A DNA stretch of 64,000 nt from Falsiroseomonas bella (GTDB lineage: Bacteria; Pseudomonadota; Alphaproteobacteria; Acetobacterales; Acetobacteraceae), in assembly GCF_003173615.1 (NCBI RefSeq), contig NZ_QGNA01000005.1, forward strand, positions 1-64,000. Direction: 5' to 3'. Below the pieces are notes generated by a model, which searched no databases, was not told where the DNA came from, and saw only the letters and a program-made list of their open reading frames with translations. Below, one piece after another: positions 1-64,000 of the stretch. The stretch's first letter is position 1. The number at the start of each line of letters is the position of its first letter. Position numbers and translations under genes: made by a program.

Positions 1-48
1 CGGCTCGATGATCCGCCACTCCGCCTCGCTCAAATCGAACCGCGACAT
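1..48 (-). CDS. IS5 family transposase, N-terminal 16 residues only
   Basis: Reading leftward from an ATG at 48, the 16 available codons give MSRFDLSEAEWRIIEP. This matches my memory of the N-terminus of a widespread alphaproteobacterial IS5-family DDE transposase. The gene runs off the window edge, so its integrity and catalytic residues cannot be judged. The family moves its own element by cut-and-paste through terminal inverted repeats. Confidence 0.75.
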   Translation of the reverse strand, partial: MSRFDLSEAEWRIIEP

Positions 49-123
49 GCCCCTATCCCCCGTCAACTCCGACGGTGAATCAGATCGCGTCGCGTCGCAG
101 CAAGGACTTTGGGTTCAGGACCT
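1..123 (-). mobile_element. End of an IS5-family insertion sequence, cut by the window edge
   Basis: The transposase reading frame enters from the left edge on the minus strand. Between its start codon and about position 122 lies non-coding DNA that reads GGTCCTGAACCCAAAGTCC outward on the minus strand, a plausible terminal inverted repeat. It is followed by CTAG at 122-125, a target type used by IS5-group elements. The other inverted repeat lies outside the window, so the exact border and the target duplication are inferred. The element sits about 50 bp past the stop of the next gene and has not disrupted it. Confidence 0.6.
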
Positions 124-133
124 AGTCCGGGCA

Positions 134-157
134 GCGGGCGGGCAGAATCCCGCCCGC
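134..157 (-). terminator. GC-rich hairpin after the exported-protein gene
   Basis: Perfect 9-bp inverted repeat, GCGGGCGGG (134-142) and CCCGCCCGC (149-157), with a 6-base loop. It begins about 18 bp past the stop codon at 175-177, in the direction of minus-strand transcription. No T-run follows, so it is a transcript-end hairpin at best. It could also be a chance product of the base composition. Confidence 0.35.
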
Positions 158-174
158 CCTGCCGCCGGTCCGCG

Positions 175-1023
<849 letters not shown>

Positions 1024-1043
1024 GGAGGGCGCTCCGTCATAAG

Positions 1044-1066
1044 ATGCAAATGATGATCACTTGCAT
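1044..1066. promoter_or_regulatory. Fur-box-like palindrome between divergent genes
   Basis: A 23-bp imperfect palindrome: left arm ATGCAAATGA (1044-1053), centre TGA, right arm TCACTTGCAT (1057-1066), 9 of 10 arm positions pairing. It resembles the alphaproteobacterial Fur consensus of the type TGCAAATnATnATTTGCA. It begins 21 bp upstream of the minus-strand start at 1023 and overlaps the candidate start codons of the plus-strand dioxygenase. A bound repressor could silence both genes. Binding itself is inferred. Confidence 0.65.
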
Positions 1067-1727
1067 TTCCCAGCTCCTGGATACTCCCACGCTCGGGAAG
1101 GTCCAAGCCCTCGCCGAGGCCGCCCGCTTCGAGGATGGCCGCGCCAGCGCCGGCTGGCATGCCAGGACGGTCAAGGCCAATCATCAGGCGGAGCGGCATG
1201 ATCCCGCGACGCGCGAGGCGGCGGCCCTCGTCGCGGCGGCGCTGCGCGGCAACGCGGTGTTCGCCGCCGCGGTCCGTCCGCGCCATCTCCGCACGCCGCT
1301 GCTGGCCCGCTACGGCGTCGGCGAGGCCTATGGGACGCATGTGGATGATGCGCTGATGGCCGGGCCCGACGGCCCGCTGCGCACCGATGTCGCCGTGACG
1401 GTCTTCCTCGCCGCGCCGGACAGCTATGGCGGCGGCGAATTGGCGATCGAGGACGGCGCCGGCGAGCAGGCCTTCAAGCTCGGCGCCGGCGACGCCATCG
1501 CCTATCCCGCCACCACGCTGCACCGGGTTGCGGAGGTCACCTCCGGCGAGCGCCTGGTCGCGGTCACCTGGGTGCAGAGCCTGGTGCGCGATCCCGCGCG
1601 GCGCGAGATCCTGTTCGACCTGGAGACGGCGAAGCGGCAGGTCTTCGCGCAGCAGGGCAAGGGCGAGGCCTTCGACCTGCTTGCGAAAAGCCACGCCAAC
1701 CTGCTGCGGCAGTGGATGGAGCCCTGA
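1044..1727 (+). CDS. piuC: Fe(II)/2-oxoglutarate-dependent PKHD-type hydroxylase (PiuC/YbiX family)
   Basis: 227 residues from the first ATG. It has the facial metal triad of this dioxygenase family: HVD (His99 and Asp101 counted from 1044) and a second His in TTLHRV (His160), followed by SGERLVAVTWVQS, which carries the 2-oxoglutarate-binding Arg. Family members are usually Fur-regulated and sit near siderophore receptors; the substrate is not firmly known. ATGs at 1044, 1050 and 1053 are all in frame and all lie inside the Fur-like palindrome, so the exact start is uncertain and a short or absent 5' leader is likely. Family N-termini align with the residues just after 1050. Confidence 0.88.
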   Translation: MQMMITCISQLLDTPTLGKVQALAEAARFEDGRASAGWHARTVKANHQAERHDPATREAAALVAAALRGNAVFAAAVRPRHLRTPLLARYGVGEAYGTHVDDALMAGPDGPLRTDVAVTVFLAAPDSYGGGELAIEDGAGEQAFKLGAGDAIAYPATTLHRVAEVTSGERLVAVTWVQSLVRDPARREILFDLETAKRQVFAQQGKGEAFDLLAKSHANLLRQWMEP

Positions 1728-1734
1728 CGCGGGC

Positions 1735-2640
1735 TCACTCTGGACGCCACTCCGCGCCGCCATAGTGCTCCGGCACCACGACCGCGCCGGCGATGATCTC
1801 GGATCGCAGCGCCTCCAGCCGCTCCGCCAGCGCGGGCGAGACCTCCCGCGCGAGGGCGAGGCGCACCGCCTCCGGCCGTTCCAGCCCGATCCGCGCATCG
1901 GCGAAGCGGCCGGCGAGGAAGGCGGCGATTGCCGCCTCGATCGTCACGCCGTTCTCGGCGATGGCGGAGGCGAGGAAGACCGGATCCTCCTCCGTCCAGT
2001 CGCGCACATTGCCGATGGCGCGCATGCCGGTTTCCTTGCAGGCCGCGATGGCGCCGCTGCGCCCGCCATCCAGCATGGCGAACTGCACCGCGGCACCGGC
2101 CGCCGCCTGCGCGCGGGTCCAGGCCTCGGCGAGCGGCGGATCGTGCTGGTTGCCGCAGAAGCCCGTCAGCAATTGCGCATCGGGCCGCGCATGGCGCAGC
2201 CCCGCGGCGAAGCCCGCGCGGCCGCGCAGACCGGGCGGCACGGGCTCGCCCGAGAGATGCGCGGCGATGCGGCCCGGCATCCACCAGCCGGCCAAGGCGC
2301 CGGCGAGGAAGGCGGACTGTTCCTGCAGCACCTCGAAGCAGGCGATGTTCGGCCCGGCGATGCGGCCCTGCGTGACCGCGAAGGCGACGCGCGGGAAGCC
2401 CGGCGCGACCTCCGCCACGCCGGCCTCGCCCTGCCCGCCATGCGCGATCACCAGGTCCGCGCGCGCCGCGACCGCTGCCAGCGTCTCCGCGCGCCGCGCG
2501 GGCTCCGGCTCCCACACGGTCTCGGGCGAGAGCCCGTGCGACGCCGCCGCGCGCGCCAGCCCGGCGACGCCCGCCTGGTTGAAGCCGCCGGCGCCGGGCC
2601 GGCCGAAGAAGACCGCGGCGACGCGCGGCGACGCACTCAT
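1735..2640 (-). CDS. BMP/Med-family ligand-binding protein lacking a signal peptide
   Basis: 301 residues. Sequence such as ADLVIAHGGQGE, FPRVAFAVTQG, EQSAFLAGALAG and GTVR-like dipeptide turns fit the BMP family (PnrA/Med), whose secreted members bind nucleosides for ABC import. Unlike those, it starts MSASPRVAAVFFG with no hydrophobic leader or lipobox. In-frame sequence upstream lies inside the preceding gene, so a missed start is unlikely. Its ATG overlaps the stop of the upstream Bug-type gene (ATGA), implying one transcript. No ABC permease adjoins it. It may be a cytoplasmic ligand sensor or a binding protein exported by another route. Confidence 0.75.
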   Translation of the reverse strand: MSASPRVAAVFFGRPGAGGFNQAGVAGLARAAASHGLSPETVWEPEPARRAETLAAVAARADLVIAHGGQGEAGVAEVAPGFPRVAFAVTQGRIAGPNIACFEVLQEQSAFLAGALAGWWMPGRIAAHLSGEPVPPGLRGRAGFAAGLRHARPDAQLLTGFCGNQHDPPLAEAWTRAQAAAGAAVQFAMLDGGRSGAIAACKETGMRAIGNVRDWTEEDPVFLASAIAENGVTIEAAIAAFLAGRFADARIGLERPEAVRLALAREVSPALAERLEALRSEIIAGAVVVPEHYGGAEWRPE

Positions 2641-3620
2641 GACGCGGTGATGCCGAGCGCCTTCACCGCCCCGCCCACCGTCTTCACCTCCTCCGCGACA
2701 TAGGCGGCGAATTCCGGCTGCGTCATCGGCCGCACGGCGATGCCGAGCTCCTCCCATCGCTTCGCGACCGGCGGCATCGCAAGCGCCGCCGTGACCTCGG
2801 CATGCAGCTTCGCGACGATCGGCGCGGGCAGCCCGGCCGGCGCGGAGAGGCCAAGCCAGTTCTCCGCGAGCAGGCCCGGGAAACCGGCATCGGCCGTGGT
2901 CGGCACCTCGGGCGCCATGGCCTGGCGCTGCGGCGAGGTGACGGCGATCGCGCGCAGCCGGCCGGAGCGGATGTTCTCGATGTTCTGCGGCAGCGTGTCG
3001 AAGCCGATGGGGATCGCGCCGCCCAGCAGGTCCGCCAGCATGGGCGAGGAACCGCGATAGGGCACATGGGTCAGTCGCACGCCGGTGCGTGCCATCAGCT
3101 GCTCGCCGAAGATGTGGTGCACCGACCCGGCGCCGGAGCTGCCATAGGCGGGCGGCGCGCTCTCCGCCTTCGCCCAGGCGATGAGGCCGGCGAGGTCCGT
3201 CACGCTGGCCGGCACGCGGCGCGGGTTCACCATGATCACCAGCGGCGTCGCGCCGAGATAGGCGATGTGGGTGAAGGAGGTCACGGGGTCGTAGCCGGCG
3301 TTCGGGTAGATCGGCGGCGAGGTCACGATGGGCGCGGTGTTGGACAGCAGCAGCGTGTAGCCATCGGCCGGCTGCGTCGCGACATGCCCGGCGCCGAGCG
3401 TGCCGCCCGCGCCGGGCCGGTTGTCCACCACCACCCGCTGCGGCAGGCGCTGCGACCAGATGTCGGACAGCACGCGCGCCACGATGTCGGAGGACCCGCC
3501 CGGCGGGAAAGTGACCACGATGCGCACGGTGCGGCTCGGCCAGCCATTCTGCGCCTGCGCCGCCCTGCTCAGTCCGAAGGCGGCGGTTGCCGCGAGAAGC
3601 GGCAGATGACGACGACGCAT
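2637..3620 (-). CDS. Bug/TctC-family tripartite tricarboxylate transporter substrate-binding protein
   Basis: 327 residues with a signal peptide ending near AAQAQ (about residue 24). Family hallmarks are visible: PPGGSSD near residue 40, VVDNRPGAGGTLGA, DGYTLLLSNT, HVPYRGSSP and PEVPTTADAGFPG. These periplasmic proteins bind carboxylates or other small organic anions and, when partnered, deliver them to TctA/TctB permeases. No permease gene is in the window, so it is one of many orphan Bug proteins, and its ligand cannot be read from sequence. It is first in a two-gene unit with the BMP-like protein and diverges from the HIU hydrolase cluster across an 89-bp gap. Confidence 0.92.
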   Translation of the reverse strand: MRRRHLPLLAATAAFGLSRAAQAQNGWPSRTVRIVVTFPPGGSSDIVARVLSDIWSQRLPQRVVVDNRPGAGGTLGAGHVATQPADGYTLLLSNTAPIVTSPPIYPNAGYDPVTSFTHIAYLGATPLVIMVNPRRVPASVTDLAGLIAWAKAESAPPAYGSSGAGSVHHIFGEQLMARTGVRLTHVPYRGSSPMLADLLGGAIPIGFDTLPQNIENIRSGRLRAIAVTSPQRQAMAPEVPTTADAGFPGLLAENWLGLSAPAGLPAPIVAKLHAEVTAALAMPPVAKRWEELGIAVRPMTQPEFAAYVAEEVKTVGGAVKALGITAS

Positions 3621-3709
3621 GCAGGTTCTCCGGTGAGGTCTCTCCTTCGCCCCGCAATCATTGTGCCGCGGTCATGCGGCCCTGGCCGGACGCGCCGCGC
3701 CGGGGCAGG

Positions 3710-4078
3710 ATGGCGCGCATGGGCAAGGCGGGCGGCATCTCGGTGCATGCGGTGGACGTGGCGCGCGGGCGCGTGGCGGAGGGGCTGGCGGTTCGGATCG
3801 ACCGCATCGCGCCGGACGGCGCGCGCGTGACCATCGCCGAAGGCCGGATCGGCCCCGACGGCGCGCTGCACCACCCCGTGGCGCAAGGCGAGGGCGTGCA
3901 GGAGGGCGAGCACGAGGTGCTGCTCGGCATCGGCGACTTCCACCGCGCCACGGGCTGCGAGGCGCCGCCCTTCCTCGACGTGGTGCCCTTCCGCTTCCGC
4001 GTTTTCGACGTCGCGCAGCACTACCACCTGCCGATCAAGTTCACGCCCTACGGCTATTCGCTGTACCGGGGCGCGTGA
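3710..4078 (+). CDS. uraH: 5-hydroxyisourate hydrolase (transthyretin-like)
   Basis: 122 residues, the usual family length. It hydrolyses 5-hydroxyisourate, the product of uricase, toward OHCU and allantoin. Family features are HAVDVARGRVAEGL at the start and HYHLPIKFTPYGYSLYRGA at the end. The C-terminal signature normally reads YRGS; here the last residue is Ala, which removes a conserved active-site-side Ser. The start at 3710 has GGGGCAGG just upstream; the ATG at 3719 is an alternative. Its stop overlaps the puuE start (TGATG). No uricase gene is seen in the window, so urate oxidation must be encoded elsewhere. Confidence 0.92.
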   Translation: MARMGKAGGISVHAVDVARGRVAEGLAVRIDRIAPDGARVTIAEGRIGPDGALHHPVAQGEGVQEGEHEVLLGIGDFHRATGCEAPPFLDVVPFRFRVFDVAQHYHLPIKFTPYGYSLYRGA

Positions 4079-4992
4079 TGATACCGGGACGCATGCCGCC
4101 GGCGTCGCGCGACCTTGCGGGATTCGGCCCGACCCCGCCGCGCATCGCCTGGCCGGAGGATGCGCGGCTCGCGCTCTCCTTCGTCGTCAATGTCGAGGAA
4201 GGCGCGGAGCTGTCGCTCACCAGCGGCGACGAGCGCAACGAGAGCGTCTACGAGGCGCGCGAAGAGGTGGTGGGCCACCCCGATCCCTGCATGGAAAGCC
4301 ATTTCGCCTATGGCAGCCGCGCCGGCATCTGGCGGATTCTGTCGCTTCTCGACGCCTATGGCGTGAAGGCGACCTTTTCCTCCTGCGGCCGCGCCGTGGC
4401 GGCGACGCCCGCATTGGCCGCGGCGCCGGCCGCACGAGGGCATGAGATCTCCGCCCATGGCTGGCGCTGGGAACGCCATGCCGGCATGCCGGAAGCCACC
4501 GAGCGCGCCGTGATCGCCGCGACGGTGGAGGCGATCACGCAGGCCACAGGCGAACGCCCCGTCGGCTGGCACACCCGCAGCGCGTCCTCGCCCAACACGC
4601 GGCGGCTGCTGCTGGAGGAAGGCGGCTTCCTCTATGATTCCGACTGCTACGACGACGACATCCCGCGCAGCATCGTGCGCCCCGATGGCGGGCGGCACGT
4701 GATCCTACCCTATGCATTCGACACCAACGACATGCGCTTCGCCCCCGGCGGCGGCTTCGTCCAACCCGAGGATTTTTCGCGCTACTGCATCTCCGCGATC
4801 GACTGGCTTCTGCGGGAGGGGAAGACGGCGCCCAAGATGCTCTCCATCGGCCTGCATCTGCGCATCATCGGCCGCCCGGCGCGCATGCGGGGCCTCGAGC
4901 AGATCCTCGAACACGTCGCCCGTACGCCTGGCATCTGGGTGGCGCGCCGGCGCGACATCGCCGCGCATGTCCTGGCGCAGGAGGCCCGCTGA
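4078..4992 (+). CDS. puuE: PuuE-type allantoinase (polysaccharide deacetylase fold)
   Basis: 304 residues of the NodB/polysaccharide deacetylase superfamily. The signature stretches VNVEEGAE, FSSCGRAVA, HEISAHGWRW, GWHTRSASSPNT and LYDSDCYDDDIP match the metal-independent PuuE allantoinases, not chitin deacetylases. It would open the hydantoin ring of allantoin to give allantoate in the cytoplasm; no signal peptide is present. Its ATG shares bases with the HIU hydrolase stop, and it abuts the racemase gene directly. The three genes form a tight ureide operon. Confidence in the family is high; PuuE over related uncharacterised deacetylases is favoured by the neighbours. Confidence 0.9.
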   Translation: MIPGRMPPASRDLAGFGPTPPRIAWPEDARLALSFVVNVEEGAELSLTSGDERNESVYEAREEVVGHPDPCMESHFAYGSRAGIWRILSLLDAYGVKATFSSCGRAVAATPALAAAPAARGHEISAHGWRWERHAGMPEATERAVIAATVEAITQATGERPVGWHTRSASSPNTRRLLLEEGGFLYDSDCYDDDIPRSIVRPDGGRHVILPYAFDTNDMRFAPGGGFVQPEDFSRYCISAIDWLLREGKTAPKMLSIGLHLRIIGRPARMRGLEQILEHVARTPGIWVARRRDIAAHVLAQEAR

Positions 4993-5721
4993 ATGCGCAT
5001 CCTGGTCGTCAACAGCAACACGACGGACAGCGTGACGGCGCGCATCGGCACGGCGGCGCGCGCGGCCGCCTCGCCCGGCACCGAGATAGAGGCCGTCACC
5101 GCGCCCTTCGGCCTGCCGCTCATCGTCAGCCGCGCCGACTGGCTGGTCGCCGGCCCCGCGACGCTGGCCGCCCTCGCCGCGCGGCGCGGCCGCTACGACG
5201 CCGCGGTCATCGCCTGCTTCGGCGATCCCGGCCTGGATGCCGCGAAGGAATTGCTCGACGTGCCGGTGCTCGGGATCAGCGAGGCCGCCTTCCACGCCGC
5301 CGCCATGCTCGGCCGCCGCTTCGGCGTGGTCAGCTTCACCGCCGCGCTGCGCCCGATGTTCGAGGATTGCCTGGCGCATCACGGCCTCGCCCCGCGCTGC
5401 GCCGGCTTTCGCATGGGCCCGCCCTTCTCGGGCGATCCCGGCAAGGTCGCCGAGGAGCGCGCCGACCTGCTCGTCGAGCTCTGCCGCCAGTCGGTGGAAC
5501 AGGACGGCGCGGAGGCGGTGATCCTCGCCGGCGGCCCCCTGGCCGGGCTCGCGCCCGTCCTTGCCCCGCGCGTGCCCGTGCCGCTGGTGGATGGCACGGC
5601 CGCCGCGGTGCGGCTGGCCGAGGCGCTGGTCGGCCTCGCGCCGCCGGCCGCGAAAGGCCGGCGGCGCGCGCGGGCGCTCACGGGCTTCGCGCCGGAGATC
5701 GCCTCGCTCTACGACGGCTGA
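4993..5721 (+). CDS. Asp/Glu/hydantoin racemase family protein (possible allantoin racemase)
   Basis: 242 residues beginning MRILVVNSNTTDSVT, the typical phosphate-binding-like start of this family. Hydantoin and allantoin racemases use two facing cysteines. The first is present in IACFGDPGLD (Cys75). The second, normally in a GCAGM-type motif, is replaced: the matching segment reads LAGGPLAGL, with Gly near residue 180. The protein may racemise by another residue, act one-sidedly, or have become a non-racemase. It follows puuE with no gap, which favours allantoin as the ligand. Confidence 0.82.
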   Translation: MRILVVNSNTTDSVTARIGTAARAAASPGTEIEAVTAPFGLPLIVSRADWLVAGPATLAALAARRGRYDAAVIACFGDPGLDAAKELLDVPVLGISEAAFHAAAMLGRRFGVVSFTAALRPMFEDCLAHHGLAPRCAGFRMGPPFSGDPGKVAEERADLLVELCRQSVEQDGAEAVILAGGPLAGLAPVLAPRVPVPLVDGTAAAVRLAEALVGLAPPAAKGRRRARALTGFAPEIASLYDG

Positions 5722-5766
5722 CGGCACGTCACTTGCTTGGCTCCCGCAACCTCGGGAGACCTTCGC

Positions 5767-6744
5767 ATGAACCGCCGCTGCCTTCTGCTCGCCGCCGCCG
5801 CCGCCACCCTCGCCACGCCGCACTTCGCCCTGGCGCAGGGCGCCTGGCCGAACCGGCCGGTGCGCATCATCAACCCCTATGCGCCGGGTGGCACCAGCGA
5901 CCTCATCATCCGCCCGCTGACGGAGCGGCTGGAGCGCGTCTTCGGCCGCCCCTTCGTGATCGAGAACAAGCCCGGCGCCGGCGGTTCTCTCGCGACCGGC
6001 GAGGCGGCGCGCGCCGCGCCGGACGGCTACACGCTGCTGATCTCCAACACCGGCCCGCTCGCCGTCGCGCCGTCGCTGTTCCCCAATCTCGCCTACGACC
6101 CAGCGCGCGCCTTCACCTGGGTGACGATGTTCGGCGGTGCGCCGCTGGTCTGTGCCGTGAAGGGCGACAGCCCGATGCGCAGCATCGCCGACTACCGGGA
6201 GATGGCGGCGAGGCGCGCCGAGGAAGTCTCCTTCGGCTCCTCTGGCGTGGGCTCCGCGGGACACCTGGCAGGCGTGCTCTGGTCCATGCAGGCGGATGTG
6301 AAGCTGCTGCACGTGCCCTTCCGCGGCGCCGCCGATGCACAGCGCGCAGTCATGTCGGGCGACACCACCTCGCTCTGGGACACCTCCGGCGCCAACGCGG
6401 CGGCGATCCGCGCCGGCAGCATCAAGGGGCTGGCCGTCTCCTCGGCCGAGCGCGTCGCGGCGCTGCCGGACGTGCCGACGCTGAAGGAGCAGGGTTTTGC
6501 CGATGCCGTCGCCACCAACTGGTTCGTTCTCGCCGCGCCCGCTGGCCTCGATCCCGCGATCGCTGCGCGCCTGAACACCGAGATCCAGGCCGCACTGGCC
6601 GAGCCCGCGACCGTCACACGGCTGGAGAGCATCGGCGTGGTTTCGCTCGGCAACATGCCGCCCGCGGAGATCGGCGGCTTCGTGGCTCGCGAAGCCGAGC
6701 GCTGGGGCGGCGTGGTGCGCGCCGCCAATCTCCGGCCGAGCTAA
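5767..6744 (+). CDS. Bug/TctC-family substrate-binding protein
   Basis: 325 residues. A Tat-like signal (MNRRCLLLAAAAA) ends near FALAQ, residue 24. Hallmarks: YAPGGTSDLI, ENKPGAGGSL, DGYTLLISNTG, HVPFRGAADAQ and LPDVPTLKEQGF. It would capture a small organic anion in the periplasm. It is the second Bug protein in this region, without TctA/TctB nearby. It lies 45 bp behind the racemase on the same strand, so a ureide-related ligand is possible. The leader contains a small hairpin, CTCCCG (5741-5746) with CGGGAG (5753-5758), that includes the ribosome-binding sequence. Its stop overlaps the stop of the convergent M20 gene by 3 bases. Confidence 0.92.
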   Translation: MNRRCLLLAAAAATLATPHFALAQGAWPNRPVRIINPYAPGGTSDLIIRPLTERLERVFGRPFVIENKPGAGGSLATGEAARAAPDGYTLLISNTGPLAVAPSLFPNLAYDPARAFTWVTMFGGAPLVCAVKGDSPMRSIADYREMAARRAEEVSFGSSGVGSAGHLAGVLWSMQADVKLLHVPFRGAADAQRAVMSGDTTSLWDTSGANAAAIRAGSIKGLAVSSAERVAALPDVPTLKEQGFADAVATNWFVLAAPAGLDPAIAARLNTEIQAALAEPATVTRLESIGVVSLGNMPPAEIGGFVAREAERWGGVVRAANLRPS

Positions 6745-8024
6745 GCCGGCCGCAGCCCGCACCATTCCGCGATGAAGCGCGCGATGGTGCGGGTGCAGAG
6801 CTTCAGGTCGGCAATGGAGGTGCGCTCGTCGAAAGCGTGCGCGCCCTCCCCCTTCGGGCCGTAGCAGAGCGCGGGCATGCCGTAGTCGATGCCGTAGTAG
6901 CGCGTGTCGTTCACGGCGGTGCTGCGGCGTTCCTCCATCGGCGCGCCATGCACCGCCTGGTGCGCCTCCGCCAGCACGCGCTCGGCGTCCGTCCCCGGTT
7001 CCTGCACGAAGCCGTCGGTCTGGAAGCCCGTCCAGATCACCTCGGGCGGGTTGTTCGCCAGGAACAGGTCGGACTTCGCCGCCTCCGCCACCACGCGCTC
7101 TACCGCTCTCATCGCCTCCTTCGGGTCCGTGCCGGGCAGGTGGCCGATGCGGCAATCCACCTCGCACCAGGCGGGCGTGGAGCTTGCCCAGTCGCCGCCG
7201 CGGATGATTCCCGGATTGAACTTCAGCGGGTCGGGAATGCCGCCGTACCAGGCGTCCCCCTTCGCCGCCTCGTTCAGCCGGGCGACATGCGCCTGCAGCG
7301 CCTGGATCAGGTGGAAGGCGGACATGATCGCATTGGTGCCGGATTGCGCGACCGCGACATGCACGGGCACGCCGCGCACGCGCAGGCGGAACCAGATCGT
7401 CCCGGTGTGGCTGCGCGTGAGCGTATGGCCGGAGGGTTCCGGGATCAGGCAGGCATCGGCGCGATAGCCGCGGATCAGGGTGGAGAGCGCGCCGTTGCCG
7501 GTGCTCTCCTCCTCCGTCACGGTCTGGATGTAGACATCAGCGGCCGGCGCGAAGCCCGCGGCGCGGATCGCATCCATCGCGAAGACCATGCAGGCGACGC
7601 CCGCCTTCATGTCATGCGCGCCGCGGCCGTACATCCAGCCGTCGCGGATCACCGCCGCATAAGGCGGATGCGTCCACATCTCGGCCGGGCCTTCGGGCAC
7701 CACGTCGATATGGCCCTGCAGGATCAGGCTGCGGCCCGTCGGGTTCGGCGCGCGATGCGCGGCGACGACCTGGACGCTGGAGGCCGGATCGGCATCCACC
7801 ATCGGCGCCGCCTTCGGATGCGAGGACAGCGGCACATCGGCCAGCGTGTAGCGATCCACCGCATAGCCCCGCGCCGCCATTTCTCGGGAAAACCAGTCCT
7901 GCAGCGGCGCCTCGTTCCCGCGCAGCGAGGGGAAGCGCACCAGCTGCGCCAGGAAGGCCACCTGGCGGTCGAAGCCCGCCTCCACCGCGTCGGCGATTTT
8001 TGCCAGAGCGCCGCTGTCCGTCAT
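6741..8024 (-). CDS. M20 family ArgE/DapE-type deacylase/peptidase
   Basis: 427 residues, cytoplasmic. Di-metal motifs appear in order: QGHIDVVPEG, GRGAHDMKAG (bridging Asp), TEEESTGNG (general-base Glu pair) and EGAHAFDER near the C-terminus (last metal His). This is the ArgE/DapE branch that hydrolyses N-acyl amino acids or carbamoyl compounds. It is transcribed toward the Bug protein and away from the MATE gene. The nearby ureide cluster makes a carbamoyl or ureido substrate conceivable, for example allantoate-like amidohydrolysis, but ArgE-like deacetylation fits as well. Confidence 0.88.
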   Translation of the reverse strand: MTDSGALAKIADAVEAGFDRQVAFLAQLVRFPSLRGNEAPLQDWFSREMAARGYAVDRYTLADVPLSSHPKAAPMVDADPASSVQVVAAHRAPNPTGRSLILQGHIDVVPEGPAEMWTHPPYAAVIRDGWMYGRGAHDMKAGVACMVFAMDAIRAAGFAPAADVYIQTVTEEESTGNGALSTLIRGYRADACLIPEPSGHTLTRSHTGTIWFRLRVRGVPVHVAVAQSGTNAIMSAFHLIQALQAHVARLNEAAKGDAWYGGIPDPLKFNPGIIRGGDWASSTPAWCEVDCRIGHLPGTDPKEAMRAVERVVAEAAKSDLFLANNPPEVIWTGFQTDGFVQEPGTDAERVLAEAHQAVHGAPMEERRSTAVNDTRYYGIDYGMPALCYGPKGEGAHAFDERTSIADLKLCTRTIARFIAEWCGLRPA

Positions 8025-8143
8025 GCCGAAATCCCCTGCGATGGCCGCGCATCAGGGCGCGCCGATCCGGGCTGGTCAAGCCGCCGGCTTTGCAGCCGCA
8101 CGCCGCCGGTCCATCGTCGCGTCATGCCCGCCCCGCCCGCCTG

Positions 8144-9436
8144 ATGCGCCGACGCCTTCGCGCGATCCTTGCGCTGGCCGCGCCGACCGCATTGGTCTCC
8201 GTGCTGCAGGTCTTCGCGCAGCTCTTCGAGACCTGGCTCGCCGCCCGGCAGGGCACCGCGGCGCTGGCCGGCTGGGCGGTGGTGCTGCCCTTCGCGCTGC
8301 TGATGCAGATGATGTCGGTGGGCGCGATGGGCGGCGGTGTCTCGGCCGCCATCGCGCGCGCCCTCGGCGGGAACCGGCGAGAGGAAGCGGCCGCCCTGGT
8401 TCTGCATGCCGCGCTGATCGCGCTCGTGGCGGCGCTGCTCTTCGCCGTCCCGCTCGCCCTGGCGCCACGCGCGGTGCTGGGGCTGGTCGGCGGCAGGGAC
8501 GCGGCGGAGGCAGCGGCGCCCTATGCCATGTGGCTGTTCGGTGTGGGCGCGCTGCCGGCCTGGCTCGCGAACACGCTCGCCTCCGTCCTGCGCGGCGGCG
8601 GGCGGCATGCGCTGGCCGCGCGCGTGCTGCTGATCGCCTGGGCGGCCTATCCGCCGCTCGCCTGGCTGCTGGTGGAGCCGGCGGGGATGGGGCTCGCCGG
8701 CCTCGGCGCCGCCTTCGCCGCGGTGTTCTGGGTGGCGGCGCTGGCGATGGGCCTCGTCGTGCTGCGCGGCGGCGCCGGCTTCGCGCCGCGGCTGCGCATC
8801 GCGCCTTCCGCCGCGATGTTCCAGCGCATCCTCTCGGTCGGGCTCGTCGCCTGCGGCCTCGCCGCCATCGCGAACCTCACGACGATCATGGTCACCGCGC
8901 AGCTCGCGCCGCTGGGGCCGGCCGTCGTCGCGGCCTATGGCATCTCGGCGCGGCTCGAATTCCTGATGATCCCGCTGGCCTTCGGCATCGGCTCCGCGCT
9001 GACCGCGCTGGTCGGCCGCGCCGCCGGTGCGGGCGACTGGGCGGAGGCGCGGCGCCTGGCCTGGACGGGCGGCGGCCTCGCCTTCCTGCTCGCGGGGAGT
9101 TGCGGCCTGGTGGTGTGGCTGTTCCCGGACGCCTTCGCACGCGCCTTCACAAACGATGCCGAGGTCGTCATGATCGCCGCCCGCGCGCTCGGCGTCATCG
9201 CGCCGGCCTATGCCGCCTTCGGCGCCGGCATGGCGATGTATTTCGCCTCCCAGGGCGCCGGCCGCATGGGCTGGCCGATGGCCGGCGCGGTGGCGCGCTT
9301 CGCCATCGCGGTCGGCGGCGGCGCGCTGCTCGCCGGGCCTATGGGGCTGGACGGACAGTTCCTTGCCGTCGCCCTCGGCATCACCGCCTATGGCGTGCTC
9401 ACCGCCACCGCGGTGCGCCCGGGCGTCTGGCGCTGA
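8144..9436 (+). CDS. MATE family multidrug/toxin efflux protein
   Basis: 430 residues, almost entirely hydrophobic with about 12 predicted membrane spans in two homologous halves. MATE-type features include LALAAPTALVSVLQ at the start and FGIGSALTALVGRAAGAGD at the beginning of the second half. It would export cationic or other small molecules using a Na+ or H+ gradient. The ATG at 8144 starts just before the first span; in-frame sequence upstream is Arg/Pro-rich and unlike coding. It diverges from the M20 gene across 120 bp. The substrate is unknown. Confidence 0.88.
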   Translation: MRRRLRAILALAAPTALVSVLQVFAQLFETWLAARQGTAALAGWAVVLPFALLMQMMSVGAMGGGVSAAIARALGGNRREEAAALVLHAALIALVAALLFAVPLALAPRAVLGLVGGRDAAEAAAPYAMWLFGVGALPAWLANTLASVLRGGGRHALAARVLLIAWAAYPPLAWLLVEPAGMGLAGLGAAFAAVFWVAALAMGLVVLRGGAGFAPRLRIAPSAAMFQRILSVGLVACGLAAIANLTTIMVTAQLAPLGPAVVAAYGISARLEFLMIPLAFGIGSALTALVGRAAGAGDWAEARRLAWTGGGLAFLLAGSCGLVVWLFPDAFARAFTNDAEVVMIAARALGVIAPAYAAFGAGMAMYFASQGAGRMGWPMAGAVARFAIAVGGGALLAGPMGLDGQFLAVALGITAYGVLTATAVRPGVWR

Positions 9437-9479
9437 TCCGCCGGCGGCGTCATGCTGCCGCCGGTTGGAGGAGGACGCC

Positions 9480-10613
9480 GTGACGGATGAGGGCGCATTG
9501 GCGGCGCTGCGCGACACCGCGCGCCGCTTCGCCGAGACCGCAGTGGCGCCGCGCGCCGCCGAGCTCGATGAGACCGAGGCCTTCCCGCGCGACATCTACC
9601 AGGCGCTGGCGAAGCTCGGCCTGCTCGGCATCACCGTGCCGGAGGCGATGGGCGGCGCCGAGGCCGGCGTGCTCGCCTATGCCGTCGTGATGGAGGAACT
9701 TTCCCGAGGCTACGCCAGCGTCGCAGACCAGGTCGGGCTGGTGGAGCTGCTCGGCACGCTGCTGTCGGAACACGGGACGGAGGCGCAGCGAGCGGAATAC
9801 CTGGCGCCGCTGCTGCGCTACGAACGCAGCTGCGCCTATGCGCTGACCGAGGCCGAGGCCGGCTCCGACCTCGCCAACCTCAAGGCGACCGCGCTGCGCG
9901 ACGGCGATGGCTGGCGGTTGACGGGCGAGAAGATGTGGATCCACATGGCGCCGCGCGCGGATTTCGCCGCGGTGCTGGCCCGCACCGATCCCGCCGCGGG
10001 ACATCGCGGCATGTCCATCTTCCTGGTGGATCTCCGCGGCCCGGGGGTGGAGCGGCTGCGGGCGGAGCACAAGATGGGCCAGCGCGCCTCCCCCGTCGGC
10101 GGGTTGCGCTTTGAGGATGTGAAGCTGCCGGGCACGGCGCTGCTCGGCCCGGAAGGCCGCGGCTTCCACATGATGATGTCGGTGCTGGACAAGGGGCGCA
10201 TCGGCATCGGCGCGCTCGCGCTCGGCATCCTGCAGCGCGCGCTGGAGGAGAGCATCGCCTTCGCGAAGCAACGCGTGCAGTTCGGCAGGCCGATCGCGGA
10301 GCAGCAGGCGATCCGCTTCATGATCGCGGACATGGCCAAGGACACGCATGCCGCGCGGCTGATGGTGCAGGACGCCGCGCGGAAGATGGACCGCGGCGAG
10401 CGCGCGACGCTGGAAGCCAGCATGGCGAAATGCTTCGCGTCCGACGCGGCGGTGGCGCGCACCGCGGATGCGGTGCAGATCCATGGCGGCACGGGCTACA
10501 TCCGCGGCGTGACGGTGGAGCGGCTCTATCGCGACGCGAAGATCACGCAGATCTACGAAGGCACCAACCAGATCCAGAGGGTCATCATGGCACGGGAGAT
10601 TCTTGGCGCATGA
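9480..10613 (+). CDS. Acyl-CoA dehydrogenase
   Basis: 377 residues, standard for a soluble FAD acyl-CoA dehydrogenase. Signature segments are YALTEAEAGSDLANLKATA, FGRPIAEQQAIRF, QIHGGTGYIRG and IYEGTNQIQR; the last holds the usual catalytic-base Glu. It oxidises an acyl-CoA to the 2-enoyl-CoA and passes electrons to ETF. The start is GTG at 9480, set by GGAGGAGGA about 6 bases upstream. Its stop overlaps the SDR start (ATGA), and the SDR overlaps a MaoC-type hydratase, so the three form a beta-oxidation-like unit. Chain length or branching of the substrate cannot be read. Confidence 0.93.
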   Translation: MTDEGALAALRDTARRFAETAVAPRAAELDETEAFPRDIYQALAKLGLLGITVPEAMGGAEAGVLAYAVVMEELSRGYASVADQVGLVELLGTLLSEHGTEAQRAEYLAPLLRYERSCAYALTEAEAGSDLANLKATALRDGDGWRLTGEKMWIHMAPRADFAAVLARTDPAAGHRGMSIFLVDLRGPGVERLRAEHKMGQRASPVGGLRFEDVKLPGTALLGPEGRGFHMMMSVLDKGRIGIGALALGILQRALEESIAFAKQRVQFGRPIAEQQAIRFMIADMAKDTHAARLMVQDAARKMDRGERATLEASMAKCFASDAAVARTADAVQIHGGTGYIRGVTVERLYRDAKITQIYEGTNQIQRVIMAREILGA

Positions 10614-11374
10614 GGCCGGTTGCATTGGTGACAGGGGCGCGCCGCGGCATCGGTCGCGCCACCTGCGCGGCGCTGGCCGCCAAGGGCTACGACATCCTCG
10701 GCTGCGACGTGGCCGAGGACGGCGCTGACGAAACTGCGGCCGCGGTCGCCGAACTCGGCGCCCGCTTCGGCTTCCACATCTGCGACGTCTCCGACCTCGA
10801 TGCGGTCGCATCCATGGTGGACTGGGCCTGGCGCGAATGGGGCGGGCTGGAGGCGCTGGTGAACAACGCCGGCGTCGGCGTGCTGCAGCGCGGCGACATC
10901 CTGGACGTCACGCCGGAATCCTGGGACCGCTGCATGGACATCAATGCGCGCGGCTCCTTCTTCGTCTCGCAGCATGTCGCGCGGCGCATGGTGACGGAAA
11001 GCGCGCCGCGGCGCGGCCATCGCGCGCTGGTCTTCATCTCCTCGGCCAACGCGATCCTCGCCTCCCCCGACCGGGCGGAATACACGGCGAGCAAGACGGC
11101 CGTCTCGATGCTCGCGCGCTGCTTCGCGCTGCGGCTCGCCGATGACGGCATCCCCGTCTACGACATACGCCCCGGCGTGATCCGCACAGACATGACCGCG
11201 CCCGTCGTCGCCCGCTATTCGCAGCGCATCGCGGAAGGGCTCTCGCCGATCCGGCGCTGGGGCGAGGCAGAGGATGTCGGCAACGCCATCGCCGCGCTGG
11301 TCGGTGGCGCGATCCCCTTCTCCACCGGCGACGCCTTCCACGTGGATGGCGGACTGCACATCCAGAAGCTGTGA
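10610..11374 (+). CDS. Short-chain dehydrogenase/reductase
   Basis: 254 residues of the classical SDR fold. It has the nucleotide-binding TGARRGIG near residue 9, NNAG near residue 83, the catalytic Ser in VFISSANA, and YTASK with the catalytic Tyr and Lys. RPGVIRTDM follows and the C-terminus ends VDGGLHIQKL. It probably oxidises a 3-hydroxyacyl-CoA or other hydroxy intermediate made by its neighbours. ATGA overlaps on both sides tie it to the acyl-CoA dehydrogenase and the MaoC gene. An annotation as 3-ketoacyl-ACP reductase would also fit the sequence. Confidence 0.92.
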   Translation: MRPVALVTGARRGIGRATCAALAAKGYDILGCDVAEDGADETAAAVAELGARFGFHICDVSDLDAVASMVDWAWREWGGLEALVNNAGVGVLQRGDILDVTPESWDRCMDINARGSFFVSQHVARRMVTESAPRRGHRALVFISSANAILASPDRAEYTASKTAVSMLARCFALRLADDGIPVYDIRPGVIRTDMTAPVVARYSQRIAEGLSPIRRWGEAEDVGNAIAALVGGAIPFSTGDAFHVDGGLHIQKL

Positions 11375-11838
11375 TGCGGATCGATCCTGGCCTGCTGCGC
11401 TACGAGCAGATCGAGCCCGGCCTCGCCTTCGAGACGGGCGGCATTACCGTGACGGAAGGCCACATCACGGGCTTCGCCGGCCTGACGGGCGATTTCTACG
11501 ACATCCACATGGATGACGAGTACGCGCGCGCGCTCGGCTATCCGGGCCGCGTCGCGCATGGGCTGCTCGGCCTGGCGCTGACCGACGGGCTGAAGAACCG
11601 CGCGAGCATCCGCTTCGCCGCGATCGTCTCGCTCAACTGGCGCTGGTCCTTCACCGGCCCGATCCTGGTGGGCGACCGCATCGCGGCGCGGATCGCCGTG
11701 CTATCCAAGCGGATGACGAAGAACCCGGCGCGCGGGATCGTCACCCTCGGCTTCGACCTGGTGAACCAGAAGGGCGAAGTGGTGCAGAAGGGCGAGAACG
11801 ACATGATGGTGCACACCCTCGCCGGCGCGCCGGCGTGA
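11374..11838 (+). CDS. MaoC-family hot-dog hydratase/dehydratase
   Basis: 154 residues with the MaoC hydratase core: ITGFAGLTGDFYDIHMDDEY followed by GRVAHGLLGLAL, providing the Asp/His catalytic pair of R-specific enoyl-CoA hydratases. It would hydrate a 2-enoyl-CoA. ATG at 11374 overlaps the SDR stop; a GTG at 11371 is possible but not needed. It ends 4 bp before the convergent Gfo/Idh/MocA gene. The window holds a second MaoC gene next to the CoA-transferase. Confidence 0.9.
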   Translation: MRIDPGLLRYEQIEPGLAFETGGITVTEGHITGFAGLTGDFYDIHMDDEYARALGYPGRVAHGLLGLALTDGLKNRASIRFAAIVSLNWRWSFTGPILVGDRIAARIAVLSKRMTKNPARGIVTLGFDLVNQKGEVVQKGENDMMVHTLAGAPA

Positions 11839-11842
11839 CGCG

Positions 11843-12859
11843 TCAGCGCAGCGTCACGAACCCACCCGCCCGCGCGCTCTCCAGCACCGCCTCGATCACC
11901 TCCTGCACGGCAAGCCCGGTCGTGCCGGCGTTGGAGGGCGCCCTGCCCTGCTCGATCGCGTCCAGCACTTCCGCGATCATCGCCCGATGCGGGCCGTGGT
12001 CGAAGGCCATCGGATCGGCGCCGCCACCACCGGCCAGGCCGCGGTCCAGCACCTCCACCGGCGTGCCCTTCACATGCAGTTCCAGCCTTTCCGCGACCAG
12101 CGCGGCGCTGCCGCCCGTGCCGGCGATCTCGATGCGCTCGGGGAAGCCCGGCTCGGCGACCGTGGTCGCATCCAGCACGCCGATCGCGCCATTGGCGAAG
12201 CGCAGCGCGGCGCCGACGATGTCCTCGGTGTCGATGGCCCGCAGCGGCGAGGTGCGCGCGAAGCCGGCAAGCTGCGCCACCGGTCCGGCCAGGTGCAGCA
12301 GCAGGTCGAGCGTATGGATCGCCTGCGTCAGCAGCACGCCGCCGCCGTCCCGCGCCTTCATCCCCCTGCCCGGCTGCGCGAAATAGGCCGCATCGCGCCA
12401 CCAGCGGATGGAAGCGGAGCAGGAGAGCAGCGTGCCGAGTTCGCCCGCCGCAACCGCCTGCTTCAGCCGCAACGCGCCCGGCCGGAAGCGGTGCTGGAAC
12501 ACCACGCCGAGCGTCACGCCCGCACGCGCGGCAACCTCCACCAGCGCCTTCGCCCGCGCCGCCGTGATCTCCAGCGGCTTCTCCACGATCAGGTGTTTCC
12601 CGGCCGCTGCCACTGTCTCGACCACCGGCAGATGTGCGCCGGGCGGGGTCAGCACCAGCAGCAGGTCGCTCTCGGCGATCAGCGCATCCAGCGTGCCGAA
12701 GACCGGCGCGTCCCATTTGGCCGCGAAGGCCTCGCGCCGCGCCACGGATGGCGCGTAGCCCCCGGCAAGGCGCGCGCGGCCCGCTTCTTCCAGGTCGCGG
12801 ATCGCCAGCATGTGCGGCTGCACCGCCATGCCCAGCCCGACGATCCCGATGCGCATCAT
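11843..12859 (-). CDS. Gfo/Idh/MocA family NAD(P)-dependent oxidoreductase
   Basis: 338 residues. The N-terminal Rossmann domain starts MRIGIVGLGMA, and the family marker EKPLEIT follows near residue 95 (catalytic Lys of the EKP motif). The C-terminal alpha/beta domain includes GVLLTQAIHTLDLLLHLAG, with the family's substrate-site His. Members act on sugars, inositols, bile pigments or similar hydroxy compounds; the substrate here is unknown. Its ATG overlaps the stop of the upstream enoyl-CoA hydratase gene (ATGA), so the two are co-transcribed. Confidence 0.92.
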   Translation of the reverse strand: MMRIGIVGLGMAVQPHMLAIRDLEEAGRARLAGGYAPSVARREAFAAKWDAPVFGTLDALIAESDLLLVLTPPGAHLPVVETVAAAGKHLIVEKPLEITAARAKALVEVAARAGVTLGVVFQHRFRPGALRLKQAVAAGELGTLLSCSASIRWWRDAAYFAQPGRGMKARDGGGVLLTQAIHTLDLLLHLAGPVAQLAGFARTSPLRAIDTEDIVGAALRFANGAIGVLDATTVAEPGFPERIEIAGTGGSAALVAERLELHVKGTPVEVLDRGLAGGGGADPMAFDHGPHRAMIAEVLDAIEQGRAPSNAGTTGLAVQEVIEAVLESARAGGFVTLR

Positions 12860-13581
12860 CGGCCAGCCTCCCGCAGCGCCGCCAGGCACAGCACGTTCAT
12901 CTCGTTCTCATAGGCGAGCCCCGCCGCCAGCGGCGCTTCCAGCGATTGCCGCACCGCCGCCTTCACCGCCTGGGTCGCGACGGGCGGCAGGGCGGCGAGT
13001 TTCCGGCACAGCGCCATCGCCGTCTCCTCCAGGGCATCATCGTCCACGACCTCCTCCACCAGGCGCAGCCGCAGCGCCTCATCCGCGCCGATCTGCTCGC
13101 CCGTCAGCAGCAGCCGCATCGCCACGCCGAGCCCCGCCACGCGCGGCAGGATCTGCGAAGCACCGCCGCCGCCCACCCAGCCGCGCGTGACTTCCGGAAA
13201 GCCGATCCTGGCGCTGCGCCCGGCGATGCGGATGTCGCAGGCCAGGGCGAGTTCAAAGCCGCCGCCCAGCGCCCAGCCCTTCAACGCCGCGACCACCGGC
13301 TTGCGGATGGCGCGCACCGCGCCCGGATAGTCCGGCCGGTGCCGGAAGTCCCAGGCCGTCCGGAAGGCCTCGATGGCCTTCAGGTCCATCCCGGCGCAGA
13401 AGGCGCGCTCCCCGGCACCACGCAGCAGCACCGCGCGCAGGCTGTCGTCGCCGTTGATAGCCTGCGCATGCGCGGCGAGCTCGCCCGCCATCGCATTGGT
13501 GATGGAATTGTGCTTAGCGGGCCGGTCGAGCGTCAGCACCGCCACGCCCTCCGTCACCGCCAGCGTGACCGCCCCGTCCAT
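12856..13581 (-). CDS. Enoyl-CoA hydratase/isomerase family protein
   Basis: 241 residues of the crotonase fold. The oxyanion-hole segments are AFCAGMDLKAIEAF and KGWALGGGFELALACDIR; the catalytic-glutamate region reads FPEVTRGWVGGGGAS, with one Glu kept in PEV and the second position occupied by a Gly-rich stretch. This could be a hydratase, an isomerase or another crotonase activity. The ATG at 13581 is preceded by a GGAAAC leader. It diverges from the CoA-transferase across 64 bp and is the first gene of a two-gene unit with the Gfo/Idh/MocA oxidoreductase. Confidence 0.9.
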   Translation of the reverse strand: MDGAVTLAVTEGVAVLTLDRPAKHNSITNAMAGELAAHAQAINGDDSLRAVLLRGAGERAFCAGMDLKAIEAFRTAWDFRHRPDYPGAVRAIRKPVVAALKGWALGGGFELALACDIRIAGRSARIGFPEVTRGWVGGGGASQILPRVAGLGVAMRLLLTGEQIGADEALRLRLVEEVVDDDALEETAMALCRKLAALPPVATQAVKAAVRQSLEAPLAAGLAYENEMNVLCLAALREAGR

Positions 13582-13645
13582 CCCGTTTCCTCCGCGCCCT
13601 CTGCCGGATAGAGTAGCGCCAAGTGGCGAAGGGGAAACGGGCAGC

Positions 13646-15187
13646 ATGCGCAGGGTGACGGCGGCACAGGTCGCCTCCCTCGTTCGGGATGGCGACACGC
13701 TGCTGATCGGCGGTTCGGGCGGCGGGCATGCGGTGCCGGATGCGCTGCTGGCCGCACTTGGCGCGCGCTTCCGCGAGAGTGGGGCGCCGCGCGACATCAC
13801 GGCGCTGCACCCGGTCGGCGTGGGCGACGGCGCGAACCGCGGCCTTGGCCACCTGGCGCAGAAGGGCCTGCTGAAGCGCAACATCGCCGGCAGCTACGTC
13901 AACTCGCCACCGGTGGGCCAGATGGCCTTGCGCGACGAGATCGAGGCGTGGTCCCTGCCCCAGGGTGCACTGTCCCAACTGATGCGGGAGATGGCGGCGG
14001 GCCGGCCCGGCTTGCTGACCAAGACCGGCCTGCACACCTTCGTTGATCCCCGCCTGCAGGGCGGCCGCCAATCGCCCTCCGCGCGCGAGGACCTGGTGGA
14101 GCTCGTGCAGTTCCGCGGCGAGGATTTCCTCTTCTACAAGCCGTACCAGGTGGACATCGCCTTCCTGCGCGGCACGACGGCCGATGAGGACGGCAATGTC
14201 TCCATGGAGCATGAGGCCGTCACGCTCGAGATGCTGTCGGAAGCGCAGGCGACGAAGCGCTGCGGCGGCATCGTCGCGGTGCAGGTGAAGCGCATCGCGC
14301 GCCGCGGCTCGATCCACCCGAAGATGGTCAAGATCCCCGGCATCCTGGTGGATCTCGTTGTCGTGGTGCCGGAGCAGGAGCAGACCTTCGAGACGCCCTA
14401 TTCCCCCGCCTATTCCGGCGAGATGCGCATCCCGCTCGAGGACATCCCGGTTCTGCCGCTGGACTCGCGAAAGATCGTCGCTCGGCGCGGCGCGCTGGAG
14501 CTGTTCCCGCGCGCGGTGTGCAACCTCGGCTCCGGCATCTTCACGGGGCTGGCGAATGTCGCCGCCGAGGAAGGCTGCCTCGACGCGGTCTGCCTCACCA
14601 ACGAGCAGGGCAATATCGGCGGCGCGCCGGCTTCCGGCGGCGAGGCCGGCGCGGCGATGAACCCGGACGCGCAGCTGGACCAGCCCTACCAGTTCGACTT
14701 CTACGATGGCGGCGGGCTCGACCTCGCCTTCCTGTCCTTCGCCGAGTTCGACGCGGCGGGGAACGTGAATGTCTCCCGCTTCGGGAAGCGCCTGATCGGC
14801 CCCGGCGGCTTCATCAACATCAGCCAGAACGCGCAGCGCGTGATCTTCGGCGGCACGCTGACCGCCGGCGGCAAGCCGAAGGCGGTGCAGCAGGTGGAGC
14901 AGATCACCTTCTCCGGCCGCTATGCGCGCGAACGCGGGCAGCCCGTACTGTATGTCACGGACGCCGCGGTGTTCCGCCTGGGCGAGAGCGGCCCGGAACT
15001 GGCGGAGATCGCGCCGGACCTGACGGTGGAGCAGGTGGTCGCGCGCATGGGCTTCCGGCCGACCGTTGCACCGGATCTGAAGCCGATGGACGCGCGCCTG
15101 TTCCTCGACGGTCGCATGGGCCTCGCCGCCCACATCGCGGCGCAACAGCCGAAGGCAGCGTCCGCACGTCTGGCAACGCTCACATGA
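13646..15187 (+). CDS. Family I CoA-transferase (fused alpha-beta, acetate/propionate/3-oxoacid type)
   Basis: 513 residues with both family I halves in one chain, as in YdiF and propionate CoA-transferases. The N-half has LLIGGSGGGHAVPDALL; the C-half has CLTNEQGNIGG, whose Glu (residue 320) is the expected thioester-forming nucleophile, followed by DQPYQFDFYDGGGLD. It would move CoA between a donor acyl-CoA and an incoming carboxylate. The ATG at 13646 lies behind GGGGAAACGGG; in-frame sequence upstream is not family-like. Its stop overlaps the following MaoC start, and a TRAP transporter follows, suggesting uptake and activation of one acid. Confidence 0.93.
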   Translation: MRRVTAAQVASLVRDGDTLLIGGSGGGHAVPDALLAALGARFRESGAPRDITALHPVGVGDGANRGLGHLAQKGLLKRNIAGSYVNSPPVGQMALRDEIEAWSLPQGALSQLMREMAAGRPGLLTKTGLHTFVDPRLQGGRQSPSAREDLVELVQFRGEDFLFYKPYQVDIAFLRGTTADEDGNVSMEHEAVTLEMLSEAQATKRCGGIVAVQVKRIARRGSIHPKMVKIPGILVDLVVVVPEQEQTFETPYSPAYSGEMRIPLEDIPVLPLDSRKIVARRGALELFPRAVCNLGSGIFTGLANVAAEEGCLDAVCLTNEQGNIGGAPASGGEAGAAMNPDAQLDQPYQFDFYDGGGLDLAFLSFAEFDAAGNVNVSRFGKRLIGPGGFINISQNAQRVIFGGTLTAGGKPKAVQQVEQITFSGRYARERGQPVLYVTDAAVFRLGESGPELAEIAPDLTVEQVVARMGFRPTVAPDLKPMDARLFLDGRMGLAAHIAAQQPKAASARLATLT

Positions 15188-15621
15188 AGCTCGGCATCGC
15201 GCCCGGCGAGGTCGCCACTTTCGAGAAGACGATCACCGAGCGCGACCTGCTGCTGACCGCCGAGATCACGGGCGACCACGACCCGCTGCATGTGGACGAG
15301 GCCTATGCGGCGCGCACCGCCTATGGCCGGCGCATCGCGCATGGCGCGCTGGTGCTGGGCCTGCTCTCCTCCACCGCCAGCACCATCGCGCATCGTGCCA
15401 TCGCCAATGGCGCGGAGGGTGTGCCGGTCTCGCTCGGCTATGACCGCGTGCGCTTCCTGCAGCCGGTCTTCATAGGCGACCGGCTCACGGCGACCTATCG
15501 CGTGGAACGCACCGACGAGACCGCCGGCCGCGCGGAAAGCGCCTGCACGGTCACGAACCAGCATGACGAGACCTGCCTGGTGGCGCGGCACATCCTCAGA
15601 TGGGTTGCGGCGCCCGCGTAA
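15184..15621 (+). CDS. MaoC-family enoyl-CoA hydratase-like protein
   Basis: 145 residues. The MaoC motif reads AEITGDHDPLHVDEAYAART then GRRIAHGALVLGLLSS, keeping the Asp and His of R-specific hydratases. The partner sequence at the end, TVTNQHDETCLVARHILRW, is typical of hot-dog folds. It overlaps the CoA-transferase gene by ATGA and would act right after CoA activation. It differs clearly from the other MaoC protein in this window, so the two are paralogues, not a recent duplication. Confidence 0.9.
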   Translation: MKLGIAPGEVATFEKTITERDLLLTAEITGDHDPLHVDEAYAARTAYGRRIAHGALVLGLLSSTASTIAHRAIANGAEGVPVSLGYDRVRFLQPVFIGDRLTATYRVERTDETAGRAESACTVTNQHDETCLVARHILRWVAAPA

Positions 15622-15708
15622 CTGGGTGGTTCCCATGCCGCGGAGGCCGGGCTAGCCTGCCTGCCGCAGGCCGGATGCAAACCGGTTACACGCAAGGGGA
15701 GACAGTCC

Positions 15709-16707
15709 ATGGAACGTCGCGCTTTCCTTGGCGCCGTCGGCGCCGCAACCGGCCTTCTCGCCGCACCCGCCGTGGTGCGCGCACAAGCGCCAATCACCCT
15801 GAACGGCGCCAGCCAGTTCAACCCGGAGCACGTCTTCAACCGCACTATGACGAAGTTCCAGGAGCTGGTCGTGCAGTACTACGGCCGCCCGGTGAACTTC
15901 GTCATGCACAACAACAGCTCGCTGGGGTTGGAGAAGCAGTATTTCGAGTACATGTCGGCAGGCCGCGCGGTGGATTTCGCCATCGTCAGCCCCGCCCACA
16001 TGTCCACCTTCAGCCGCGCCGCCCCCTATATCGACGCGCCCTTCCTGTTCCGCGACCTCGCGCACTGGAACAAGGTGCTGGACGCGGATCTGCTGAAGCC
16101 GGTCGCGGATGAGGTGGAGCGCCGCGCCCGCGTCGCGCTGATCGGCTATGCCGGCGGCGGCGTGCGCAACATCTTCTCGAGCCGCCCGGCCACCAACATG
16201 GCGCAGCTGCGCGGCCTGCGCATCCGCGTCCAGGGCGCCCCGATCTGGAGCCGCACCTTCCAGGCGATCGGCATGGCGCCGCAGGTCATCGCCTACAACG
16301 AGGTCTACAACGCCATCCAGAACAACGTCATCGAAGCCGGCGAGAACGAGGCCGCGGGCGTCGAGCAGATGCGCTTCTACGAGGTCGGGCCGAACCTGAT
16401 CCTGACGCAGCACGCGATCACGATCCGCCCGCTCTGCTTCTCCGTGCAGACCATGCAGCGCCTGCCGCGCGAGTTGCAGGAGGCGATCCGCCGCGCCGGC
16501 AAGGAAGCCGGCACCTTCGGCCGGCAGACCGAGAGCAGCGAGGACGGGCAGAAGGTGGATGCCTTGGCCTCGGCCGGCCGACTGAAGAAGGTCGAATTCA
16601 CGGAGCGGGCGCAGATGAACGCCGCCGTGCAGCCGGTCATGGCCGCCTACGCCAAGGAGATCGACGCGGAGCAGATCCACAACCGGATCAACGCGCTCAC
16701 CTCGTGA
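15709..16707 (+). CDS. TRAP transporter substrate-binding protein (DctP family)
   Basis: 332 residues. A twin-arginine signal (ERRAFLGAVGAATG) ends near VVRAQA, so it is probably exported folded by Tat. DctP features are the PYIDAPFLFRDLAHWNKVLD region and LRGLRIRVQGAPIW, whose Arg usually clamps a ligand carboxylate, then AYNEVYNAIQNNVIEAGENE. It binds an organic acid for the DctQ/DctM permease that follows. AGGGGAGA sits about 7 bases before the ATG. A very stable hairpin separates it from dctQ, as expected where the binding protein is made in excess. Confidence 0.93.
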   Translation: MERRAFLGAVGAATGLLAAPAVVRAQAPITLNGASQFNPEHVFNRTMTKFQELVVQYYGRPVNFVMHNNSSLGLEKQYFEYMSAGRAVDFAIVSPAHMSTFSRAAPYIDAPFLFRDLAHWNKVLDADLLKPVADEVERRARVALIGYAGGGVRNIFSSRPATNMAQLRGLRIRVQGAPIWSRTFQAIGMAPQVIAYNEVYNAIQNNVIEAGENEAAGVEQMRFYEVGPNLILTQHAITIRPLCFSVQTMQRLPRELQEAIRRAGKEAGTFGRQTESSEDGQKVDALASAGRLKKVEFTERAQMNAAVQPVMAAYAKEIDAEQIHNRINALTS

Positions 16708-16713
16708 TCCCCG

Positions 16714-16744
16714 GCGGCGGGGCGGCCTTCCGCCGCCCCGCCGC
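16714..16744 (+). terminator. Strong hairpin between the TRAP binding-protein and permease genes
   Basis: A perfect 13-bp stem, GCGGCGGGGCGGC (16714-16726) with GCCGCCCCGCCGC (16732-16744), closed by the 5-base loop CTTCC. It begins 7 bp past the dctP stop and lies 35 bp before dctQ. Only scattered T residues follow, so it is better read as an attenuator or an mRNA 3'-end stabiliser than as a full terminator. It probably makes binding protein more abundant than permease. Confidence 0.7.
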
Positions 16745-16779
16745 GCCTTCCTCCCTAATCCGACCGAAGGACCCACCGC

Positions 16780-17295
16780 ATGCCGGAATCCGGCGCGCGC
16801 GGGATGTTCCGCCGCATCCTCTTCCTCTACGCCCGGCTGCTCGATCTGCTGCTGGTCCTGACGGTCGCTGTCATCATCCTGCCGGTCACGCTGCAGATCT
16901 TCGCCCGCTTCACGGACTGGCTGCCGCGCTACATCTGGACCGAGGAGCTCGCGCGCTTCCTGCTCGTCTGGATGATCATGATCGGCTCCATCATCGGCGT
17001 GCGCGAAGGTGCGCATTTCACGGTGGACCTGTTCAACAACCTGCGCGGCCGCACCAAGGCTGCAATGGATATTCTCGCGGCGATCTTCGTGCTCGCCATG
17101 GCGATCGTGTTCATCGTGTACGGGTGGGAGTTCACGGACTCCGCCTGGTTCCGGATCAGCGAACTGGCCGAGCTGCCGCTCTGGACGATCCACATCGCCT
17201 GGCCGATCGCCGGCGTGTCCTGGCTGCTGTTCCAGGGCGAGCGGGTGTGGGACGATGTCCAGGTGCTGCTGCACGGCGAGAGGAAGCTTCCGTGA
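16780..17295 (+). CDS. TRAP transporter small permease subunit (DctQ family)
   Basis: 171 residues with four predicted membrane helices. The conserved DctQ segment RYIWTEELARFLLVWMIMI is followed by GSIIGVREGAHFTVD. It joins DctM in the inner membrane to form the Na+-driven carboxylate importer. GAAGGA precedes the ATG by about 9 bases. Its TGA overlaps the ATG of dctM (TGATG), giving translational coupling of the two membrane subunits. Confidence 0.92.
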   Translation: MPESGARGMFRRILFLYARLLDLLLVLTVAVIILPVTLQIFARFTDWLPRYIWTEELARFLLVWMIMIGSIIGVREGAHFTVDLFNNLRGRTKAAMDILAAIFVLAMAIVFIVYGWEFTDSAWFRISELAELPLWTIHIAWPIAGVSWLLFQGERVWDDVQVLLHGERKLP

Positions 17296-18614
17296 TGGGC
17301 GGCAACGTCATCGACCCCACCACCGCCGCATGGATGCTGTTCGGCGGCTTCTTCGGCATGCTCGCGCTCCGCGTGCCGGTTGCGGTCGCCCTCGGCATCG
17401 CATGCCTGCCGCCGCTGTTCCTGGAGGACCGGCTCTGGCCGATGATCCTCGTGCAGGAGACCTTCAACGCCTACAACAGCTTCATCCTGCTCGCCGTGCC
17501 CTTCTTCCTGCTGGCGGCGAACCTGATGACGATCGGCGGCATCACGGAGCGGCTGATCCGACTGTCTCGCGCCATGGTCGGCCACATGCCGGGCAGCCTG
17601 GCGCAGATCAATGTGGTCCTCTCCATCTTCTTCGCCGGCATCTCCGGCAGTTCCACCGCCGACGCCGCAAGCCAGGGCAAGCTCTTCATCGAGGCGCAGA
17701 CGCGCGAGGGCTACGACCTCTCCTTCTCCGTCGCAATCACGGCGGTCTCGGCCGTGCTCGCGGCGATCATCCCGCCCTCAATCATGATGATCGTCTGGGG
17801 CGGCGTGCTGACGGTCTCGATCGGCGGCCTTTTCCTCGCCGGCGTCATCCCGGGGCTGCTGCTCGGACTCGTACAGATGGCGACCGTCCACGCCTACGCG
17901 AAGGCGCGCGGCTACCCGACCTACGAGAAGGCGAGTTGGGGCGAATTCGGCAAGGCGCTGTTCGTGTCGCTGCCGGCGCTGATGACGCCCTTCATCATCA
18001 TCGGCGGCAAGATCTTCGGCTGGTTCACGCCGACCGAGGCCGCCTGCATCGCCGTGCTGTATGCCATGGCGCTGTCCATCGTGGTCTACCGCGAGATGAG
18101 CGGGCGTGGCCTCTGGCAGGCCTTCAGCGAAACCGGACGCTTCGCCGCCGTGACGCTCTTCGCGGTCGGCACGGCCTCCGCCTTCGGCTGGATGCTGGCC
18201 TTCTACAAGATCCCGGAGGCCCTGCTCGCCGGCGTCGGCGCGTGGGAGATGGGTCCGATCGCCACCGGCTTCTTCGTCGCCGGCGTGTTCCTGGTCGTCG
18301 GCTGCTTCCTGGACGCGATCCCGGCGATCATCATCGTCGGCACCATCCTGCAGCCGGTCGCGGATGCCGCGGGGCTGCATCCGATCCACTTCGCGATGAT
18401 CGGCATCGTCAGCCTGGCCTTCGGCCTGGTCACGCCGCCCTACGGGCTGTGCCTGCTGATCTCCTGCGCGGTGGCCGGCGTACGGGTGGTGGATGTGCTC
18501 AAGGACACCTGCATCATGCTGCTGCCCATGCTCGGGGTGCTGGCGTTGGTGATCCTGTGGCCGGAGGTGTCGCTGTTCCTCCCGCGCCTGCTGGAGCCCG
18601 ACTTCCTGCGGTAG
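17295..18614 (+). CDS. TRAP transporter large permease subunit (DctM family)
   Basis: 439 residues with 11 to 12 hydrophobic segments. DctM hallmarks are AVPFFLLAANLM, FFAGISGSSTADAA (Na+ or substrate site region), IIPPSIMMIVWGG, GWFTPTEAACIAVLYA and a LGLVTPPYG-like stretch near the C-terminus. It is the transport channel partnered by DctQ and DctP. Context (CoA-transferase and acyl-CoA enzymes upstream) suggests a short or medium-chain organic acid as cargo. It ends with TAG, about 40 bp before the ABC exporter. Confidence 0.93.
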   Translation: MGGNVIDPTTAAWMLFGGFFGMLALRVPVAVALGIACLPPLFLEDRLWPMILVQETFNAYNSFILLAVPFFLLAANLMTIGGITERLIRLSRAMVGHMPGSLAQINVVLSIFFAGISGSSTADAASQGKLFIEAQTREGYDLSFSVAITAVSAVLAAIIPPSIMMIVWGGVLTVSIGGLFLAGVIPGLLLGLVQMATVHAYAKARGYPTYEKASWGEFGKALFVSLPALMTPFIIIGGKIFGWFTPTEAACIAVLYAMALSIVVYREMSGRGLWQAFSETGRFAAVTLFAVGTASAFGWMLAFYKIPEALLAGVGAWEMGPIATGFFVAGVFLVVGCFLDAIPAIIIVGTILQPVADAAGLHPIHFAMIGIVSLAFGLVTPPYGLCLLISCAVAGVRVVDVLKDTCIMLLPMLGVLALVILWPEVSLFLPRLLEPDFLR

Positions 18615-18654
18615 ACCGTTGCGGCGGGGCGCCGCCGCCGCCACCTTGGCGGGC

Positions 18655-20421
18655 GTGACCGCCCTTCCCCCGTCCCGCGCGCCGGTCCTGGCGCTCCGGC
18701 TGCTGCTGCCGCATCTCCGCCCCTACCTGCCCCGCGCGCTCGGCGCGGGCGCCGCCCTGCTGGTCGCCGCGCTGCTGACGCTGGCGCTCGGCCAGGGGCT
18801 GAAGGCCCTGATCGACACCGGCCTCGGGCCGGGCAGCGCGGCGGGGCTGAACACCGCGGCCGGCCTGATGGCGGCGATCGTCGCCGCACTCGGGGTGGCG
18901 ACGGCGGCGCGCTACTACCTGGTCTCCTGGCTCGGCGAGCGTGTCGCGGCCGACATCCGCCGGCGCGTCTACGACCATGTCGTCGGCCTGAGCCCGTCCT
19001 TCTTCGAGACGGCGCGCACCGGCGACATCCTCTCCCGCATGACCGCCGACGTTGCGCTGCTGCAATCGCTGGTCGGCTCCGCCATCTCCATGGGGCTGCG
19101 CAACGCCGTCACGGGCACCGGCGCGCTGGTGATGATGGCGGCCACCTCGCTCAAGCTCGCCGGTATCGTGGCGCTGGTGCTGCCCGTGGTGATCGCGCCG
19201 CTGGTGCTGTTCGGCCGGCGCGAACGCCGCCTCTCGCGCGTCGCGCAGGACCGCATCGCGGACCTCGCCGCGCGGGCCGAGGAGACGCTGAACGGGCTGC
19301 GGACCGTGCAGGCCTTCGCGCAGGAGGATGCGGAGCGCGCGCGCTTCGCAGAAGGCACGGAGGCCTCCGTCACCGCCGCGCTGCGCCGCATCGCCTCGCG
19401 CGCAGCGCTGATCCTCGCGGTGATCCTGCTCGGCTTCGGCGCCATCACCTTCGCGCTATGGGTCGGCGGGCAGGATGTGGTGGCGGGGCGGATGAGCGGC
19501 GGCGACCTCGCGGCCTTCGTCTTCTATGCCGTACTGGCGGCCAGCGCGGGTGCCACGGTCAGCGAGCTCTGGGGCGAGATCCAGCGCGCCGGCGCCGCCG
19601 CCGACCGGTTGATGGAGTTGCTCGCCGTGCAGCCGGACATCGCCGCGCCCGCGATGCCCGCATCGCTGCCGCAGCCGCCCCAGGGCCGCGTCGCGCTGGA
19701 GCGGGTGCGCTTCGCCTATCCCTCGCGCCCTGGCCAATGGGCGCTGGACGATGTCTCGCTCGCGGTGCAGCCGGGCGAGACGGTGGCGCTGGTTGGCCCC
19801 TCCGGCGCCGGCAAGACCAGCCTCTTCCAGCTCCTGCTCCGCTTCTACGACCCGCAGTCGGGCCGCGTGCTGGTGGATGGCCTGGACGTCGCCACGCTCG
19901 ATCCCGCTTCGCTGCGCGCGCGCATCGCCCTGGTGCCGCAGGAGCCGCTGATCTTCGGCGCGACGGCCGCCGACAACATCCGCTACGGCCGGCCCGGCGC
20001 GACGGATGCCGAGGTTCGCGACGCCGCCGAGGCCGCATCCGCGGCCGGCTTCATCACGGCGCTGCCGCAGGGCTTCGCCACGCATCTCGGCGCGCGCGGC
20101 GTCACGCTCTCCGGCGGGCAGCGCCAGCGCATCGCCATCGCCCGCGCCATCCTGAAGGACGCGCCCATCCTGCTACTGGACGAGGCGACGAGCGCGCTGG
20201 ACGCGGAGAGCGAGCAGGCGGTGCAGCAGGCGCTGGAGCGCCTTTCGCGCGGGCGCACCACGCTCGTCGTCGCGCATCGGCTGGCCACGGTGCGCCGCGC
20301 CGACCGGATCCTGGTGCTGGAGGAAGGCCGCATCGTCGCCTCCGGCACGCATGAGGCGCTGGTCCGCGACGGCGGCCTCTATGCCCGCCTCGCCGCGCTG
20401 CAGTTCACCGAGCACGCCTGA
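18655..20421 (+). CDS. ABC exporter, fused membrane and ATPase domains (MsbA/ABCB-like)
   Basis: 588 residues. An N-terminal six-helix ABC exporter domain (about 1-315, with ETARTGDILSRMTADVALLQ) is followed by a nucleotide-binding domain: Walker A GPSGAGKTS (Lys387), signature LSGGQRQR, Walker B ILLLDEATSALD and the switch His in VVAHRLATV. It works as a homodimer pumping lipids, peptides or drugs out of the cytoplasm. The start is uncertain; GTG at 18655 is preferred, and TTG at 18619 would add 12 residues. Its stop shares a base with the start of the methyltransferase-HNH gene (TGATG), so the two are translationally coupled. Confidence 0.9.
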   Translation: MTALPPSRAPVLALRLLLPHLRPYLPRALGAGAALLVAALLTLALGQGLKALIDTGLGPGSAAGLNTAAGLMAAIVAALGVATAARYYLVSWLGERVAADIRRRVYDHVVGLSPSFFETARTGDILSRMTADVALLQSLVGSAISMGLRNAVTGTGALVMMAATSLKLAGIVALVLPVVIAPLVLFGRRERRLSRVAQDRIADLAARAEETLNGLRTVQAFAQEDAERARFAEGTEASVTAALRRIASRAALILAVILLGFGAITFALWVGGQDVVAGRMSGGDLAAFVFYAVLAASAGATVSELWGEIQRAGAAADRLMELLAVQPDIAAPAMPASLPQPPQGRVALERVRFAYPSRPGQWALDDVSLAVQPGETVALVGPSGAGKTSLFQLLLRFYDPQSGRVLVDGLDVATLDPASLRARIALVPQEPLIFGATAADNIRYGRPGATDAEVRDAAEAASAAGFITALPQGFATHLGARGVTLSGGQRQRIAIARAILKDAPILLLDEATSALDAESEQAVQQALERLSRGRTTLVVAHRLATVRRADRILVLEEGRIVASGTHEALVRDGGLYARLAALQFTEHA

Positions 20422-22130
20422 TGGCGCGGCCGGACACGATCGGCGCCTACAACCGCGGCTTCCGCGAGTTCACAGAGGCCTACGAGGCCTTCGGCTTCGC
20501 CGAGATCCATGCCGGGGCCATGCCCTTCCTGCCCAAGCCCCCGGGCCTGGTGCTGGATGTCGGCGCGGGCAGCGGCCGTGACGCCGCCTGGTTCGCCGAT
20601 CACGGCTTCGAGGTGATCGCCGTCGAGCCCGCGCCGAAGCTACGGGAGGAAGCCGCGCGGCTGCATCCCTCGCCGCTGATCCGCTGGCTGGATGACCGGC
20701 TGCCCGCCCTCTCCGCCGTGCACCGCCTCGGCCTCGCCTTCGACCTCGTCTGGGTCAGCGCCGTCTGGCAGCACATGACGCCCGAGGACCGGCCCCGCGC
20801 CATGCGCAAGCTCGCGACGCTGCTCAAGCCGGGCGGGCGCGTGGTGGTGACGCTGCGCCACGGCCCCGCCCCGCAGGATCGCCCGATGTGGCCGGTGGAT
20901 GCCAATGAGGTGGAGCGTCTCGGCCTCGATCACGGCCTCGCGCTGCGCGTCGCGACGGAGCGCATCGAGGACCGGCAGGGCCGCGCGGATGTGCGCTGGC
21001 AGACCGTGGTGCTCGACCTGCCCGACGACGGCGGCGGCGCGCTGCCGCTGCTGCGCGGCGTGATCCTGCGCCAGGAACGCTCGGCCACCTACAAGCTCGC
21101 CCTGTTGCGCTGCCTCGCCCGCATCGCGGACGCCTCGCCCAATGTCGCCCGGGAGGCGGAGGCGGATGTGGAACTGCCGCTTGGCCTCGTTGCGCTCTAC
21201 TGGCTGCGCATGTTCAAGCCGCTGGTCGAGCGCGACCTGCCGCAGATGCCCGTCGGCATCGGCATGGCCTTCGTGAAGGATTCTTTTCACGCACTGCGCC
21301 CGCTGGCACCCTTCGATCTCCGGCCGGGCGCGCAGTTCGGCGCGGACGTGGCGGTGCCGCTGCGCCGCGCCATGGCCGATGCGGCGCGGGTGATCGCCGA
21401 CATGCCCGCGCGGCACCTGACCTTCGCCGACGACACGCCGGTCTTCCCCGCCTCCTATGGCCGCATGCCGCGGGAGTCCGGCGCCATCGGGCTGAACGCC
21501 GAGCTGTTCTGGACCTATGGCCGCATCCGCGTCCCCGCCGATGTCTGGCGTGCGCTGCGCCGCATGGCAGCCTGGATCGAGCCGATGCTGCTCGCCGAAT
21601 GGGTGCGCCAGACCCGCGACTATGCCGAGCGCGCCGGGCGCGTCCTGCCCACCGACGCCGTGCTCGATGCCCTGCGCTGGCTGGAGCCGGCGCGCGACAC
21701 GGCCTTCGTCCGTAGCCTGCTCGCCGACCATCTGACGCGCGGCGAGCGCCTGGACTGCGTCTGGACGGGGGAGCCGCTGCGCGCCGGCGGGCTCGACGTG
21801 GACCATTGCCTGCCCTGGTCCGCCTGGGCCTGCAACGACCTCTGGAACCTGCTGCCGGCCTCGCGCCGCGCCAATCTCGGCAAGGCCGGCCAGATCATCG
21901 CCGCGCCCACCCTCGCCGCCGCGAAGCCGCGCATCCTCGACTGGTGGCGGCGCGGCTACCAGGAAGCCGCCGAGCCGATCCGCGCCCGCTTCGCGGAGGA
22001 GGCGCGCAGCACCTTGCCCCTGCCGCCCGACCGCGCGCCGGACCTCGAGGATCTCTTCGCCGCGCTCGACTTCCGCCGCCTGCGGCTGCGGCAGGAGACG
22101 CAGCTGCCGGAATGGCGCGCCGATGCCTGA
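20421..22130 (+). CDS. SAM-dependent methyltransferase fused to an HNH endonuclease domain
   Basis: 569 residues, two domains. N-terminal class I methyltransferase (about 1-200): DVGAGSGR (46-53) is motif I, Glu69 the likely ribose-binding acid, and FDLVWVSAVWQHM plus LLKPGGRVVVTLRHG give motifs IV-VI. No (D/N)PP(Y/W) DNA-methylase motif is visible. The C-terminal part starts near ERSATYKLALL (Tyr224) and contains an HNH site: DVDHCLPWS (Asp461, His462), NDLWNLLP (central Asn476) and RRANLGK (Asn485, Lys488). I recall HNH proteins with the YKxALL and NxLWNLxP layout as standalone nucleases. It overlaps the exporter gene by one base and the LysR gene by 8. Its role is unknown. Confidence 0.82.
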   Translation: MARPDTIGAYNRGFREFTEAYEAFGFAEIHAGAMPFLPKPPGLVLDVGAGSGRDAAWFADHGFEVIAVEPAPKLREEAARLHPSPLIRWLDDRLPALSAVHRLGLAFDLVWVSAVWQHMTPEDRPRAMRKLATLLKPGGRVVVTLRHGPAPQDRPMWPVDANEVERLGLDHGLALRVATERIEDRQGRADVRWQTVVLDLPDDGGGALPLLRGVILRQERSATYKLALLRCLARIADASPNVAREAEADVELPLGLVALYWLRMFKPLVERDLPQMPVGIGMAFVKDSFHALRPLAPFDLRPGAQFGADVAVPLRRAMADAARVIADMPARHLTFADDTPVFPASYGRMPRESGAIGLNAELFWTYGRIRVPADVWRALRRMAAWIEPMLLAEWVRQTRDYAERAGRVLPTDAVLDALRWLEPARDTAFVRSLLADHLTRGERLDCVWTGEPLRAGGLDVDHCLPWSAWACNDLWNLLPASRRANLGKAGQIIAAPTLAAAKPRILDWWRRGYQEAAEPIRARFAEEARSTLPLPPDRAPDLEDLFAALDFRRLRLRQETQLPEWRADA

Positions 22131-22995
22131 GCTCGACACCGCCCTGCTCCGCGCCTTCGTCGCGCTGGCGGAGACGCGCAGCTTCTCCCGCACCGCCGAG
22201 CGCGTGGGCCGCTCCCAATCAGCCGTCTCCATGCAGATCCGCCGGCTCGAGGAGATTTTGGGCTGCGCGCTGTTCCTGCGCGACAAGCGCAACGTGGAGA
22301 TCACGGCGGAAGGCGAGGCGCTGCTCGGCGATGCGCGCCGCATCCTGGCGCTGTCGGATGGGATGGTCGCGCGGATGCGCGCGCCGGAGATCGCGGGCGA
22401 GGTCCGCTTCGCCAGCCCCGAGGATTTCGCCACGCAATACCTGCCGGAAATCCTCGCCGCCTTCGCCGCGCGGCACCCGCAGGTGCATCTGCACGTCACC
22501 TGCGACCTCACCTTGAAGCTGGTGGAATCGCTCGGCCGCGGCGAGCAGGACCTGATCGTGGTGAAGCAGGACCCGGCGGACCCCTATCCGGGCGGCCGCC
22601 CCCTGTGGCGGGAGCGCCCGGTCTTCGTCGGGCGTGAGCGGACCGGGCCGCAGCTTTCCGATGGCAGGCTGCCGCTCGTGCTCTCCCCCGCCCCCTGCGT
22701 CTATCGCCGCCGCGGCGTCACTGCGCTGGACCAGGCGGGGCTGCCCTGGGACATCGCCTATACGAGCCCCTCATTCGCCGGCACGGTCGCCGCGGTGCGG
22801 GCCGGGCTCGGCGTCACGGTGCTGCCACGCACCATGGTGCCGGACGGGCTGGTGGCGATGGAGGCCGGCCAGGGCTGGCCCGCCCTGCCGGAGGTGGAGA
22901 TCGCCCTGCTCGCCGCCCCGCGCGTCTCCCCGGCGACCACGGCGCTCGCCGCCTTCATCGAGCAGCGGGTGCCGACTTATCGGCAAAACCGATAA
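22123..22995 (+). CDS. LysR family transcriptional regulator, probable dab operon regulator
   Basis: 290 residues. Winged HTH at about 5-65 (LRAFVALAETRSFSRTAERV, then SQSAVSMQIRRLEE), followed by a periplasmic-binding-like effector domain. Its ATG lies inside the end of the methyltransferase-HNH gene. Its stop codon lies within a perfect palindrome of the T-N11-A type just upstream of dabB. LysR genes beside dabBA are common in bacteria with DAB systems, and control of inorganic-carbon uptake is the natural reading. The effector is unknown. Confidence 0.93.
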   Translation: MPELDTALLRAFVALAETRSFSRTAERVGRSQSAVSMQIRRLEEILGCALFLRDKRNVEITAEGEALLGDARRILALSDGMVARMRAPEIAGEVRFASPEDFATQYLPEILAAFAARHPQVHLHVTCDLTLKLVESLGRGEQDLIVVKQDPADPYPGGRPLWRERPVFVGRERTGPQLSDGRLPLVLSPAPCVYRRRGVTALDQAGLPWDIAYTSPSFAGTVAAVRAGLGVTVLPRTMVPDGLVAMEAGQGWPALPEVEIALLAAPRVSPATTALAAFIEQRVPTYRQNR

Positions 22996-22996
22996 G
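22976..22996. promoter_or_regulatory. LysR-type operator palindrome upstream of dabB
   Basis: A perfect inverted repeat, CTTATCGG (22976-22983) and CCGATAAG (22989-22996), around CAAAA. It contains ATC-N9-GAT and T-N11-A, the classic LysR box. It overlaps the last codons and TAA of the lysR gene and lies about 80 bp before dabB. The region after it is relatively A-rich (CCAAAAAATTCGC), unlike the surrounding GC-rich DNA, and probably carries the dab promoter. No T-run follows, so a terminator is unlikely. Confidence 0.75.
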
Positions 22997-23074
22997 ACAC
23001 ATCCAAAAAATTCGCTTCACGCATCGCCTGACCTGCTCCACTTCCCCGCCGCACCAGCAACGGGCCGGGGTTTC

Positions 23075-24469
23075 ATGGCGCGCCTTCTCTCCTCCGCGAT
23101 GTGGTCGGCCTTCGGGCTTTTCCTGCTGGTGCTGGCGTTCCGCGCCGGCGCCGAGCCCCTGGCCTTCGGCCCCTTCCGCCTGGATTCGCTGGCGCTGTTC
23201 CTGGGCGCCGCGGTCACCCTGGTCAGCGCCGTGGTCCACCACTTCGCCTTGCGGCACATGCAGGGCGATGCGGCGTACGAAAGCTTCTTCCGGCGCCTCT
23301 CTGGGCTGACCGCGCTGGTGCTGCTGCTGCTGGCGGCCGATTCGGTGCTGCTCTTCGCCGGGCTCTGGGTGGCGATGGGCTGGCTGCTGGCGGATGCCAT
23401 CGGCCATGTCCGGTCCTGGCCCCAGGCCCAGGCCGCCGCTGCTCTGGCGCGGCTGTGGTTCCTGCGCGGCGCCGCCGCGCTGGTGGTGGGGCTCCTGCTG
23501 CTGGCCGCCGCGACCGGCAGCCTCTCCATCGCCGGGATCGTCGCCGCCGCCGGCGCGGCCAACCCGCTGCTGGTCGGCCTCGGCTGCGCCGCGCTCGGCC
23601 TGGCCGCGGCCATCCAGTGCGGGCTGTTTCCCTTCCAGCGCTGGCTGCTCTCCTCGATGACCGCGCCGACGCCGGTCTCGGCCTTCATGCATGCGGGCCT
23701 TGTCAATGCCGGCGGCATCCTCGTCGCCCGCTTCGCCCCCGCCTTCGAGGCCGCGCCGCTGGTCCTGCTGCTGGTCTTCGCCGCCGGCGCCGCCAGCGCG
23801 CTGTTCGGCCAGGTCGCCGCGCTGGTGCAGTCCGACGTGAAGCGCGGCCTCGCCGCCTCCACCACGGCGCAGATGGGCTTCATGCTGATGCAGTGCGGCC
23901 TCGGCTTCCATGCCGCGGCGATGACCCACCTGGTGCTGCACGGTCTCTACAAGGCGAGCCTCTTCCTCGGCGCCGGGTCGGGCCTTGCCGCCGCGCGCCG
24001 GCCGGGCAGCACCGGGACGCCGGGTGCCGCCGCCATCGGGCCGGCACTTTTCGCTGCGCTGCTCGGCGGCGCCGGCTTCGCGCTCGCCTCCGGCAAGCTC
24101 GGCGCGGATACGGGCGCGCTACTGGTGCTGTTCGCCGCACTTGCCGCCGCGCAGGCCAGCCTCGCCACTTCCGCTGCCGCACCGCTGGTCCGCTGGGCCG
24201 CCGCGCCACTGCTGCTCGGCCTCGGCGGCGTGCTCTACGGCGCGCTGATCCGCGGGGCGGAGGCGCTGCTGGCCGGCACGCCGGGCCTCGTCGCGCCGCA
24301 GCCGCTCACCGCGCTGCACTGGCTGGCAGCCGGCGCCTTCCTCGCCGCCTGGATCGCCGTGCAGGCCGGGCTGCATCGCCGCTCCGCCGCGCTCTATGTC
24401 CGCGTGCTCGGCCTCTCGCAGCCGGCCGCCGCCGCCATCACCGATCGCCGGGAGACCGCCCATGCCTGA
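23075..24469 (+). CDS. dabB: DAB inorganic-carbon transporter membrane subunit (NADH-quinone oxidoreductase subunit L-like)
   Basis: 464 residues with about 12 to 14 membrane spans. The antiporter core resembles NuoL/MrpA: APTPVSAFMHAGLVNAGGI and KRGLAASTTAQMGFMLMQCG, then HLVLHGLYKASLFLGAGS with conserved Lys and His of the proton path. DabB couples cation flow to bicarbonate formation by DabA. Pairing with dabA shows it is not part of respiratory complex I. The ATG at 23075 is the first Met before the hydrophobic N-terminus. The gene overlaps dabA by 8 bases. Confidence 0.93.
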   Translation: MARLLSSAMWSAFGLFLLVLAFRAGAEPLAFGPFRLDSLALFLGAAVTLVSAVVHHFALRHMQGDAAYESFFRRLSGLTALVLLLLAADSVLLFAGLWVAMGWLLADAIGHVRSWPQAQAAAALARLWFLRGAAALVVGLLLLAAATGSLSIAGIVAAAGAANPLLVGLGCAALGLAAAIQCGLFPFQRWLLSSMTAPTPVSAFMHAGLVNAGGILVARFAPAFEAAPLVLLLVFAAGAASALFGQVAALVQSDVKRGLAASTTAQMGFMLMQCGLGFHAAAMTHLVLHGLYKASLFLGAGSGLAAARRPGSTGTPGAAAIGPALFAALLGGAGFALASGKLGADTGALLVLFAALAAAQASLATSAAAPLVRWAAAPLLLGLGGVLYGALIRGAEALLAGTPGLVAPQPLTALHWLAAGAFLAAWIAVQAGLHRRSAALYVRVLGLSQPAAAAITDRRETAHA

Positions 24470-26819
24470 GCTCGCACGCCTGTCCGCGCAGATCGAGATC
24501 GCGGCCGGCCACGTCACGCCCTATTGGCCGCTGCGCAGCTTCATCGCTGCCAACCCGCTGCAGGGCCTGGAGGACCAGCCCTTCGAGCACGCAGCACGCG
24601 CCGGCGGCGCCCTGTTCGGCGGCCGGGCCTATCCGCCCGCCGCGATGTTACGCGCCGCGCTGGCCGATGGCCGGATCGACCGCGCCATCCTGGCCGAGGC
24701 CGCGGCGCGGCATGGAGATCACGCCGCCGCCGATCCCGCCGCGCTGGACGCGCCCGAGGCCGCCACGCGGCCCGCCGCGCCCTCCGCGGTGAACCGCGCG
24801 CTGATCCGCTGGCTCGCCGCCTTCCTCGACGAAGGCCAGGCCGCCTGGACCATGCCGGGCCGCGAGCGCGGCCTCTGGCCGGCGGTGCGCGCGCTCGCGC
24901 GGCACGATGCCGAGATCCCCCGCGGCGCCGAGGCGGAGTCCCTGCCGGAGGACGCGTTCCGCGCCGTGGCGGAGCTCGTCGCCGACGTGCCGGAGGAAGA
25001 GCGCAGCGCACTCTTCACGCGCCATCTCGTCGCACTCGCCGGCTGGTCCGGCTATGTGAAGTGGCGTGCCCAGGCGCGCGGTCATGACTGGGCCGCAGCC
25101 GCGCCGGCGACGCTCGCCGACCTGCTCGCGCTGCGGCTGTTCCTCGCACGGCAGTTCGACGAGACGCCCGCCACGACGCCCGCGCAGGTGGCGCCGGACG
25201 CCGCCGCGATCTGGCTGGAAGCCTGGGAGGAGACCTGGCGACGGGGCCTCGCCGCACGGCTGGCCGGCACCGCGCCCGGCCCGGCGCCGCGGCCGGAGGC
25301 GCAGCTCGTCTTCTGCATCGACGTGCGCTCCGAAGTCCTGCGGCGCCACCTGGAGAGGCGCGGCCCGTGGGAGACGCTGGGCTTCGCCGGCTTCTTCGGC
25401 GCCGCCGTCGCGGTGCAGCCCTTCGGCGAGGCCTCGGCCTATGCCTCCTGCCCCGTGCTGCTGCAGCCCCGCCATGCGGTGCCCGAGGTGGCCGCGCCGG
25501 GCGAAGAGCAGGCGGCCGCGGCACGCCTCACCGGCCTCGGCCGCCTGAAGCGCGCCAAGGCCGGGCTGCGGGCGATGAAGGAAAGCCTCGCCGGCGCCTT
25601 CGGCTTCGTGGAGGCGACGGGCGCGGCCTTCGGCGCCGGGATGGTCGCGCGCACCGTCGCGCCGGGCGGCTTCGCCCGTCTTGCTGGCGGCCTTGCGGAG
25701 AAAGTCGCGCCGCCGGCGCGCACGACGCCGCGCATCGCGCTGGCCTGCGACGACGGCTCCGCGGCACCGACGGGCCTCAGCCCCGCCGAGCAGGCGGCGA
25801 CGGCCGAGGGCGCGCTGCGCATCATGGGCCTGACCGCCGGCTTCGCGCCCATCGTGGTGCTCTGCGGCCATGGCGGCCAGGCGGTGAACAATCCCTTCGC
25901 CGCCGGCCTCGATTGCGGCGCCTGCGGCGGCAACCGCGGCGGGCCGAATGCCCGCATCATGGCGGCGATCCTGAACGAGCCCGCGGTGCGCAGCGCGCTC
26001 GCCGCGCGCGGCATCGCGATCCCGGTGGAGACGGTGTTCCTCGCCGCCGAGCACGACACCACGACCGACACGGTCACGCTCTGGGACACCGACCGCGCCG
26101 CCGCGCATGGCGCGATCCTCGCAAGGCTGCAGCAGGATCTCGCCGCCGCCCGCGCCGCCGCCGCGGCCGAGCGGCTCTCGCGGCTACCCGGCGGCGCTCC
26201 CACGCGGGCGCTGGCCGATGTCGAGCGTCGCGCGACCGACTGGGCGGAGACGCGACCCGAATGGGCGCTGGCGCGGAATGCCGGCTTCATCGTCGCCGAT
26301 CGCGGCTTCACCCGCGCGCTGGACCTGGAAGGCCGCTGCTTCCTGCACTCCTATGACTGGCAGGCGGATACGCAGGGCACGGCGCTCGAGGTGATCCTGA
26401 CCGCGCCGCTCGTCGTGGCGCAGTGGATCAACACGCAGTACTACTTCTCCACCGTGGACAACGGCGTGTTCGGCGCGGGATCGAAGGTGACGCACAACGT
26501 GGTGGGCGGCTTCGGCGTGATGCAGGGCAATGCCAGCGACCTGATGACCGGCCTGCCCGCGCAATCCGTGCAGTCCGCCGACGGCGTCGCCTATCACGAG
26601 CCGCTGCGGCTGATGGCGGTGGTGCAGGCACCGCTCTCCCGCGTGGAAGGACTGATTGCCAAGCACCGCATCCTGCAGACGCTGTTCGGCAATGGCTGGG
26701 TCGCCCTACTGGTCGCCGACCCCGAGACCGGGCGCTTCCTGCGCCGCAACCGGGACGGCAGCTGGCGCGACGAGACGCAAGCGCCGGCCGCCCCCGCCCC
26801 TGCCCTGATCGCCGCCTGA
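24462..26819 (+). CDS. dabA: DAB inorganic-carbon transporter subunit DabA (DUF2309)
   Basis: 785 residues, DUF2309, a beta-carbonic-anhydrase-like catalytic subunit. The expected zinc ligands are all present: Cys285 and Asp287 in VFCIDVRSE, His470 in LCGHGGQ and Cys485 in LDCGACGGNRGG, with the 15-residue His-Cys spacing known for characterised DabA. It would hydrate CO2 one way into cytoplasmic bicarbonate, driven through DabB. The family start NPLQGLEDQPFEHAA near residue 32 is intact. In a heterotroph this feeds carboxylating enzymes at low CO2. Confidence 0.95.
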   Translation: MPELARLSAQIEIAAGHVTPYWPLRSFIAANPLQGLEDQPFEHAARAGGALFGGRAYPPAAMLRAALADGRIDRAILAEAAARHGDHAAADPAALDAPEAATRPAAPSAVNRALIRWLAAFLDEGQAAWTMPGRERGLWPAVRALARHDAEIPRGAEAESLPEDAFRAVAELVADVPEEERSALFTRHLVALAGWSGYVKWRAQARGHDWAAAAPATLADLLALRLFLARQFDETPATTPAQVAPDAAAIWLEAWEETWRRGLAARLAGTAPGPAPRPEAQLVFCIDVRSEVLRRHLERRGPWETLGFAGFFGAAVAVQPFGEASAYASCPVLLQPRHAVPEVAAPGEEQAAAARLTGLGRLKRAKAGLRAMKESLAGAFGFVEATGAAFGAGMVARTVAPGGFARLAGGLAEKVAPPARTTPRIALACDDGSAAPTGLSPAEQAATAEGALRIMGLTAGFAPIVVLCGHGGQAVNNPFAAGLDCGACGGNRGGPNARIMAAILNEPAVRSALAARGIAIPVETVFLAAEHDTTTDTVTLWDTDRAAAHGAILARLQQDLAAARAAAAAERLSRLPGGAPTRALADVERRATDWAETRPEWALARNAGFIVADRGFTRALDLEGRCFLHSYDWQADTQGTALEVILTAPLVVAQWINTQYYFSTVDNGVFGAGSKVTHNVVGGFGVMQGNASDLMTGLPAQSVQSADGVAYHEPLRLMAVVQAPLSRVEGLIAKHRILQTLFGNGWVALLVADPETGRFLRRNRDGSWRDETQAPAAPAPALIAA

Positions 26820-26832
26820 CGGAGCGCACCCC

Positions 26833-27183
26833 ATGGAATCCGCCGACGAACTGGCCTTTCACCCGCTCAAGAAGATCGAGATCATCCTGCCCGGCGAGAA
26901 GCAGGCCTTCGTGCGCGAGCTGCTGGAACGCAGCGGCTGCACCGGCTGGACGCTGTTCCGCGACGTCGCCGGCCAGGGCCATCACGGCTTCCATGAAGGC
27001 CGCCTGCTCTGGAACGACCAGGCGAGCATCGTGATGTTCATGGCGGTCGGGTCGGAGGCGGTGATCCGCAAGGTGGCCGCCGGCCTGAAGCCGCTTTTCG
27101 CCAAAGGCTCGGGCGTGATGTTCGTCTCCGACACGCATGTGGTGCGGCTCGAGCATTTCCTGAGCGCCGACGGGGCGGACTGA
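26833..27183 (+). CDS. PII-like signalling protein of the DAB locus
   Basis: 116 residues with the PII ferredoxin-like fold: KKIEIILPGEKQAFVRELLE, then GCTGWTLFRDVAGQGHHG, then a C-terminal strand with HVVRLEHF. The uridylylated T-loop Tyr context of GlnB/GlnK is absent. PII-like proteins next to dabBA or SbtA-type transporters bind adenine nucleotides and are thought to adjust bicarbonate uptake. It follows dabA by 13 bp behind GGAGCG, so it is the last gene of the dab unit. I infer control of DabAB over nitrogen control. Confidence 0.88.
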   Translation: MESADELAFHPLKKIEIILPGEKQAFVRELLERSGCTGWTLFRDVAGQGHHGFHEGRLLWNDQASIVMFMAVGSEAVIRKVAAGLKPLFAKGSGVMFVSDTHVVRLEHFLSADGAD

Positions 27184-27261
27184 TCCCGGCCGCCCGTCCG
27201 GGGGCGTCCCGGGCCGTCCGCCCAAAAGATGGGCAGGACGTAAGCTGTCAGACAGCAATCC

Positions 27262-27281
27262 TGCGCTATATTGCAGCGCAA
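27262..27281. promoter_or_regulatory. Nested palindromes upstream of the DUF3141 gene (PhaR-site-like)
   Basis: TGCGCT (27262-27267) pairs with AGCGCA (27275-27280) around ATATTGC. A second palindrome, TTGC-AGC-GCAA, covers 27271-27281. TTGC/GCAA repeats of this type are bound by PhaR repressors ahead of polyhydroxyalkanoate genes in alphaproteobacteria, as far as I recall. The inner TATATT could be a -10 element. The site lies 31-50 bp before the GTG of the DUF3141 gene. PhaR binding is a hypothesis. Confidence 0.45.
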
Positions 27282-27311
27282 CATGACCCGCAGCCGCAGG
27301 ATCGCAAGCCC

Positions 27312-29597
27312 GTGAACGCCGTGCCCCCCACCCCCGGCCACGAATTCCTCGCCAGGGGCGCCGAGACCATGTCACGCGCCTTCGACCAGATGCGCAGCCT
27401 GGCCGAGGTCGCCGCGCGCCAGGCCGAGACCCTGGCCCCCAAGGCGCCCAAGGCACCCGCCTCGCTCGGCCTGTTCGGCCGCAACCCGCTGACCATGATG
27501 CAGGAGGCGATGGAATACGCGGTGGACGCGACGCAGCGCTCCATCCTGTTCTGGGACACGATGCGCCGCGCCGGCAACGACTTCGTCGAGCACGAGAAGG
27601 CCGGCTGCCCGCCCGTGCTGGTCTTCGACTGGGAGATGATGCTGGACGGCCGCACCCTGCCGCGGCGCTGCAACTACGCCCTGGTCCGCATCAAGCCGCC
27701 CGCGAACTACCCGGCGACGGACCCGGCGATGCGCCCCTTCGTCATCATTGACCCCCGCGCAGGCCACGGCGCCGGCATCGGCGGCTTCAAGTCCGACAGC
27801 CAGGTGGGCGTTGCGCTGCGCCGCGGCCATCCCGTCTATTTCGTCATCTTCTTCCGCGACCCGGAGCCGGGCCAGACCATCCTCGACATCACCGCCGCCG
27901 AGCGCGCCTTCCTGCGCAAGGTGCACGACCTGCACCCGAAGGCGCCCAAGCCTGTCGTCATCGGCAACTGCCAGGGCGGTTGGGCGGTGATGATGCTTGG
28001 CGCCTCCGACCCGGAGCTGATGGGACCGCTGGTGCTGAACGGCGCGCCGCTCTCCTACTGGGCGGGCGAGAAGGGCAAGAACCCGATGCGCTACATGGGG
28101 GGCCTCGCCGGCGGGTCCTGGCCGGCGGCGATGATGGCCGACCTCGGCAATGGCCGCTTCGACGGCGCCAACCTGGTGCTGAACTTCGAGGCGCTGTCAC
28201 CCGGCAACACCTGGTTCAAAAAATACTGGAACCTCTACGAGAAGGCCGACACCGAGCCCGACCGCTTCCTGGAGTTCGAGCGCTGGTGGGGCGGCTACTT
28301 CCTGATGAACCGCGACGAGATCCGCTGGATCGTCGAGAACCTGTTCATTGGCGACCGCTTCGCGCGCGGCGAGATCAGCGCGGGCCCGTCCAGCCGCGGC
28401 GGCGCCACCTTCAACATGCGCTCGATCAAGTCGCCCATCGTCGTCTTCGCCTCCGCCGGCGACAACATCACGCCGCCCGGCCAGGCGCTGCGCTGGATCG
28501 CCGACGTCTATCGCGACGAGAAGGAGATCAAGGCGCTCGGCCAGACCATCGTCTATCTCGTGCATGACGAGATCGGCCATCTCGGCATCTTCGTCAGCGG
28601 CCAGGTGGCGAACAAGGAGCACACGGAGATCGCCAACACGCTCGAGATGATCGAGGCGGTGGCGCCCGGCCTCTATGAGATGCGCATCACCGACACGGCG
28701 GGCAGCGGCGCCAACACCGGCTACCAGGTGGAGCTGGTGGAACGCAGCATCGCCGACATCCGCGCCGTCTCCGGCGAGGCGGAGAACGAGGCCTTCCCGG
28801 CCGTGGCGAAGATCGCGGCCGCCAACCAGACGCTCTACGACCTTCTCGTCGGCCCCGCGATCCGGCACCTGGCGACGGAGCGCACGGCGGAGCTGCGCCG
28901 CCAGATGCATCCGCTGCGCCTGCGCCGCACGCTGGTCTCCGACCTCAACCCCTTCATGGCGGCCTTCGCCGGCGCGGCGGAGCGCGTGCGGGCGCAGCGC
29001 GCGCCGGCCGCCGCCGACAACCCGTTCCTGAAGGTCGAGCGCGCCATGGCTGATCGGGTGGAGGGCTCGCTCGATGCCTGGCGCGACTGGCGCGACGCCT
29101 GGACCGAAGCGGCCTTCCACGCGGTCTACGGTTCGCTCGCCGCGCTCGGCGTCTCGGAAGCGACCGCCGAGGAGGAAGCCGCCGAGACCGCGGATGCGCT
29201 CGCCGACGCGCCGGAAGTGCGCGCCGCGCTCTCCCGCATCGCGGAGGGCAGCTACGCCGAGGCGGTGGTGCGCATGATGATCCTGCTGGCGCGCGCGCGC
29301 GGCGGCGTGCGGCGCTCGCGCCTCGCGCGCAGCCAGGCCGTGCTGACCGGCGAGGCGCCCTTCGCCGAGCTCACCGCCGCCGCGCGCCAGGCCCTGATCC
29401 GCGAGCAGACGCTGGTGGTGGAGATGGCCCCGGAGGAGGCGCTGCTGACCCTGCCGAAGCTGCTTCCCGACAAGGCCGAGCGCCGCCGCGCGCTCACCAC
29501 GGTGGAAGATGTCGCTGGGCCGGAGGAGGAGTTGGGCGAGCCCGCGCAGGCGATGCTCGCGCGGCTGCGCAAGGTGCTCGGCCTCGGCGGCCGCTGA
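27312..29597 (+). CDS. DUF3141 protein, alpha/beta-hydrolase with a PHA-synthase-like catalytic triad
   Basis: 761 residues, the usual length of DUF3141 proteins. A phasin-like N-terminal helical stretch (AFDQMRSLAEVAARQAETL) precedes an alpha/beta-hydrolase domain. The nucleophile elbow reads GNCQGG with Cys220, as in PHA synthases (GxCxGG). Asp384 in SAGDNITPP and His423 in DEIGHLG complete a plausible Cys-Asp-His triad. The C-terminal third is helical and less conserved. The enzymatic role is unproven; polyhydroxyalkanoate metabolism is suggested. The GTG start at 27312 has only a weak ribosome site; ATG at 27369 is an alternative. It follows the dab genes, but a separate promoter is likely. 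Confidence 0.88.
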   Translation: MNAVPPTPGHEFLARGAETMSRAFDQMRSLAEVAARQAETLAPKAPKAPASLGLFGRNPLTMMQEAMEYAVDATQRSILFWDTMRRAGNDFVEHEKAGCPPVLVFDWEMMLDGRTLPRRCNYALVRIKPPANYPATDPAMRPFVIIDPRAGHGAGIGGFKSDSQVGVALRRGHPVYFVIFFRDPEPGQTILDITAAERAFLRKVHDLHPKAPKPVVIGNCQGGWAVMMLGASDPELMGPLVLNGAPLSYWAGEKGKNPMRYMGGLAGGSWPAAMMADLGNGRFDGANLVLNFEALSPGNTWFKKYWNLYEKADTEPDRFLEFERWWGGYFLMNRDEIRWIVENLFIGDRFARGEISAGPSSRGGATFNMRSIKSPIVVFASAGDNITPPGQALRWIADVYRDEKEIKALGQTIVYLVHDEIGHLGIFVSGQVANKEHTEIANTLEMIEAVAPGLYEMRITDTAGSGANTGYQVELVERSIADIRAVSGEAENEAFPAVAKIAAANQTLYDLLVGPAIRHLATERTAELRRQMHPLRLRRTLVSDLNPFMAAFAGAAERVRAQRAPAAADNPFLKVERAMADRVEGSLDAWRDWRDAWTEAAFHAVYGSLAALGVSEATAEEEAAETADALADAPEVRAALSRIAEGSYAEAVVRMMILLARARGGVRRSRLARSQAVLTGEAPFAELTAAARQALIREQTLVVEMAPEEALLTLPKLLPDKAERRRALTTVEDVAGPEEELGEPAQAMLARLRKVLGLGGR

Positions 29598-29636
29598 ACG
29601 GTTTACGTTCGGGCAAACATCGCCGTCGCAAGCTGC

Positions 29637-29659
29637 CCGCATGCGAACAGCGCATGCGG
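29637..29659 (+). terminator. Perfect hairpin after the DUF3141 gene
   Basis: CCGCATGCG (29637-29645) and CGCATGCGG (29651-29659) form a 9-bp stem with loop AACAG. It lies 40 bp past the DUF3141 stop and 20 bp before the next small gene. No T-run follows. It may end or stabilise the upstream transcript, or serve as a protein-binding palindrome for the small gene. Confidence 0.5.
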
Positions 29660-29678
29660 AAGGCACAAGAGGGCACCC

Positions 29679-29891
29679 GTGACGACACCTATCCCGCCCG
29701 GCCCCGCCGGGACGATCCAGGCGGCCGAGATGGTGGCCGCCCTGCTCACCAGCGATGATGGCGGCGAGTTGCAGCTGGTTTCCCGCGATGGCAGCCGCCT
29801 TCGCCTCGCCGCCGATGCGGCGACCGCGCGCCAGCTTGCGCTCACGCTGTGGCGCGCGCTCGACGAGAAGGAACGCCACACGAACGGTTGA
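29679..29891 (+). CDS. Small hypothetical protein
   Basis: 70 residues, no signal peptide or membrane span. The middle (ELQLVSRDGSRLRLAADAAT) looks like two beta strands followed by a helix (ARQLALTLWRAL). The start is GTG at 29679, behind AAGAGGGCA. I recognise no family. It sits alone between a hairpin and the Yeh-type transporter. Coding is supported by codon pattern and a ribosome site, but its function is unknown. Confidence 0.55.
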   Translation: MTTPIPPGPAGTIQAAEMVAALLTSDDGGELQLVSRDGSRLRLAADAATARQLALTLWRALDEKERHTNG

Positions 29892-29993
29892 CGCCGGGCG
29901 CCACCGCCCCATCCTCCTCGGAAGGGGAGGCCGATGGCAACATCTGCCTCCGTTGCGGCGTTTCGCCGCTTGCCGCGCGAGGAGGAACCGCCG

Positions 29994-30929
29994 ATGTCGA
30001 CCACCAGCTTCACGATGACCCGGCGTGCCGCCCTGCTTGCGGGCGGCGCGATGATGGCCGGCGGCGCGCGCGCGCAGGGCAGTTCGGCGCCCGTCGTCGT
30101 CTCCTCCAAGATCGACACCGAAGGCGCGCTTCTCGGCAACCTGATCCTGTTGGCGCTGGGCCAGGCGGGCGTGCCGACCACCGCGCGGCTCGCGCTCGGC
30201 CCGACGCGGATCGTGCGCACCGCGCTGCTGGCCGGCGAGATCGACCTCTATCCCGAATACACCGGCAACGCGGCCTTCTTCTTCAACCGCGCCGAGGATG
30301 CGGTCTGGCGTGATGCCGAGCGCGGCTATGCGCTCGCCGCCGAGCTCGACCGCACGCAGAACAAGCTGGTCTGGCTGCCGCCCGCACCGGCCAACAACAC
30401 CTGGGCCATCGCCGTGCGCAAGGACCTCGCCGAGCGCGAGAAGCTCGCCACGATGAGCGACTTCTTCGCCGCGGCGGGACGTGGCGTGCTGCGCCTCGCC
30501 GCCTCGGCCGAATTCGTCGAGAGCGCGGCGGCGCTGCCCGCCTTCGAGCGCGTCTATGGCGCCACCTTCCCGCGCGATCGCATCGTGGTGCTGCCGGGCG
30601 GCGACACGGCGGTGATGATCCGCGCCGCCGCGCAGCAGATTTCGGGCGTGAACAGCGCAATGGTCTATGGCACGGACGGCGCCATCGCGGCGCTCGGCCT
30701 CGTGGTCATGCGCGACGACAAGAACGCGCAGCCGGTCTATGCGCCCGCCCCCGTGGTGCGTGCCGCCGTGCTGGAACGCTACCCGGCCATCCGCACCGCG
30801 CTGGCGCCGGTCTTCGCCTCGCTCGACCTCGCAACCCTGCAGGCGCTGAACGCGAAGATCGCGGTGGAGGGCCAGCCCGCGCCGGCCGTGGCGCGCGCGC
30901 ATCTGGTGGCGATCGGCGTCCTGCGTTGA
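29994..30929 (+). CDS. Glycine-betaine/osmoprotectant-type ABC substrate-binding protein (YehZ/OsmF family)
   Basis: 311 residues. A Tat-like leader (MTRRAALLAGGAMMAGGARAQ) precedes the OpuAC-type binding domain: SSKIDTEGALLGNLIL, the ligand-site segment EIDLYPEYTGNA and NNTWAIAVRKDLAE. ATG at 29994 is chosen because GAGGAGG lies about 8 bases upstream; the in-frame ATG at 29934 has no such site. It heads a four-gene importer. YehZ homologues bind betaine weakly, and many Yeh-type systems have other ligands. Here 8-oxoguanine deaminase follows the transporter directly. Confidence 0.9.
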   Translation: MSTTSFTMTRRAALLAGGAMMAGGARAQGSSAPVVVSSKIDTEGALLGNLILLALGQAGVPTTARLALGPTRIVRTALLAGEIDLYPEYTGNAAFFFNRAEDAVWRDAERGYALAAELDRTQNKLVWLPPAPANNTWAIAVRKDLAEREKLATMSDFFAAAGRGVLRLAASAEFVESAAALPAFERVYGATFPRDRIVVLPGGDTAVMIRAAAQQISGVNSAMVYGTDGAIAALGLVVMRDDKNAQPVYAPAPVVRAAVLERYPAIRTALAPVFASLDLATLQALNAKIAVEGQPAPAVARAHLVAIGVLR

Positions 30930-32047
30930 CGGCTGCGCCCGCGCTGGCCGCCGCGCTGGCGGCCGCGGCGCTGCTGCTACCGCTGCCCTGGCTCGCCATC
31001 GCGCCGAACCGCCTGCTGCCGGGCGAGGCGGTGACGGCGGTAAGCGCGCTGGGCTGGCTGGTGCTGCCGCCCTGCCTGCTGTTTGGCGTCGCCGCGCTCC
31101 GGCGCGTTCCGCCGCTGGCGGCAGCCGCGGCGGCGATGGCGGCGGTGCTGCTGCTGCTGGTCCTGACCGGCCTCGCCGCTTCGCAGCGCCTGCAGGACCT
31201 CTCACCCGCGGCGCGGGCCGGCCTCGGGATCGGGCTCTGGCTGGCGCTCGTCTCGGGACTGCTCCTTGCGGCGCTGCGCCTGGCCGATGCGACGCTGCGG
31301 GATCGCCTGCTGCTCGCCTTCGTCATGCTGGCCACCCTTGCTGCGGCAGCCGCCGCGGGCGCCTTCGACGGGCTCTCGCTCGCTGTCGAGTATCGCAACC
31401 GCGCGGAGGCGGTGAAGGCCGCGCTGCTGCGCCACCTCGCGCTCGCCGCATCCGCGCTGATCCTTGCACTGGTCGTGGCAGCGCCGCTCGCCTGGGCCGG
31501 GTTCCGCCGCCCACGCCTGGCCGGGCCGGTCGGCGCGGCCTTTGCGGGCATGCAGGTGGTGCCGGGCCTCGCGCTCTTCGCGCTGCTCATCCCTCTGCTG
31601 TCGGCGCTGCTGCATGCGCTGCCCGTCCTGCGCGAGTTCGGCCTCGCCGCCATCGGGGCGGCGCCGGCCGTCATCGCCACCGCCGCCTATCTCACGCTGC
31701 CGCTTTGGCGCGGCCTCTCCGCCGGTCTCGCCGCCGCCGATCCGGCCGCCGTCGCGGCTGCGCAAGCCATCGGCATGGGCGAGGCGCGCATCACGCGCGA
31801 GGTGCGCCTGCCCCTCGCGCTGCCGGTCTTCGCCGCCGGCCTGCGTGTGGCGTTGGTTCAGGCGATCGGCCTCGTCACGCTGGGCGGGCTTGTGGGCGCC
31901 GGCGGGCTCGGCGCGCTGGTCTTCGAAGGGCTCGCGCAATTCGCCACCGACCTCATGCTGCTCGGCGCCATCCCGATCGTGCTGCTCGCGCTGGTGGCCG
32001 ACGCGCTGGCGCGCATGGCCGAGACGCGGCTGGCGGTGCCGGCGTGA
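30926..32047 (+). CDS. ABC permease, YehY-like
   Basis: 373 residues with about nine hydrophobic segments. The extended N-terminal membrane region is typical of YehY and is followed by a BPD-type permease domain with AAQAIGMGEARITREVRLPL (EAA loop) and VGAGGLGALVFEGL. The start is TTG at 30926, overlapping the previous stop (TTGA). It pairs with the YehW-like permease as a heterodimeric channel for the binding protein upstream. Confidence 0.88.
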   Translation: MTAAPALAAALAAAALLLPLPWLAIAPNRLLPGEAVTAVSALGWLVLPPCLLFGVAALRRVPPLAAAAAAMAAVLLLLVLTGLAASQRLQDLSPAARAGLGIGLWLALVSGLLLAALRLADATLRDRLLLAFVMLATLAAAAAAGAFDGLSLAVEYRNRAEAVKAALLRHLALAASALILALVVAAPLAWAGFRRPRLAGPVGAAFAGMQVVPGLALFALLIPLLSALLHALPVLREFGLAAIGAAPAVIATAAYLTLPLWRGLSAGLAAADPAAVAAAQAIGMGEARITREVRLPLALPVFAAGLRVALVQAIGLVTLGGLVGAGGLGALVFEGLAQFATDLMLLGAIPIVLLALVADALARMAETRLAVPA

Positions 32048-32964
32048 TCGCCTTCGAGGAGGTGACGGTGCGCTTCGGCGCGACCTCCGCGCTGGACGAC
32101 GTCAGCCTGCAGGTCCGCCCCGGCGAGCTCTGCGCGCTGGTCGGCCCTTCGGGCTCCGGCAAGACGACGCTGCTGCGCCTGGTGAACCGCCTGGTCACGC
32201 CGCATGCGGGCCGCGTGTTGGTCCGCGGCGAGGACATTTCCCGTGCCGACGGCCCGGCGCTGCGGCGCTCCATCGGCTATGCGATGCAGTCCGTGGGCCT
32301 CTTTCCGCACCGCACCGTCGCGCAGAACATCGCGACGGTGCCGCGCATGCTGGGCTGGGACGGCACGCGCATCGCCCGCCGCGTCGCGGAGTTGCTGGCG
32401 CTGCTCGGCCTGGATGCGGCGCTGGCGGATCGGCTTCCCCGCGCGCTGTCGGGTGGCCAGGCGCAGCGCGTCGGCATCGCGCGCGCGCTCGCCGCCGATC
32501 CCGACATCCTGCTGATGGACGAGCCCTTCGGCGCCGTGGACCCGATCACGCGGCGCGGCCTGCGCGCTGAGCTGCGGCGCATCCACGCCGAGACGCGCAA
32601 GACGATCCTGCTCGTCACGCATGATCCCGAGGAAGCGCTGGAGCTCGGCACGCACGTGGTCGTGCTGCGCGAAGGCCGCATCGTCGCGGATGGATCGCCG
32701 GCGGCGATCATCGGCCCTGGCGGCGACGGCTTCGCGCGCGATCTTCTCGGCGGCGGGCAGCCTGCGCTGCGGCGGCTCTCGCTGCTGCCCGCGACCGAGG
32801 CGCTGCAGCCCGCGCCGCCGCCGCCTGGCGCGCCCGAGCTTCCGGCCGCGGCCAGCCTGGCCGATGCGCTCTCCGTGATGGCGGAGACCGGCTGCGACTG
32901 CCTTGCCGTCGCCGGCCATTCCGGCAGCCTGCCCATCGCCGCCGTGCTGCGGGGTGGGCGTTGA
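32044..32964 (+). CDS. ABC transporter ATP-binding protein, YehX/OpuCA-like
   Basis: 306 residues. ABC ATPase motifs: GPSGSGKTT (Walker A), LSGGQAQRVGIARAL (signature), ILLMDEPFGAVD (Walker B) and VTHDPEEA (switch His). The C-terminus keeps only a short degenerate CBS-like stretch (ADALSVMAETGCDCLAVAG), whereas OpuA/OpuC ATPases carry two full CBS domains that sense ionic strength. Osmotic gating may therefore be lost. The start is GTG at 32044, overlapping the previous stop (GTGA). Confidence 0.9.
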   Translation: MIAFEEVTVRFGATSALDDVSLQVRPGELCALVGPSGSGKTTLLRLVNRLVTPHAGRVLVRGEDISRADGPALRRSIGYAMQSVGLFPHRTVAQNIATVPRMLGWDGTRIARRVAELLALLGLDAALADRLPRALSGGQAQRVGIARALAADPDILLMDEPFGAVDPITRRGLRAELRRIHAETRKTILLVTHDPEEALELGTHVVVLREGRIVADGSPAAIIGPGGDGFARDLLGGGQPALRRLSLLPATEALQPAPPPPGAPELPAAASLADALSVMAETGCDCLAVAGHSGSLPIAAVLRGGR

Positions 32965-33671
32965 GAGGCCTGCCGCCGCTGCTGCTCGCGCTGCTACTGG
33001 CGCTGCTCGCGGCGCCCGCCGGCGCGCGGCTGCTGTCGCAGGCGCTCGGCGCGACCGCGGAGCCCTTCCCCGCCGATCGTCTGATCGGCCTCGCGGTGAC
33101 CCATGCGGGCCTGTCGCTCGCCGGCGTGCTGCCGGCGGCGCTGCTCGGCATCGGGCTCGGCATCGCCGTGACGCGGGGCGCCGGGCAAGGCTTGCGTCCG
33201 GCGGCCGACGCGCTGGCCGCGGCCGCGCAGGCGGTGCCGCCAGTCGTGGTGGTGGCGCTGGCGGTGCCGGCCTTCGGCTTCGGCCTATGGCCCACAGCCT
33301 TCGCGCTGCTGCTCTACGGCCTGATGCCGGTGCTGCGCGCGACGGTGGCGGGGCTGGAATCGGTGCCACCGGATGCGCGGGCCGCCGCCATCGCCATCGG
33401 CCTGCCGCCCGCGCGCGTGCTGGCCGAGGTGGAATGGCCCCTCGCCTGGCCTGTCGTGCTGGACGGCCTGCGCGTGGCCCTGGTGCTCGGCATCGCCACC
33501 GCCGCAGTGGGCGCGCTGGCCGGCGCGACGACGCTCGGCACGCCGATCGTCCTCGGGCTGCAGAACCAGAACCAGGTGCTGGTCGTGCAGGGCGCCGCGG
33601 CGACAGCCGCGCTCGCCTTCGCGGCGGAGGGCCTCCTGCTTGCGGTCGCGGGACGCCGCGCCGCAGCATAG
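32961..33671 (+). CDS. ABC permease, YehW-like
   Basis: 236 residues, five to six spans, BPD-type permease with the EAA loop AIAIGLPPARVLAEVEWPLA. The start is TTG at 32961, overlapping the previous stop by TTGA. It completes the importer with the binding protein, the YehY-like permease and the ATPase. It ends 24 bp before the 8-oxoguanine deaminase gene, close enough for one transcript. Confidence 0.88.
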   Translation: MRGLPPLLLALLLALLAAPAGARLLSQALGATAEPFPADRLIGLAVTHAGLSLAGVLPAALLGIGLGIAVTRGAGQGLRPAADALAAAAQAVPPVVVVALAVPAFGFGLWPTAFALLLYGLMPVLRATVAGLESVPPDARAAAIAIGLPPARVLAEVEWPLAWPVVLDGLRVALVLGIATAAVGALAGATTLGTPIVLGLQNQNQVLVVQGAAATAALAFAAEGLLLAVAGRRAAA

Positions 33672-33695
33672 CGCGCGAAGAGAAGGAGTCGCGCG

Positions 33696-35048
33696 ATGGC
33701 GTCAGGGCTGCTGCTGCGCAAGGCCGAGGTGGTGGTGACGATGGACGCCACGCGGCGGGAGCTGCGCGGCGGCTGGGTGCATATGGTGGGCGATGCCATC
33801 GCCGCGCTCGGTGACGCCGCGACGCCGCCGCCCAAGGCCGCGGAGACGCTGGACCTGACCGGCCATGTGCTGATGCCCGGCCTCGTCAACACGCATCACC
33901 ACATGTTCCAGAGCCTGACGCGCGCCCTGCCCGCCGCGCAGGATGCGGAGCTGTTCGACTGGCTCTCCGCGCTCTACCCGGTTTGGTCGCGCCTGACGCC
34001 CGATGCGCTGCGCATCGCCGCGACAACGGCGATGGCCGAGCTGATGCTGTCCGGCTGCACCACCGCCTCTGACCACCACTACATCTTCCCGAATGGCTGC
34101 CGCCTGGACGACACGATCGAGGCGGCGGCGACCATCGGCCTGCGCTTCCACGCCACGCGCGGCGCGATGAGCCTCGGCCAGTCGCAGGGCGGCCTTCCCC
34201 CCGATGCCGTGGTCGAAGACGAACAAGAAATCCTGCGCGATATGGAGCGGGTGGCGGCGCGGTTCCACGATGCTGCGCCGCGCTCGATGCTCCGCATCGG
34301 CATCGCGCCCTGCTCGCCCTTCTCCGTCACGCGGGAGCTGATGCGCGATGCCGCCGACTTCGCCCGTGCGCGCGGCCTGCGCCTGCACACGCATCTGGCC
34401 GAGAACGACAAGGACATCGACTTCACGCGCGAGCGCTTCCGCTGCACGCCCGCGGAATACGCGGAAGAGCTCGGCTGGGTCGGGCCGGATGTGTGGCACG
34501 CGCACTGCGTGAAGCTCGATGCGCCCGGCATCGCGCTCTTCGCGCGCACCGGCACCGGCGTCGCGCATTGTCCCTGTTCCAACATGCGGCTCGCTTCCGG
34601 CATCGCGCCGATTCCGGCGATGCGCGCGGCCGGCGTGCTCGTGGGCCTCGGCGTGGACGGATCGGCCTCCAACGATGCCGGGCATCTGCTCGGCGAGGCG
34701 CGGCAGGCGATGCTGCTGGCACGCGTCGGCCACGGGCCGGCGGCGATGACCGCGCGGGAGGCGCTGGAGATCGCGACCCTCGGCGGCGCGCGCGTGCTCG
34801 GCCGCGACGACATCGGCGCGCTGGCGCCGGGCATGGCCGCCGACCTCGTCGCCTTCGACCTCGGCGCGCTCGACCATGCCGGCGCGCATCACGACCCCGT
34901 GGCGGCGCTGGTCTTCTGCACGCCGGCCCGCGCCGCGCTCTCCGTCATCAACGGCCGCATCGTGGTCCGCGAAGGCCGCCTGCTGACGCTGGACGAGCGC
35001 GCCCATGCCGCCGCGCATCGGGAGGCCGCCAGGCGGCTTGCCGAGTAG
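33696..35048 (+). CDS. 8-oxoguanine deaminase (amidohydrolase superfamily)
   Basis: 450 residues. The segment NTHHHMFQSLTRALPAAQDAE (metal His67 and His69) with ELFDWL, then LSGCTTASDHHY, HTHLAEN, HCPCSNMRLASG and DGSASND closely follow known bacterial 8-oxoguanine deaminases. The mononuclear zinc site converts 8-oxoguanine to urate. Urate would feed the ureide genes seen near 4 kb, once oxidised by a uricase not in this window. Position behind the Yeh-type importer suggests the transporter may serve purine-related compounds. Related chlorohydrolase-type deaminases are the main alternative. Confidence 0.9.
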   Translation: MASGLLLRKAEVVVTMDATRRELRGGWVHMVGDAIAALGDAATPPPKAAETLDLTGHVLMPGLVNTHHHMFQSLTRALPAAQDAELFDWLSALYPVWSRLTPDALRIAATTAMAELMLSGCTTASDHHYIFPNGCRLDDTIEAAATIGLRFHATRGAMSLGQSQGGLPPDAVVEDEQEILRDMERVAARFHDAAPRSMLRIGIAPCSPFSVTRELMRDAADFARARGLRLHTHLAENDKDIDFTRERFRCTPAEYAEELGWVGPDVWHAHCVKLDAPGIALFARTGTGVAHCPCSNMRLASGIAPIPAMRAAGVLVGLGVDGSASNDAGHLLGEARQAMLLARVGHGPAAMTAREALEIATLGGARVLGRDDIGALAPGMAADLVAFDLGALDHAGAHHDPVAALVFCTPARAALSVINGRIVVREGRLLTLDERAHAAAHREAARRLAE

Positions 35049-35095
35049 CCCCGGCCCGGCCACCCTGCGGCCCGCGAAATTCGGGAGGGGCCCGC

Positions 35096-36031
35096 ATGGC
35101 CGGCAAGCTGGACCGCAAGGTCATCATCACCTGCGCTGTCACCGGCGCGATCCACACGCCTTCCATGTCGCCGCACCTACCCGTCACGGCGCAGGAGATC
35201 GCGGATGCCGCGATCGGCGCGGCGGAGGCGGGTGCGGCCATCGTCCACCTGCACGCGCGCGACCCGAAGGACGGCCGCCCGGACCAGTCGCCGGAAGCCT
35301 TCGAGCCCTTCCTCCGCGTCATCAAGCAGCGCTCGGATTGCGTGGTGAACCTGACCACCGGCGGCGCGCCGACCATGACCATCCAGCAGCGCGTCGCCCC
35401 CGCCGCGCAGTTCAAGCCGGAGGTCGCCTCGCTGAACATGGGCTCGATGAATTTCGGCCTGTTCGGCATGCTGAACCGCTTCAAGTCGTTCAAGCACCAG
35501 TGGGAGGCCGACTACCTCGCCAACAAGGACATCGTCTTCCGCAACAGCTTCGCCGACATCGAGTACATCCTGACCACCTGCGCCGAGAACGACACCCGCT
35601 TCGAGTTCGAGTGCTACGACACGGCGCACCTCTACAATCTCAAGTATTTTCTCGACCGCGGCCTGGTGAAGCCGCCGCTGTTCATCCAGACGGTCTTCGG
35701 CATCCAGGGCGGCATCGGCAGCCACCCGGAGGACGTGCTGCACATGAAGCGCACCGCCGACCGGCTGTTCGGCGACGCCTATCGCTGGTCCGTGCTCGGC
35801 GCCGGCGCCTCGCAGTTGCGGGTCGCGGCGACGGCCGCGGCGATGGGCGGCAACGTCCGCGTGGGGCTGGAGGACAGCCTCTGGGCCGGGCCGGGCAAGC
35901 TCGCGGAGAGCAACGCGGAGCAGGTGCGCCTCGCGCGGCAGATCATCGAGGGGCTCGGCATGCAGGTCGCCACGCCCGATGAGGCGCGCGAGATCTTGAG
36001 CCTCAAGGGCGGGGACAAGGTCGCGTTCTGA
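35096..36031 (+). CDS. 3-keto-5-aminohexanoate cleavage family protein (BKACE)
   Basis: 311 residues with the BKACE family fold, a Zn-dependent TIM barrel. It shows IITCAVTGAIHTP, the metal-binding VHLHARD, and LNMGSMNFGLF, then GGNVRVGLEDSLW near the C-terminus, whose Glu and Asp complete the site. Family members condense or cleave beta-keto acids with acetyl-CoA, and many have substrates other than 3-keto-5-aminohexanoate. GGGAGGGG precedes the ATG by about 4 bases. It is followed after 14 bp by the flavoprotein gene. Confidence 0.9.
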   Translation: MAGKLDRKVIITCAVTGAIHTPSMSPHLPVTAQEIADAAIGAAEAGAAIVHLHARDPKDGRPDQSPEAFEPFLRVIKQRSDCVVNLTTGGAPTMTIQQRVAPAAQFKPEVASLNMGSMNFGLFGMLNRFKSFKHQWEADYLANKDIVFRNSFADIEYILTTCAENDTRFEFECYDTAHLYNLKYFLDRGLVKPPLFIQTVFGIQGGIGSHPEDVLHMKRTADRLFGDAYRWSVLGAGASQLRVAATAAAMGGNVRVGLEDSLWAGPGKLAESNAEQVRLARQIIEGLGMQVATPDEAREILSLKGGDKVAF

Positions 36032-36044
36032 AACGGGCTGCTTC

Positions 36045-37655
36045 ATGCAGCATGAGACGGATGCCCTCGTCCTCGGCTCCGGCGCGGCGGGTCTGACCGC
36101 CGCGCTGACCGCCGCCGCGGCGGGGCTCCGCGTGACAGTGCTGGAGAAGACCGACCGGCTCGGCGGCACCAGCGCCATGTCGGGTGCCGGCACCTGGATT
36201 CCCGCCAACCACCATGCCGAGGCCGCCGGCATTGCCGACAGCGCCGAGGAAGCGCTCGCCTATATCCGCGCCGCCGCGCCGGAGGGCTGGGCGGCGCGCG
36301 AGGACGCGCTGTGGCAGCGCCTGGTGGAAGCCGGGCCGCAGATGCTGCGCTTCGTCGAACGGAAGACGCCGCTGCGCTTCGCGCTGACGCCGGAAGGCGA
36401 TCCGCTGCGCGACCTGCCCGGCGCCAAGGCGCGCGGCCGCATGCTCTCGCCCTTGCCGCTCAGCCGCTGGCGCGCGGGGCGATTCGCGCTGCGCATCCGG
36501 AAGTCCACCATCCCGGAACTCTTCACCTATCACGAGGCGGTGGAGACCGATCTCTACCACCATCCCGGCCGCACCGCGGCGCAACTCTGGCCACGGCTGC
36601 TGTGGCGCCTGCTGACCAACACGCGCGGCAAGGGCACGGCGCTGGTCACCGGCCTGTTGCGCGGATGCCTCGACGCCGGCGTGCGGATCGAGACGGACGC
36701 GCACGCCCTGGAGCTGACGCAGGAGGAAAGCGGCGAGGTCACCGGCGCACTGGTGGAACAGCGCGGGGCGTTGCATCGCGTGACGGCGCGGCGCGGCGTG
36801 GTGATCGCAACCGGCGGGTTCGAATGGGACCCCGAACTGCTGGCGGAGCATTTCCCAGGCCCGGTGGACTATCTCGGCAGCCCGCCCTCCAACACCGGCG
36901 ACGGGCACCGCATGGCGGAAGCGGCCGGCGCCATGCTGGACCGGATGGACCAGGCGACGCTCACGCCGTCCATCCCCACGCGCCTCTGGGGCCGCATCCT
37001 GGCACGGCCCGTGCCGTTCCACACCGAGCCGAACGCAATCCTCGTCAACCGGCACGCCGCGCGCTTCGTGAACGAGCTGCGCTTCAATATCGGCGAGTCG
37101 ATGGATGCGCGCGACACATCCGGCGCACCGGTGCACCTGCCCTGCTGGGTGATCAGCGATGCGCGGCTGCTGGACCGCCTGCCGCCCGCGCGTTGGGCGA
37201 CACGTGCCGATCCCGGCTGGCTGCGCCAGGCGGGCAGCATCGCGGAACTCGCCGCGACGATCGGCCTCGATCCCGCTGCGCTGGAACAGACCGTCACGCG
37301 CTACAACGCCGCCTGCGCGGCGGGGCGCGATGCGGCGTTCGGCCGGCCCTCCGCCGCCGATGCCGCGGCCTCCGGCGACAAGCGCCGGCGCGGCGGGCTG
37401 GAGGCGATCACGCAGGCACCCTTCCTGGCCATGCCCTTCAACCGCTCGATCCTCGGCACCAAGGGCGGCCCGCGCACCAACGAGAATGCGGAGGTGCTGC
37501 GCCCGGACGGCAGCGTCATCCCCGGCCTCTTCGCTGCCGGCGCGTCCAGCGCGAACCCGATCGGCACGCGCGGCGTCGGCACCGGCACGACGATCGGCCC
37601 CTACATGACCTGGGGCTATGTCGCGGGCCAGTCGCTCGCGCGGCGGAACACCTGA
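36045..37655 (+). CDS. FAD-dependent oxidoreductase of the fumarate reductase/ketosteroid dehydrogenase type
   Basis: 536 residues. The N-terminal FAD fold reads VLGSGAAGLTAALTAAAAG, then EKTDRLGGTSAMSGAG, and the C-terminal FAD segment is GTRGVGTGTTIGPYMTWG. An FAD_binding_2 domain fills the centre. Such enzymes oxidise or reduce C=C bonds in steroids or organic acids. There is no signal peptide or heme domain. It is probably co-transcribed with the BKACE gene and convergent with the peptide ABC cluster, leaving 1 bp between stop codons. Confidence 0.88.
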   Translation: MQHETDALVLGSGAAGLTAALTAAAAGLRVTVLEKTDRLGGTSAMSGAGTWIPANHHAEAAGIADSAEEALAYIRAAAPEGWAAREDALWQRLVEAGPQMLRFVERKTPLRFALTPEGDPLRDLPGAKARGRMLSPLPLSRWRAGRFALRIRKSTIPELFTYHEAVETDLYHHPGRTAAQLWPRLLWRLLTNTRGKGTALVTGLLRGCLDAGVRIETDAHALELTQEESGEVTGALVEQRGALHRVTARRGVVIATGGFEWDPELLAEHFPGPVDYLGSPPSNTGDGHRMAEAAGAMLDRMDQATLTPSIPTRLWGRILARPVPFHTEPNAILVNRHAARFVNELRFNIGESMDARDTSGAPVHLPCWVISDARLLDRLPPARWATRADPGWLRQAGSIAELAATIGLDPAALEQTVTRYNAACAAGRDAAFGRPSAADAAASGDKRRRGGLEAITQAPFLAMPFNRSILGTKGGPRTNENAEVLRPDGSVIPGLFAAGASSANPIGTRGVGTGTTIGPYMTWGYVAGQSLARRNT

Positions 37656-37656
37656 C

Positions 37657-38640
37657 CTATGCGTGGTGGCACGCGACCAGCGTGCCGTCCTCCCGCGCGG
37701 TCAGCGGCGGGCGTTCGCGCCGGCACAGCTCGGTCGCCTTCGGGCAACGCGGGTTGAAGGCGCAGCCCGGCGGCGGCGAGAGCGGCGAGGGCAATTCGCC
37801 GCTGATCGGCTTGAAGCTCAGCCCCTCATTGCCGCCCAGCATCAGCTTCGGCACGGAATCGAGCAGCCCCTGCGTGTAGGGATGCCGCGGCGCGGCATAG
37901 ACCTTCGCCGCCTCGCCCATCTCCACGATGCGGCCGAGATACATCACCGCCACGCGGTCGCTGACATGCCGCACGACGGACAGGTCGTGCGAGATGAACA
38001 GGCAGGTCAGGCCGAGCTGCTGCCGCAGGTCGAGGAACAGGTTGAGGATCTGCGCCTGGATGGACACGTCCAGCGAGGCCACGGGCTCGTCGCAGACCAG
38101 CACCTCCGGCTGCATCGCCAGCGCGCGCGCGATGGCCACGCGCTGCCGCTGCCCGCCGGAGAACTGGTGCGGGAAGCGGGTGGCGAAGGCGGGGTCGAGG
38201 CCTACGCGGGAAAGCCATTCCGCCACCATCGCCGGCGCGTTCGCGCGCGTGACGAGACCGTGCGAGATCGGCCCTTCCGCGATCGTGTCGCCGATGCGGA
38301 TGCGCGGATTGAGCGAGGCGTTGGGGTCCTGGAACACCGTCTGGATGCGCGTGGTCGTCTTGTGCTTGCCGCGCATCGGCGAGGCGCCGGAAAGCCGCAC
38401 CGCGCCTTCGCTCGGCGGCAGGATGCCGGCCAGCATCCGCCCGAGCGTGGACTTGCCGCAGCCCGATTCGCCCACCAGCCCAAGCGTCTCGCCCTGTTGC
38501 ACCTGCAGCGACACATCCGTCACGGCCTGCACGGCGCGGCGATCCACCTTCGCACCCAGCAGGCCGGCGATGCGGTCGCCCAGCGTGACGCGGGGCGAGA
38601 AGCGGCGCGTGACGTGCTCCGCGGTCAGGATCGCGCTCAT
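37657..38640 (-). CDS. Peptide-type ABC importer ATPase (DppF/OppF family)
   Basis: 327 residues. Motifs: GESGCGKSTLGR (Walker A), QFSGGQRQRVAIARAL (signature), VLVCDEPVASLDVS (Walker B) and ISHDLSVV (switch). The C-terminal oligopeptide/dipeptide extension holds CAFNPRCPKATELCRRE, whose cysteines fit the Fe-S/Zn-like site of Opp ATPases. Its ATG overlaps the DppD stop. It is the last gene of a four-gene minus-strand unit in which every junction is an ATGA overlap. Confidence 0.92.
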   Translation of the reverse strand: MSAILTAEHVTRRFSPRVTLGDRIAGLLGAKVDRRAVQAVTDVSLQVQQGETLGLVGESGCGKSTLGRMLAGILPPSEGAVRLSGASPMRGKHKTTTRIQTVFQDPNASLNPRIRIGDTIAEGPISHGLVTRANAPAMVAEWLSRVGLDPAFATRFPHQFSGGQRQRVAIARALAMQPEVLVCDEPVASLDVSIQAQILNLFLDLRQQLGLTCLFISHDLSVVRHVSDRVAVMYLGRIVEMGEAAKVYAAPRHPYTQGLLDSVPKLMLGGNEGLSFKPISGELPSPLSPPPGCAFNPRCPKATELCRRERPPLTAREDGTLVACHHA

Positions 38641-39608
38641 GCGGCCGCCATCTCCAGCGGATGGTGGCACAGCGCCATCCGCCCCGGCTGCGTCACCACC
38701 GGCGGGTCGCTGCGGCATATGTCGGTGGCACGCGGGCAGCGCGGCGCGAAGGGACAGCCCGGCGGCAGCGACAGCAGGGATGGCGTGCTGCCCGGAATCT
38801 GGTTCAGCTTCTCGCCGGGCCGCGCCATGGCCGGCAGGCTGTCCAGCAGGCCGCGCGTATAGGGATGCAAGGGCGCGCGCAGCACGGAAGCGACCGGCCC
38901 GCTCTCCACGATGCGCCCGGCATACATCACCAGCACGCGGTCGGCGAGCGAAGAGACCGTCGCCAGGTCGTGGCTGATCCAGATCAGCGCCGTGCCCGAC
39001 TGCTTCGCCAGCTGCTTCATCTCCGCCAGGATCTGCGCCTGGATGGAGACATCCAGCGCCGTGGTCGGCTCATCCGCGATGATCAGCTCCGGCCCGTGCA
39101 GCAGGGCGGTGGCGATCGCCACGCGCTGGCGCATGCCCCCGGAGAATTCGTGCGGATAGGCATCCAGCCGCGCCGCCGCATCGGGAATGCCGACGCGGGT
39201 CAGCGTGCGCGCGGCCAGGTCGCGCGCCGCGCGCTCGCTGCCGCCGCCATGCGCCTGCACCGCCAGCGCCATCTGCGCCCCGATCGTCAGCACCGGATTG
39301 AGCGTCGCCGCCGGATCCTGGAAGACCATGGCGATGCGCTTCCCACGCAGCGCACGCATCCGATCCGGCGCCAGGCCCACCAGTTCCTGCCCGTCGAAGC
39401 GGATCGAGCCGGAGACGATGCGGCCCGGCGGGTCCACCAGCCCGATCAGCGAGAATCCCGTCACGGATTTCCCCGATCCCGATTCGCCCACCAGCCCCAG
39501 GATCTCGCCGCGTTCCAGCGTGAAGGAGACGCCCTCCACCGCCTTCACCACGCCGGCGCGCGTGAGGAAATGCGTGCGGAGCTGAGCGACTTCGAGGAGC
39601 GCACTCAT
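38637..39608 (-). CDS. Peptide-type ABC importer ATPase (DppD/OppD family)
   Basis: 323 residues. Walker [12 protein letters not shown], signature [16 protein letters not shown], Walker [15 protein letters not shown] and switch ISHDLATV. The C-terminal Cys-rich extension reads [14 protein letters not shown]. It forms a heterodimeric ATPase with the DppF-like protein. Overlaps with the genes on both sides show co-translation. The real cargo could be peptides, nickel chelates or other nitrogen compounds; the adjacent hydrolase genes favour a peptide or amide. Confidence 0.92.
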
Positions 39609-40477
39609 CGCCGCAATCTCGGGTTGAACTGGTCACGCAGCTGATCGCCGACCACGTTGATGGCGACGATCAGCACGATCAGCGCGATGCCTGGATAGAC
39701 CGAGATCCAGGTCCGTCCGCTCATCATGTATTGGAAGCCATTGGCGATCAGCATGCCCAGGGAAGGTTCGGTGGGCGGCAATCCGAGGCCGAGGAACGAA
39801 AGAGTCGCCTCCAGCGCGATGGCGTTCGCCACCTGCACCGTGCCGACCACGATCAGCGGCGGCAGGCAGTTCGGCAGGATGTGGCGGAACACCACGCGGC
39901 GGCCGGGCAGCGGCGTGGCGCGCGCGGCCTCCACATAGTCCTTCTGCCGCTCCGCCGTCGCCGCGCCATAGGCCGTGCGGGCGAAATAGGCGTATTGCGC
40001 CGTGACAAGCGCGATGATCAGCGGCACCCGGCCCTGCCCGAGCACCGCCACCAGCACCAGCGCCAGAAGGATCGCGGGGAAGGAGAGCTGCAGGTCCACC
40101 AGGCGCATGATCCCCGCCTCGACCTTGCCGCCGGCATGCGCGGCCAGCACGCCGAGCAGCGTGCCGATGGTCAGCGCGACCGCGCCCGCCGCGATGCCCA
40201 TCTGCAGCGAGATGCGCAGCCCGTAGAGGATGGCGGAGAACAGGTCCCTGCCCTGCGCATCCGTCCCGAGCCAGTGCACATAGCCATCCGAGCCGACGAA
40301 GCCGGGCGGACGCCTTGCGTTCGCCAGTTCGAGATTCGCCAGGTCGTAGGGGTCCTGCGGCGCAATCCAGGGCGCGAACAGCGCCGCCGCGACGATGATC
40401 GCCACCACGGCCAGCGCGACGACGGCGATCCAGTTCTCGCGGTACTCCTGCCAGAAGGCCGAGAGGGCCGGGCTCAT
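39605..40477 (-). CDS. Peptide-type ABC permease (DppC/OppC family)
   Basis: 290 residues, six spans after an N-terminal OppC_N segment (YRENWIAVVALAVVAIIVAA). The large periplasmic loop contains HWLGTDAQGRDLFSAILYG, the DppC marker, and the EAA loop DYVEAARATPLPGRRVVFRH follows. It pairs with DppB as the channel. The ATG at 40477 overlaps the dppB stop; the open frame extending further upstream is antisense-like run-in and not coding. Confidence 0.92.
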   Translation of the reverse strand: MSPALSAFWQEYRENWIAVVALAVVAIIVAAALFAPWIAPQDPYDLANLELANARRPPGFVGSDGYVHWLGTDAQGRDLFSAILYGLRISLQMGIAAGAVALTIGTLLGVLAAHAGGKVEAGIMRLVDLQLSFPAILLALVLVAVLGQGRVPLIIALVTAQYAYFARTAYGAATAERQKDYVEAARATPLPGRRVVFRHILPNCLPPLIVVGTVQVANAIALEATLSFLGLGLPPTEPSLGMLIANGFQYMMSGRTWISVYPGIALIVLIVAINVVGDQLRDQFNPRLRR

Positions 40478-41451
40478 GCCGCGCGTCCTCCTCGCCGGAG
40501 TCGCGGATCGAGCAGCGCGTAGGTCAGGTCCACGACCAAGTTTATCGTCACGAACAGGAAGGCCACCAGCACCAGGTAGCCGACCATCACCGGCCGATCG
40601 AGCGAGGTGATCGAATCGATGATCAGCTTGCCCACGCCCGGCCAGGAAAAGATCGTCTCCGTCACCACGGCGAACGCGAGCGTGGAGCCGAATTCCAGCC
40701 CGAACACCGTGACCAGCGGAATCGAGATCAGCCGCAGGACGTGCCGGCGCAGGATGGTGAGTTCCGAAAGCCCCGCCGCGCGGGCGAACTTCACCGTGTC
40801 CGACAGCATCACCTCCCGCGTGCCGGCGCGGGAGAGGCGGATCATCATCGCCAGCTTGAACAGGCTGAGGTTCAGCGCCGGCAGCAGCAGGAATTGCAGC
40901 CCTTCCCAGGTCAGGAACGACCAGCCGACACCCAGCACCTCCACCGTCGGCCCGCGGTCGCCGGCGGGCAGCCAATCGAGGTTCACCGCGAAGGTCAGGA
41001 TCAGGATCAGCCCGATCCAGAAGGTCGGCACGGAAAAACCCAGCACGGAAAACGCCATGATCCCGCGCGACAGCGGGCTTTCCGGCCGGTATCCGGCATA
41101 GACGCCAAGCGGGATGCCGATGAAGGCGCCGATCAGCACCGAGGCCAGCGCCAGTTCGAGCGTCGCGGGCAGCCGGCTGAAAACCAGGTCCGTCACCGGG
41201 ATGTTCAGCACGAAAGAGGTTCCGAGGTCGCCCCGCAGCAACCGCCCGAGGAAGGCCAGGTACTGCTGCCATAGCGGCAGGTCCAGGCCGTAGTGGCGGA
41301 TCGCCGCCTCGCGGATGTCCTGCGTGGCATCGGGCGAGATCAGCACGTCGATCGGGTTGCCGATGGCGTAGACGCCGACGAAGACCAGCGCCGACATCGC
41401 CAGCATGACGAGGGCGGCCTGGAGCAGGCGCTGGATGATGTAGCCGAGCAT
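40474..41451 (-). CDS. Peptide-type ABC permease (DppB/OppB family)
   Basis: 325 residues, six spans. It starts MLGYIIQRLLQAALVMLAMS, typical of DppB, and continues with GDLGTSFVLNIPVTDLV and the EAA-loop region ARAAGLSELTILRRHVLR. It is first in the permease/ATPase unit and diverges from its likely binding-protein gene across 84 bp, which should hold promoters for both directions. Confidence 0.92.
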   Translation of the reverse strand: MLGYIIQRLLQAALVMLAMSALVFVGVYAIGNPIDVLISPDATQDIREAAIRHYGLDLPLWQQYLAFLGRLLRGDLGTSFVLNIPVTDLVFSRLPATLELALASVLIGAFIGIPLGVYAGYRPESPLSRGIMAFSVLGFSVPTFWIGLILILTFAVNLDWLPAGDRGPTVEVLGVGWSFLTWEGLQFLLLPALNLSLFKLAMMIRLSRAGTREVMLSDTVKFARAAGLSELTILRRHVLRLISIPLVTVFGLEFGSTLAFAVVTETIFSWPGVGKLIIDSITSLDRPVMVGYLVLVAFLFVTINLVVDLTYALLDPRLRRGGRAA

Positions 41452-41534
41452 TGGCCCGAGTATCGGGGCATGGACAGCGGGCGCAAGCCATACCTAGCAT
41501 GGGGATGACGGAAAGCCCTCGGGAGAACGGAACC

Positions 41535-43115
41535 ATGCGCCGACACTTGCTCGCCTTCGCCGCAGCCTCTGCCCTGATCGGAGGCGGCGCCGCGGCCCAG
41601 AACCTGACCATGGGCGTCATCGCCGGGCCGGAGAGCATGGACCCGCACTACACCGCCACCGGGACCCACTCCGAGGCGCTGAAGCATGTCTTCGACACGC
41701 TGACCCATTCGGGCGACCGGCTGCAGATCGAGCCCGGGCTGGCGGAATCCTGGCGAATCGTGAACCCCACCACCTGGGAGTTCAGGCTGCGCCGCGGGGT
41801 GAAGTTCCATGACGGCTCCGACATGACGGCGGAGGACGTGGCGAGCTCCATCCGCCGGATGCAGACGCTCTCCGGTCCCAACCCGACCAGCATCTATGTT
41901 CGCCGCGTGCGCGAGACGCGGATCGTGGATCCCCACACCATCCAGGTCGTCACCGACGGCCCTGCACCCACGCTGCCCAACGACTTCATCCGCCTTTTCG
42001 TCACCTCGACGCGGGCCACAGCCGGCCTGACGCCGGAGAACTCCAACGAGGCCTTCAACAGCGGCCGGGTCACCATCGGCACCGGCCCATACCGCTACGT
42101 CTCCTGGACGCCGCGCGAGCAGTTCACGGTGGAGCGCAACGACGCCTACTGGGGCGACCGCCCGCATTGGGGCCGCGTGGTCCGGCGCGAGCTGTCCAAC
42201 CCTGCCGCGCGCGTGGCGCAGCTGCGCACCGGCCAGGTGGACATGATCGTCCGCGTGCCGGCCGCGGATGTGCAGACGCTGGAGCGCGACCGCAACATCT
42301 CCGTGGTGAAGGCCGAGACAGTCTATGTGTTCAACCTGGCACTCGACCAACGGGAGAACACGCCGCAGGTCACGGCACGCGACGGATCGCGCCTGGCGGC
42401 GAACCCCTATCGCGACCCGCGCGTGCGTGAGGCGATCGACCTCGCCATCGACCGCCGCGCACTGGCCGAGGTGGCGATGGAAGGCCTCGGCACGCCGCAG
42501 AGCCAGATGGTGACGCCCGGCATCTTCGGCTACAATCCGAATATCCAGATCCCCACGCCGAACGTGGCGCGCGCCCGCCAGCTTCTGGCCGAGGCCGGCT
42601 ATCCGAACGGCTTCCGCATGGTGCTGAACTTCAGCAACAACCGCCTGCCCGGCGATGCCGGCGTCGGCACGGGAATCACCCAGATGCTGGCGCGCATCGG
42701 GCTGGAGGTGCAGGCGGCCGGCCAGCCCGCCGCGGTGATCTTCCCCGCCCGCGCGCGCGGCGAGCTCTCCAACATCATGGCCGGGTGGGGCACGCTGACC
42801 GGCGAGGCGAACTACTACTACGCCGCCAACGCCCACACGAACGACCGGGAGAAGCGGCTCGGCGCGTTCAACTGGACCGGCTACTCCAACCCTGAGCTGG
42901 ACGCCCTCATCCAGGCCGCGAATGTCGAGCTGGACGACAAGAAGCGCGAGGAGCTGCTGCAGCGGATCGGCGCGATCTACACCTCCGAGCGGATCGCGAT
43001 CCCGATCGCGGCCGTGGGCTCCGCCTGGGCGATGCGGCGCGACCGCGTGAGCCTGCGCGTCGGCCGCAGCGACGAGGAGACCTATGCGTGGGACGTGCTG
43101 CCGGCCTCCCGATGA
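41535..43115 (+). CDS. ABC transporter solute-binding protein, family 5 (peptide/nickel type)
   Basis: 526 residues. The signal peptide (MRRHLLAFAAASALIGGGAAAQ) is followed by the family 5 start MDPHYTATGTHSEALKHVFD, then LAESWRIVNPTTWEFRLRRG and VKFHDGSDMTAEDV. The C-terminal part has YAWDVLPAS. It captures peptides or related solutes in the periplasm for the divergent DppBCDF-like permease. The ATG at 41535 is preferred because CGGGAG and the signal peptide fit it; the ATG at 41499 would bury the leader. Hydrolytic enzymes follow on the same strand. Confidence 0.92.
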   Translation: MRRHLLAFAAASALIGGGAAAQNLTMGVIAGPESMDPHYTATGTHSEALKHVFDTLTHSGDRLQIEPGLAESWRIVNPTTWEFRLRRGVKFHDGSDMTAEDVASSIRRMQTLSGPNPTSIYVRRVRETRIVDPHTIQVVTDGPAPTLPNDFIRLFVTSTRATAGLTPENSNEAFNSGRVTIGTGPYRYVSWTPREQFTVERNDAYWGDRPHWGRVVRRELSNPAARVAQLRTGQVDMIVRVPAADVQTLERDRNISVVKAETVYVFNLALDQRENTPQVTARDGSRLAANPYRDPRVREAIDLAIDRRALAEVAMEGLGTPQSQMVTPGIFGYNPNIQIPTPNVARARQLLAEAGYPNGFRMVLNFSNNRLPGDAGVGTGITQMLARIGLEVQAAGQPAAVIFPARARGELSNIMAGWGTLTGEANYYYAANAHTNDREKRLGAFNWTGYSNPELDALIQAANVELDDKKREELLQRIGAIYTSERIAIPIAAVGSAWAMRRDRVSLRVGRSDEETYAWDVLPASR

Positions 43116-43161
43116 GCGCGGCATCGATGGTGCGCGAGACTGATCCGGGCAGCATGCCCTG

Positions 43162-43869
43162 ATGCGGATCGCGGACGCGAACTGGCGCGACATCGAGGAC
43201 TACCTCGCGCGTGACGACCGCTGCGTGCTGCCCTTCGGCAGCACGGAGCAGCATGCCGGCCTCTCGCTCTGCGTGGACGCGATCCTGGCGGAGCGGGTGG
43301 CGGTCGAGGCGGCGGAGCCGCTGGGCGTGCCGGTCTATCCGGCGATGCCCTTCGGCCTCGCGCCCTACTTTGCTTCCTTCCCCGGCAGCGTCTCGCTGCG
43401 GGTGGAGACGCTGCTCGCCGTGGCGCGGGACCTGATCGAGAGTGCCGCGGGCTCGGGCTTCCGGCGCATCCTCATCGTCAACGGGCATGGCGGCAATGCG
43501 CCGGTCGGCGCGCTGGCGCTGCAGATGATGACCGAGCGGCCGGAACTCTCGATCAAGTTCCACAACTGGTACAACGCGCCGCGTACCTGGGCCGCGGCCA
43601 TGGCGGCCGATGCCTCGGCCAGCCACGGGAACTGGTTCGAGAATTTTCCCTGGACGCGGCTGGCCCATGCGCCGGCTCCGGACGGCCGCAAGCCGCAGGT
43701 CAACACGGCGCTGATGAAGGCCTCGCCCCCCGTGAAGGTGCGGGAGATGCTGCAGGACGGCTCCTTCGGCGGGCCGTGGCAGCTGCCGGATGTTGTGACA
43801 CAGGCGATCTGGGACACCGGCGTCGCCGAGACTCGCGAAGCGCTGGAGGGCCCATGGCCGACCCGATAG
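43162..43869 (+). CDS. Creatininase family amidohydrolase
   Basis: 235 residues. Creatininase signatures: PFGSTEQHAGLSLCVDAILAE (metal Glu, His and Asp) and LIVNGHGGNAPV (metal His). The region that normally reads HAGExETS is HGNWFENFPWT, so the third metal-ligand area is altered while the Glu remains. Members open cyclic amides such as creatinine or formyl groups in cofactor synthesis. It lies between the peptide-binding protein and a ketopantoate-reductase-like gene and overlaps the latter by 16 bases, so the substrate is probably imported by the neighbouring ABC system. Confidence 0.88.
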   Translation: MRIADANWRDIEDYLARDDRCVLPFGSTEQHAGLSLCVDAILAERVAVEAAEPLGVPVYPAMPFGLAPYFASFPGSVSLRVETLLAVARDLIESAAGSGFRRILIVNGHGGNAPVGALALQMMTERPELSIKFHNWYNAPRTWAAAMAADASASHGNWFENFPWTRLAHAPAPDGRKPQVNTALMKASPPVKVREMLQDGSFGGPWQLPDVVTQAIWDTGVAETREALEGPWPTR

Positions 43870-44873
43870 TCATCTGGGGCGCTGGCGCCATTGGCGGCAC
43901 GCTCGGCGCCTACTGGGCGCGTGCGGGCCATGACGTGCTGCTGGTGGACACGGTGAAGGAGCATGTCGAGGCCTGCCGCACCAAGGGCCTCACCATCTTC
44001 GGTCCCATCGAGGAATTCACGGTGGTCATCCCCGCCGTGACGCCGGAGGAGTTGACCGGCACCTATTCGCGCATCGTGCTGGCGGTGAAGGCGCAGGCGA
44101 CGAAGGTCGCGCTGCCCATGCTGGCACCGCATCTGAAGCCGGACGGCTTCGTCTTCTCGGCGCAGAACGGGCTGAACGAGATCGAGATCGCGGAAGCCGT
44201 GGGCGCCGAGCGCACTATGGGGTGCTTCGTGAATTTCAGCGCCGACTGGCATGAGCCCGGCCGCATCCTGTTCGGCGGGCGCAGCGCCGTGGTGGTGGGC
44301 GAGATCGACGGCTCGATCCGCGACCGCACGCGCGCGATGCACGAGCTCTGCAGGATCTTCGAGCCGGATGCGATCCTGACGGAGGACATCTGGGGCTATC
44401 TCTGGGGCAAGATGTCCTATGGCGCCATGCTGTTCGCGACCGCGCTGAACCACGATTCGATGACCGCCAACTTCGCCGATCCCGCCCGCTTCCCGGCCTG
44501 GCTGGCGCTCGGGCGGGAGGTGGTGGCGGTCGCGCTCGCCCGCGGCGTCACGCCCCGCGGCTTCGGGCAATACGATCCGATGGCCTTCGCGCCCGGCCGC
44601 GACGTGGCGGAGGCGCATCGCGCCGTGGACTGGCTGCGCGACTTCAACGCGCCGAACGCCAAGACCCATTCCGGCATCTGGCGCGACCTCGCGGTACGCA
44701 AGCGCAAGACCGAGGCCGGCGCACAACTCAACGTCGTGCCGAAGCTCGCCGCCGAGCTCGGTATCCCCACGCCCGCACTGAACGCGGTCGGGCGGCTGAT
44801 CGCCGACATCGAGGAAGGCCGGCGCGAGCAGTCGGCCGAGACCTTCGGGGAACTGATGAAGGCGATCTCTTGA
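43854..44873 (+). CDS. Ketopantoate reductase family (PanE/ApbA-like) oxidoreductase
   Basis: 339 residues, slightly longer than typical PanE. The N-terminal NADP fold begins IVIWGAGAIGGTLGAYWARA. LAVKAQATK carries the family Lys, AQNGLNEIE the conserved Asn, and LWGKMSYGAMLFATAL the second catalytic-type Lys. PanE reduces 2-ketopantoate in coenzyme A synthesis, but paralogues in catabolic clusters act on other 2-keto acids. The 16-bp overlap with the creatininase gene and TTGA overlap with the peptidase gene indicate a pathway role. Confidence 0.87.
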   Translation: MADPIVIWGAGAIGGTLGAYWARAGHDVLLVDTVKEHVEACRTKGLTIFGPIEEFTVVIPAVTPEELTGTYSRIVLAVKAQATKVALPMLAPHLKPDGFVFSAQNGLNEIEIAEAVGAERTMGCFVNFSADWHEPGRILFGGRSAVVVGEIDGSIRDRTRAMHELCRIFEPDAILTEDIWGYLWGKMSYGAMLFATALNHDSMTANFADPARFPAWLALGREVVAVALARGVTPRGFGQYDPMAFAPGRDVAEAHRAVDWLRDFNAPNAKTHSGIWRDLAVRKRKTEAGAQLNVVPKLAAELGIPTPALNAVGRLIADIEEGRREQSAETFGELMKAIS

Positions 44874-46276
44874 CCGACCCCGTCATCGCGCGGCTGCTGC
44901 AGGACCGCGCCGGCTTCGTCGCGCGGCTCGCGGAACTCGTCGCCTGCCGCTCCGTCTCCACCGATCCCGCCTATGCCGAGGGCATGGCGGCGGCGCGCGC
45001 CTGGTGGTGCCGGCGCCTTGCCGCGATGGGCTTCCGCGATGTCGGCGAGATCGCCGCGGGCGGGCACCCCGCGGTCACGGCGCGTTGGCACGGCGCGGGG
45101 CCGGATGCACCGACGCTGCTGGTCTACGGCCACTACGATGTGCAGCCCCCCGATCCGGTGGAGGCCTGGGCCTCGCCCCCCTTCGACCTCACCGCGCGCA
45201 ACGGCCGCCTGCATGCGCGCGGCGTGTCCGACGACAAGGGGCCGTCGCTGCTCGCGCTCGAAGCGGTGGGCGCCTATCTCGCCGTGGAAGGGCAGCTGCC
45301 GGTGAATGTCACCGTGCTGCTGGAAGGCGAGGAGGAGATCGGCTCCCGCACCCTCGCCACGATGCTGCAAGGCAACCGCGACCGCTTCGCCGCCGATGCG
45401 GCGCTCTCCGCCGACGGCGCCCGCTGGCGCGCCGACCTGCCGACGATGACCATCGGCACGCGGGGCAACATGGCGACGGAGATCACGCTCCGCACCGCCG
45501 CGAAGGACCTGCATTCCGGCCGCTATGGCGGCGTCGCCCCGAACGCGCTGCATGCGATGGCGCGGCTGCTCGCGACGCTGCACGACGCGGAGGGCAACAT
45601 CCTGGTCGCCGGCTTCGGGGAGGGTGCCGCGCTGGTGACGGAGGCCGACCGCGCCGCGCTCGCTGCGATCCCCTACGACGTCGCCGCGCATGACGCTTCC
45701 ATCGGCATCGCGCCGAGCGGGCGCAGCAACGCCGAGTTCCTCGAACGGCTCTGGCTGCGCCCGACGCTCGACGTGAACGGGCTGTGGGGAGGCTATACCG
45801 GCGCGGGCGGCAAGACCGTGATCCCCGCCGAGGCGCACGCCAAGCTCTCGATGCGCCTGGTGCCAGGCCAGGTGCCGGCGAAGGTCGCCGCCGCGCTCGC
45901 GGTGCATCTGCGGGCGCATTGCCCGAAGGGCGCGACGCTGGACATCGCGCCGACCCGCGACGGCACGGTCGCGACGCTGCTGGAAGGCGACCATCCGCTG
46001 CTGGTAGCAGCGGAGGGCGCCCTAGAAGCGACCACCGGCCGCACGCCGCTCCGCGTGCGCATGGGCGCGACGCTACCGCTGACCGACATCGTGCAGCGGG
46101 TGCTCGGCATCGGCACGGTGATGTTCAGCTTCGCCACCGCGGACGAGGATTTCCACGCGCCGAACGAGAACTGGCGGGAGACCGCGATCGAGGAGGGCTT
46201 CGCCGCCTGGGTCGCGCTGCTGCGCGGGCTGGAGGGGAAATCCCGCGCGGACTTCGCCGCGTTCCGGCGGGAATAG
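44870..46276 (+). CDS. M20 family dipeptidase/metallopeptidase
   Basis: 468 residues, the CPG2/carnosinase-like M20 branch. Motifs in order: VYGHYDVQPPDPVEAW, RGVSDDKGPSL (bridging Asp), LEGEEEIGS (base Glu), a lid domain with LHSGRYGGVAPN, and DEDFHAPNEN with the last metal His. It would cut a dipeptide or N-acyl amino acid in the cytoplasm. The start is TTG at 44870, overlapping the preceding stop. It ends 8 bp before the convergent kinase-UspA gene. It belongs with the peptide importer upstream. Confidence 0.92.
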   Translation: MTDPVIARLLQDRAGFVARLAELVACRSVSTDPAYAEGMAAARAWWCRRLAAMGFRDVGEIAAGGHPAVTARWHGAGPDAPTLLVYGHYDVQPPDPVEAWASPPFDLTARNGRLHARGVSDDKGPSLLALEAVGAYLAVEGQLPVNVTVLLEGEEEIGSRTLATMLQGNRDRFAADAALSADGARWRADLPTMTIGTRGNMATEITLRTAAKDLHSGRYGGVAPNALHAMARLLATLHDAEGNILVAGFGEGAALVTEADRAALAAIPYDVAAHDASIGIAPSGRSNAEFLERLWLRPTLDVNGLWGGYTGAGGKTVIPAEAHAKLSMRLVPGQVPAKVAAALAVHLRAHCPKGATLDIAPTRDGTVATLLEGDHPLLVAAEGALEATTGRTPLRVRMGATLPLTDIVQRVLGIGTVMFSFATADEDFHAPNENWRETAIEEGFAAWVALLRGLEGKSRADFAAFRRE

Positions 46277-46283
46277 GCGGCGC

Positions 46284-47693
46284 CTACTCCCCTTCCACCC
46301 GCGAGCGCACCACGGTCACGCTGCACGGCGCCTCGGCTGCGACCTCGGCCGAGACGCTGCCCAGCACGCGTCGCTTCAGCGACTGCGCGCGCGCGCCCAT
46401 CACGATGTGGTCCACCCGGTTCGCCCGCGCATGATCCAGGATCGCCGCGGCCGGGTTCACCGCCTCCAGCACATGGAAGGTCGCGCGGCCTTCCGGCAGG
46501 CCAAGCGGCGCCGCCCAGTGCTTCAACTCCACCAGGCGCTGCAGATGCTTGTTGTTGCCCTGCTCGTCCAGCGTCATATCGAGCGCAATACGGTTCTGCC
46601 GCAGCACGTTGAGGCAGGCGAGCCGCGCCTCCGGCAGGGTCGCGAGGATGCGCCCCACGGTGCCGCGCAGCGCCGCCTGCAGCGCCGCATCCGGCTCGGA
46701 GAGGTCCACCGCCGCGATGACGATGGGCGCGGCCGCGCCGGCATCTTCCATCTCCGCACGCGTGCGCGCGAAGCGCGGCTGGTGGTCCGGGTGGAACCGG
46801 CGCTGGATGGTGCGCGCCCAGCCGTCGCGCCGCTCCTTCCGCGCCCGCGCCGTCAGCGCCACCTGTCCGGGATGGCGCAGGTCGAAGGCGAGTTGCGCGG
46901 CGGTCGGGTGGCGACGCTCCGGCTGCACTTCCAGGCAGCGCAGGATCACTTCCTGCAGCCAGTCGGGACAATCCTTGCGCAGCCGCCTCGGCGGCTGCGG
47001 ATCGCGCCAGATCCGGCGCTTCAGGCCGCTCAGCCGCTGCGGATCGCCGAAGGGCCGCTCGCCCGTCGTGAAGAAATACAGCATGGCGCCAAGCGCGAAG
47101 AGGTCGCTGCGCGGTTCGCTGCGGATGCCCATCACCTGTTCCGGCGCCATGTAGGGCGCGGTGCCATAGGGCAGCCGGAACTCCTCCTCCATCAGGTCGG
47201 GCAGCAGCGCGTGGCGCGAGAGGCCGAAATCCACCAGCACCGCCTCGCCGCCCGGCCGCGTCAGGATGTTGGAGGGCTTCACGTCCAGATGGACCACATG
47301 CTGCCGGTGCAGCGAATCCAGCGCATCGGCCACCTTCGCGCCGATCTCCGCGATGCGCTCGATGGGCAGCGGCAGCGCCTCGATCAGCGGCAGCAGGCTG
47401 GGGCCGGCGATGCGCTCCATCGCCAGGTAGGGCTGCCGGTCGAAGCCGCCGGCGCCGGCGAAGCGCGGCACATGCGGGCCGGTGAGACGGGGCAGGATCA
47501 TCTGCTCCATCTCGAAGGAGACGATCGCCGCCGGGTCCTCGCCTTCCGCCAGGCGCGGCACCTTCACCAGCAGGGGGAAGTCGTGCGCGGGATGCGTCGC
47601 CTCGAACAGCGCCGCCATGCCGCCGACATGCAGCCGCGCGCCGATGCGGAAGCCGTCGAGCTCCTGGCCTTCCTGCAGCATCTGCACCGCCAT
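46284..47693 (-). CDS. Ser/Thr protein kinase fused to a universal stress protein domain
   Basis: 469 residues. Eukaryotic-like kinase domain (about 1-290): ATP Lys44 in LLVKVPR, catalytic loop HLDVKPSN (Asp137, Lys139, Asn142), DFG at 155-157 and APYMAPE. HLD replaces HRD, making it a non-RD kinase, and the Gly-rich loop is atypical (LHVGGMAA). A UspA domain follows (about 316-465), ending GSVSAEVAAEAPCSVTVV; its first ATP-loop Gly pair is altered (GARA). No membrane span, so it is cytoplasmic. A metallophosphoesterase gene lies 2 bp upstream in the same unit. The targets are unknown. Confidence 0.9.
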   Translation of the reverse strand: MAVQMLQEGQELDGFRIGARLHVGGMAALFEATHPAHDFPLLVKVPRLAEGEDPAAIVSFEMEQMILPRLTGPHVPRFAGAGGFDRQPYLAMERIAGPSLLPLIEALPLPIERIAEIGAKVADALDSLHRQHVVHLDVKPSNILTRPGGEAVLVDFGLSRHALLPDLMEEEFRLPYGTAPYMAPEQVMGIRSEPRSDLFALGAMLYFFTTGERPFGDPQRLSGLKRRIWRDPQPPRRLRKDCPDWLQEVILRCLEVQPERRHPTAAQLAFDLRHPGQVALTARARKERRDGWARTIQRRFHPDHQPRFARTRAEMEDAGAAAPIVIAAVDLSEPDAALQAALRGTVGRILATLPEARLACLNVLRQNRIALDMTLDEQGNNKHLQRLVELKHWAAPLGLPEGRATFHVLEAVNPAAAILDHARANRVDHIVMGARAQSLKRRVLGSVSAEVAAEAPCSVTVVRSRVEGE

Positions 47694-47695
47694 GC

Positions 47696-48436
47696 TCAGC
47701 GCCCCCGCGCCAGCCGCGCCGCCAGCCCTTCGGGCAGGCCCGCCGCGCGGATCTTTCGTGCCGCACCCTCGATGTCGTACGGCACGCGGAGGGTCGTGAG
47801 CTCGTTCGCCTCGGTGTCGAGCAGCGCATAGGCCGCGGCCGGGTTGCCGTCGCGCGGCTGGCCCACGGCGCCGACCACGGCCAGCCAGCGGCGCGGCCGC
47901 GTCAGCGGCACCGCGACCTCCGCCATCGGCCGATGCGCCGCGATCTTCGCCGTGGCGGTCAGCCCGTAGAGCGCCGGCACATGCACATGCCCGCAGAGCA
48001 CGACGCGCGCGCGCACCGCCTCCAGCGCGGCGCGCGCATCCTCCGCGTCGCGCGTGTAGCGCCAGCGCGTCGGATGCTGGGCGTCGGCATGCACATAGAG
48101 CCGATCCTCCTCCTCAACCTCCATCGGCAGCGTGTCGAGGAAGCGCTTCGCCGCATCGTCCAGCACTGCGCGCGTCCAGGCGGCGGCCGCGCCGGCGTCG
48201 GACGTCATGCCGCCGCGATCCTCCACCGCCGCCTCGTCATGGTTGCCCTTGATGACGACCGCCCCGGCCTCGGCCAGTTCGCGCGTGCGCTGCACCGCCC
48301 AGACGGGATCCGCGCCGTAGCCCACTATGTCGCCCAGCAGCACCAGCCGCTGCGCGCCGCGGCGCGCCGCATCCGCCAGGCAGGCCTCGAAGGCCTCGCG
48401 GTTCGCGTGGATGTCGGAGAGGATCGCGACCCGCAT
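47696..48436 (-). CDS. Metallophosphoesterase family protein
   Basis: 246 residues of the calcineurin-like fold. The di-metal motifs are in order: LSDIHANREAF, LLGDIVGYG, IKGNHDEA, YVHADAQHP and LCGHVHVP. Close relatives are YfcE/MJ0936-type phosphodiesterases or phosphatases of unclear substrate. It lies directly before the kinase-UspA gene, so the two could act as opposing enzymes, but this is inferred from position alone. The ATG at 48436 is 4 bp behind the DapA-like stop. Confidence 0.9.
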   Translation of the reverse strand: MRVAILSDIHANREAFEACLADAARRGAQRLVLLGDIVGYGADPVWAVQRTRELAEAGAVVIKGNHDEAAVEDRGGMTSDAGAAAAWTRAVLDDAAKRFLDTLPMEVEEEDRLYVHADAQHPTRWRYTRDAEDARAALEAVRARVVLCGHVHVPALYGLTATAKIAAHRPMAEVAVPLTRPRRWLAVVGAVGQPRDGNPAAAYALLDTEANELTTLRVPYDIEGAARKIRAAGLPEGLAARLARGR

Positions 48437-48439
48437 CGC

Positions 48440-49354
48440 TCACCGTGCGCCGGGATAGGGGCCGAGCTCTGCCGCGAAGCGCCGCGCGCAATCCAGGCCG
48501 AAGGGCGTCGGCGCCAGCGCCGGCGGGCGCTCGATCACCTCGGGCAGGCCCATGCGCCAGCCCGTCATGCGCTTGCCGTAGCAGAGGAAGACCGCAACGC
48601 CCTGCATTGCGAAGGCGATCATCGGCGCGATGCGGCGATACTCGGCATCCGCGCCCGCGACATCGCCGCCGGCGAACAGGTCGTAGACCCGCGCCTGCAC
48701 ATCCGCGCATTCGGGCGCGGGGATCATGCCCGCGCAGCCCGCGCGCAGGCAGTCCGGCAGCTCGAGCCCGGCGCGGCCGTTGAACACCGTCAGCGCGCCG
48801 CCCGTCGCCTCGATCAGGCGCTGCACATCCACCGCGCTGTCCTCGGCCTTGATCAGCTTCACATTGGCATGGTTGCGCGCCAGCGCGGCGATGCCCGCGG
48901 TGGAGAGGCCGACGCCGATATAGGCCGCGGCATTCTGGATGCCGAGCGGGATGGCGCTGTGCCGGCCCACCAGCTCCGCGACGCGCCCGTACCACGCCAC
49001 GTATTCCGCTTCCGGCAGGCCGCGTACCGGGGGCGGCTGCAGGATGATCCAGCTTGCGCCCAACGCCTCCGTGTCCAGGACGAACTGCGCCGCGTCCTCC
49101 GCCGTCGCCTCGGCGACGGTCACCGCGAGCGGCACGCGCCCGTTGATCTCCTCCGCGCTCCAGCGCACCACGTCGCGCTTCTCCGCCGGCGAGAGCTTGT
49201 TCACTTCCGTCGCGAGGCCCAGCACCGCCAGGCCATGCGCGCCGCCGGCCAGGCAGCAGCGCACCTGCCTCCGCATCGCCGCCTCGTCCAGCCGGCCATC
49301 GGCGCCGAAGAAGGCGTAGAGGATCGGGTAGATCCCGCGGAACTCCGTGCTCAT
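48440..49354 (-). CDS. Dihydrodipicolinate synthase/N-acetylneuraminate lyase family protein
   Basis: 304 residues, class I aldolase barrel. The Schiff-base Lys is in LIKAEDSAVD. The usual GxxGE pocket reads GLATEVNKLS, and the catalytic Tyr expected in a PPYY-type stretch is missing (LQPPPVRGLPE). It is therefore unlikely to be the housekeeping DapA, and its reaction is unclear. A sugar-acid aldolase or dehydratase fits its overlap (ATGA) with the gluconokinase gene. It ends 4 bp before the metallophosphoesterase gene. Confidence 0.85.
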   Translation of the reverse strand: MSTEFRGIYPILYAFFGADGRLDEAAMRRQVRCCLAGGAHGLAVLGLATEVNKLSPAEKRDVVRWSAEEINGRVPLAVTVAEATAEDAAQFVLDTEALGASWIILQPPPVRGLPEAEYVAWYGRVAELVGRHSAIPLGIQNAAAYIGVGLSTAGIAALARNHANVKLIKAEDSAVDVQRLIEATGGALTVFNGRAGLELPDCLRAGCAGMIPAPECADVQARVYDLFAGGDVAGADAEYRRIAPMIAFAMQGVAVFLCYGKRMTGWRMGLPEVIERPPALAPTPFGLDCARRFAAELGPYPGAR

Positions 49355-49854
49355 CGTGCTTCCTCCCGCAGGGCGGCGATCGCTTCGTCCACCAGCGCAT
49401 CCGGCGTCGCCGCGACGTCGAGCGTGATCACGCCTTCATCCGGCGTCGGCGTTTCGAGCGTCGCGAACTGGCTCGGCACCAGGCTCGCCGGCATGAAGTG
49501 TCCCTGCCGCGCCGCCTGCCGCGCGGCGACCAGCGCGACGTCGCCATGCAGGTGGACGAAGCGCAGGCCGGGCGCCGCGGCGCGCAGCCGGTCGCGATAG
49601 GCGCGCTTCAGTGCGGAGCAGGTCACGACGCAGCCGGTCCCGCAATGCGCCGCCAGATGCGCGCCGATGGCATCCAGCCAGGGCCAGCGGTCGTCGTCGG
49701 TCAGCGGCTGTCCCGCGCTCATCTTCGCGATGTTGGCGGGCGGATGGAACTCGTCGGCGTCGCGGAACAGCACGCCCAGGCGCTCCGCCAGCTTCGTGCC
49801 GACCGTGCTCTTGCCCGCGCCGGTGACGCCCATCACGACGACCAGCGCGCTCAT
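49351..49854 (-). CDS. gntK: Gluconokinase
   Basis: 167 residues, the standard length for thermoresistant/thermosensitive GntK proteins. It has VVVMGVTGAGKSTVG (P-loop), FRDADEFHPPANIAKMSAG and LTDDDRWPWL, then CSALKRAYRD, all near-invariant in the family. It phosphorylates gluconate to 6-phosphogluconate. Its ATG overlaps the stop of the 6-phosphogluconate dehydrogenase gene, so product and next enzyme are made together. Confidence 0.95.
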   Translation of the reverse strand: MSALVVVMGVTGAGKSTVGTKLAERLGVLFRDADEFHPPANIAKMSAGQPLTDDDRWPWLDAIGAHLAAHCGTGCVVTCSALKRAYRDRLRAAAPGLRFVHLHGDVALVAARQAARQGHFMPASLVPSQFATLETPTPDEGVITLDVAATPDALVDEAIAALREEAR

Positions 49855-50801
49855 TTCGGTTCGAGATGCCCACCGAAGGCATTCCGCATGGCGCTCAGCG
49901 CGCGGTCCGCGAAGGGTCCGTCCTGGCGGGAGCGGAAGCGCGCATAGAGCGCCGCCGAGAGCACCGGCGCCGGCACCGCGCTCTCGATCGCCGCCTGCAC
50001 GGCCCAGCGCCCCTCGCCGGAATCGCCGACGCGGCCGGTGAAGCCCGAAAGCTCCCCGTCATGCGCCAGTGCCTGCGCCGTCAGGTCGAGCAGCCAGGAC
50101 GCCACGACGGAACCACGCCGCCAGGCTTCCGTGATGTCCGGCACCGGAAGCTGCGCGTCATGCGCATGCAACAGTTCCAGCCCCTCCGCCATGGCCTGCA
50201 TCATCCCGTATTCGATGGCGTTGTGGACCATCTTGGTGAAGTGCCCGGCGCCGTTCGGCCCGCAATGCACATAGCCCTGCGGCGGTCGCGGATCCGCGCC
50301 GGCATCGCGGCCCGGAGTGGGCGATGCAGCGATCTCGCCCGGCGCCAGCGCACGGAAGATCGGATCGAGCCGCGCCACGGCTTCCGCCGGCCCGCCGATC
50401 ATCAGGCAGTAGCCGCGCGCCAGCCCCCACACGCCGCCTGATGTGCCGATGTCGAGGAAGTCCACGCCTTTTCCGCGCAGCATCGCGCCGCGGCGCTCCG
50501 CGTCCTTCCACATCCCATTGCCGCCATCGATCGCGACATCGCCCGGCGAGAGCAGCGTCGCGAGTTCCGCCAGCGCGCCTTCGGTCGCGTCGCCCGCGGG
50601 CAGCATCACCCAGACGGCGCGCGGCGGGGCGAGGCGCTTCACCAAGTCGGCCACGTCGGTCGCCGCCTCCGCCCCCTCCGCCGCCAGCGCGGCGACGGCC
50701 GCGGGATCGCGGTCCCACACCACGGCGCCGATCCCCGCCTTCGCCAGCCGCCGCACTAGATTGGCGCCCATCCGGCCGAGGCCGATCATCCCGAGGCGCA
50801 T
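49851..50801 (-). CDS. gnd: 6-phosphogluconate dehydrogenase, decarboxylating (short YqeC/GntZ type)
   Basis: 316 residues, the short form lacking the long C-terminal tail of enterobacterial Gnd. Rossmann start LGMIGLGRMGANLVRRL, then IDGGNGMWKDAERRG, LDIGTSGGVWG and the substrate site GPNGAGHFTKMVHNAIEYGM (catalytic Lys). It oxidises 6-phosphogluconate to ribulose-5-phosphate. The ATG at 50801 has GGGAGG just upstream. With gntK it makes a gluconate-to-pentose-phosphate route. It lies 51 bp behind the MBL hydrolase gene. Confidence 0.93.
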   Translation of the reverse strand: MRLGMIGLGRMGANLVRRLAKAGIGAVVWDRDPAAVAALAAEGAEAATDVADLVKRLAPPRAVWVMLPAGDATEGALAELATLLSPGDVAIDGGNGMWKDAERRGAMLRGKGVDFLDIGTSGGVWGLARGYCLMIGGPAEAVARLDPIFRALAPGEIAASPTPGRDAGADPRPPQGYVHCGPNGAGHFTKMVHNAIEYGMMQAMAEGLELLHAHDAQLPVPDITEAWRRGSVVASWLLDLTAQALAHDGELSGFTGRVGDSGEGRWAVQAAIESAVPAPVLSAALYARFRSRQDGPFADRALSAMRNAFGGHLEPK

Positions 50802-50852
50802 GCTTCCTCCCAAGGTCGCCGATCTGGCCTGGAGAGTGCGGGCGCCCGCGCC

Positions 50853-51773
50853 TCAGGACAAGGCGCTGTCCGGAACCTTGGCCTTCACCGGAATCTTCAG
50901 GTAGCGCACGCCATTCGCCTCCGCCGCCGGGAAGCGGCCGGCGCGGATGTTCACCTGGATCGAGGGCAACAGCAGCGTCGGCGCGGAGAGCTTCGCATCC
51001 CGCTGCGTGCGGAAGGTCACGAACTCCTCCTCGGTCTTGCCATCCTTCACATGCGGGTTCTGCGCGCGCTGCTCGGCCACCGTGCTCTGCCAGGCGAAGG
51101 CATCCCGCCCCGGCGCCTTGTAGTCGTGGCACATCCACAGCCGCGTTTCCGGCGGCAGCGACAGCAGGCGGCGGATCGAGCGGTACAGCGTGCGCGCGTC
51201 GCCACCCGGGAAATCCGCCCGCGCCGTGCCGTAGTCATGCATGAAGATCGTGTCGCCGACGAAGACGTCGGAGACACCGTCGGGCTCCGATTGCGGCGGC
51301 AGGATGCGGTACGCGACGCAGGCTGGCGTGTGTCCCGGCAGGTGCATGACTTCCACGTCCAGGCTGCCGATCCGAAAACGCTCGCCGTCGCGGAACAGGT
51401 GGTCGAAGTCGCCGCCCTCGGGCACTACGTCCTGCAGGTTGAAGACCGGGCGGAAGATGGTCTGCACCTGCTTCACGCCCTCCCCGATCCCGATGCGCGC
51501 ACCGGTCTCGCGCTTGATCCAGGGCGAGGCGGTCAGGTGGTCCGCATGGACATGCGTCTCCAGCACCCAGTCGACCGTCACGCCTTCCTCGCGCGCCGCG
51601 TCGAGCAGCGTCTTGGCGGATTTCAGGTCGGCCTCGCCGCTGCGGTTGTCCCAGTCCAGCACGGGATCGATCACCGCGCCGCGCTTCGTCGCAGGATCCC
51701 AGACCAGGTAGCTGACCGTGTTGGTCGGCTCGTCGAAGAAAGCCCGGATCGCCGGGCCGGTATCCGCTGCCAT
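50853..51773 (-). CDS. MBL-fold metallo-hydrolase (persulfide dioxygenase/Blh-like)
   Basis: 306 residues. Metallo-beta-lactamase motifs: ETHVHADHLT (metal His/Asp), LPGHTPACVAYRI, VFVGDTIF and a C-terminal CHDYKAPGRD with the last metal His. The order and WDPATKRGAVIDPVLDWD start match the glyoxalase-II-like persulfide dioxygenase/Blh branch over true lactamases. It could oxidise glutathione persulfide, but the residues alone do not settle it. The ATG at 51773 lies behind GAGGATGG. It heads the minus-strand block ending in the kinase-UspA gene. Confidence 0.87.
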   Translation of the reverse strand: MAADTGPAIRAFFDEPTNTVSYLVWDPATKRGAVIDPVLDWDNRSGEADLKSAKTLLDAAREEGVTVDWVLETHVHADHLTASPWIKRETGARIGIGEGVKQVQTIFRPVFNLQDVVPEGGDFDHLFRDGERFRIGSLDVEVMHLPGHTPACVAYRILPPQSEPDGVSDVFVGDTIFMHDYGTARADFPGGDARTLYRSIRRLLSLPPETRLWMCHDYKAPGRDAFAWQSTVAEQRAQNPHVKDGKTEEEFVTFRTQRDAKLSAPTLLLPSIQVNIRAGRFPAAEANGVRYLKIPVKAKVPDSALS

Positions 51774-51826
51774 GCCATCCTCCCCGCAAGGCTTCGGGGA
51801 GGCTATCGTACTCCTGCCCGATCGGG

Positions 51827-54118
51827 TCACCCTTTGTTGCGCAAGGCCATAAGCACCCGCTCCGGCGTGGCGGGCAGATCCAGCGCCGGGGTGCCGATCG
51901 CGTCCTTCAGCGCATTCCACACGCTGGTCGCCAGCAGCAATGGCGGCTCTCCCACCGCCTTCGACCGGAAAATGGTGTCCACCCGCGCCGGCGCGCTTTC
52001 CAGCAGCCGCGTGCGGAACACCGGCGGCACGTCCCGCGATCCGGGTATCTTGTACGTTGATGGCCCAACCGTGCGCAGGCGCCCTTGTGCGTCCCACCAC
52101 AGCTCCTCGCAGGTCAGCCAGCCCATGCCCTGCACGAAGGCGCCCTCGATCTGGCCGAGATCCACCGCCGGGTTGAGGCTGCGCCCGCAATCCTGCAGCA
52201 GGTCGGCGCGCAGGCACCGATGCTCGCCGGTCAGCGTGTCCACCACCACCTCCGCCACCGCCGCACCGTAGGAGAAGTAGAAGAAGGGATTTCCCTTCAT
52301 CGCCTTCGGGTCCCAGTGAATGTCCGGCGTGCGGTAGAAACCCGTCGCGGAGAGGCTGACGCGCTCGATGAAGCAGAGCTTCGCGAGTTCCCCGAAATCC
52401 AGCCACCGGTTCGCCCCGGCGCGCTCGGCCCAAGCGCGGTTATCGGCGAAGACCACCGCTTCCGGCGCGATGCCCCATTTCGCCGCCGCGACCTCCGCCA
52501 TACGGCCGCGGATCGCGACGGCGGCGTTGTGCGCCGCCCAGCCATTCAGGTCCGATCCGGTGGAGGCCGCGGTCGGCGCGGTGTTCGGCACCTCCGCCGT
52601 GCTCGTCGCGGTGATGGCGACGCGGTCGAGATCGACGCCGAAGGCCTCGGCCACGATCTGCGCCACCTTCACGAACAGCCCCTGCCCCATCTCCGTGCCG
52701 CCATGGTTCAGGCGGATGGAGCCGTCGGAATACACATGCACCAGCGCGCCCGCCTGGTTCAGGTGGCGGATGCCGAAGGAGATGCCGAAGCACAGCACCA
52801 TGCTGCCAAGGCCGCGGCGCAGCGTGGGATGCGATGCGTTGAAGGCCGCGATTTCCGCGCGGCGACGGTCCCATTCGGAGTCCGCCTTGGCTTCCGCCCA
52901 GACGCGCGCGATGAGGTCGCCTTCCACGCGCTGGCCATAAGGCAGCTCGTCGCTGTTCCCGCCGACGCCCAGGAAATTGCGCGCGCGCACCTCTTCCGGC
53001 GTGCGCCCCAGCGCCGCGGCGACGCGATGAACGACATCCTCCATCAGCAGCGCGCCCTGCGGTCCGCCGAAGCCGCGGAAGGCGGTGTTGGACACCGTGT
53101 TCGTCTTCACCGCGCGCGCGGTGATCGCCAGCGCCGGCACGTCGCAGCAATTCACCGCATGCGTCACCGCCCGGAAGACCACGCCGCCCGACATGTCGAG
53201 GCTCCAGCCGCCATCGGCAGCCAGCAGCGCCTCGAGACCCATGATGCGGCCGGTGTCGTCGAAGCCCGCGGTCCAGCGATACAGGAAGGGGTGACGCTTG
53301 CCGGTAGCGATCATGTCGGCGCGGCGCGGCAAGCGCAGCTTCACCGGCTTCCCCGTGACGCGCGCCCCGATCGCCGCCGCGGCGGCCACCCAGCTTGCGT
53401 TGCTCTCCTTGCCGCCGAAGCCGCCGCCCATGCGCCGGCAGGTCGCCGTCACCTGGTTGTAGCCGCAGCCCAGCACGCGGGCGACGATGTGCTGCACTTC
53501 CGAGGGATGCTGCGTCGAGGAGACCACGGCCATGTCGCCGCCCTCGCCCGGCGTCGCCAGCGCCACCTGGCCTTCCAGGTAGAAATGCTCCTGCCCGCCG
53601 GCGCGGAATTCCGCCGAGAGCCTGCGCGGCGCCGCTGCGATGGCGGCGGCGGCATCGCAGCGTCGGATCACCTGCGGCGGCACCACATCCTGCCCGAGTT
53701 CGAGCGCCCGCTCGATGGTCAGCACCGGCTCCAGCGCCGCGATCTCCGCCTGCACGGCCTGCGCCGCGCGCAGCGCCTGGTCGCGCGTGGCGGCGACGAC
53801 CATCGCCAGCGGCATGCCGGCGAATTCCACCACCGGATCGGCGAAGAGTTTTTCCTTCTGTGTCGCCGGGCCGATGTCGTTCTCGCCGGGCACGTCGGCC
53901 GCGGCGATGATCGCCACCACGCCCGGCATGGCGCGCGCGGCCTCGTTGCGCAGCGCGGTCAGCGTGCCATGCGGCACCGCGGAAAGCACCAGCGCCGCAT
54001 GCAGCGTGCCCAGCGCCTCCGGAATGTCGTCGGCGTAGCGCGCCTCGCCGGTGGTGTGCTTCAGCGCGCTGTCATGGCGCAGCGCGGCGCCGACGGATTT
54101 CGTCGCGATCCCGTCCAT
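51827..54118 (-). CDS. xdhB: Xanthine dehydrogenase molybdopterin-binding subunit
   Basis: 763 residues. The molybdenum-hydroxylase core shows QEHFYLEGQVALA, RRMGGGFGGKES, the NTAFRGFGGPQG loop (Arg and Phe of purine binding) and GSDLNG plus the C-terminal GVGEPP-like KAVGEPPLLLA, whose Glu is the catalytic base. It oxidises hypoxanthine and xanthine to urate with XdhA. Its ATG overlaps the xdhA stop (TGATG). No xdhC chaperone gene adjoins it. Urate produced here joins the ureide route near 4 kb. Confidence 0.95.
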   Translation of the reverse strand: MDGIATKSVGAALRHDSALKHTTGEARYADDIPEALGTLHAALVLSAVPHGTLTALRNEAARAMPGVVAIIAAADVPGENDIGPATQKEKLFADPVVEFAGMPLAMVVAATRDQALRAAQAVQAEIAALEPVLTIERALELGQDVVPPQVIRRCDAAAAIAAAPRRLSAEFRAGGQEHFYLEGQVALATPGEGGDMAVVSSTQHPSEVQHIVARVLGCGYNQVTATCRRMGGGFGGKESNASWVAAAAAIGARVTGKPVKLRLPRRADMIATGKRHPFLYRWTAGFDDTGRIMGLEALLAADGGWSLDMSGGVVFRAVTHAVNCCDVPALAITARAVKTNTVSNTAFRGFGGPQGALLMEDVVHRVAAALGRTPEEVRARNFLGVGGNSDELPYGQRVEGDLIARVWAEAKADSEWDRRRAEIAAFNASHPTLRRGLGSMVLCFGISFGIRHLNQAGALVHVYSDGSIRLNHGGTEMGQGLFVKVAQIVAEAFGVDLDRVAITATSTAEVPNTAPTAASTGSDLNGWAAHNAAVAIRGRMAEVAAAKWGIAPEAVVFADNRAWAERAGANRWLDFGELAKLCFIERVSLSATGFYRTPDIHWDPKAMKGNPFFYFSYGAAVAEVVVDTLTGEHRCLRADLLQDCGRSLNPAVDLGQIEGAFVQGMGWLTCEELWWDAQGRLRTVGPSTYKIPGSRDVPPVFRTRLLESAPARVDTIFRSKAVGEPPLLLATSVWNALKDAIGTPALDLPATPERVLMALRNKG

Positions 54119-55524
54119 CACGCGATCTCCAGCGCGGTGACGTCATGCACCAGGTCGGGCCGCGTCGCGCGCAGATGCAGCCGCCGCAGAAGCCCCTGCG
54201 CCACCGCGAGGCGATAGGCCGCGCTGCCGCGCCAGTCCGACAGCGGCGCGATGTCGCGCGCCAGCGCCTCGGCCGCCGCCTCCACCGCCGCCGCGTCGAA
54301 GGCATTGCCGCGCAACGCCGCCTCCGCGCCCGCCGCACGGATCACCGTCGCGCCGACACCCCCGAAGGCCAGCCGCGCCTCCGCGACCACGCCGCCCTCG
54401 ACGCGCACCAGCATCGCCGCGCCGACCGTCGCGATATCCTGGTCGTGCCGCTTGCTGATTTTCTCGCACGCCAGCAGCGCCTCCGCGGGCGGGCGGGGGA
54501 TGAACACGCGCAGGATCACCTCATCCGCCGCCAGCGCGTTGCTGCGATAGCCAGTGAGGAACTCCGCCACCGGCATCCTCCGCTCGCCGCGCAGCGACGC
54601 CAGCGTCACCGTCGCGCCCAGCGCCACCAGCGGCGGCAGCGCATCCCCGATCGGCGAGGCAGTGCCGAGATTGCCGCCCAGCGTCCCGAGCCCCCGGATC
54701 TGCCGCGACCCCAGCCGCGCGAGCAGCGACGCCAGCGGCCCGAATCCCGCCTCCGCCCGGCAGAGATCAAGCAGCCGCGCATAGGACACCGCTGCGCCGA
54801 GCCTCAGCCCCTCCGCCGAAGCCTCCACTACGTGCAGATCGGGCACGTTCAGCAGGCAGACTACCGCCGCCGGCACCTCCCGATGGTCGGAGACGCGCAG
54901 GCCGAGATCGGTGCCGCCCGCCAGCAGCCAGGCCTCGGGGTGCGCCTTACGCAGGTCCAGCAGTTCCGGCAGCGTCGCGGGCGCCCAGAACACCTGCCCC
55001 GGCGCCTCGAAGCGCGCCGACGCCACCGGCTGCATCACCGGCCCCCCGCCGCGATCGTCCGAAACGCCCGAGAAAACCTCGACGATGGGACGGTAGCCGG
55101 TGCAGCGACAGAGATTGCCGGCCAGCGCCTCATGCACATCCCCGCCGATGCGGGCATGCGCCCAGGCGGACATGACGATGCCCGGCGTGCAGAAGCCGCA
55201 TTGCGTGCCGTCGCTCTCGGCCATCGCCACCTGGATCGGATGCGGCGCGCCATCCGGTGCGCGCAGCCCCTCCACCGTGCGCACCGCCCGCCCATGCACC
55301 TGTCCGAGCAGCGTCAGGCAGGCATTGATCGGCGTGCGCGCGCCATCCGCGCCCTCCAGCACCACCGTGCAGGCGCCGCAATCGCCCTCCGCGCAGCCTT
55401 CCTTGGTCCCGGTCAGCCCCGCCGCCCCGCGCAGCCAGTCCAGCAGCGAGGTCGTCGGCGAGGTTCCGGGCGGCAGCGTCTGCATCCGGCCGTTCAGCGT
55501 GAAGGCGATGGGCGTCGCGGTCAT
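54118..55524 (-). CDS. xdhA: Xanthine dehydrogenase small subunit (2Fe-2S and FAD)
   Basis: 468 residues. N-terminal plant-type 2Fe-2S domain with GCAEGDCGACTVV, then the second cluster domain with QCGFCTPGIVMS and LCRCTGYRPI. The FAD domain follows from about 180: LLAGGTDLGLR and LGGNLGTASPIGDALPPL (FAD site), and a CO-dehydrogenase flavoprotein-like C-terminus. It passes electrons from XdhB to NAD. It is first in the xdhAB unit and diverges from the lipoprotein gene over 144 bp with no visible further gene. Confidence 0.95.
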   Translation of the reverse strand: MTATPIAFTLNGRMQTLPPGTSPTTSLLDWLRGAAGLTGTKEGCAEGDCGACTVVLEGADGARTPINACLTLLGQVHGRAVRTVEGLRAPDGAPHPIQVAMAESDGTQCGFCTPGIVMSAWAHARIGGDVHEALAGNLCRCTGYRPIVEVFSGVSDDRGGGPVMQPVASARFEAPGQVFWAPATLPELLDLRKAHPEAWLLAGGTDLGLRVSDHREVPAAVVCLLNVPDLHVVEASAEGLRLGAAVSYARLLDLCRAEAGFGPLASLLARLGSRQIRGLGTLGGNLGTASPIGDALPPLVALGATVTLASLRGERRMPVAEFLTGYRSNALAADEVILRVFIPRPPAEALLACEKISKRHDQDIATVGAAMLVRVEGGVVAEARLAFGGVGATVIRAAGAEAALRGNAFDAAAVEAAAEALARDIAPLSDWRGSAAYRLAVAQGLLRRLHLRATRPDLVHDVTALEIA

Positions 55525-55668
55525 GACGCGGAGTTAAGCAAAGCGCGCGCCGCGGTCGAGGGGGCCGGATCGCCGGCCACGCCGTGCAGCCGGCCGGATC
55601 TGTTCCGTTGCACCAGGCCCGGCCGGGCGTAATCATCTTCCGCTGGAAGCCGCCCCGAGGATCGCCCC

Positions 55669-55950
55669 GTGTCCATTTTCCGCGTCCTGCCTGCCCTTGG
55701 CCTCTCGCTCCTCTGCGCCGCCTGCGCGACCGAGCCTGTGACCTTCGTCGCGCCACCGCACGAGGCTGCCGCCGCGATGGCGACCAGTGCGGTGGCCATC
55801 GTGCCCGGCGGCCAGGCTGTCAGCGGCAACAGGATCCGCACGGGCGTCTGGGTGCTCCGCCAGGACGGCTCGGTCGTCTACTGCTCGATCCAGATCGACG
55901 TGGGCGATCACCTCACGCAGACCAAATGCGCCGCGCCCGTCCGTCCCTGA
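55669..55950 (+). CDS. Small putative lipoprotein of unknown function
   Basis: 93 residues. The signal LPALGLSLLCAAC ends in a lipobox-like sequence with Cys at residue 20; Cys in place of Leu at the -3 position is unusual. The mature part has beta-strand-like stretches (RTGVWVLRQDGSVVYCSIQID) and two further cysteines (in VVYCS and TKCAAP) that could form a disulfide. The start is GTG at 55669. No family is recognised. It is divergent from xdhA and convergent with the TreS fusion gene, with 20 bp between stop codons. Confidence 0.72.
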   Translation: MSIFRVLPALGLSLLCAACATEPVTFVAPPHEAAAAMATSAVAIVPGGQAVSGNRIRTGVWVLRQDGSVVYCSIQIDVGDHLTQTKCAAPVRP

Positions 55951-55969
55951 CAGCGCGCGGCACGGGCAG

Positions 55970-59254
<3,285 letters not shown>

Positions 59255-59402
59255 GCGTCGAAGCCGCTCCCAACGTTGCACCCATGCTGTAGCGACTGGC
59301 GCCGCTCCCGGCCCCCCGCGCCCCGTTCACGGATGCGGGAGGTGGCGGCTTGACCCTGCCTGGGCGGCCCCGCAGCCTCGGCGCGATGCCACCGCCGGAC
59401 CG

Positions 59403-60710
59403 ATGATGCCCGATTTCCAGCCCCGCCGACCGCTCCGCGCCCTGTTCATCCACCAGAACTTCCCGGGCCAGTATGCGCACCTTGCCCCGGCCCTGGCGGA
59501 GCGCGCCGGGGTGCAGGTGGTCGGCATGGGCGAGAAGCCCGGCTACAGCGCACCGGGTGTCGCCTACATCGCCTATGGCGCGCCGCGCGGCGCCGGGGAG
59601 CACACGCATCGCTACATCCGCCCGCTGGAGGCCGCGGTGCGCCGCGGCCAGCACCTGGCCAACCGCCTGGTGCAGCTTCGGGACAAGGACGGGTTCCGGC
59701 CGGATGTGATCGTCTGCCACCCCGGCTGGGGCGAGGGGCTGTTCCTGAAGGACGTCTTCCCGCGGGCGAAGACGCTCTACTACTGGGAATTCTACTACAA
59801 CGCCTTCGGCCAGGACCTCGGCTTCGACCCCGCCCAGGGCGTCTCACTGGACGACGCCGCGCGGGTGCGGGTCCTCAACGCGACGCAGCTGATCTCGCTC
59901 CAGGCCGCCGACTGGGGCGTGAGCCCGACGCGCTGGCAATGGAGCCGCTACCCCGACTGGGCGCGGCAGCGCATCACCGCCCTGCACGAAGGCGTGGACA
60001 CCGCCCGCTGCGCGCCGCGGCCGGGCGCCGTCTTCCGCACGCCGGAGGGACGGGAGTTCCGCAAGGGCGACCCTGTCATCTCCTATGTCGCGCGCAACCT
60101 CGAGCCCTATCGCGGATTCCCTTCGTTCATGCAGGCGCTGGCGATCATGCAGCGCGAGAGGCCCGACCTGCAGGCCGTGCTGGTCGGCGGCAACGAGGTC
60201 TCCTACGGCCGCAGGCCCGATGGCGCCGCAAGCTGGAAGGAGAAGATCCTGGCCGAGATGGAAGGCCAGCTCGACCTCTCGCGCATCCACTTCACCGGCC
60301 GCGTGCCGCACGAAGCGCTGCACGAGCTGTTCCGCGTGACCGCGGCGCATGTCTACCTGACCTATCCCTTCGTGCTGTCCTGGTCGATGCTGGAGGCGAT
60401 GGCGTGCGGCGCGCTCGTCGTCGGCTCCGACACGCCGCCGGTCGCGGAGGCCATCACGCATGGCGAGAACGGCCTGCTGGTGCCCTTCTTCGAGCCGGAG
60501 GCGATCGCGCGGAGCGTGCTCGGCGTGCTGGCCGACCCCGCCGGCCATGCGCCGCTGGCGGCCGCCGGCCGGCAGAGCATCGTGGAGCGCTACGACCTGC
60601 GCAGCGTCTGCCTGCCGCGCCAGCTGGAGCTGGTCGAGCGGCTCGCGGCGGGGCTTGAGCCGGAGGCCAGCGGCCCGATGACCGAAGGGCCGCAAGGCCC
60701 GAAGGTCTGA
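59403..60710 (+). CDS. Glycosyltransferase family 4 protein
   Basis: 435 residues, GT-B fold. The N-terminal domain begins ALFIHQNFPGQYAHLAPALA, and VICHPGWGEGLFLKD follows. The nucleotide-sugar domain has VISYVARNLEPYRGFPSFMQ, FTGRVPHEALHELF and the GT4 acidic motif region SWSMLEAMACGALVVGSD, then ENGLLVPFF. It probably adds a sugar to a cell-surface polymer, in keeping with the dTDP-rhamnose genes downstream. The final GPMTEGPQGPKV codons come from the first copy of a 50-bp repeat. Start choice between 59403 and 59406 is open. Confidence 0.92.
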   Translation: MMPDFQPRRPLRALFIHQNFPGQYAHLAPALAERAGVQVVGMGEKPGYSAPGVAYIAYGAPRGAGEHTHRYIRPLEAAVRRGQHLANRLVQLRDKDGFRPDVIVCHPGWGEGLFLKDVFPRAKTLYYWEFYYNAFGQDLGFDPAQGVSLDDAARVRVLNATQLISLQAADWGVSPTRWQWSRYPDWARQRITALHEGVDTARCAPRPGAVFRTPEGREFRKGDPVISYVARNLEPYRGFPSFMQALAIMQRERPDLQAVLVGGNEVSYGRRPDGAASWKEKILAEMEGQLDLSRIHFTGRVPHEALHELFRVTAAHVYLTYPFVLSWSMLEAMACGALVVGSDTPPVAEAITHGENGLLVPFFEPEAIARSVLGVLADPAGHAPLAAAGRQSIVERYDLRSVCLPRQLELVERLAAGLEPEASGPMTEGPQGPKV

Positions 60711-60782
60711 ATCGGCCCGTTACACATACAACGCGGCCCGATGACCGAAGGGCCCCAAAGACCGCAGGTCTGAATCGGCCCG
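60670..60782 (+). repeat. 50-bp direct repeat, two copies 63 bp apart, overlapping the glycosyltransferase 3' end
   Basis: Copy 1 (60670-60719) and copy 2 (60733-60782) match at 46 of 50 positions. Both begin GCGGCCCGATGACCGAAGGG and end GGTCTGAATCGGCCCG. Copy 1 encodes the last 12 residues and stop of the glycosyltransferase; copy 2, in the same frame, would encode GPMTEGPQRPQV and another stop. Each contains inverted stretches (GGGCC/GGCCC, GACC/GGTC) able to fold, like a REP element. No T-run follows either. Confidence 0.85.
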
Positions 60783-60869
60783 CCCCACAGACATGGCGGC
60801 GCTTCCCGGCCCTGGCGCGCCGGGTTAAGCAGCCGCCACGGTTGCGTTGCGCGAAGGGACAAAGGAACC

Positions 60870-61460
60870 ATGCCGGACGAGGCGCCGACCCCGCTGCGGT
60901 CCGGCAATTTCCAGGCGACGCCCCTCCCGCTCCCCGGCCCGCTGCTGATCACTCTCCGCCCCTTCGCCGACGCCCGCGGCGCTTTCGCCGAAACCTACAG
61001 CCGCCGCGACTTCCGGGCGCTCGGCATCGCCGAGGAGTTCGTGCAGGACAACCAGTCGCTGTCGCGCCACGCGGGCACGGTGCGCGGCCTGCACTTCCAG
61101 GCGCCGCCGCATGCCCAGGCCAAGCTGGTGCGCGTGCTGCGCGGTCGCATCCTGGACGTCGCGGTGGACCTGCGCGCCGCATCGCCGACCTTCGGCCGCC
61201 ACATCGCGGTCGAACTCGCGGCAGAGTATGCGCGGATGCTCTACATCCCCGTGGGCTTCGCGCATGGCTTCGCGACGCGCGCCCCCGACACCGAGGTCGC
61301 CTACAAGGCCAGCGCCCCCTATGCGCCGGAAGCCGATCGGGGCCTGGCCTGGGACGACCCCGCGCTGGGCATCGCATGGGGCGTCGGCCCGCAGCAGGCG
61401 ATCCTCTCCGACAAGGATCGCCGCCTGCCGCGCCTGGCCGAGCTCGGCCCCATCTTCTGA
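60870..61460 (+). CDS. rfbC: dTDP-4-dehydrorhamnose 3,5-epimerase
   Basis: 196 residues. Cupin-type epimerase with FAETYSRRDFRALGI, FVQDNQSLSRHAGTVRGLHF (Arg and catalytic His), KLVRVLRGRILDVAVDLR and YIPVGFAHGFAT, then YKASAPYAPEAD. It converts dTDP-4-keto-6-deoxyglucose into the L-rhamno isomer. AAGGA precedes the ATG. Its stop overlaps the rfbD start (TGATG). It is the first of three dTDP-rhamnose genes. Confidence 0.95.
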   Translation: MPDEAPTPLRSGNFQATPLPLPGPLLITLRPFADARGAFAETYSRRDFRALGIAEEFVQDNQSLSRHAGTVRGLHFQAPPHAQAKLVRVLRGRILDVAVDLRAASPTFGRHIAVELAAEYARMLYIPVGFAHGFATRAPDTEVAYKASAPYAPEADRGLAWDDPALGIAWGVGPQQAILSDKDRRLPRLAELGPIF

Positions 61461-62353
61461 TGCGCGTGCTCGTCGCCGGACGCGAAGGCCAGGTCGCCCG
61501 CGCCCTGCGGGATCGCCTGCCGCGCGACGGCCATGCCGTGACCGCGCTGGAGCCGCCAGAGCTCGACATCACCGATCGCGGAAGAATCGCCGCCGCTCTG
61601 GACCGCGCCGCGCCTGACCTCGTGGTGAACGCCGCCGCCTACACGGCGGTGGACCGCGCCGAGGACGAGCCGGCCCTCGCCGCAGCGATCAACCGCGACG
61701 GCGCCGGCTGGCTGGCCGAGGCCGCCGCCGCGCGCGCCCTGCCCTTCCTCCATCTCTCCACCGACTACGTCTTCGACGGCACCAAGGGCGCGCCGTATGT
61801 GGAGGAGGACTTGCCGAACCCGCTCGGCATCTACGGCCGCACGAAGCTCGAGGGCGAGCAGGCAGTACTCGCTGCCAATCCGCGCAGCGTCATCCTGCGC
61901 ACCGCCTGGGTTTGCAGCCCGCATGGCGCCAATTTCGTGAAGACCATGCTGCGCCTGGCTGCCGAGCGCCCGGAATTGCGCGTCGTCGCAGACCAGCTCG
62001 GCGCGCCAAGCTTCGCCCACGACCTGGCCGATGCCATCGCGCGCCTCGCGCCCCGCCTGGTCGCCGCGCCTTCCGGCGATCCCGGCTTCGGCCTGTTCCA
62101 CCTGACCGGCGCGCCGCACACTAGCTGGCACGGCTTCGCCGCCGCGATCCTGGACGGCGCCGCGCGCCGCGGCCATCCGCGCCCGGCGCTTGCCGCCATA
62201 GCGACCGCCGACTATCCCACCCGCGCCCGACGACCCGCCGATGGCAGGCTGGATTGCGGCAGGATCGGCCGCATCCACGGCATCGCGCCGGCCGACTGGC
62301 GCGTCTCCCTCGCGCGCTGCCTCGATGCGCTGCTCGGCCCCGAGAAGGAATGA
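61460..62353 (+). CDS. rfbD: dTDP-4-dehydrorhamnose reductase
   Basis: 297 residues. NAD(P) fold [51 protein letters not shown] and the catalytic YGRTKLEGE, followed by [19 protein letters not shown]. These are standard for RfbD. It makes dTDP-L-rhamnose from the RfbC product. Overlaps rfbC by one base and runs to within 5 bp of the conserved rfbA start. Confidence 0.95.
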
Positions 62354-62358
62354 CAGGA

Positions 62359-63240
62359 ATGAAGGGCATCGTGCTCGCCGGCGGCGCCGGCACCAGGCTG
62401 CACCCGGCGACGCTCGCCGTCTCCAAGCAGCTGCTGCCGGTCTACGACAAGCCGATGGTGTACTACCCGCTCAGCGTGCTGATGCTGGCCGGCATCCGCG
62501 AGATCATGCTTATCACCACGCCGCACGACATGCCGCTGTTCCAGCGCCTGCTGGGCACCGGCGAGGGCTGGGGCATCCGCATCGAATACGCCGTGCAGGA
62601 GAAGCCGAACGGCATCGCGCAGGCGCTGATCCTCGCCGAGGAGTTCCTGGGCGGCGCGCCCTCCGCCCTCGTGCTCGGCGACAACCTCTTCTACGGCAAC
62701 GAGCTGGACGAGCAGCTCGCCGCCGCGCGCGACGCGACATCGGGCCATGGCGCGACGGTCTTCGCCTATCGCGTCGCCGATCCCGAGCGCTACGGCGTGG
62801 TGGAATTCGACGCGGAGGGCCGCGCGCTGACCATCGAGGAGAAGCCGAAGGCGCCGCGCTCCAACTGGGCGGTGACGGGCCTCTATTTCTACGACGGCCG
62901 CGCCCCCGCCTTCGCGCGCGCCCAAAAGCCGTCGGCGCGCGGCGAGTTGGAGATCACCGACCTCAACCGCGCCTATCTCGAGGAAGGCACGCTGCGTGTG
63001 ACGCAGCTTGGCCGCGGCTTCGCATGGCTCGACACCGGCACGCATGACAGTCTGCTGGAGGCCGGCGAGTTCGTCCGCGCGATCGAGAAGCGCACGGGCC
63101 AGAAGATTGCAGCCCCCGAGGAGGTCGCCTGGCGCATGGGCTTCATCGACACGGCGCAGCTCCGCGCGCTGGCGAAGCCGCTGCGCAACAGCGGCTACGG
63201 CACCTACCTGGAGGCGCTGCCGGCGCGCGAAGGGGCATGA
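62359..63240 (+). CDS. rfbA: Glucose-1-phosphate thymidylyltransferase
   Basis: 293 residues. Nucleotidyltransferase motifs: [64 protein letters not shown] and [15 protein letters not shown]. It forms dTDP-glucose, the first step of the rhamnose route. The start at 62359 matches the family's MKG start; ATG at 62350, overlapping the rfbD stop, would add three residues. The dehydratase rfbB, normally with these genes, is not in the window. Confidence 0.95.
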
Positions 63241-64000
63241 GCAGCATGGATCGTCGCATCGCAATCATCGGCGCCGGCCCGGTCGGGCTGGTGCTGGCGC
63301 TGCGCCTCGCCACGCTCGGCGTGCCGAGCCTGGTGCTCGAAGCCGAGGCCGACATCAGCGAGGACCTGCGCGCCTCCACCTTCCACCCGCCGACGCTCGA
63401 CATGCTGGGCGAGCTCGGCCTGGCCGATGCACTGATCGCGCAGGGCCTGGTCACGCCCACCTGGCAGATCCGCCGGCACGAGGATGGCGCGCGCGCCGTC
63501 TTCGACCTCTCCGTGCTGAAGGACGACACCGCGCACCCGTATCGCTTGCAGGCCGAGCAGTGGAAGCTGTCGCGGCTGCTGCTCGCGAAGCTCCGCGCGG
63601 AGCACGCCGGCACGGTCGAGATCCGCTTCGGCTGCCCGGTGGAATCCGTCGCGCAGGACGCGGACGGCGTCACGCTCTCCGGCCCCGGCTTCGATCCGAT
63701 TCGCGTGCCCTACGCCGTCGGCTGCGACGGTGCCCGCAGCGTCGTGCGCCGCGCCATGGGCCTCGATTTCCCGGGCGACACCTATCCCGAGACGACGATC
63801 CTCGCGACGACGGAATTCGACTTCGCGCAGGTCTTCGAGGGCCTCTCCAACGTCAACTACATCTGGACGCAGCATCCCGCCTTCAGCGGCACGTTTTCCC
63901 TGTTGCGCGTGCCTGGGAAATGGCGCGCAAGCCTCTACCCCGCGCCGGGCGAAACGGTGGAGGACGCGCTGCGGCCAGAGGCGATCGAGCGCAAGCTGCA
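63237..64000 (+). CDS. FAD-dependent aromatic-ring-type monooxygenase, N-terminal part
   Basis: The visible 254 residues run off the right edge. FAD fold [20 protein letters not shown], then [20 protein letters not shown] and the family DG motif [15 protein letters not shown], then [10 protein letters not shown]. This is the PheA/UbiH/PHBH group of flavin monooxygenases. The ATG at 63237 overlaps the rfbA stop (ATGA), with GAAGGGG just upstream. Co-transcription with rhamnose genes is surprising, since the family acts on aromatics or related substrates; the junction may mark the edge of another pathway. Confidence 0.85.

Follow-up and report, generated by a model that had tools for sequence, protein, structure and literature searches.

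The gene at 20421-22130 (+ strand) of the window, by which we mean the whole 64,000-nucleotide stretch of DNA that was analysed, is predicted from its genomic context to encode a modular anti-invader system in its one-chain form, a reading to which we assign a probability of about 0.55. In this system the methyltransferase would be the control module, wired in the window protein to an HNH nuclease. Comparison of related loci showed that a methyltransferase of one clade stays constant and its partner effector varies. The same methyltransferase with swapped, likely killing parts, in places beside known immune genes, suggests a modular immune switch.

The gene, delimited by its open frame and its homologues, is a single ORF that encodes one 569-aa chain in the order methyltransferase, wHTH-like region and HNH nuclease, in agreement with the originally predicted fusion and its complete HNH site. 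The methyltransferase domain (residues 1-199, or about 1-200; 20421..21017, +) gave a Methyltransf_11 match at residues 45-143 (Pfam, E 1.7e-13), and its ten-residue blocks had pLDDT values of 76-96 in the AlphaFold model. The best PDB folds found by Foldseek were 3h2b, 5ufm and 3e23, with CmoM, UbiG and thiopurine methyltransferase ranking lower, which bears out the earlier view that the domain is of a small-molecule or tRNA type rather than a DNA-base methylase. The passed Pfam cut-offs, the fold, the GxGxG motif and the acidic residue after strand 2 place it among the class I SAM methyltransferases (Methyltransf_11/25). Its motif I, DVGAGSGR, starts at residue 46 (20556-20579, +).

The C-terminal half (residues 206-569) consists of the wHTH-like region and the HNH_4 nuclease. 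Residues of about 206-270 (SATYKLALLR... VELPLGLVALYWLRMF; 21036..21230, +) form a helix-helix-strand-helix arrangement in the models; the name wHTH is given from secondary structure and position and stays provisional, because the region had no match in Pfam or the PDB. The HNH_4 site (residues 446-489; 21756..21887, +) scored 23.8 bits in Pfam against a cut-off of 22, and a profile of the C-terminal half matched the PDB sequences of the Cas9 HNH (E 0.0011) and the HNH endonuclease 4h9d (E 0.027), so that this part of the chain does align to HNH families. Foldseek comparison of the C-terminal half with the PDB gave no match at E <= 0.001, and residues 470-483 of the HNH site were modelled with low confidence. 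The other three motifs that had been read from the sequence, DVDH, NDLWNLLP and RRANLGK, start at residues 459, 472 and 482.

The putative catalytic residues are conserved in both halves. Among 34 aligned fused proteins, the window protein included, D461, H462, N476, N485 and K488 were kept in every row but L136, which is the first piece only of a broken gene and ends before the HNH site; Asp461, His462 and Asn476, the residues whose loss had been named as a possible objection, are thus not lost in homologues. The score above the cut-off and the conserved His and Asn place the protein among the HNH_4 nucleases, with predicted activity. In the methyltransferase half, D46, G48, G52 and E69 were present in 33/33 fused rows and G50 in 32.

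In terms of local context, the stop of an ABC exporter gene and the start of the methyltransferase have base 20421 in common (TGATG), and the ATG of a LysR gene at 22123 falls within the 3' end of the fusion gene. A functional unit of the three genes was considered and rejected: the overlapping arrangement is local, lineage-specific and absent in sister genomes. At L031 (same contig as G204) the ABC exporter and the fusion are kept and LysR is absent, and in G095 the gene at 27312 comes straight after the exporter, with neither fusion nor LysR, which represents an empty site. None of the nine other window genes tested was present at 13 other loci (L034-L046). The original prediction therefore stands for the fusion, the methyltransferase type and defence as one candidate role, and falls for the link to the exporter and LysR genes.

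The fusion is widespread, and its distribution is patchy. Homologues are 60-90% identical in a core set of Acetobacteraceae and about 34-50% identical in other Acetobacteraceae and in other alpha-, beta- and gammaproteobacteria, and 15 of the 18 Pseudomonadota genomes matched by the C-half profile keep the fusion in one frame. Both halves were found in 20/200 Acetobacteraceae genomes, a set chosen by coverage in which the pieces in G167 and G163 were not counted and four interrupted genes (G004, G033, G006 and G049, with an in-frame stop or frame break) were counted as fusion-positive. Of 18 candidates from a second scan of viral sequences with the C-half profile, none was confirmed. Three rows of profile A2 are full fusions, which accounts for its length of 573 positions, and gene calls were made by an ORF heuristic that yields some spurious frames.

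A 65-row tree of the methyltransferase domain contained one 47-row clade with 100/100 support, and an effector was fused or adjoining in 46 of these 47 rows. No effector was recognised in the 18 tree rows outside the clade, whose methyltransferases lie mostly in ordinary contexts, and for this reason the enzyme family may have a metabolic origin. The effectors of the clade were the fused wHTH-HNH, a two-TM protein either fused or in an adjacent gene, HNH nucleases of two further types, a PLD-helicase (PLD-SF2) and an SF2 helicase. The other effectors are nested among the wHTH-HNH fusions, with 7 label changes, at least 4 of them forced by starred branches. Within genus g217, among the matches listed, the effector of sister genes was a fused wHTH-HNH, an HNH of the SBD type or of the Cas9-like type in an adjacent gene, or missing altogether. 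In Rhizobium, G444 and G468 the two-TM protein and the methyltransferase are joined in one chain. A search for the two-TM protein gave 10 viral loci, and in every one the methyltransferase lay directly downstream (at L232 in two frames); three found earlier bring the number of loci to 13, spread over 11 contigs and including several near-copies. The two-gene form also occurred in the chromosomes of 29/5,426 E. coli genomes, and the single place inspected was a prophage.

Defence as a candidate role is supported by gene neighbourhoods. Among the matches listed, named defence genes lay no more than three genes away at at least 7/18 divergent fusion loci compared with 0/18 control stretches (Fisher p 0.008), and the p values given here are optimistic because the genomes are phylogenetically dependent. 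The 18 loci (set D) are genome-derived; L128 (on a contig that stops at the gene), L047, L149, L152, L153 and seven plasmid loci lie outside the set. The count covers the 25 of 61 neighbour families listed, with locus names taken from hand-picked proteins, and the control stretches were placed on the same contigs at round coordinates without a random generator. PADLOC matches set aside as generic by judgement were GlgB, mad8 (2 members), DpdE and ZorD in set D, the last two with one member each and treated as one SNF2 helicase, and mad3 (2), RtcR and BrxHI in the controls. Against this, the window clade (>=60% identity) lies mostly among ordinary genes. A PADLOC scan of its 17 core loci (set A, which excludes L141, L032, L033, L035 and also second copies from the same genomes, and from which the L147 row, part of the fusion gene itself, was dropped) matched only one protein of Dnd type and one of MotB type; L141, outside that scan, is a second dnd-linked core locus whose fusion was missed by the gene caller.

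In the proposed mechanism, the wHTH-like region would grip DNA and the HNH site would nick or cut it. The methyltransferase would most likely gate the effector, beyond protecting one DNA site, because its partners include a membrane protein besides nucleases. Gating might operate through SAM or substrate occupancy, or through methylation of the effector or of a self mark, e.g. a phosphorothioate environment, and the effector would be released by infection, or by foreign DNA that is unmarked or disturbs methylation. A broader version can be put forward tentatively, as a minority possibility: a new class of immune switches whose constant core, a SAM methyltransferase akin to thiol methyltransferases, detects or S-methylates phosphorothioate chemistry (or an infection signal), with interchangeable HNH, PLD-helicase and two-TM effectors as executors. 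Within dnd/ssp clusters it would take over the executing role of DndFGH or SspE, and in genomes like that of the window it would work by itself. On the main reading, too, the window gene is an orphan copy: neither dndC (TIGR03183, E <= 1e-20) nor an SspB-type DUF4007 gene (PF13182, 1e-10) was found in its genome.

The connection with phosphorothioation also underlies the doubtful alternative of a nuclease against phosphorothioate-modified DNA, or a Dnd/Ssp restriction arm, with the methyltransferase accessory to that chemistry. Physical linkage favours it, as it does the main reading: dnd or ssp-like genes lay beside 5/5 distinct plasmid two-TM/methyltransferase loci, the same holds for the two-TM fusions in G468 and G444 and for the G485 methyltransferase, and a close relative of the window gene in G154 has dndC 40 bp downstream, followed by dndD and HerA. 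These four genomes, unlike that of the window, carry dndC or DUF4007. Co-occurrence points the same way: dndC was present in 5/20 fusion-bearing Acetobacteraceae genomes compared with 3/180 without (p 0.0003), one of the three (G017) having a fragment below the cut-off. In addition, the HNH gene adjacent to the methyltransferase in G558 matched NF045808, a model of phosphorothioated-DNA-binding restriction endonuclease, at E 7.6e-17, which falls short of the curated cut-off, and its G307 counterpart is 70% identical. However, phosphorothioation is not obligatory for the module, because dndC (E <= 1e-20) is absent from 41/48 module-bearing genomes, including those of the window, G558 and G307. 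Among fusion genomes outside the window's family, dndC was matched in G503 only, and weakly; five phosphorothioation clusters (G166, G138, G049, G197 and G005) had no methyltransferase module nearby. The window's C-terminal half had no detectable homology to the SBD-type HNH of G558 and G307 (hhalign probability 0.1%), so a shared origin is not supported, and NF045808 had no match in the window protein up to E 0.1; the protein does not belong to the SBD/ScoMcrA-type phosphorothioate-reading HNH enzymes. Literature searches on S-methylation of phosphorothioates and on methyltransferase antitoxins returned nothing of use.

A one-chain restriction-modification enzyme, in which methylation labels self DNA and the HNH attacks the same sites where the label is missing, is unlikely. 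Nuclease and methyltransferase do share a chain with a likely DNA-reading region, and defence genes are neighbours, but the (D/N)PP(Y/W) motif is missing as originally noted, and the wider [DNS]PP[YFW] is absent from all 569 residues, which sets the protein apart from type IIG-like fusions; the fold matches are small-molecule and tRNA methyltransferases, and a DNA mark alone would be no obvious switch for the two-TM partner. A housekeeping or repair enzyme that carries a nuclease domain and has no defence role would fit the ordinary neighbours of the window clade and the 20/200 frequency, but is improbable given the patchy distribution, the empty site in G095, the exchange of effectors, and the occurrence of fusions in plasmid and defence-gene contexts and of the two-TM form in prophages.

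Literature searches gave no description of this methyltransferase-effector family, as had been expected of the fusion, or of a non-DNA-type SAM methyltransferase as a constant immune module. The design of a sensor with a swappable effector is known in other bacterial immune systems (CBASS, Thoeris). If the anti-invader reading is true, a new control chemistry would be added to prokaryotic immunity, phosphorothioation clusters would gain a new execution arm, and genes annotated merely as 'class I SAM-dependent methyltransferase' or 'methyltransferase domain-containing protein' would be accounted for.

Among known systems, MADS was suggested by a PADLOC mad2 match to the methyltransferase core (E 1.4e-18) and was rejected. 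Only window residues 34-199 align, to positions 284-444 of 492, so the protein is not a full-length Mad2; the mad2 matches inspected (L202, L205 and L206) are HsdM-like, and the full-length match L202 has an NPPF motif, unlike the window protein. The phosphorothioation-linked effectors DndFGH, SspE, SspFGH, PbeABCD and DndI are described, in the parts of the sources consulted, as lying beside dnd/ssp modification genes and acting against phage DNA, with SspE and DndI as PT-sensing NTPase-nickases (PMC11662687, PMC9646914, PMC8092258, PMC9239217). Part of the present family shares that location; here, in contrast, a SAM methyltransferase stands by the effector and many copies occur without phosphorothioation genes. 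SruGXI and HhiV4I, wH-HNH modification-dependent endonucleases that read N6-methyladenine, resemble the window protein by description in their wH domain and HNH nuclease, and differ in being described, in the portion of the source consulted, without a fused methyltransferase (PMC11037411). The ParB-CTPase fused to a SAM methyltransferase (Methyltransf_23) and enriched in phages is likewise similar by description, as far as the consulted portion goes, in that its methyltransferase belongs to the same broad Pfam group, and has another partner domain (PMC12704722). Standalone HNH_4 proteins, whose resemblance to the C-terminal part had been anticipated, are related in sequence and, unlike the window protein, have no methyltransferase. 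Matches of this kind over >=70% of the C-terminal half came from Nostoc, Tolypothrix, Deinococcus and Hymenobacter, and shorter HNH-region matches from Leptolyngbya, Allochromatium, Segatella and a Roseomonas mucosa plasmid. The Nostoc protein WP_251960960 is homologous to the window protein across the wHTH-like region and the HNH (26% identity), and was matched by a fused-C-half profile built without that row at E 8.6e-38 (nominal 10,000 sequences).

The methyltransferase encoded by the gene at window positions 20421-22130 (+), a single frame of 569 aa in which it is fused to a wHTH-like region and an HNH_4 nuclease, is the constant part of a module whose effector varies. Pfam matches to the window protein consisted of Methyltransf_11/25 at residues 44-143 (best E 1.7e-13), in line with the class I SAM methyltransferase of the original prediction, and HNH_4 at residues 446-489 (23.8 bits against a cut-off of 22). 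The predicted HNH site also held when the sequence profile of the C-terminal half (wHTH-like and HNH regions, residues ~200-569) was compared with the PDB, where it reached Cas9 HNH (E 0.0011) and HNH endonuclease 4h9d (E 0.027). The AlphaFold model had a mean pLDDT of 82.3, with residues 470-483, within the HNH site, below 50. Foldseek placed the methyltransferase part nearest to 3h2b, 5ufm and 3e23, followed by CmoM and UbiG, which agrees with its earlier assignment to the small-molecule/tRNA type; residues 200-569, modelled separately, gave no PDB match at E <= 0.001.

The five residues D461, H462, N476, N485 and K488 were common to 20 aligned homologues and were kept in 33 of 34 sequences of a larger alignment, the exception being a fragment that ends before the site; the loss of Asp461, His462 or Asn476 that was looked for was thus not seen in those 33. 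Both halves were present in 20 of 200 Acetobacteraceae genomes, by our own count, which takes in four genes with an in-frame stop or frame break. Among 398 Pseudomonadota genomes the C-terminal half profile matched 18, and homologues do keep the fusion, as the methyltransferase was in one frame with this half in 15; the gene was broken in genome G450, and only pieces were found in G234 and G485. The standalone HNH proteins expected to resemble the C-terminal part were found, and those matching over most of the length are distant relatives, at about 22-27% identity, found in cyanobacteria and on plasmids of Deinococcus and Hymenobacter. Allochromatium and a plasmid of Roseomonas mucosa are among the sources of shorter matches that cover the HNH region and lack the methyltransferase. 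A 133-aa HNH piece encoded on a viral contig (locus L099:2923-3324, coordinates within the locus) shares 46-47% identity with the C-terminal half of the window protein. The G086 fusion has a gene resembling tniQ (L095:5956-7368) in its vicinity, so this copy may be carried along by a Tn7-like element. In Nostoc, Azospirillum and Deinococcus, HNH_4-type proteins or fusions have HNH endonuclease genes nearby (L054:4741-5583, L056:5710-6639, L057:6291-7220 and L060:5112-5978, of which three were scanned as HNH_2), which are possible partners.

A methyltransferase profile of 11 rows, three of them full fusions, matched 35 of the 398 Pseudomonadota genomes at 1e-25, namely the 15 fusions, the broken G450 gene and 19 others. 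Two of these 19 were fused behind a two-TM domain (G444 and G468), and seven had a nuclease or helicase gene adjoining or in the operon (G558, G307, G437, G225, G580, G485 and G549, the last convergent with the methyltransferase). No nuclease, helicase or two-TM partner was seen for nine, and G489 was left outside the effector classes because of the gene caller's output. The partner in G437 is remotely related to the wHTH-HNH half (E 4.5e-9, nominal 10,000 sequences). The G558 partner, to which that of G307 is 70% identical, is another kind of HNH protein, with a match to NF045808, the model for a phosphorothioated-DNA-binding restriction endonuclease, at 7.6e-17, below that model's cut-off. 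A two-TM query found 10 phage loci, each with the methyltransferase directly downstream (in two frames at L232), and three earlier loci bring the viral total to 13 loci on 11 contigs; the viral L098 methyltransferase stands outside this test, its upstream side being cut by the contig end. The pair also occurs in 29 of 5,426 E. coli genomes. Homology links the fused two-TM domains to the adjacent ones (E 1e-9 to 1e-11).

In an IQ-TREE analysis of 65 methyltransferase domains, a 47-row clade stood apart from 18 rows with support of 100/100. An effector was present for 46 of the 47 clade rows, and none was seen for the 18 rows outside, whose flanks spanned about 1.5 to 6 kb. The remaining clade row, G533, has its two neighbouring genes in common with the HNH fusions of G461 and G275 (64-78% identity between these neighbours). 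The HNH-fusion label changed 7 times on the tree, at least 4 of these being forced by starred branches, and all ten effector labels jointly required 10 changes compared to a shuffled mean of 28.8; the root is by midpoint only, and the direction of effector change depends on it.

A functional link with the ABC exporter and LysR genes of the window, to which the gene was originally described as translationally coupled, is not upheld, since G095 lacks both fusion and LysR and has the gene at 27312 directly after the exporter, while L031 (G204) lacks LysR and has the fusion between the exporter and that gene. The window neighbours of the fusion are incidental: of the genus's 15 genomes, 14 have an exporter ortholog and 7 have most of the length of the fusion, the G195 copy (49% identical) included. 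LysR is present besides the fusion in L032, L033 and the window. It probably belongs to the block at 22123-27183 (LysR, NuoL-like, DUF2309-like and PII-like genes), presumably a dab-type inorganic-carbon cassette, because the dab-type-looking genes come after it. This block is missing from L031/G204, where its two flanks meet.

Neighbours were scanned with PADLOC. At 18 divergent fusion loci, 106 neighbours within three genes matched 61 families at 1e-20, 25 of them listed. The 108 control proteins, taken from 18 other stretches of these contigs, matched 5 families (mad3, three RtcR models and BrxHI), which we take to be generic. Among the matches listed, a named defence system was found at 7 of 18 divergent loci versus 0 of 18 control stretches (Fisher p 0.008): PDC-M65A/B with WYL (L125), DdmD/DdmE with WYL (L126), type IV restriction with WYL (L129) and alone (L131), LmuA/LmuB (L130), MzaE (L135), and PDC-M65A/B with ThsA/ThsB (L092). 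The window's own clade (17 loci, 97 neighbours) gave one DndD/PbeC-type and one MotB-type protein, and L141, a later addition to it, is a second dnd-linked locus. The PDC-M65A/B candidate pair adjoins the fusion at L125:4838-8234 (G547, from a different family of the phylum) and L092:4778-8148 (G195, congeneric with the window genome); it shares the strand of the fusion at one and lies on the opposite strand at the other. At L202 (G476:C1:1367434-1369377), a full-length mad2 (MADS) match lies ~18 kb away from that genome's fusion.

Phosphorothioation genes recur beside the module. Genes of the dnd or ssp-like type lie beside all five distinct two-TM/methyltransferase plasmid loci, drawn from eight plasmid records with 80% coverage. 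In Rhizobium NXC14 the two-TM/methyltransferase fusion is flanked by dndB and by dndB-C-D-E-cysteine desulfurase, and in R. phaseoli it adjoins dndC, dndD and an FtsK gene. On Agrobacterium, Sphingopyxis and Sphingomonas plasmids the two-TM and methyltransferase genes are divergent from an ssp-like set ordered cysteine desulfurase, DUF4007 (given as SspB in PMC12839542), large ATP-binding or hypothetical protein, and PAPS reductase. Within about 14 kb of the module are dndA-B-C-D-like genes and TIGR04096 in G468, dndB-C-D-like genes and TIGR04096 in G485, and cysteine desulfurase, DUF4007, SspC-like and TIGR04096-like genes in G444. These TIGR04096 genes, of the phosphorothioation-associated putative methyltransferase type, are at L213:3874-5757 (G485), L262:10292-12091 (G468) and L264:3758-5575 (G444), near the module methyltransferase. 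The G154 fusion, 71% identical to the window protein, is followed after 40 bp by dndC, then by a short open frame, dndD (in this assembly with an in-frame stop) and HerA. The DndC of G154 shares 57% identity with the R. phaseoli one: a similar dnd cluster occurs with either the HNH fusion or the two-TM form. The G045 fusion precedes a dndD-like gene that lacks its N-terminal part, and HerA comes next; in G188 the fusion and dndC are each at contig ends and may or may not be linked. Of the Acetobacteraceae genomes, 5 of the 20 that have the fusion carry dndC, versus 3 of the 180 that lack it. Evidence against the link is that among the 48 genomes with the module, dndC was not found in 41, the window genome included, and DUF4007 was found in 3; the module was not found near five phosphorothioation clusters examined.

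No description of the fusion or module was found in full-text literature, which is weak evidence, most subscription papers being outside coverage, and which fits the earlier remark that the fusion was not known as a studied system. The legend of Figure 4 of PMC13092281, on validated E. coli systems, has MTase among its abbreviations, which may or may not be the present family. The results described so far are observations of domain make-up, conservation, effector variation and context; as for mechanism, the wHTH-like region would bind DNA, the HNH site would cut it, and the methyltransferase would serve as the control module. The occurrence of a membrane partner in the nuclease's place speaks for methyltransferase action on the effector or a signal and not just on a DNA site. 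The window protein is just over the cut-off of the TPMT thiol-methyltransferase family (26.6 versus 26), and its weak PDB matches include thiol methyltransferase chains. Because of this kinship and the link with the dnd and ssp systems, a sulfur-directed methyltransferase reaction is possible, as a speculation.
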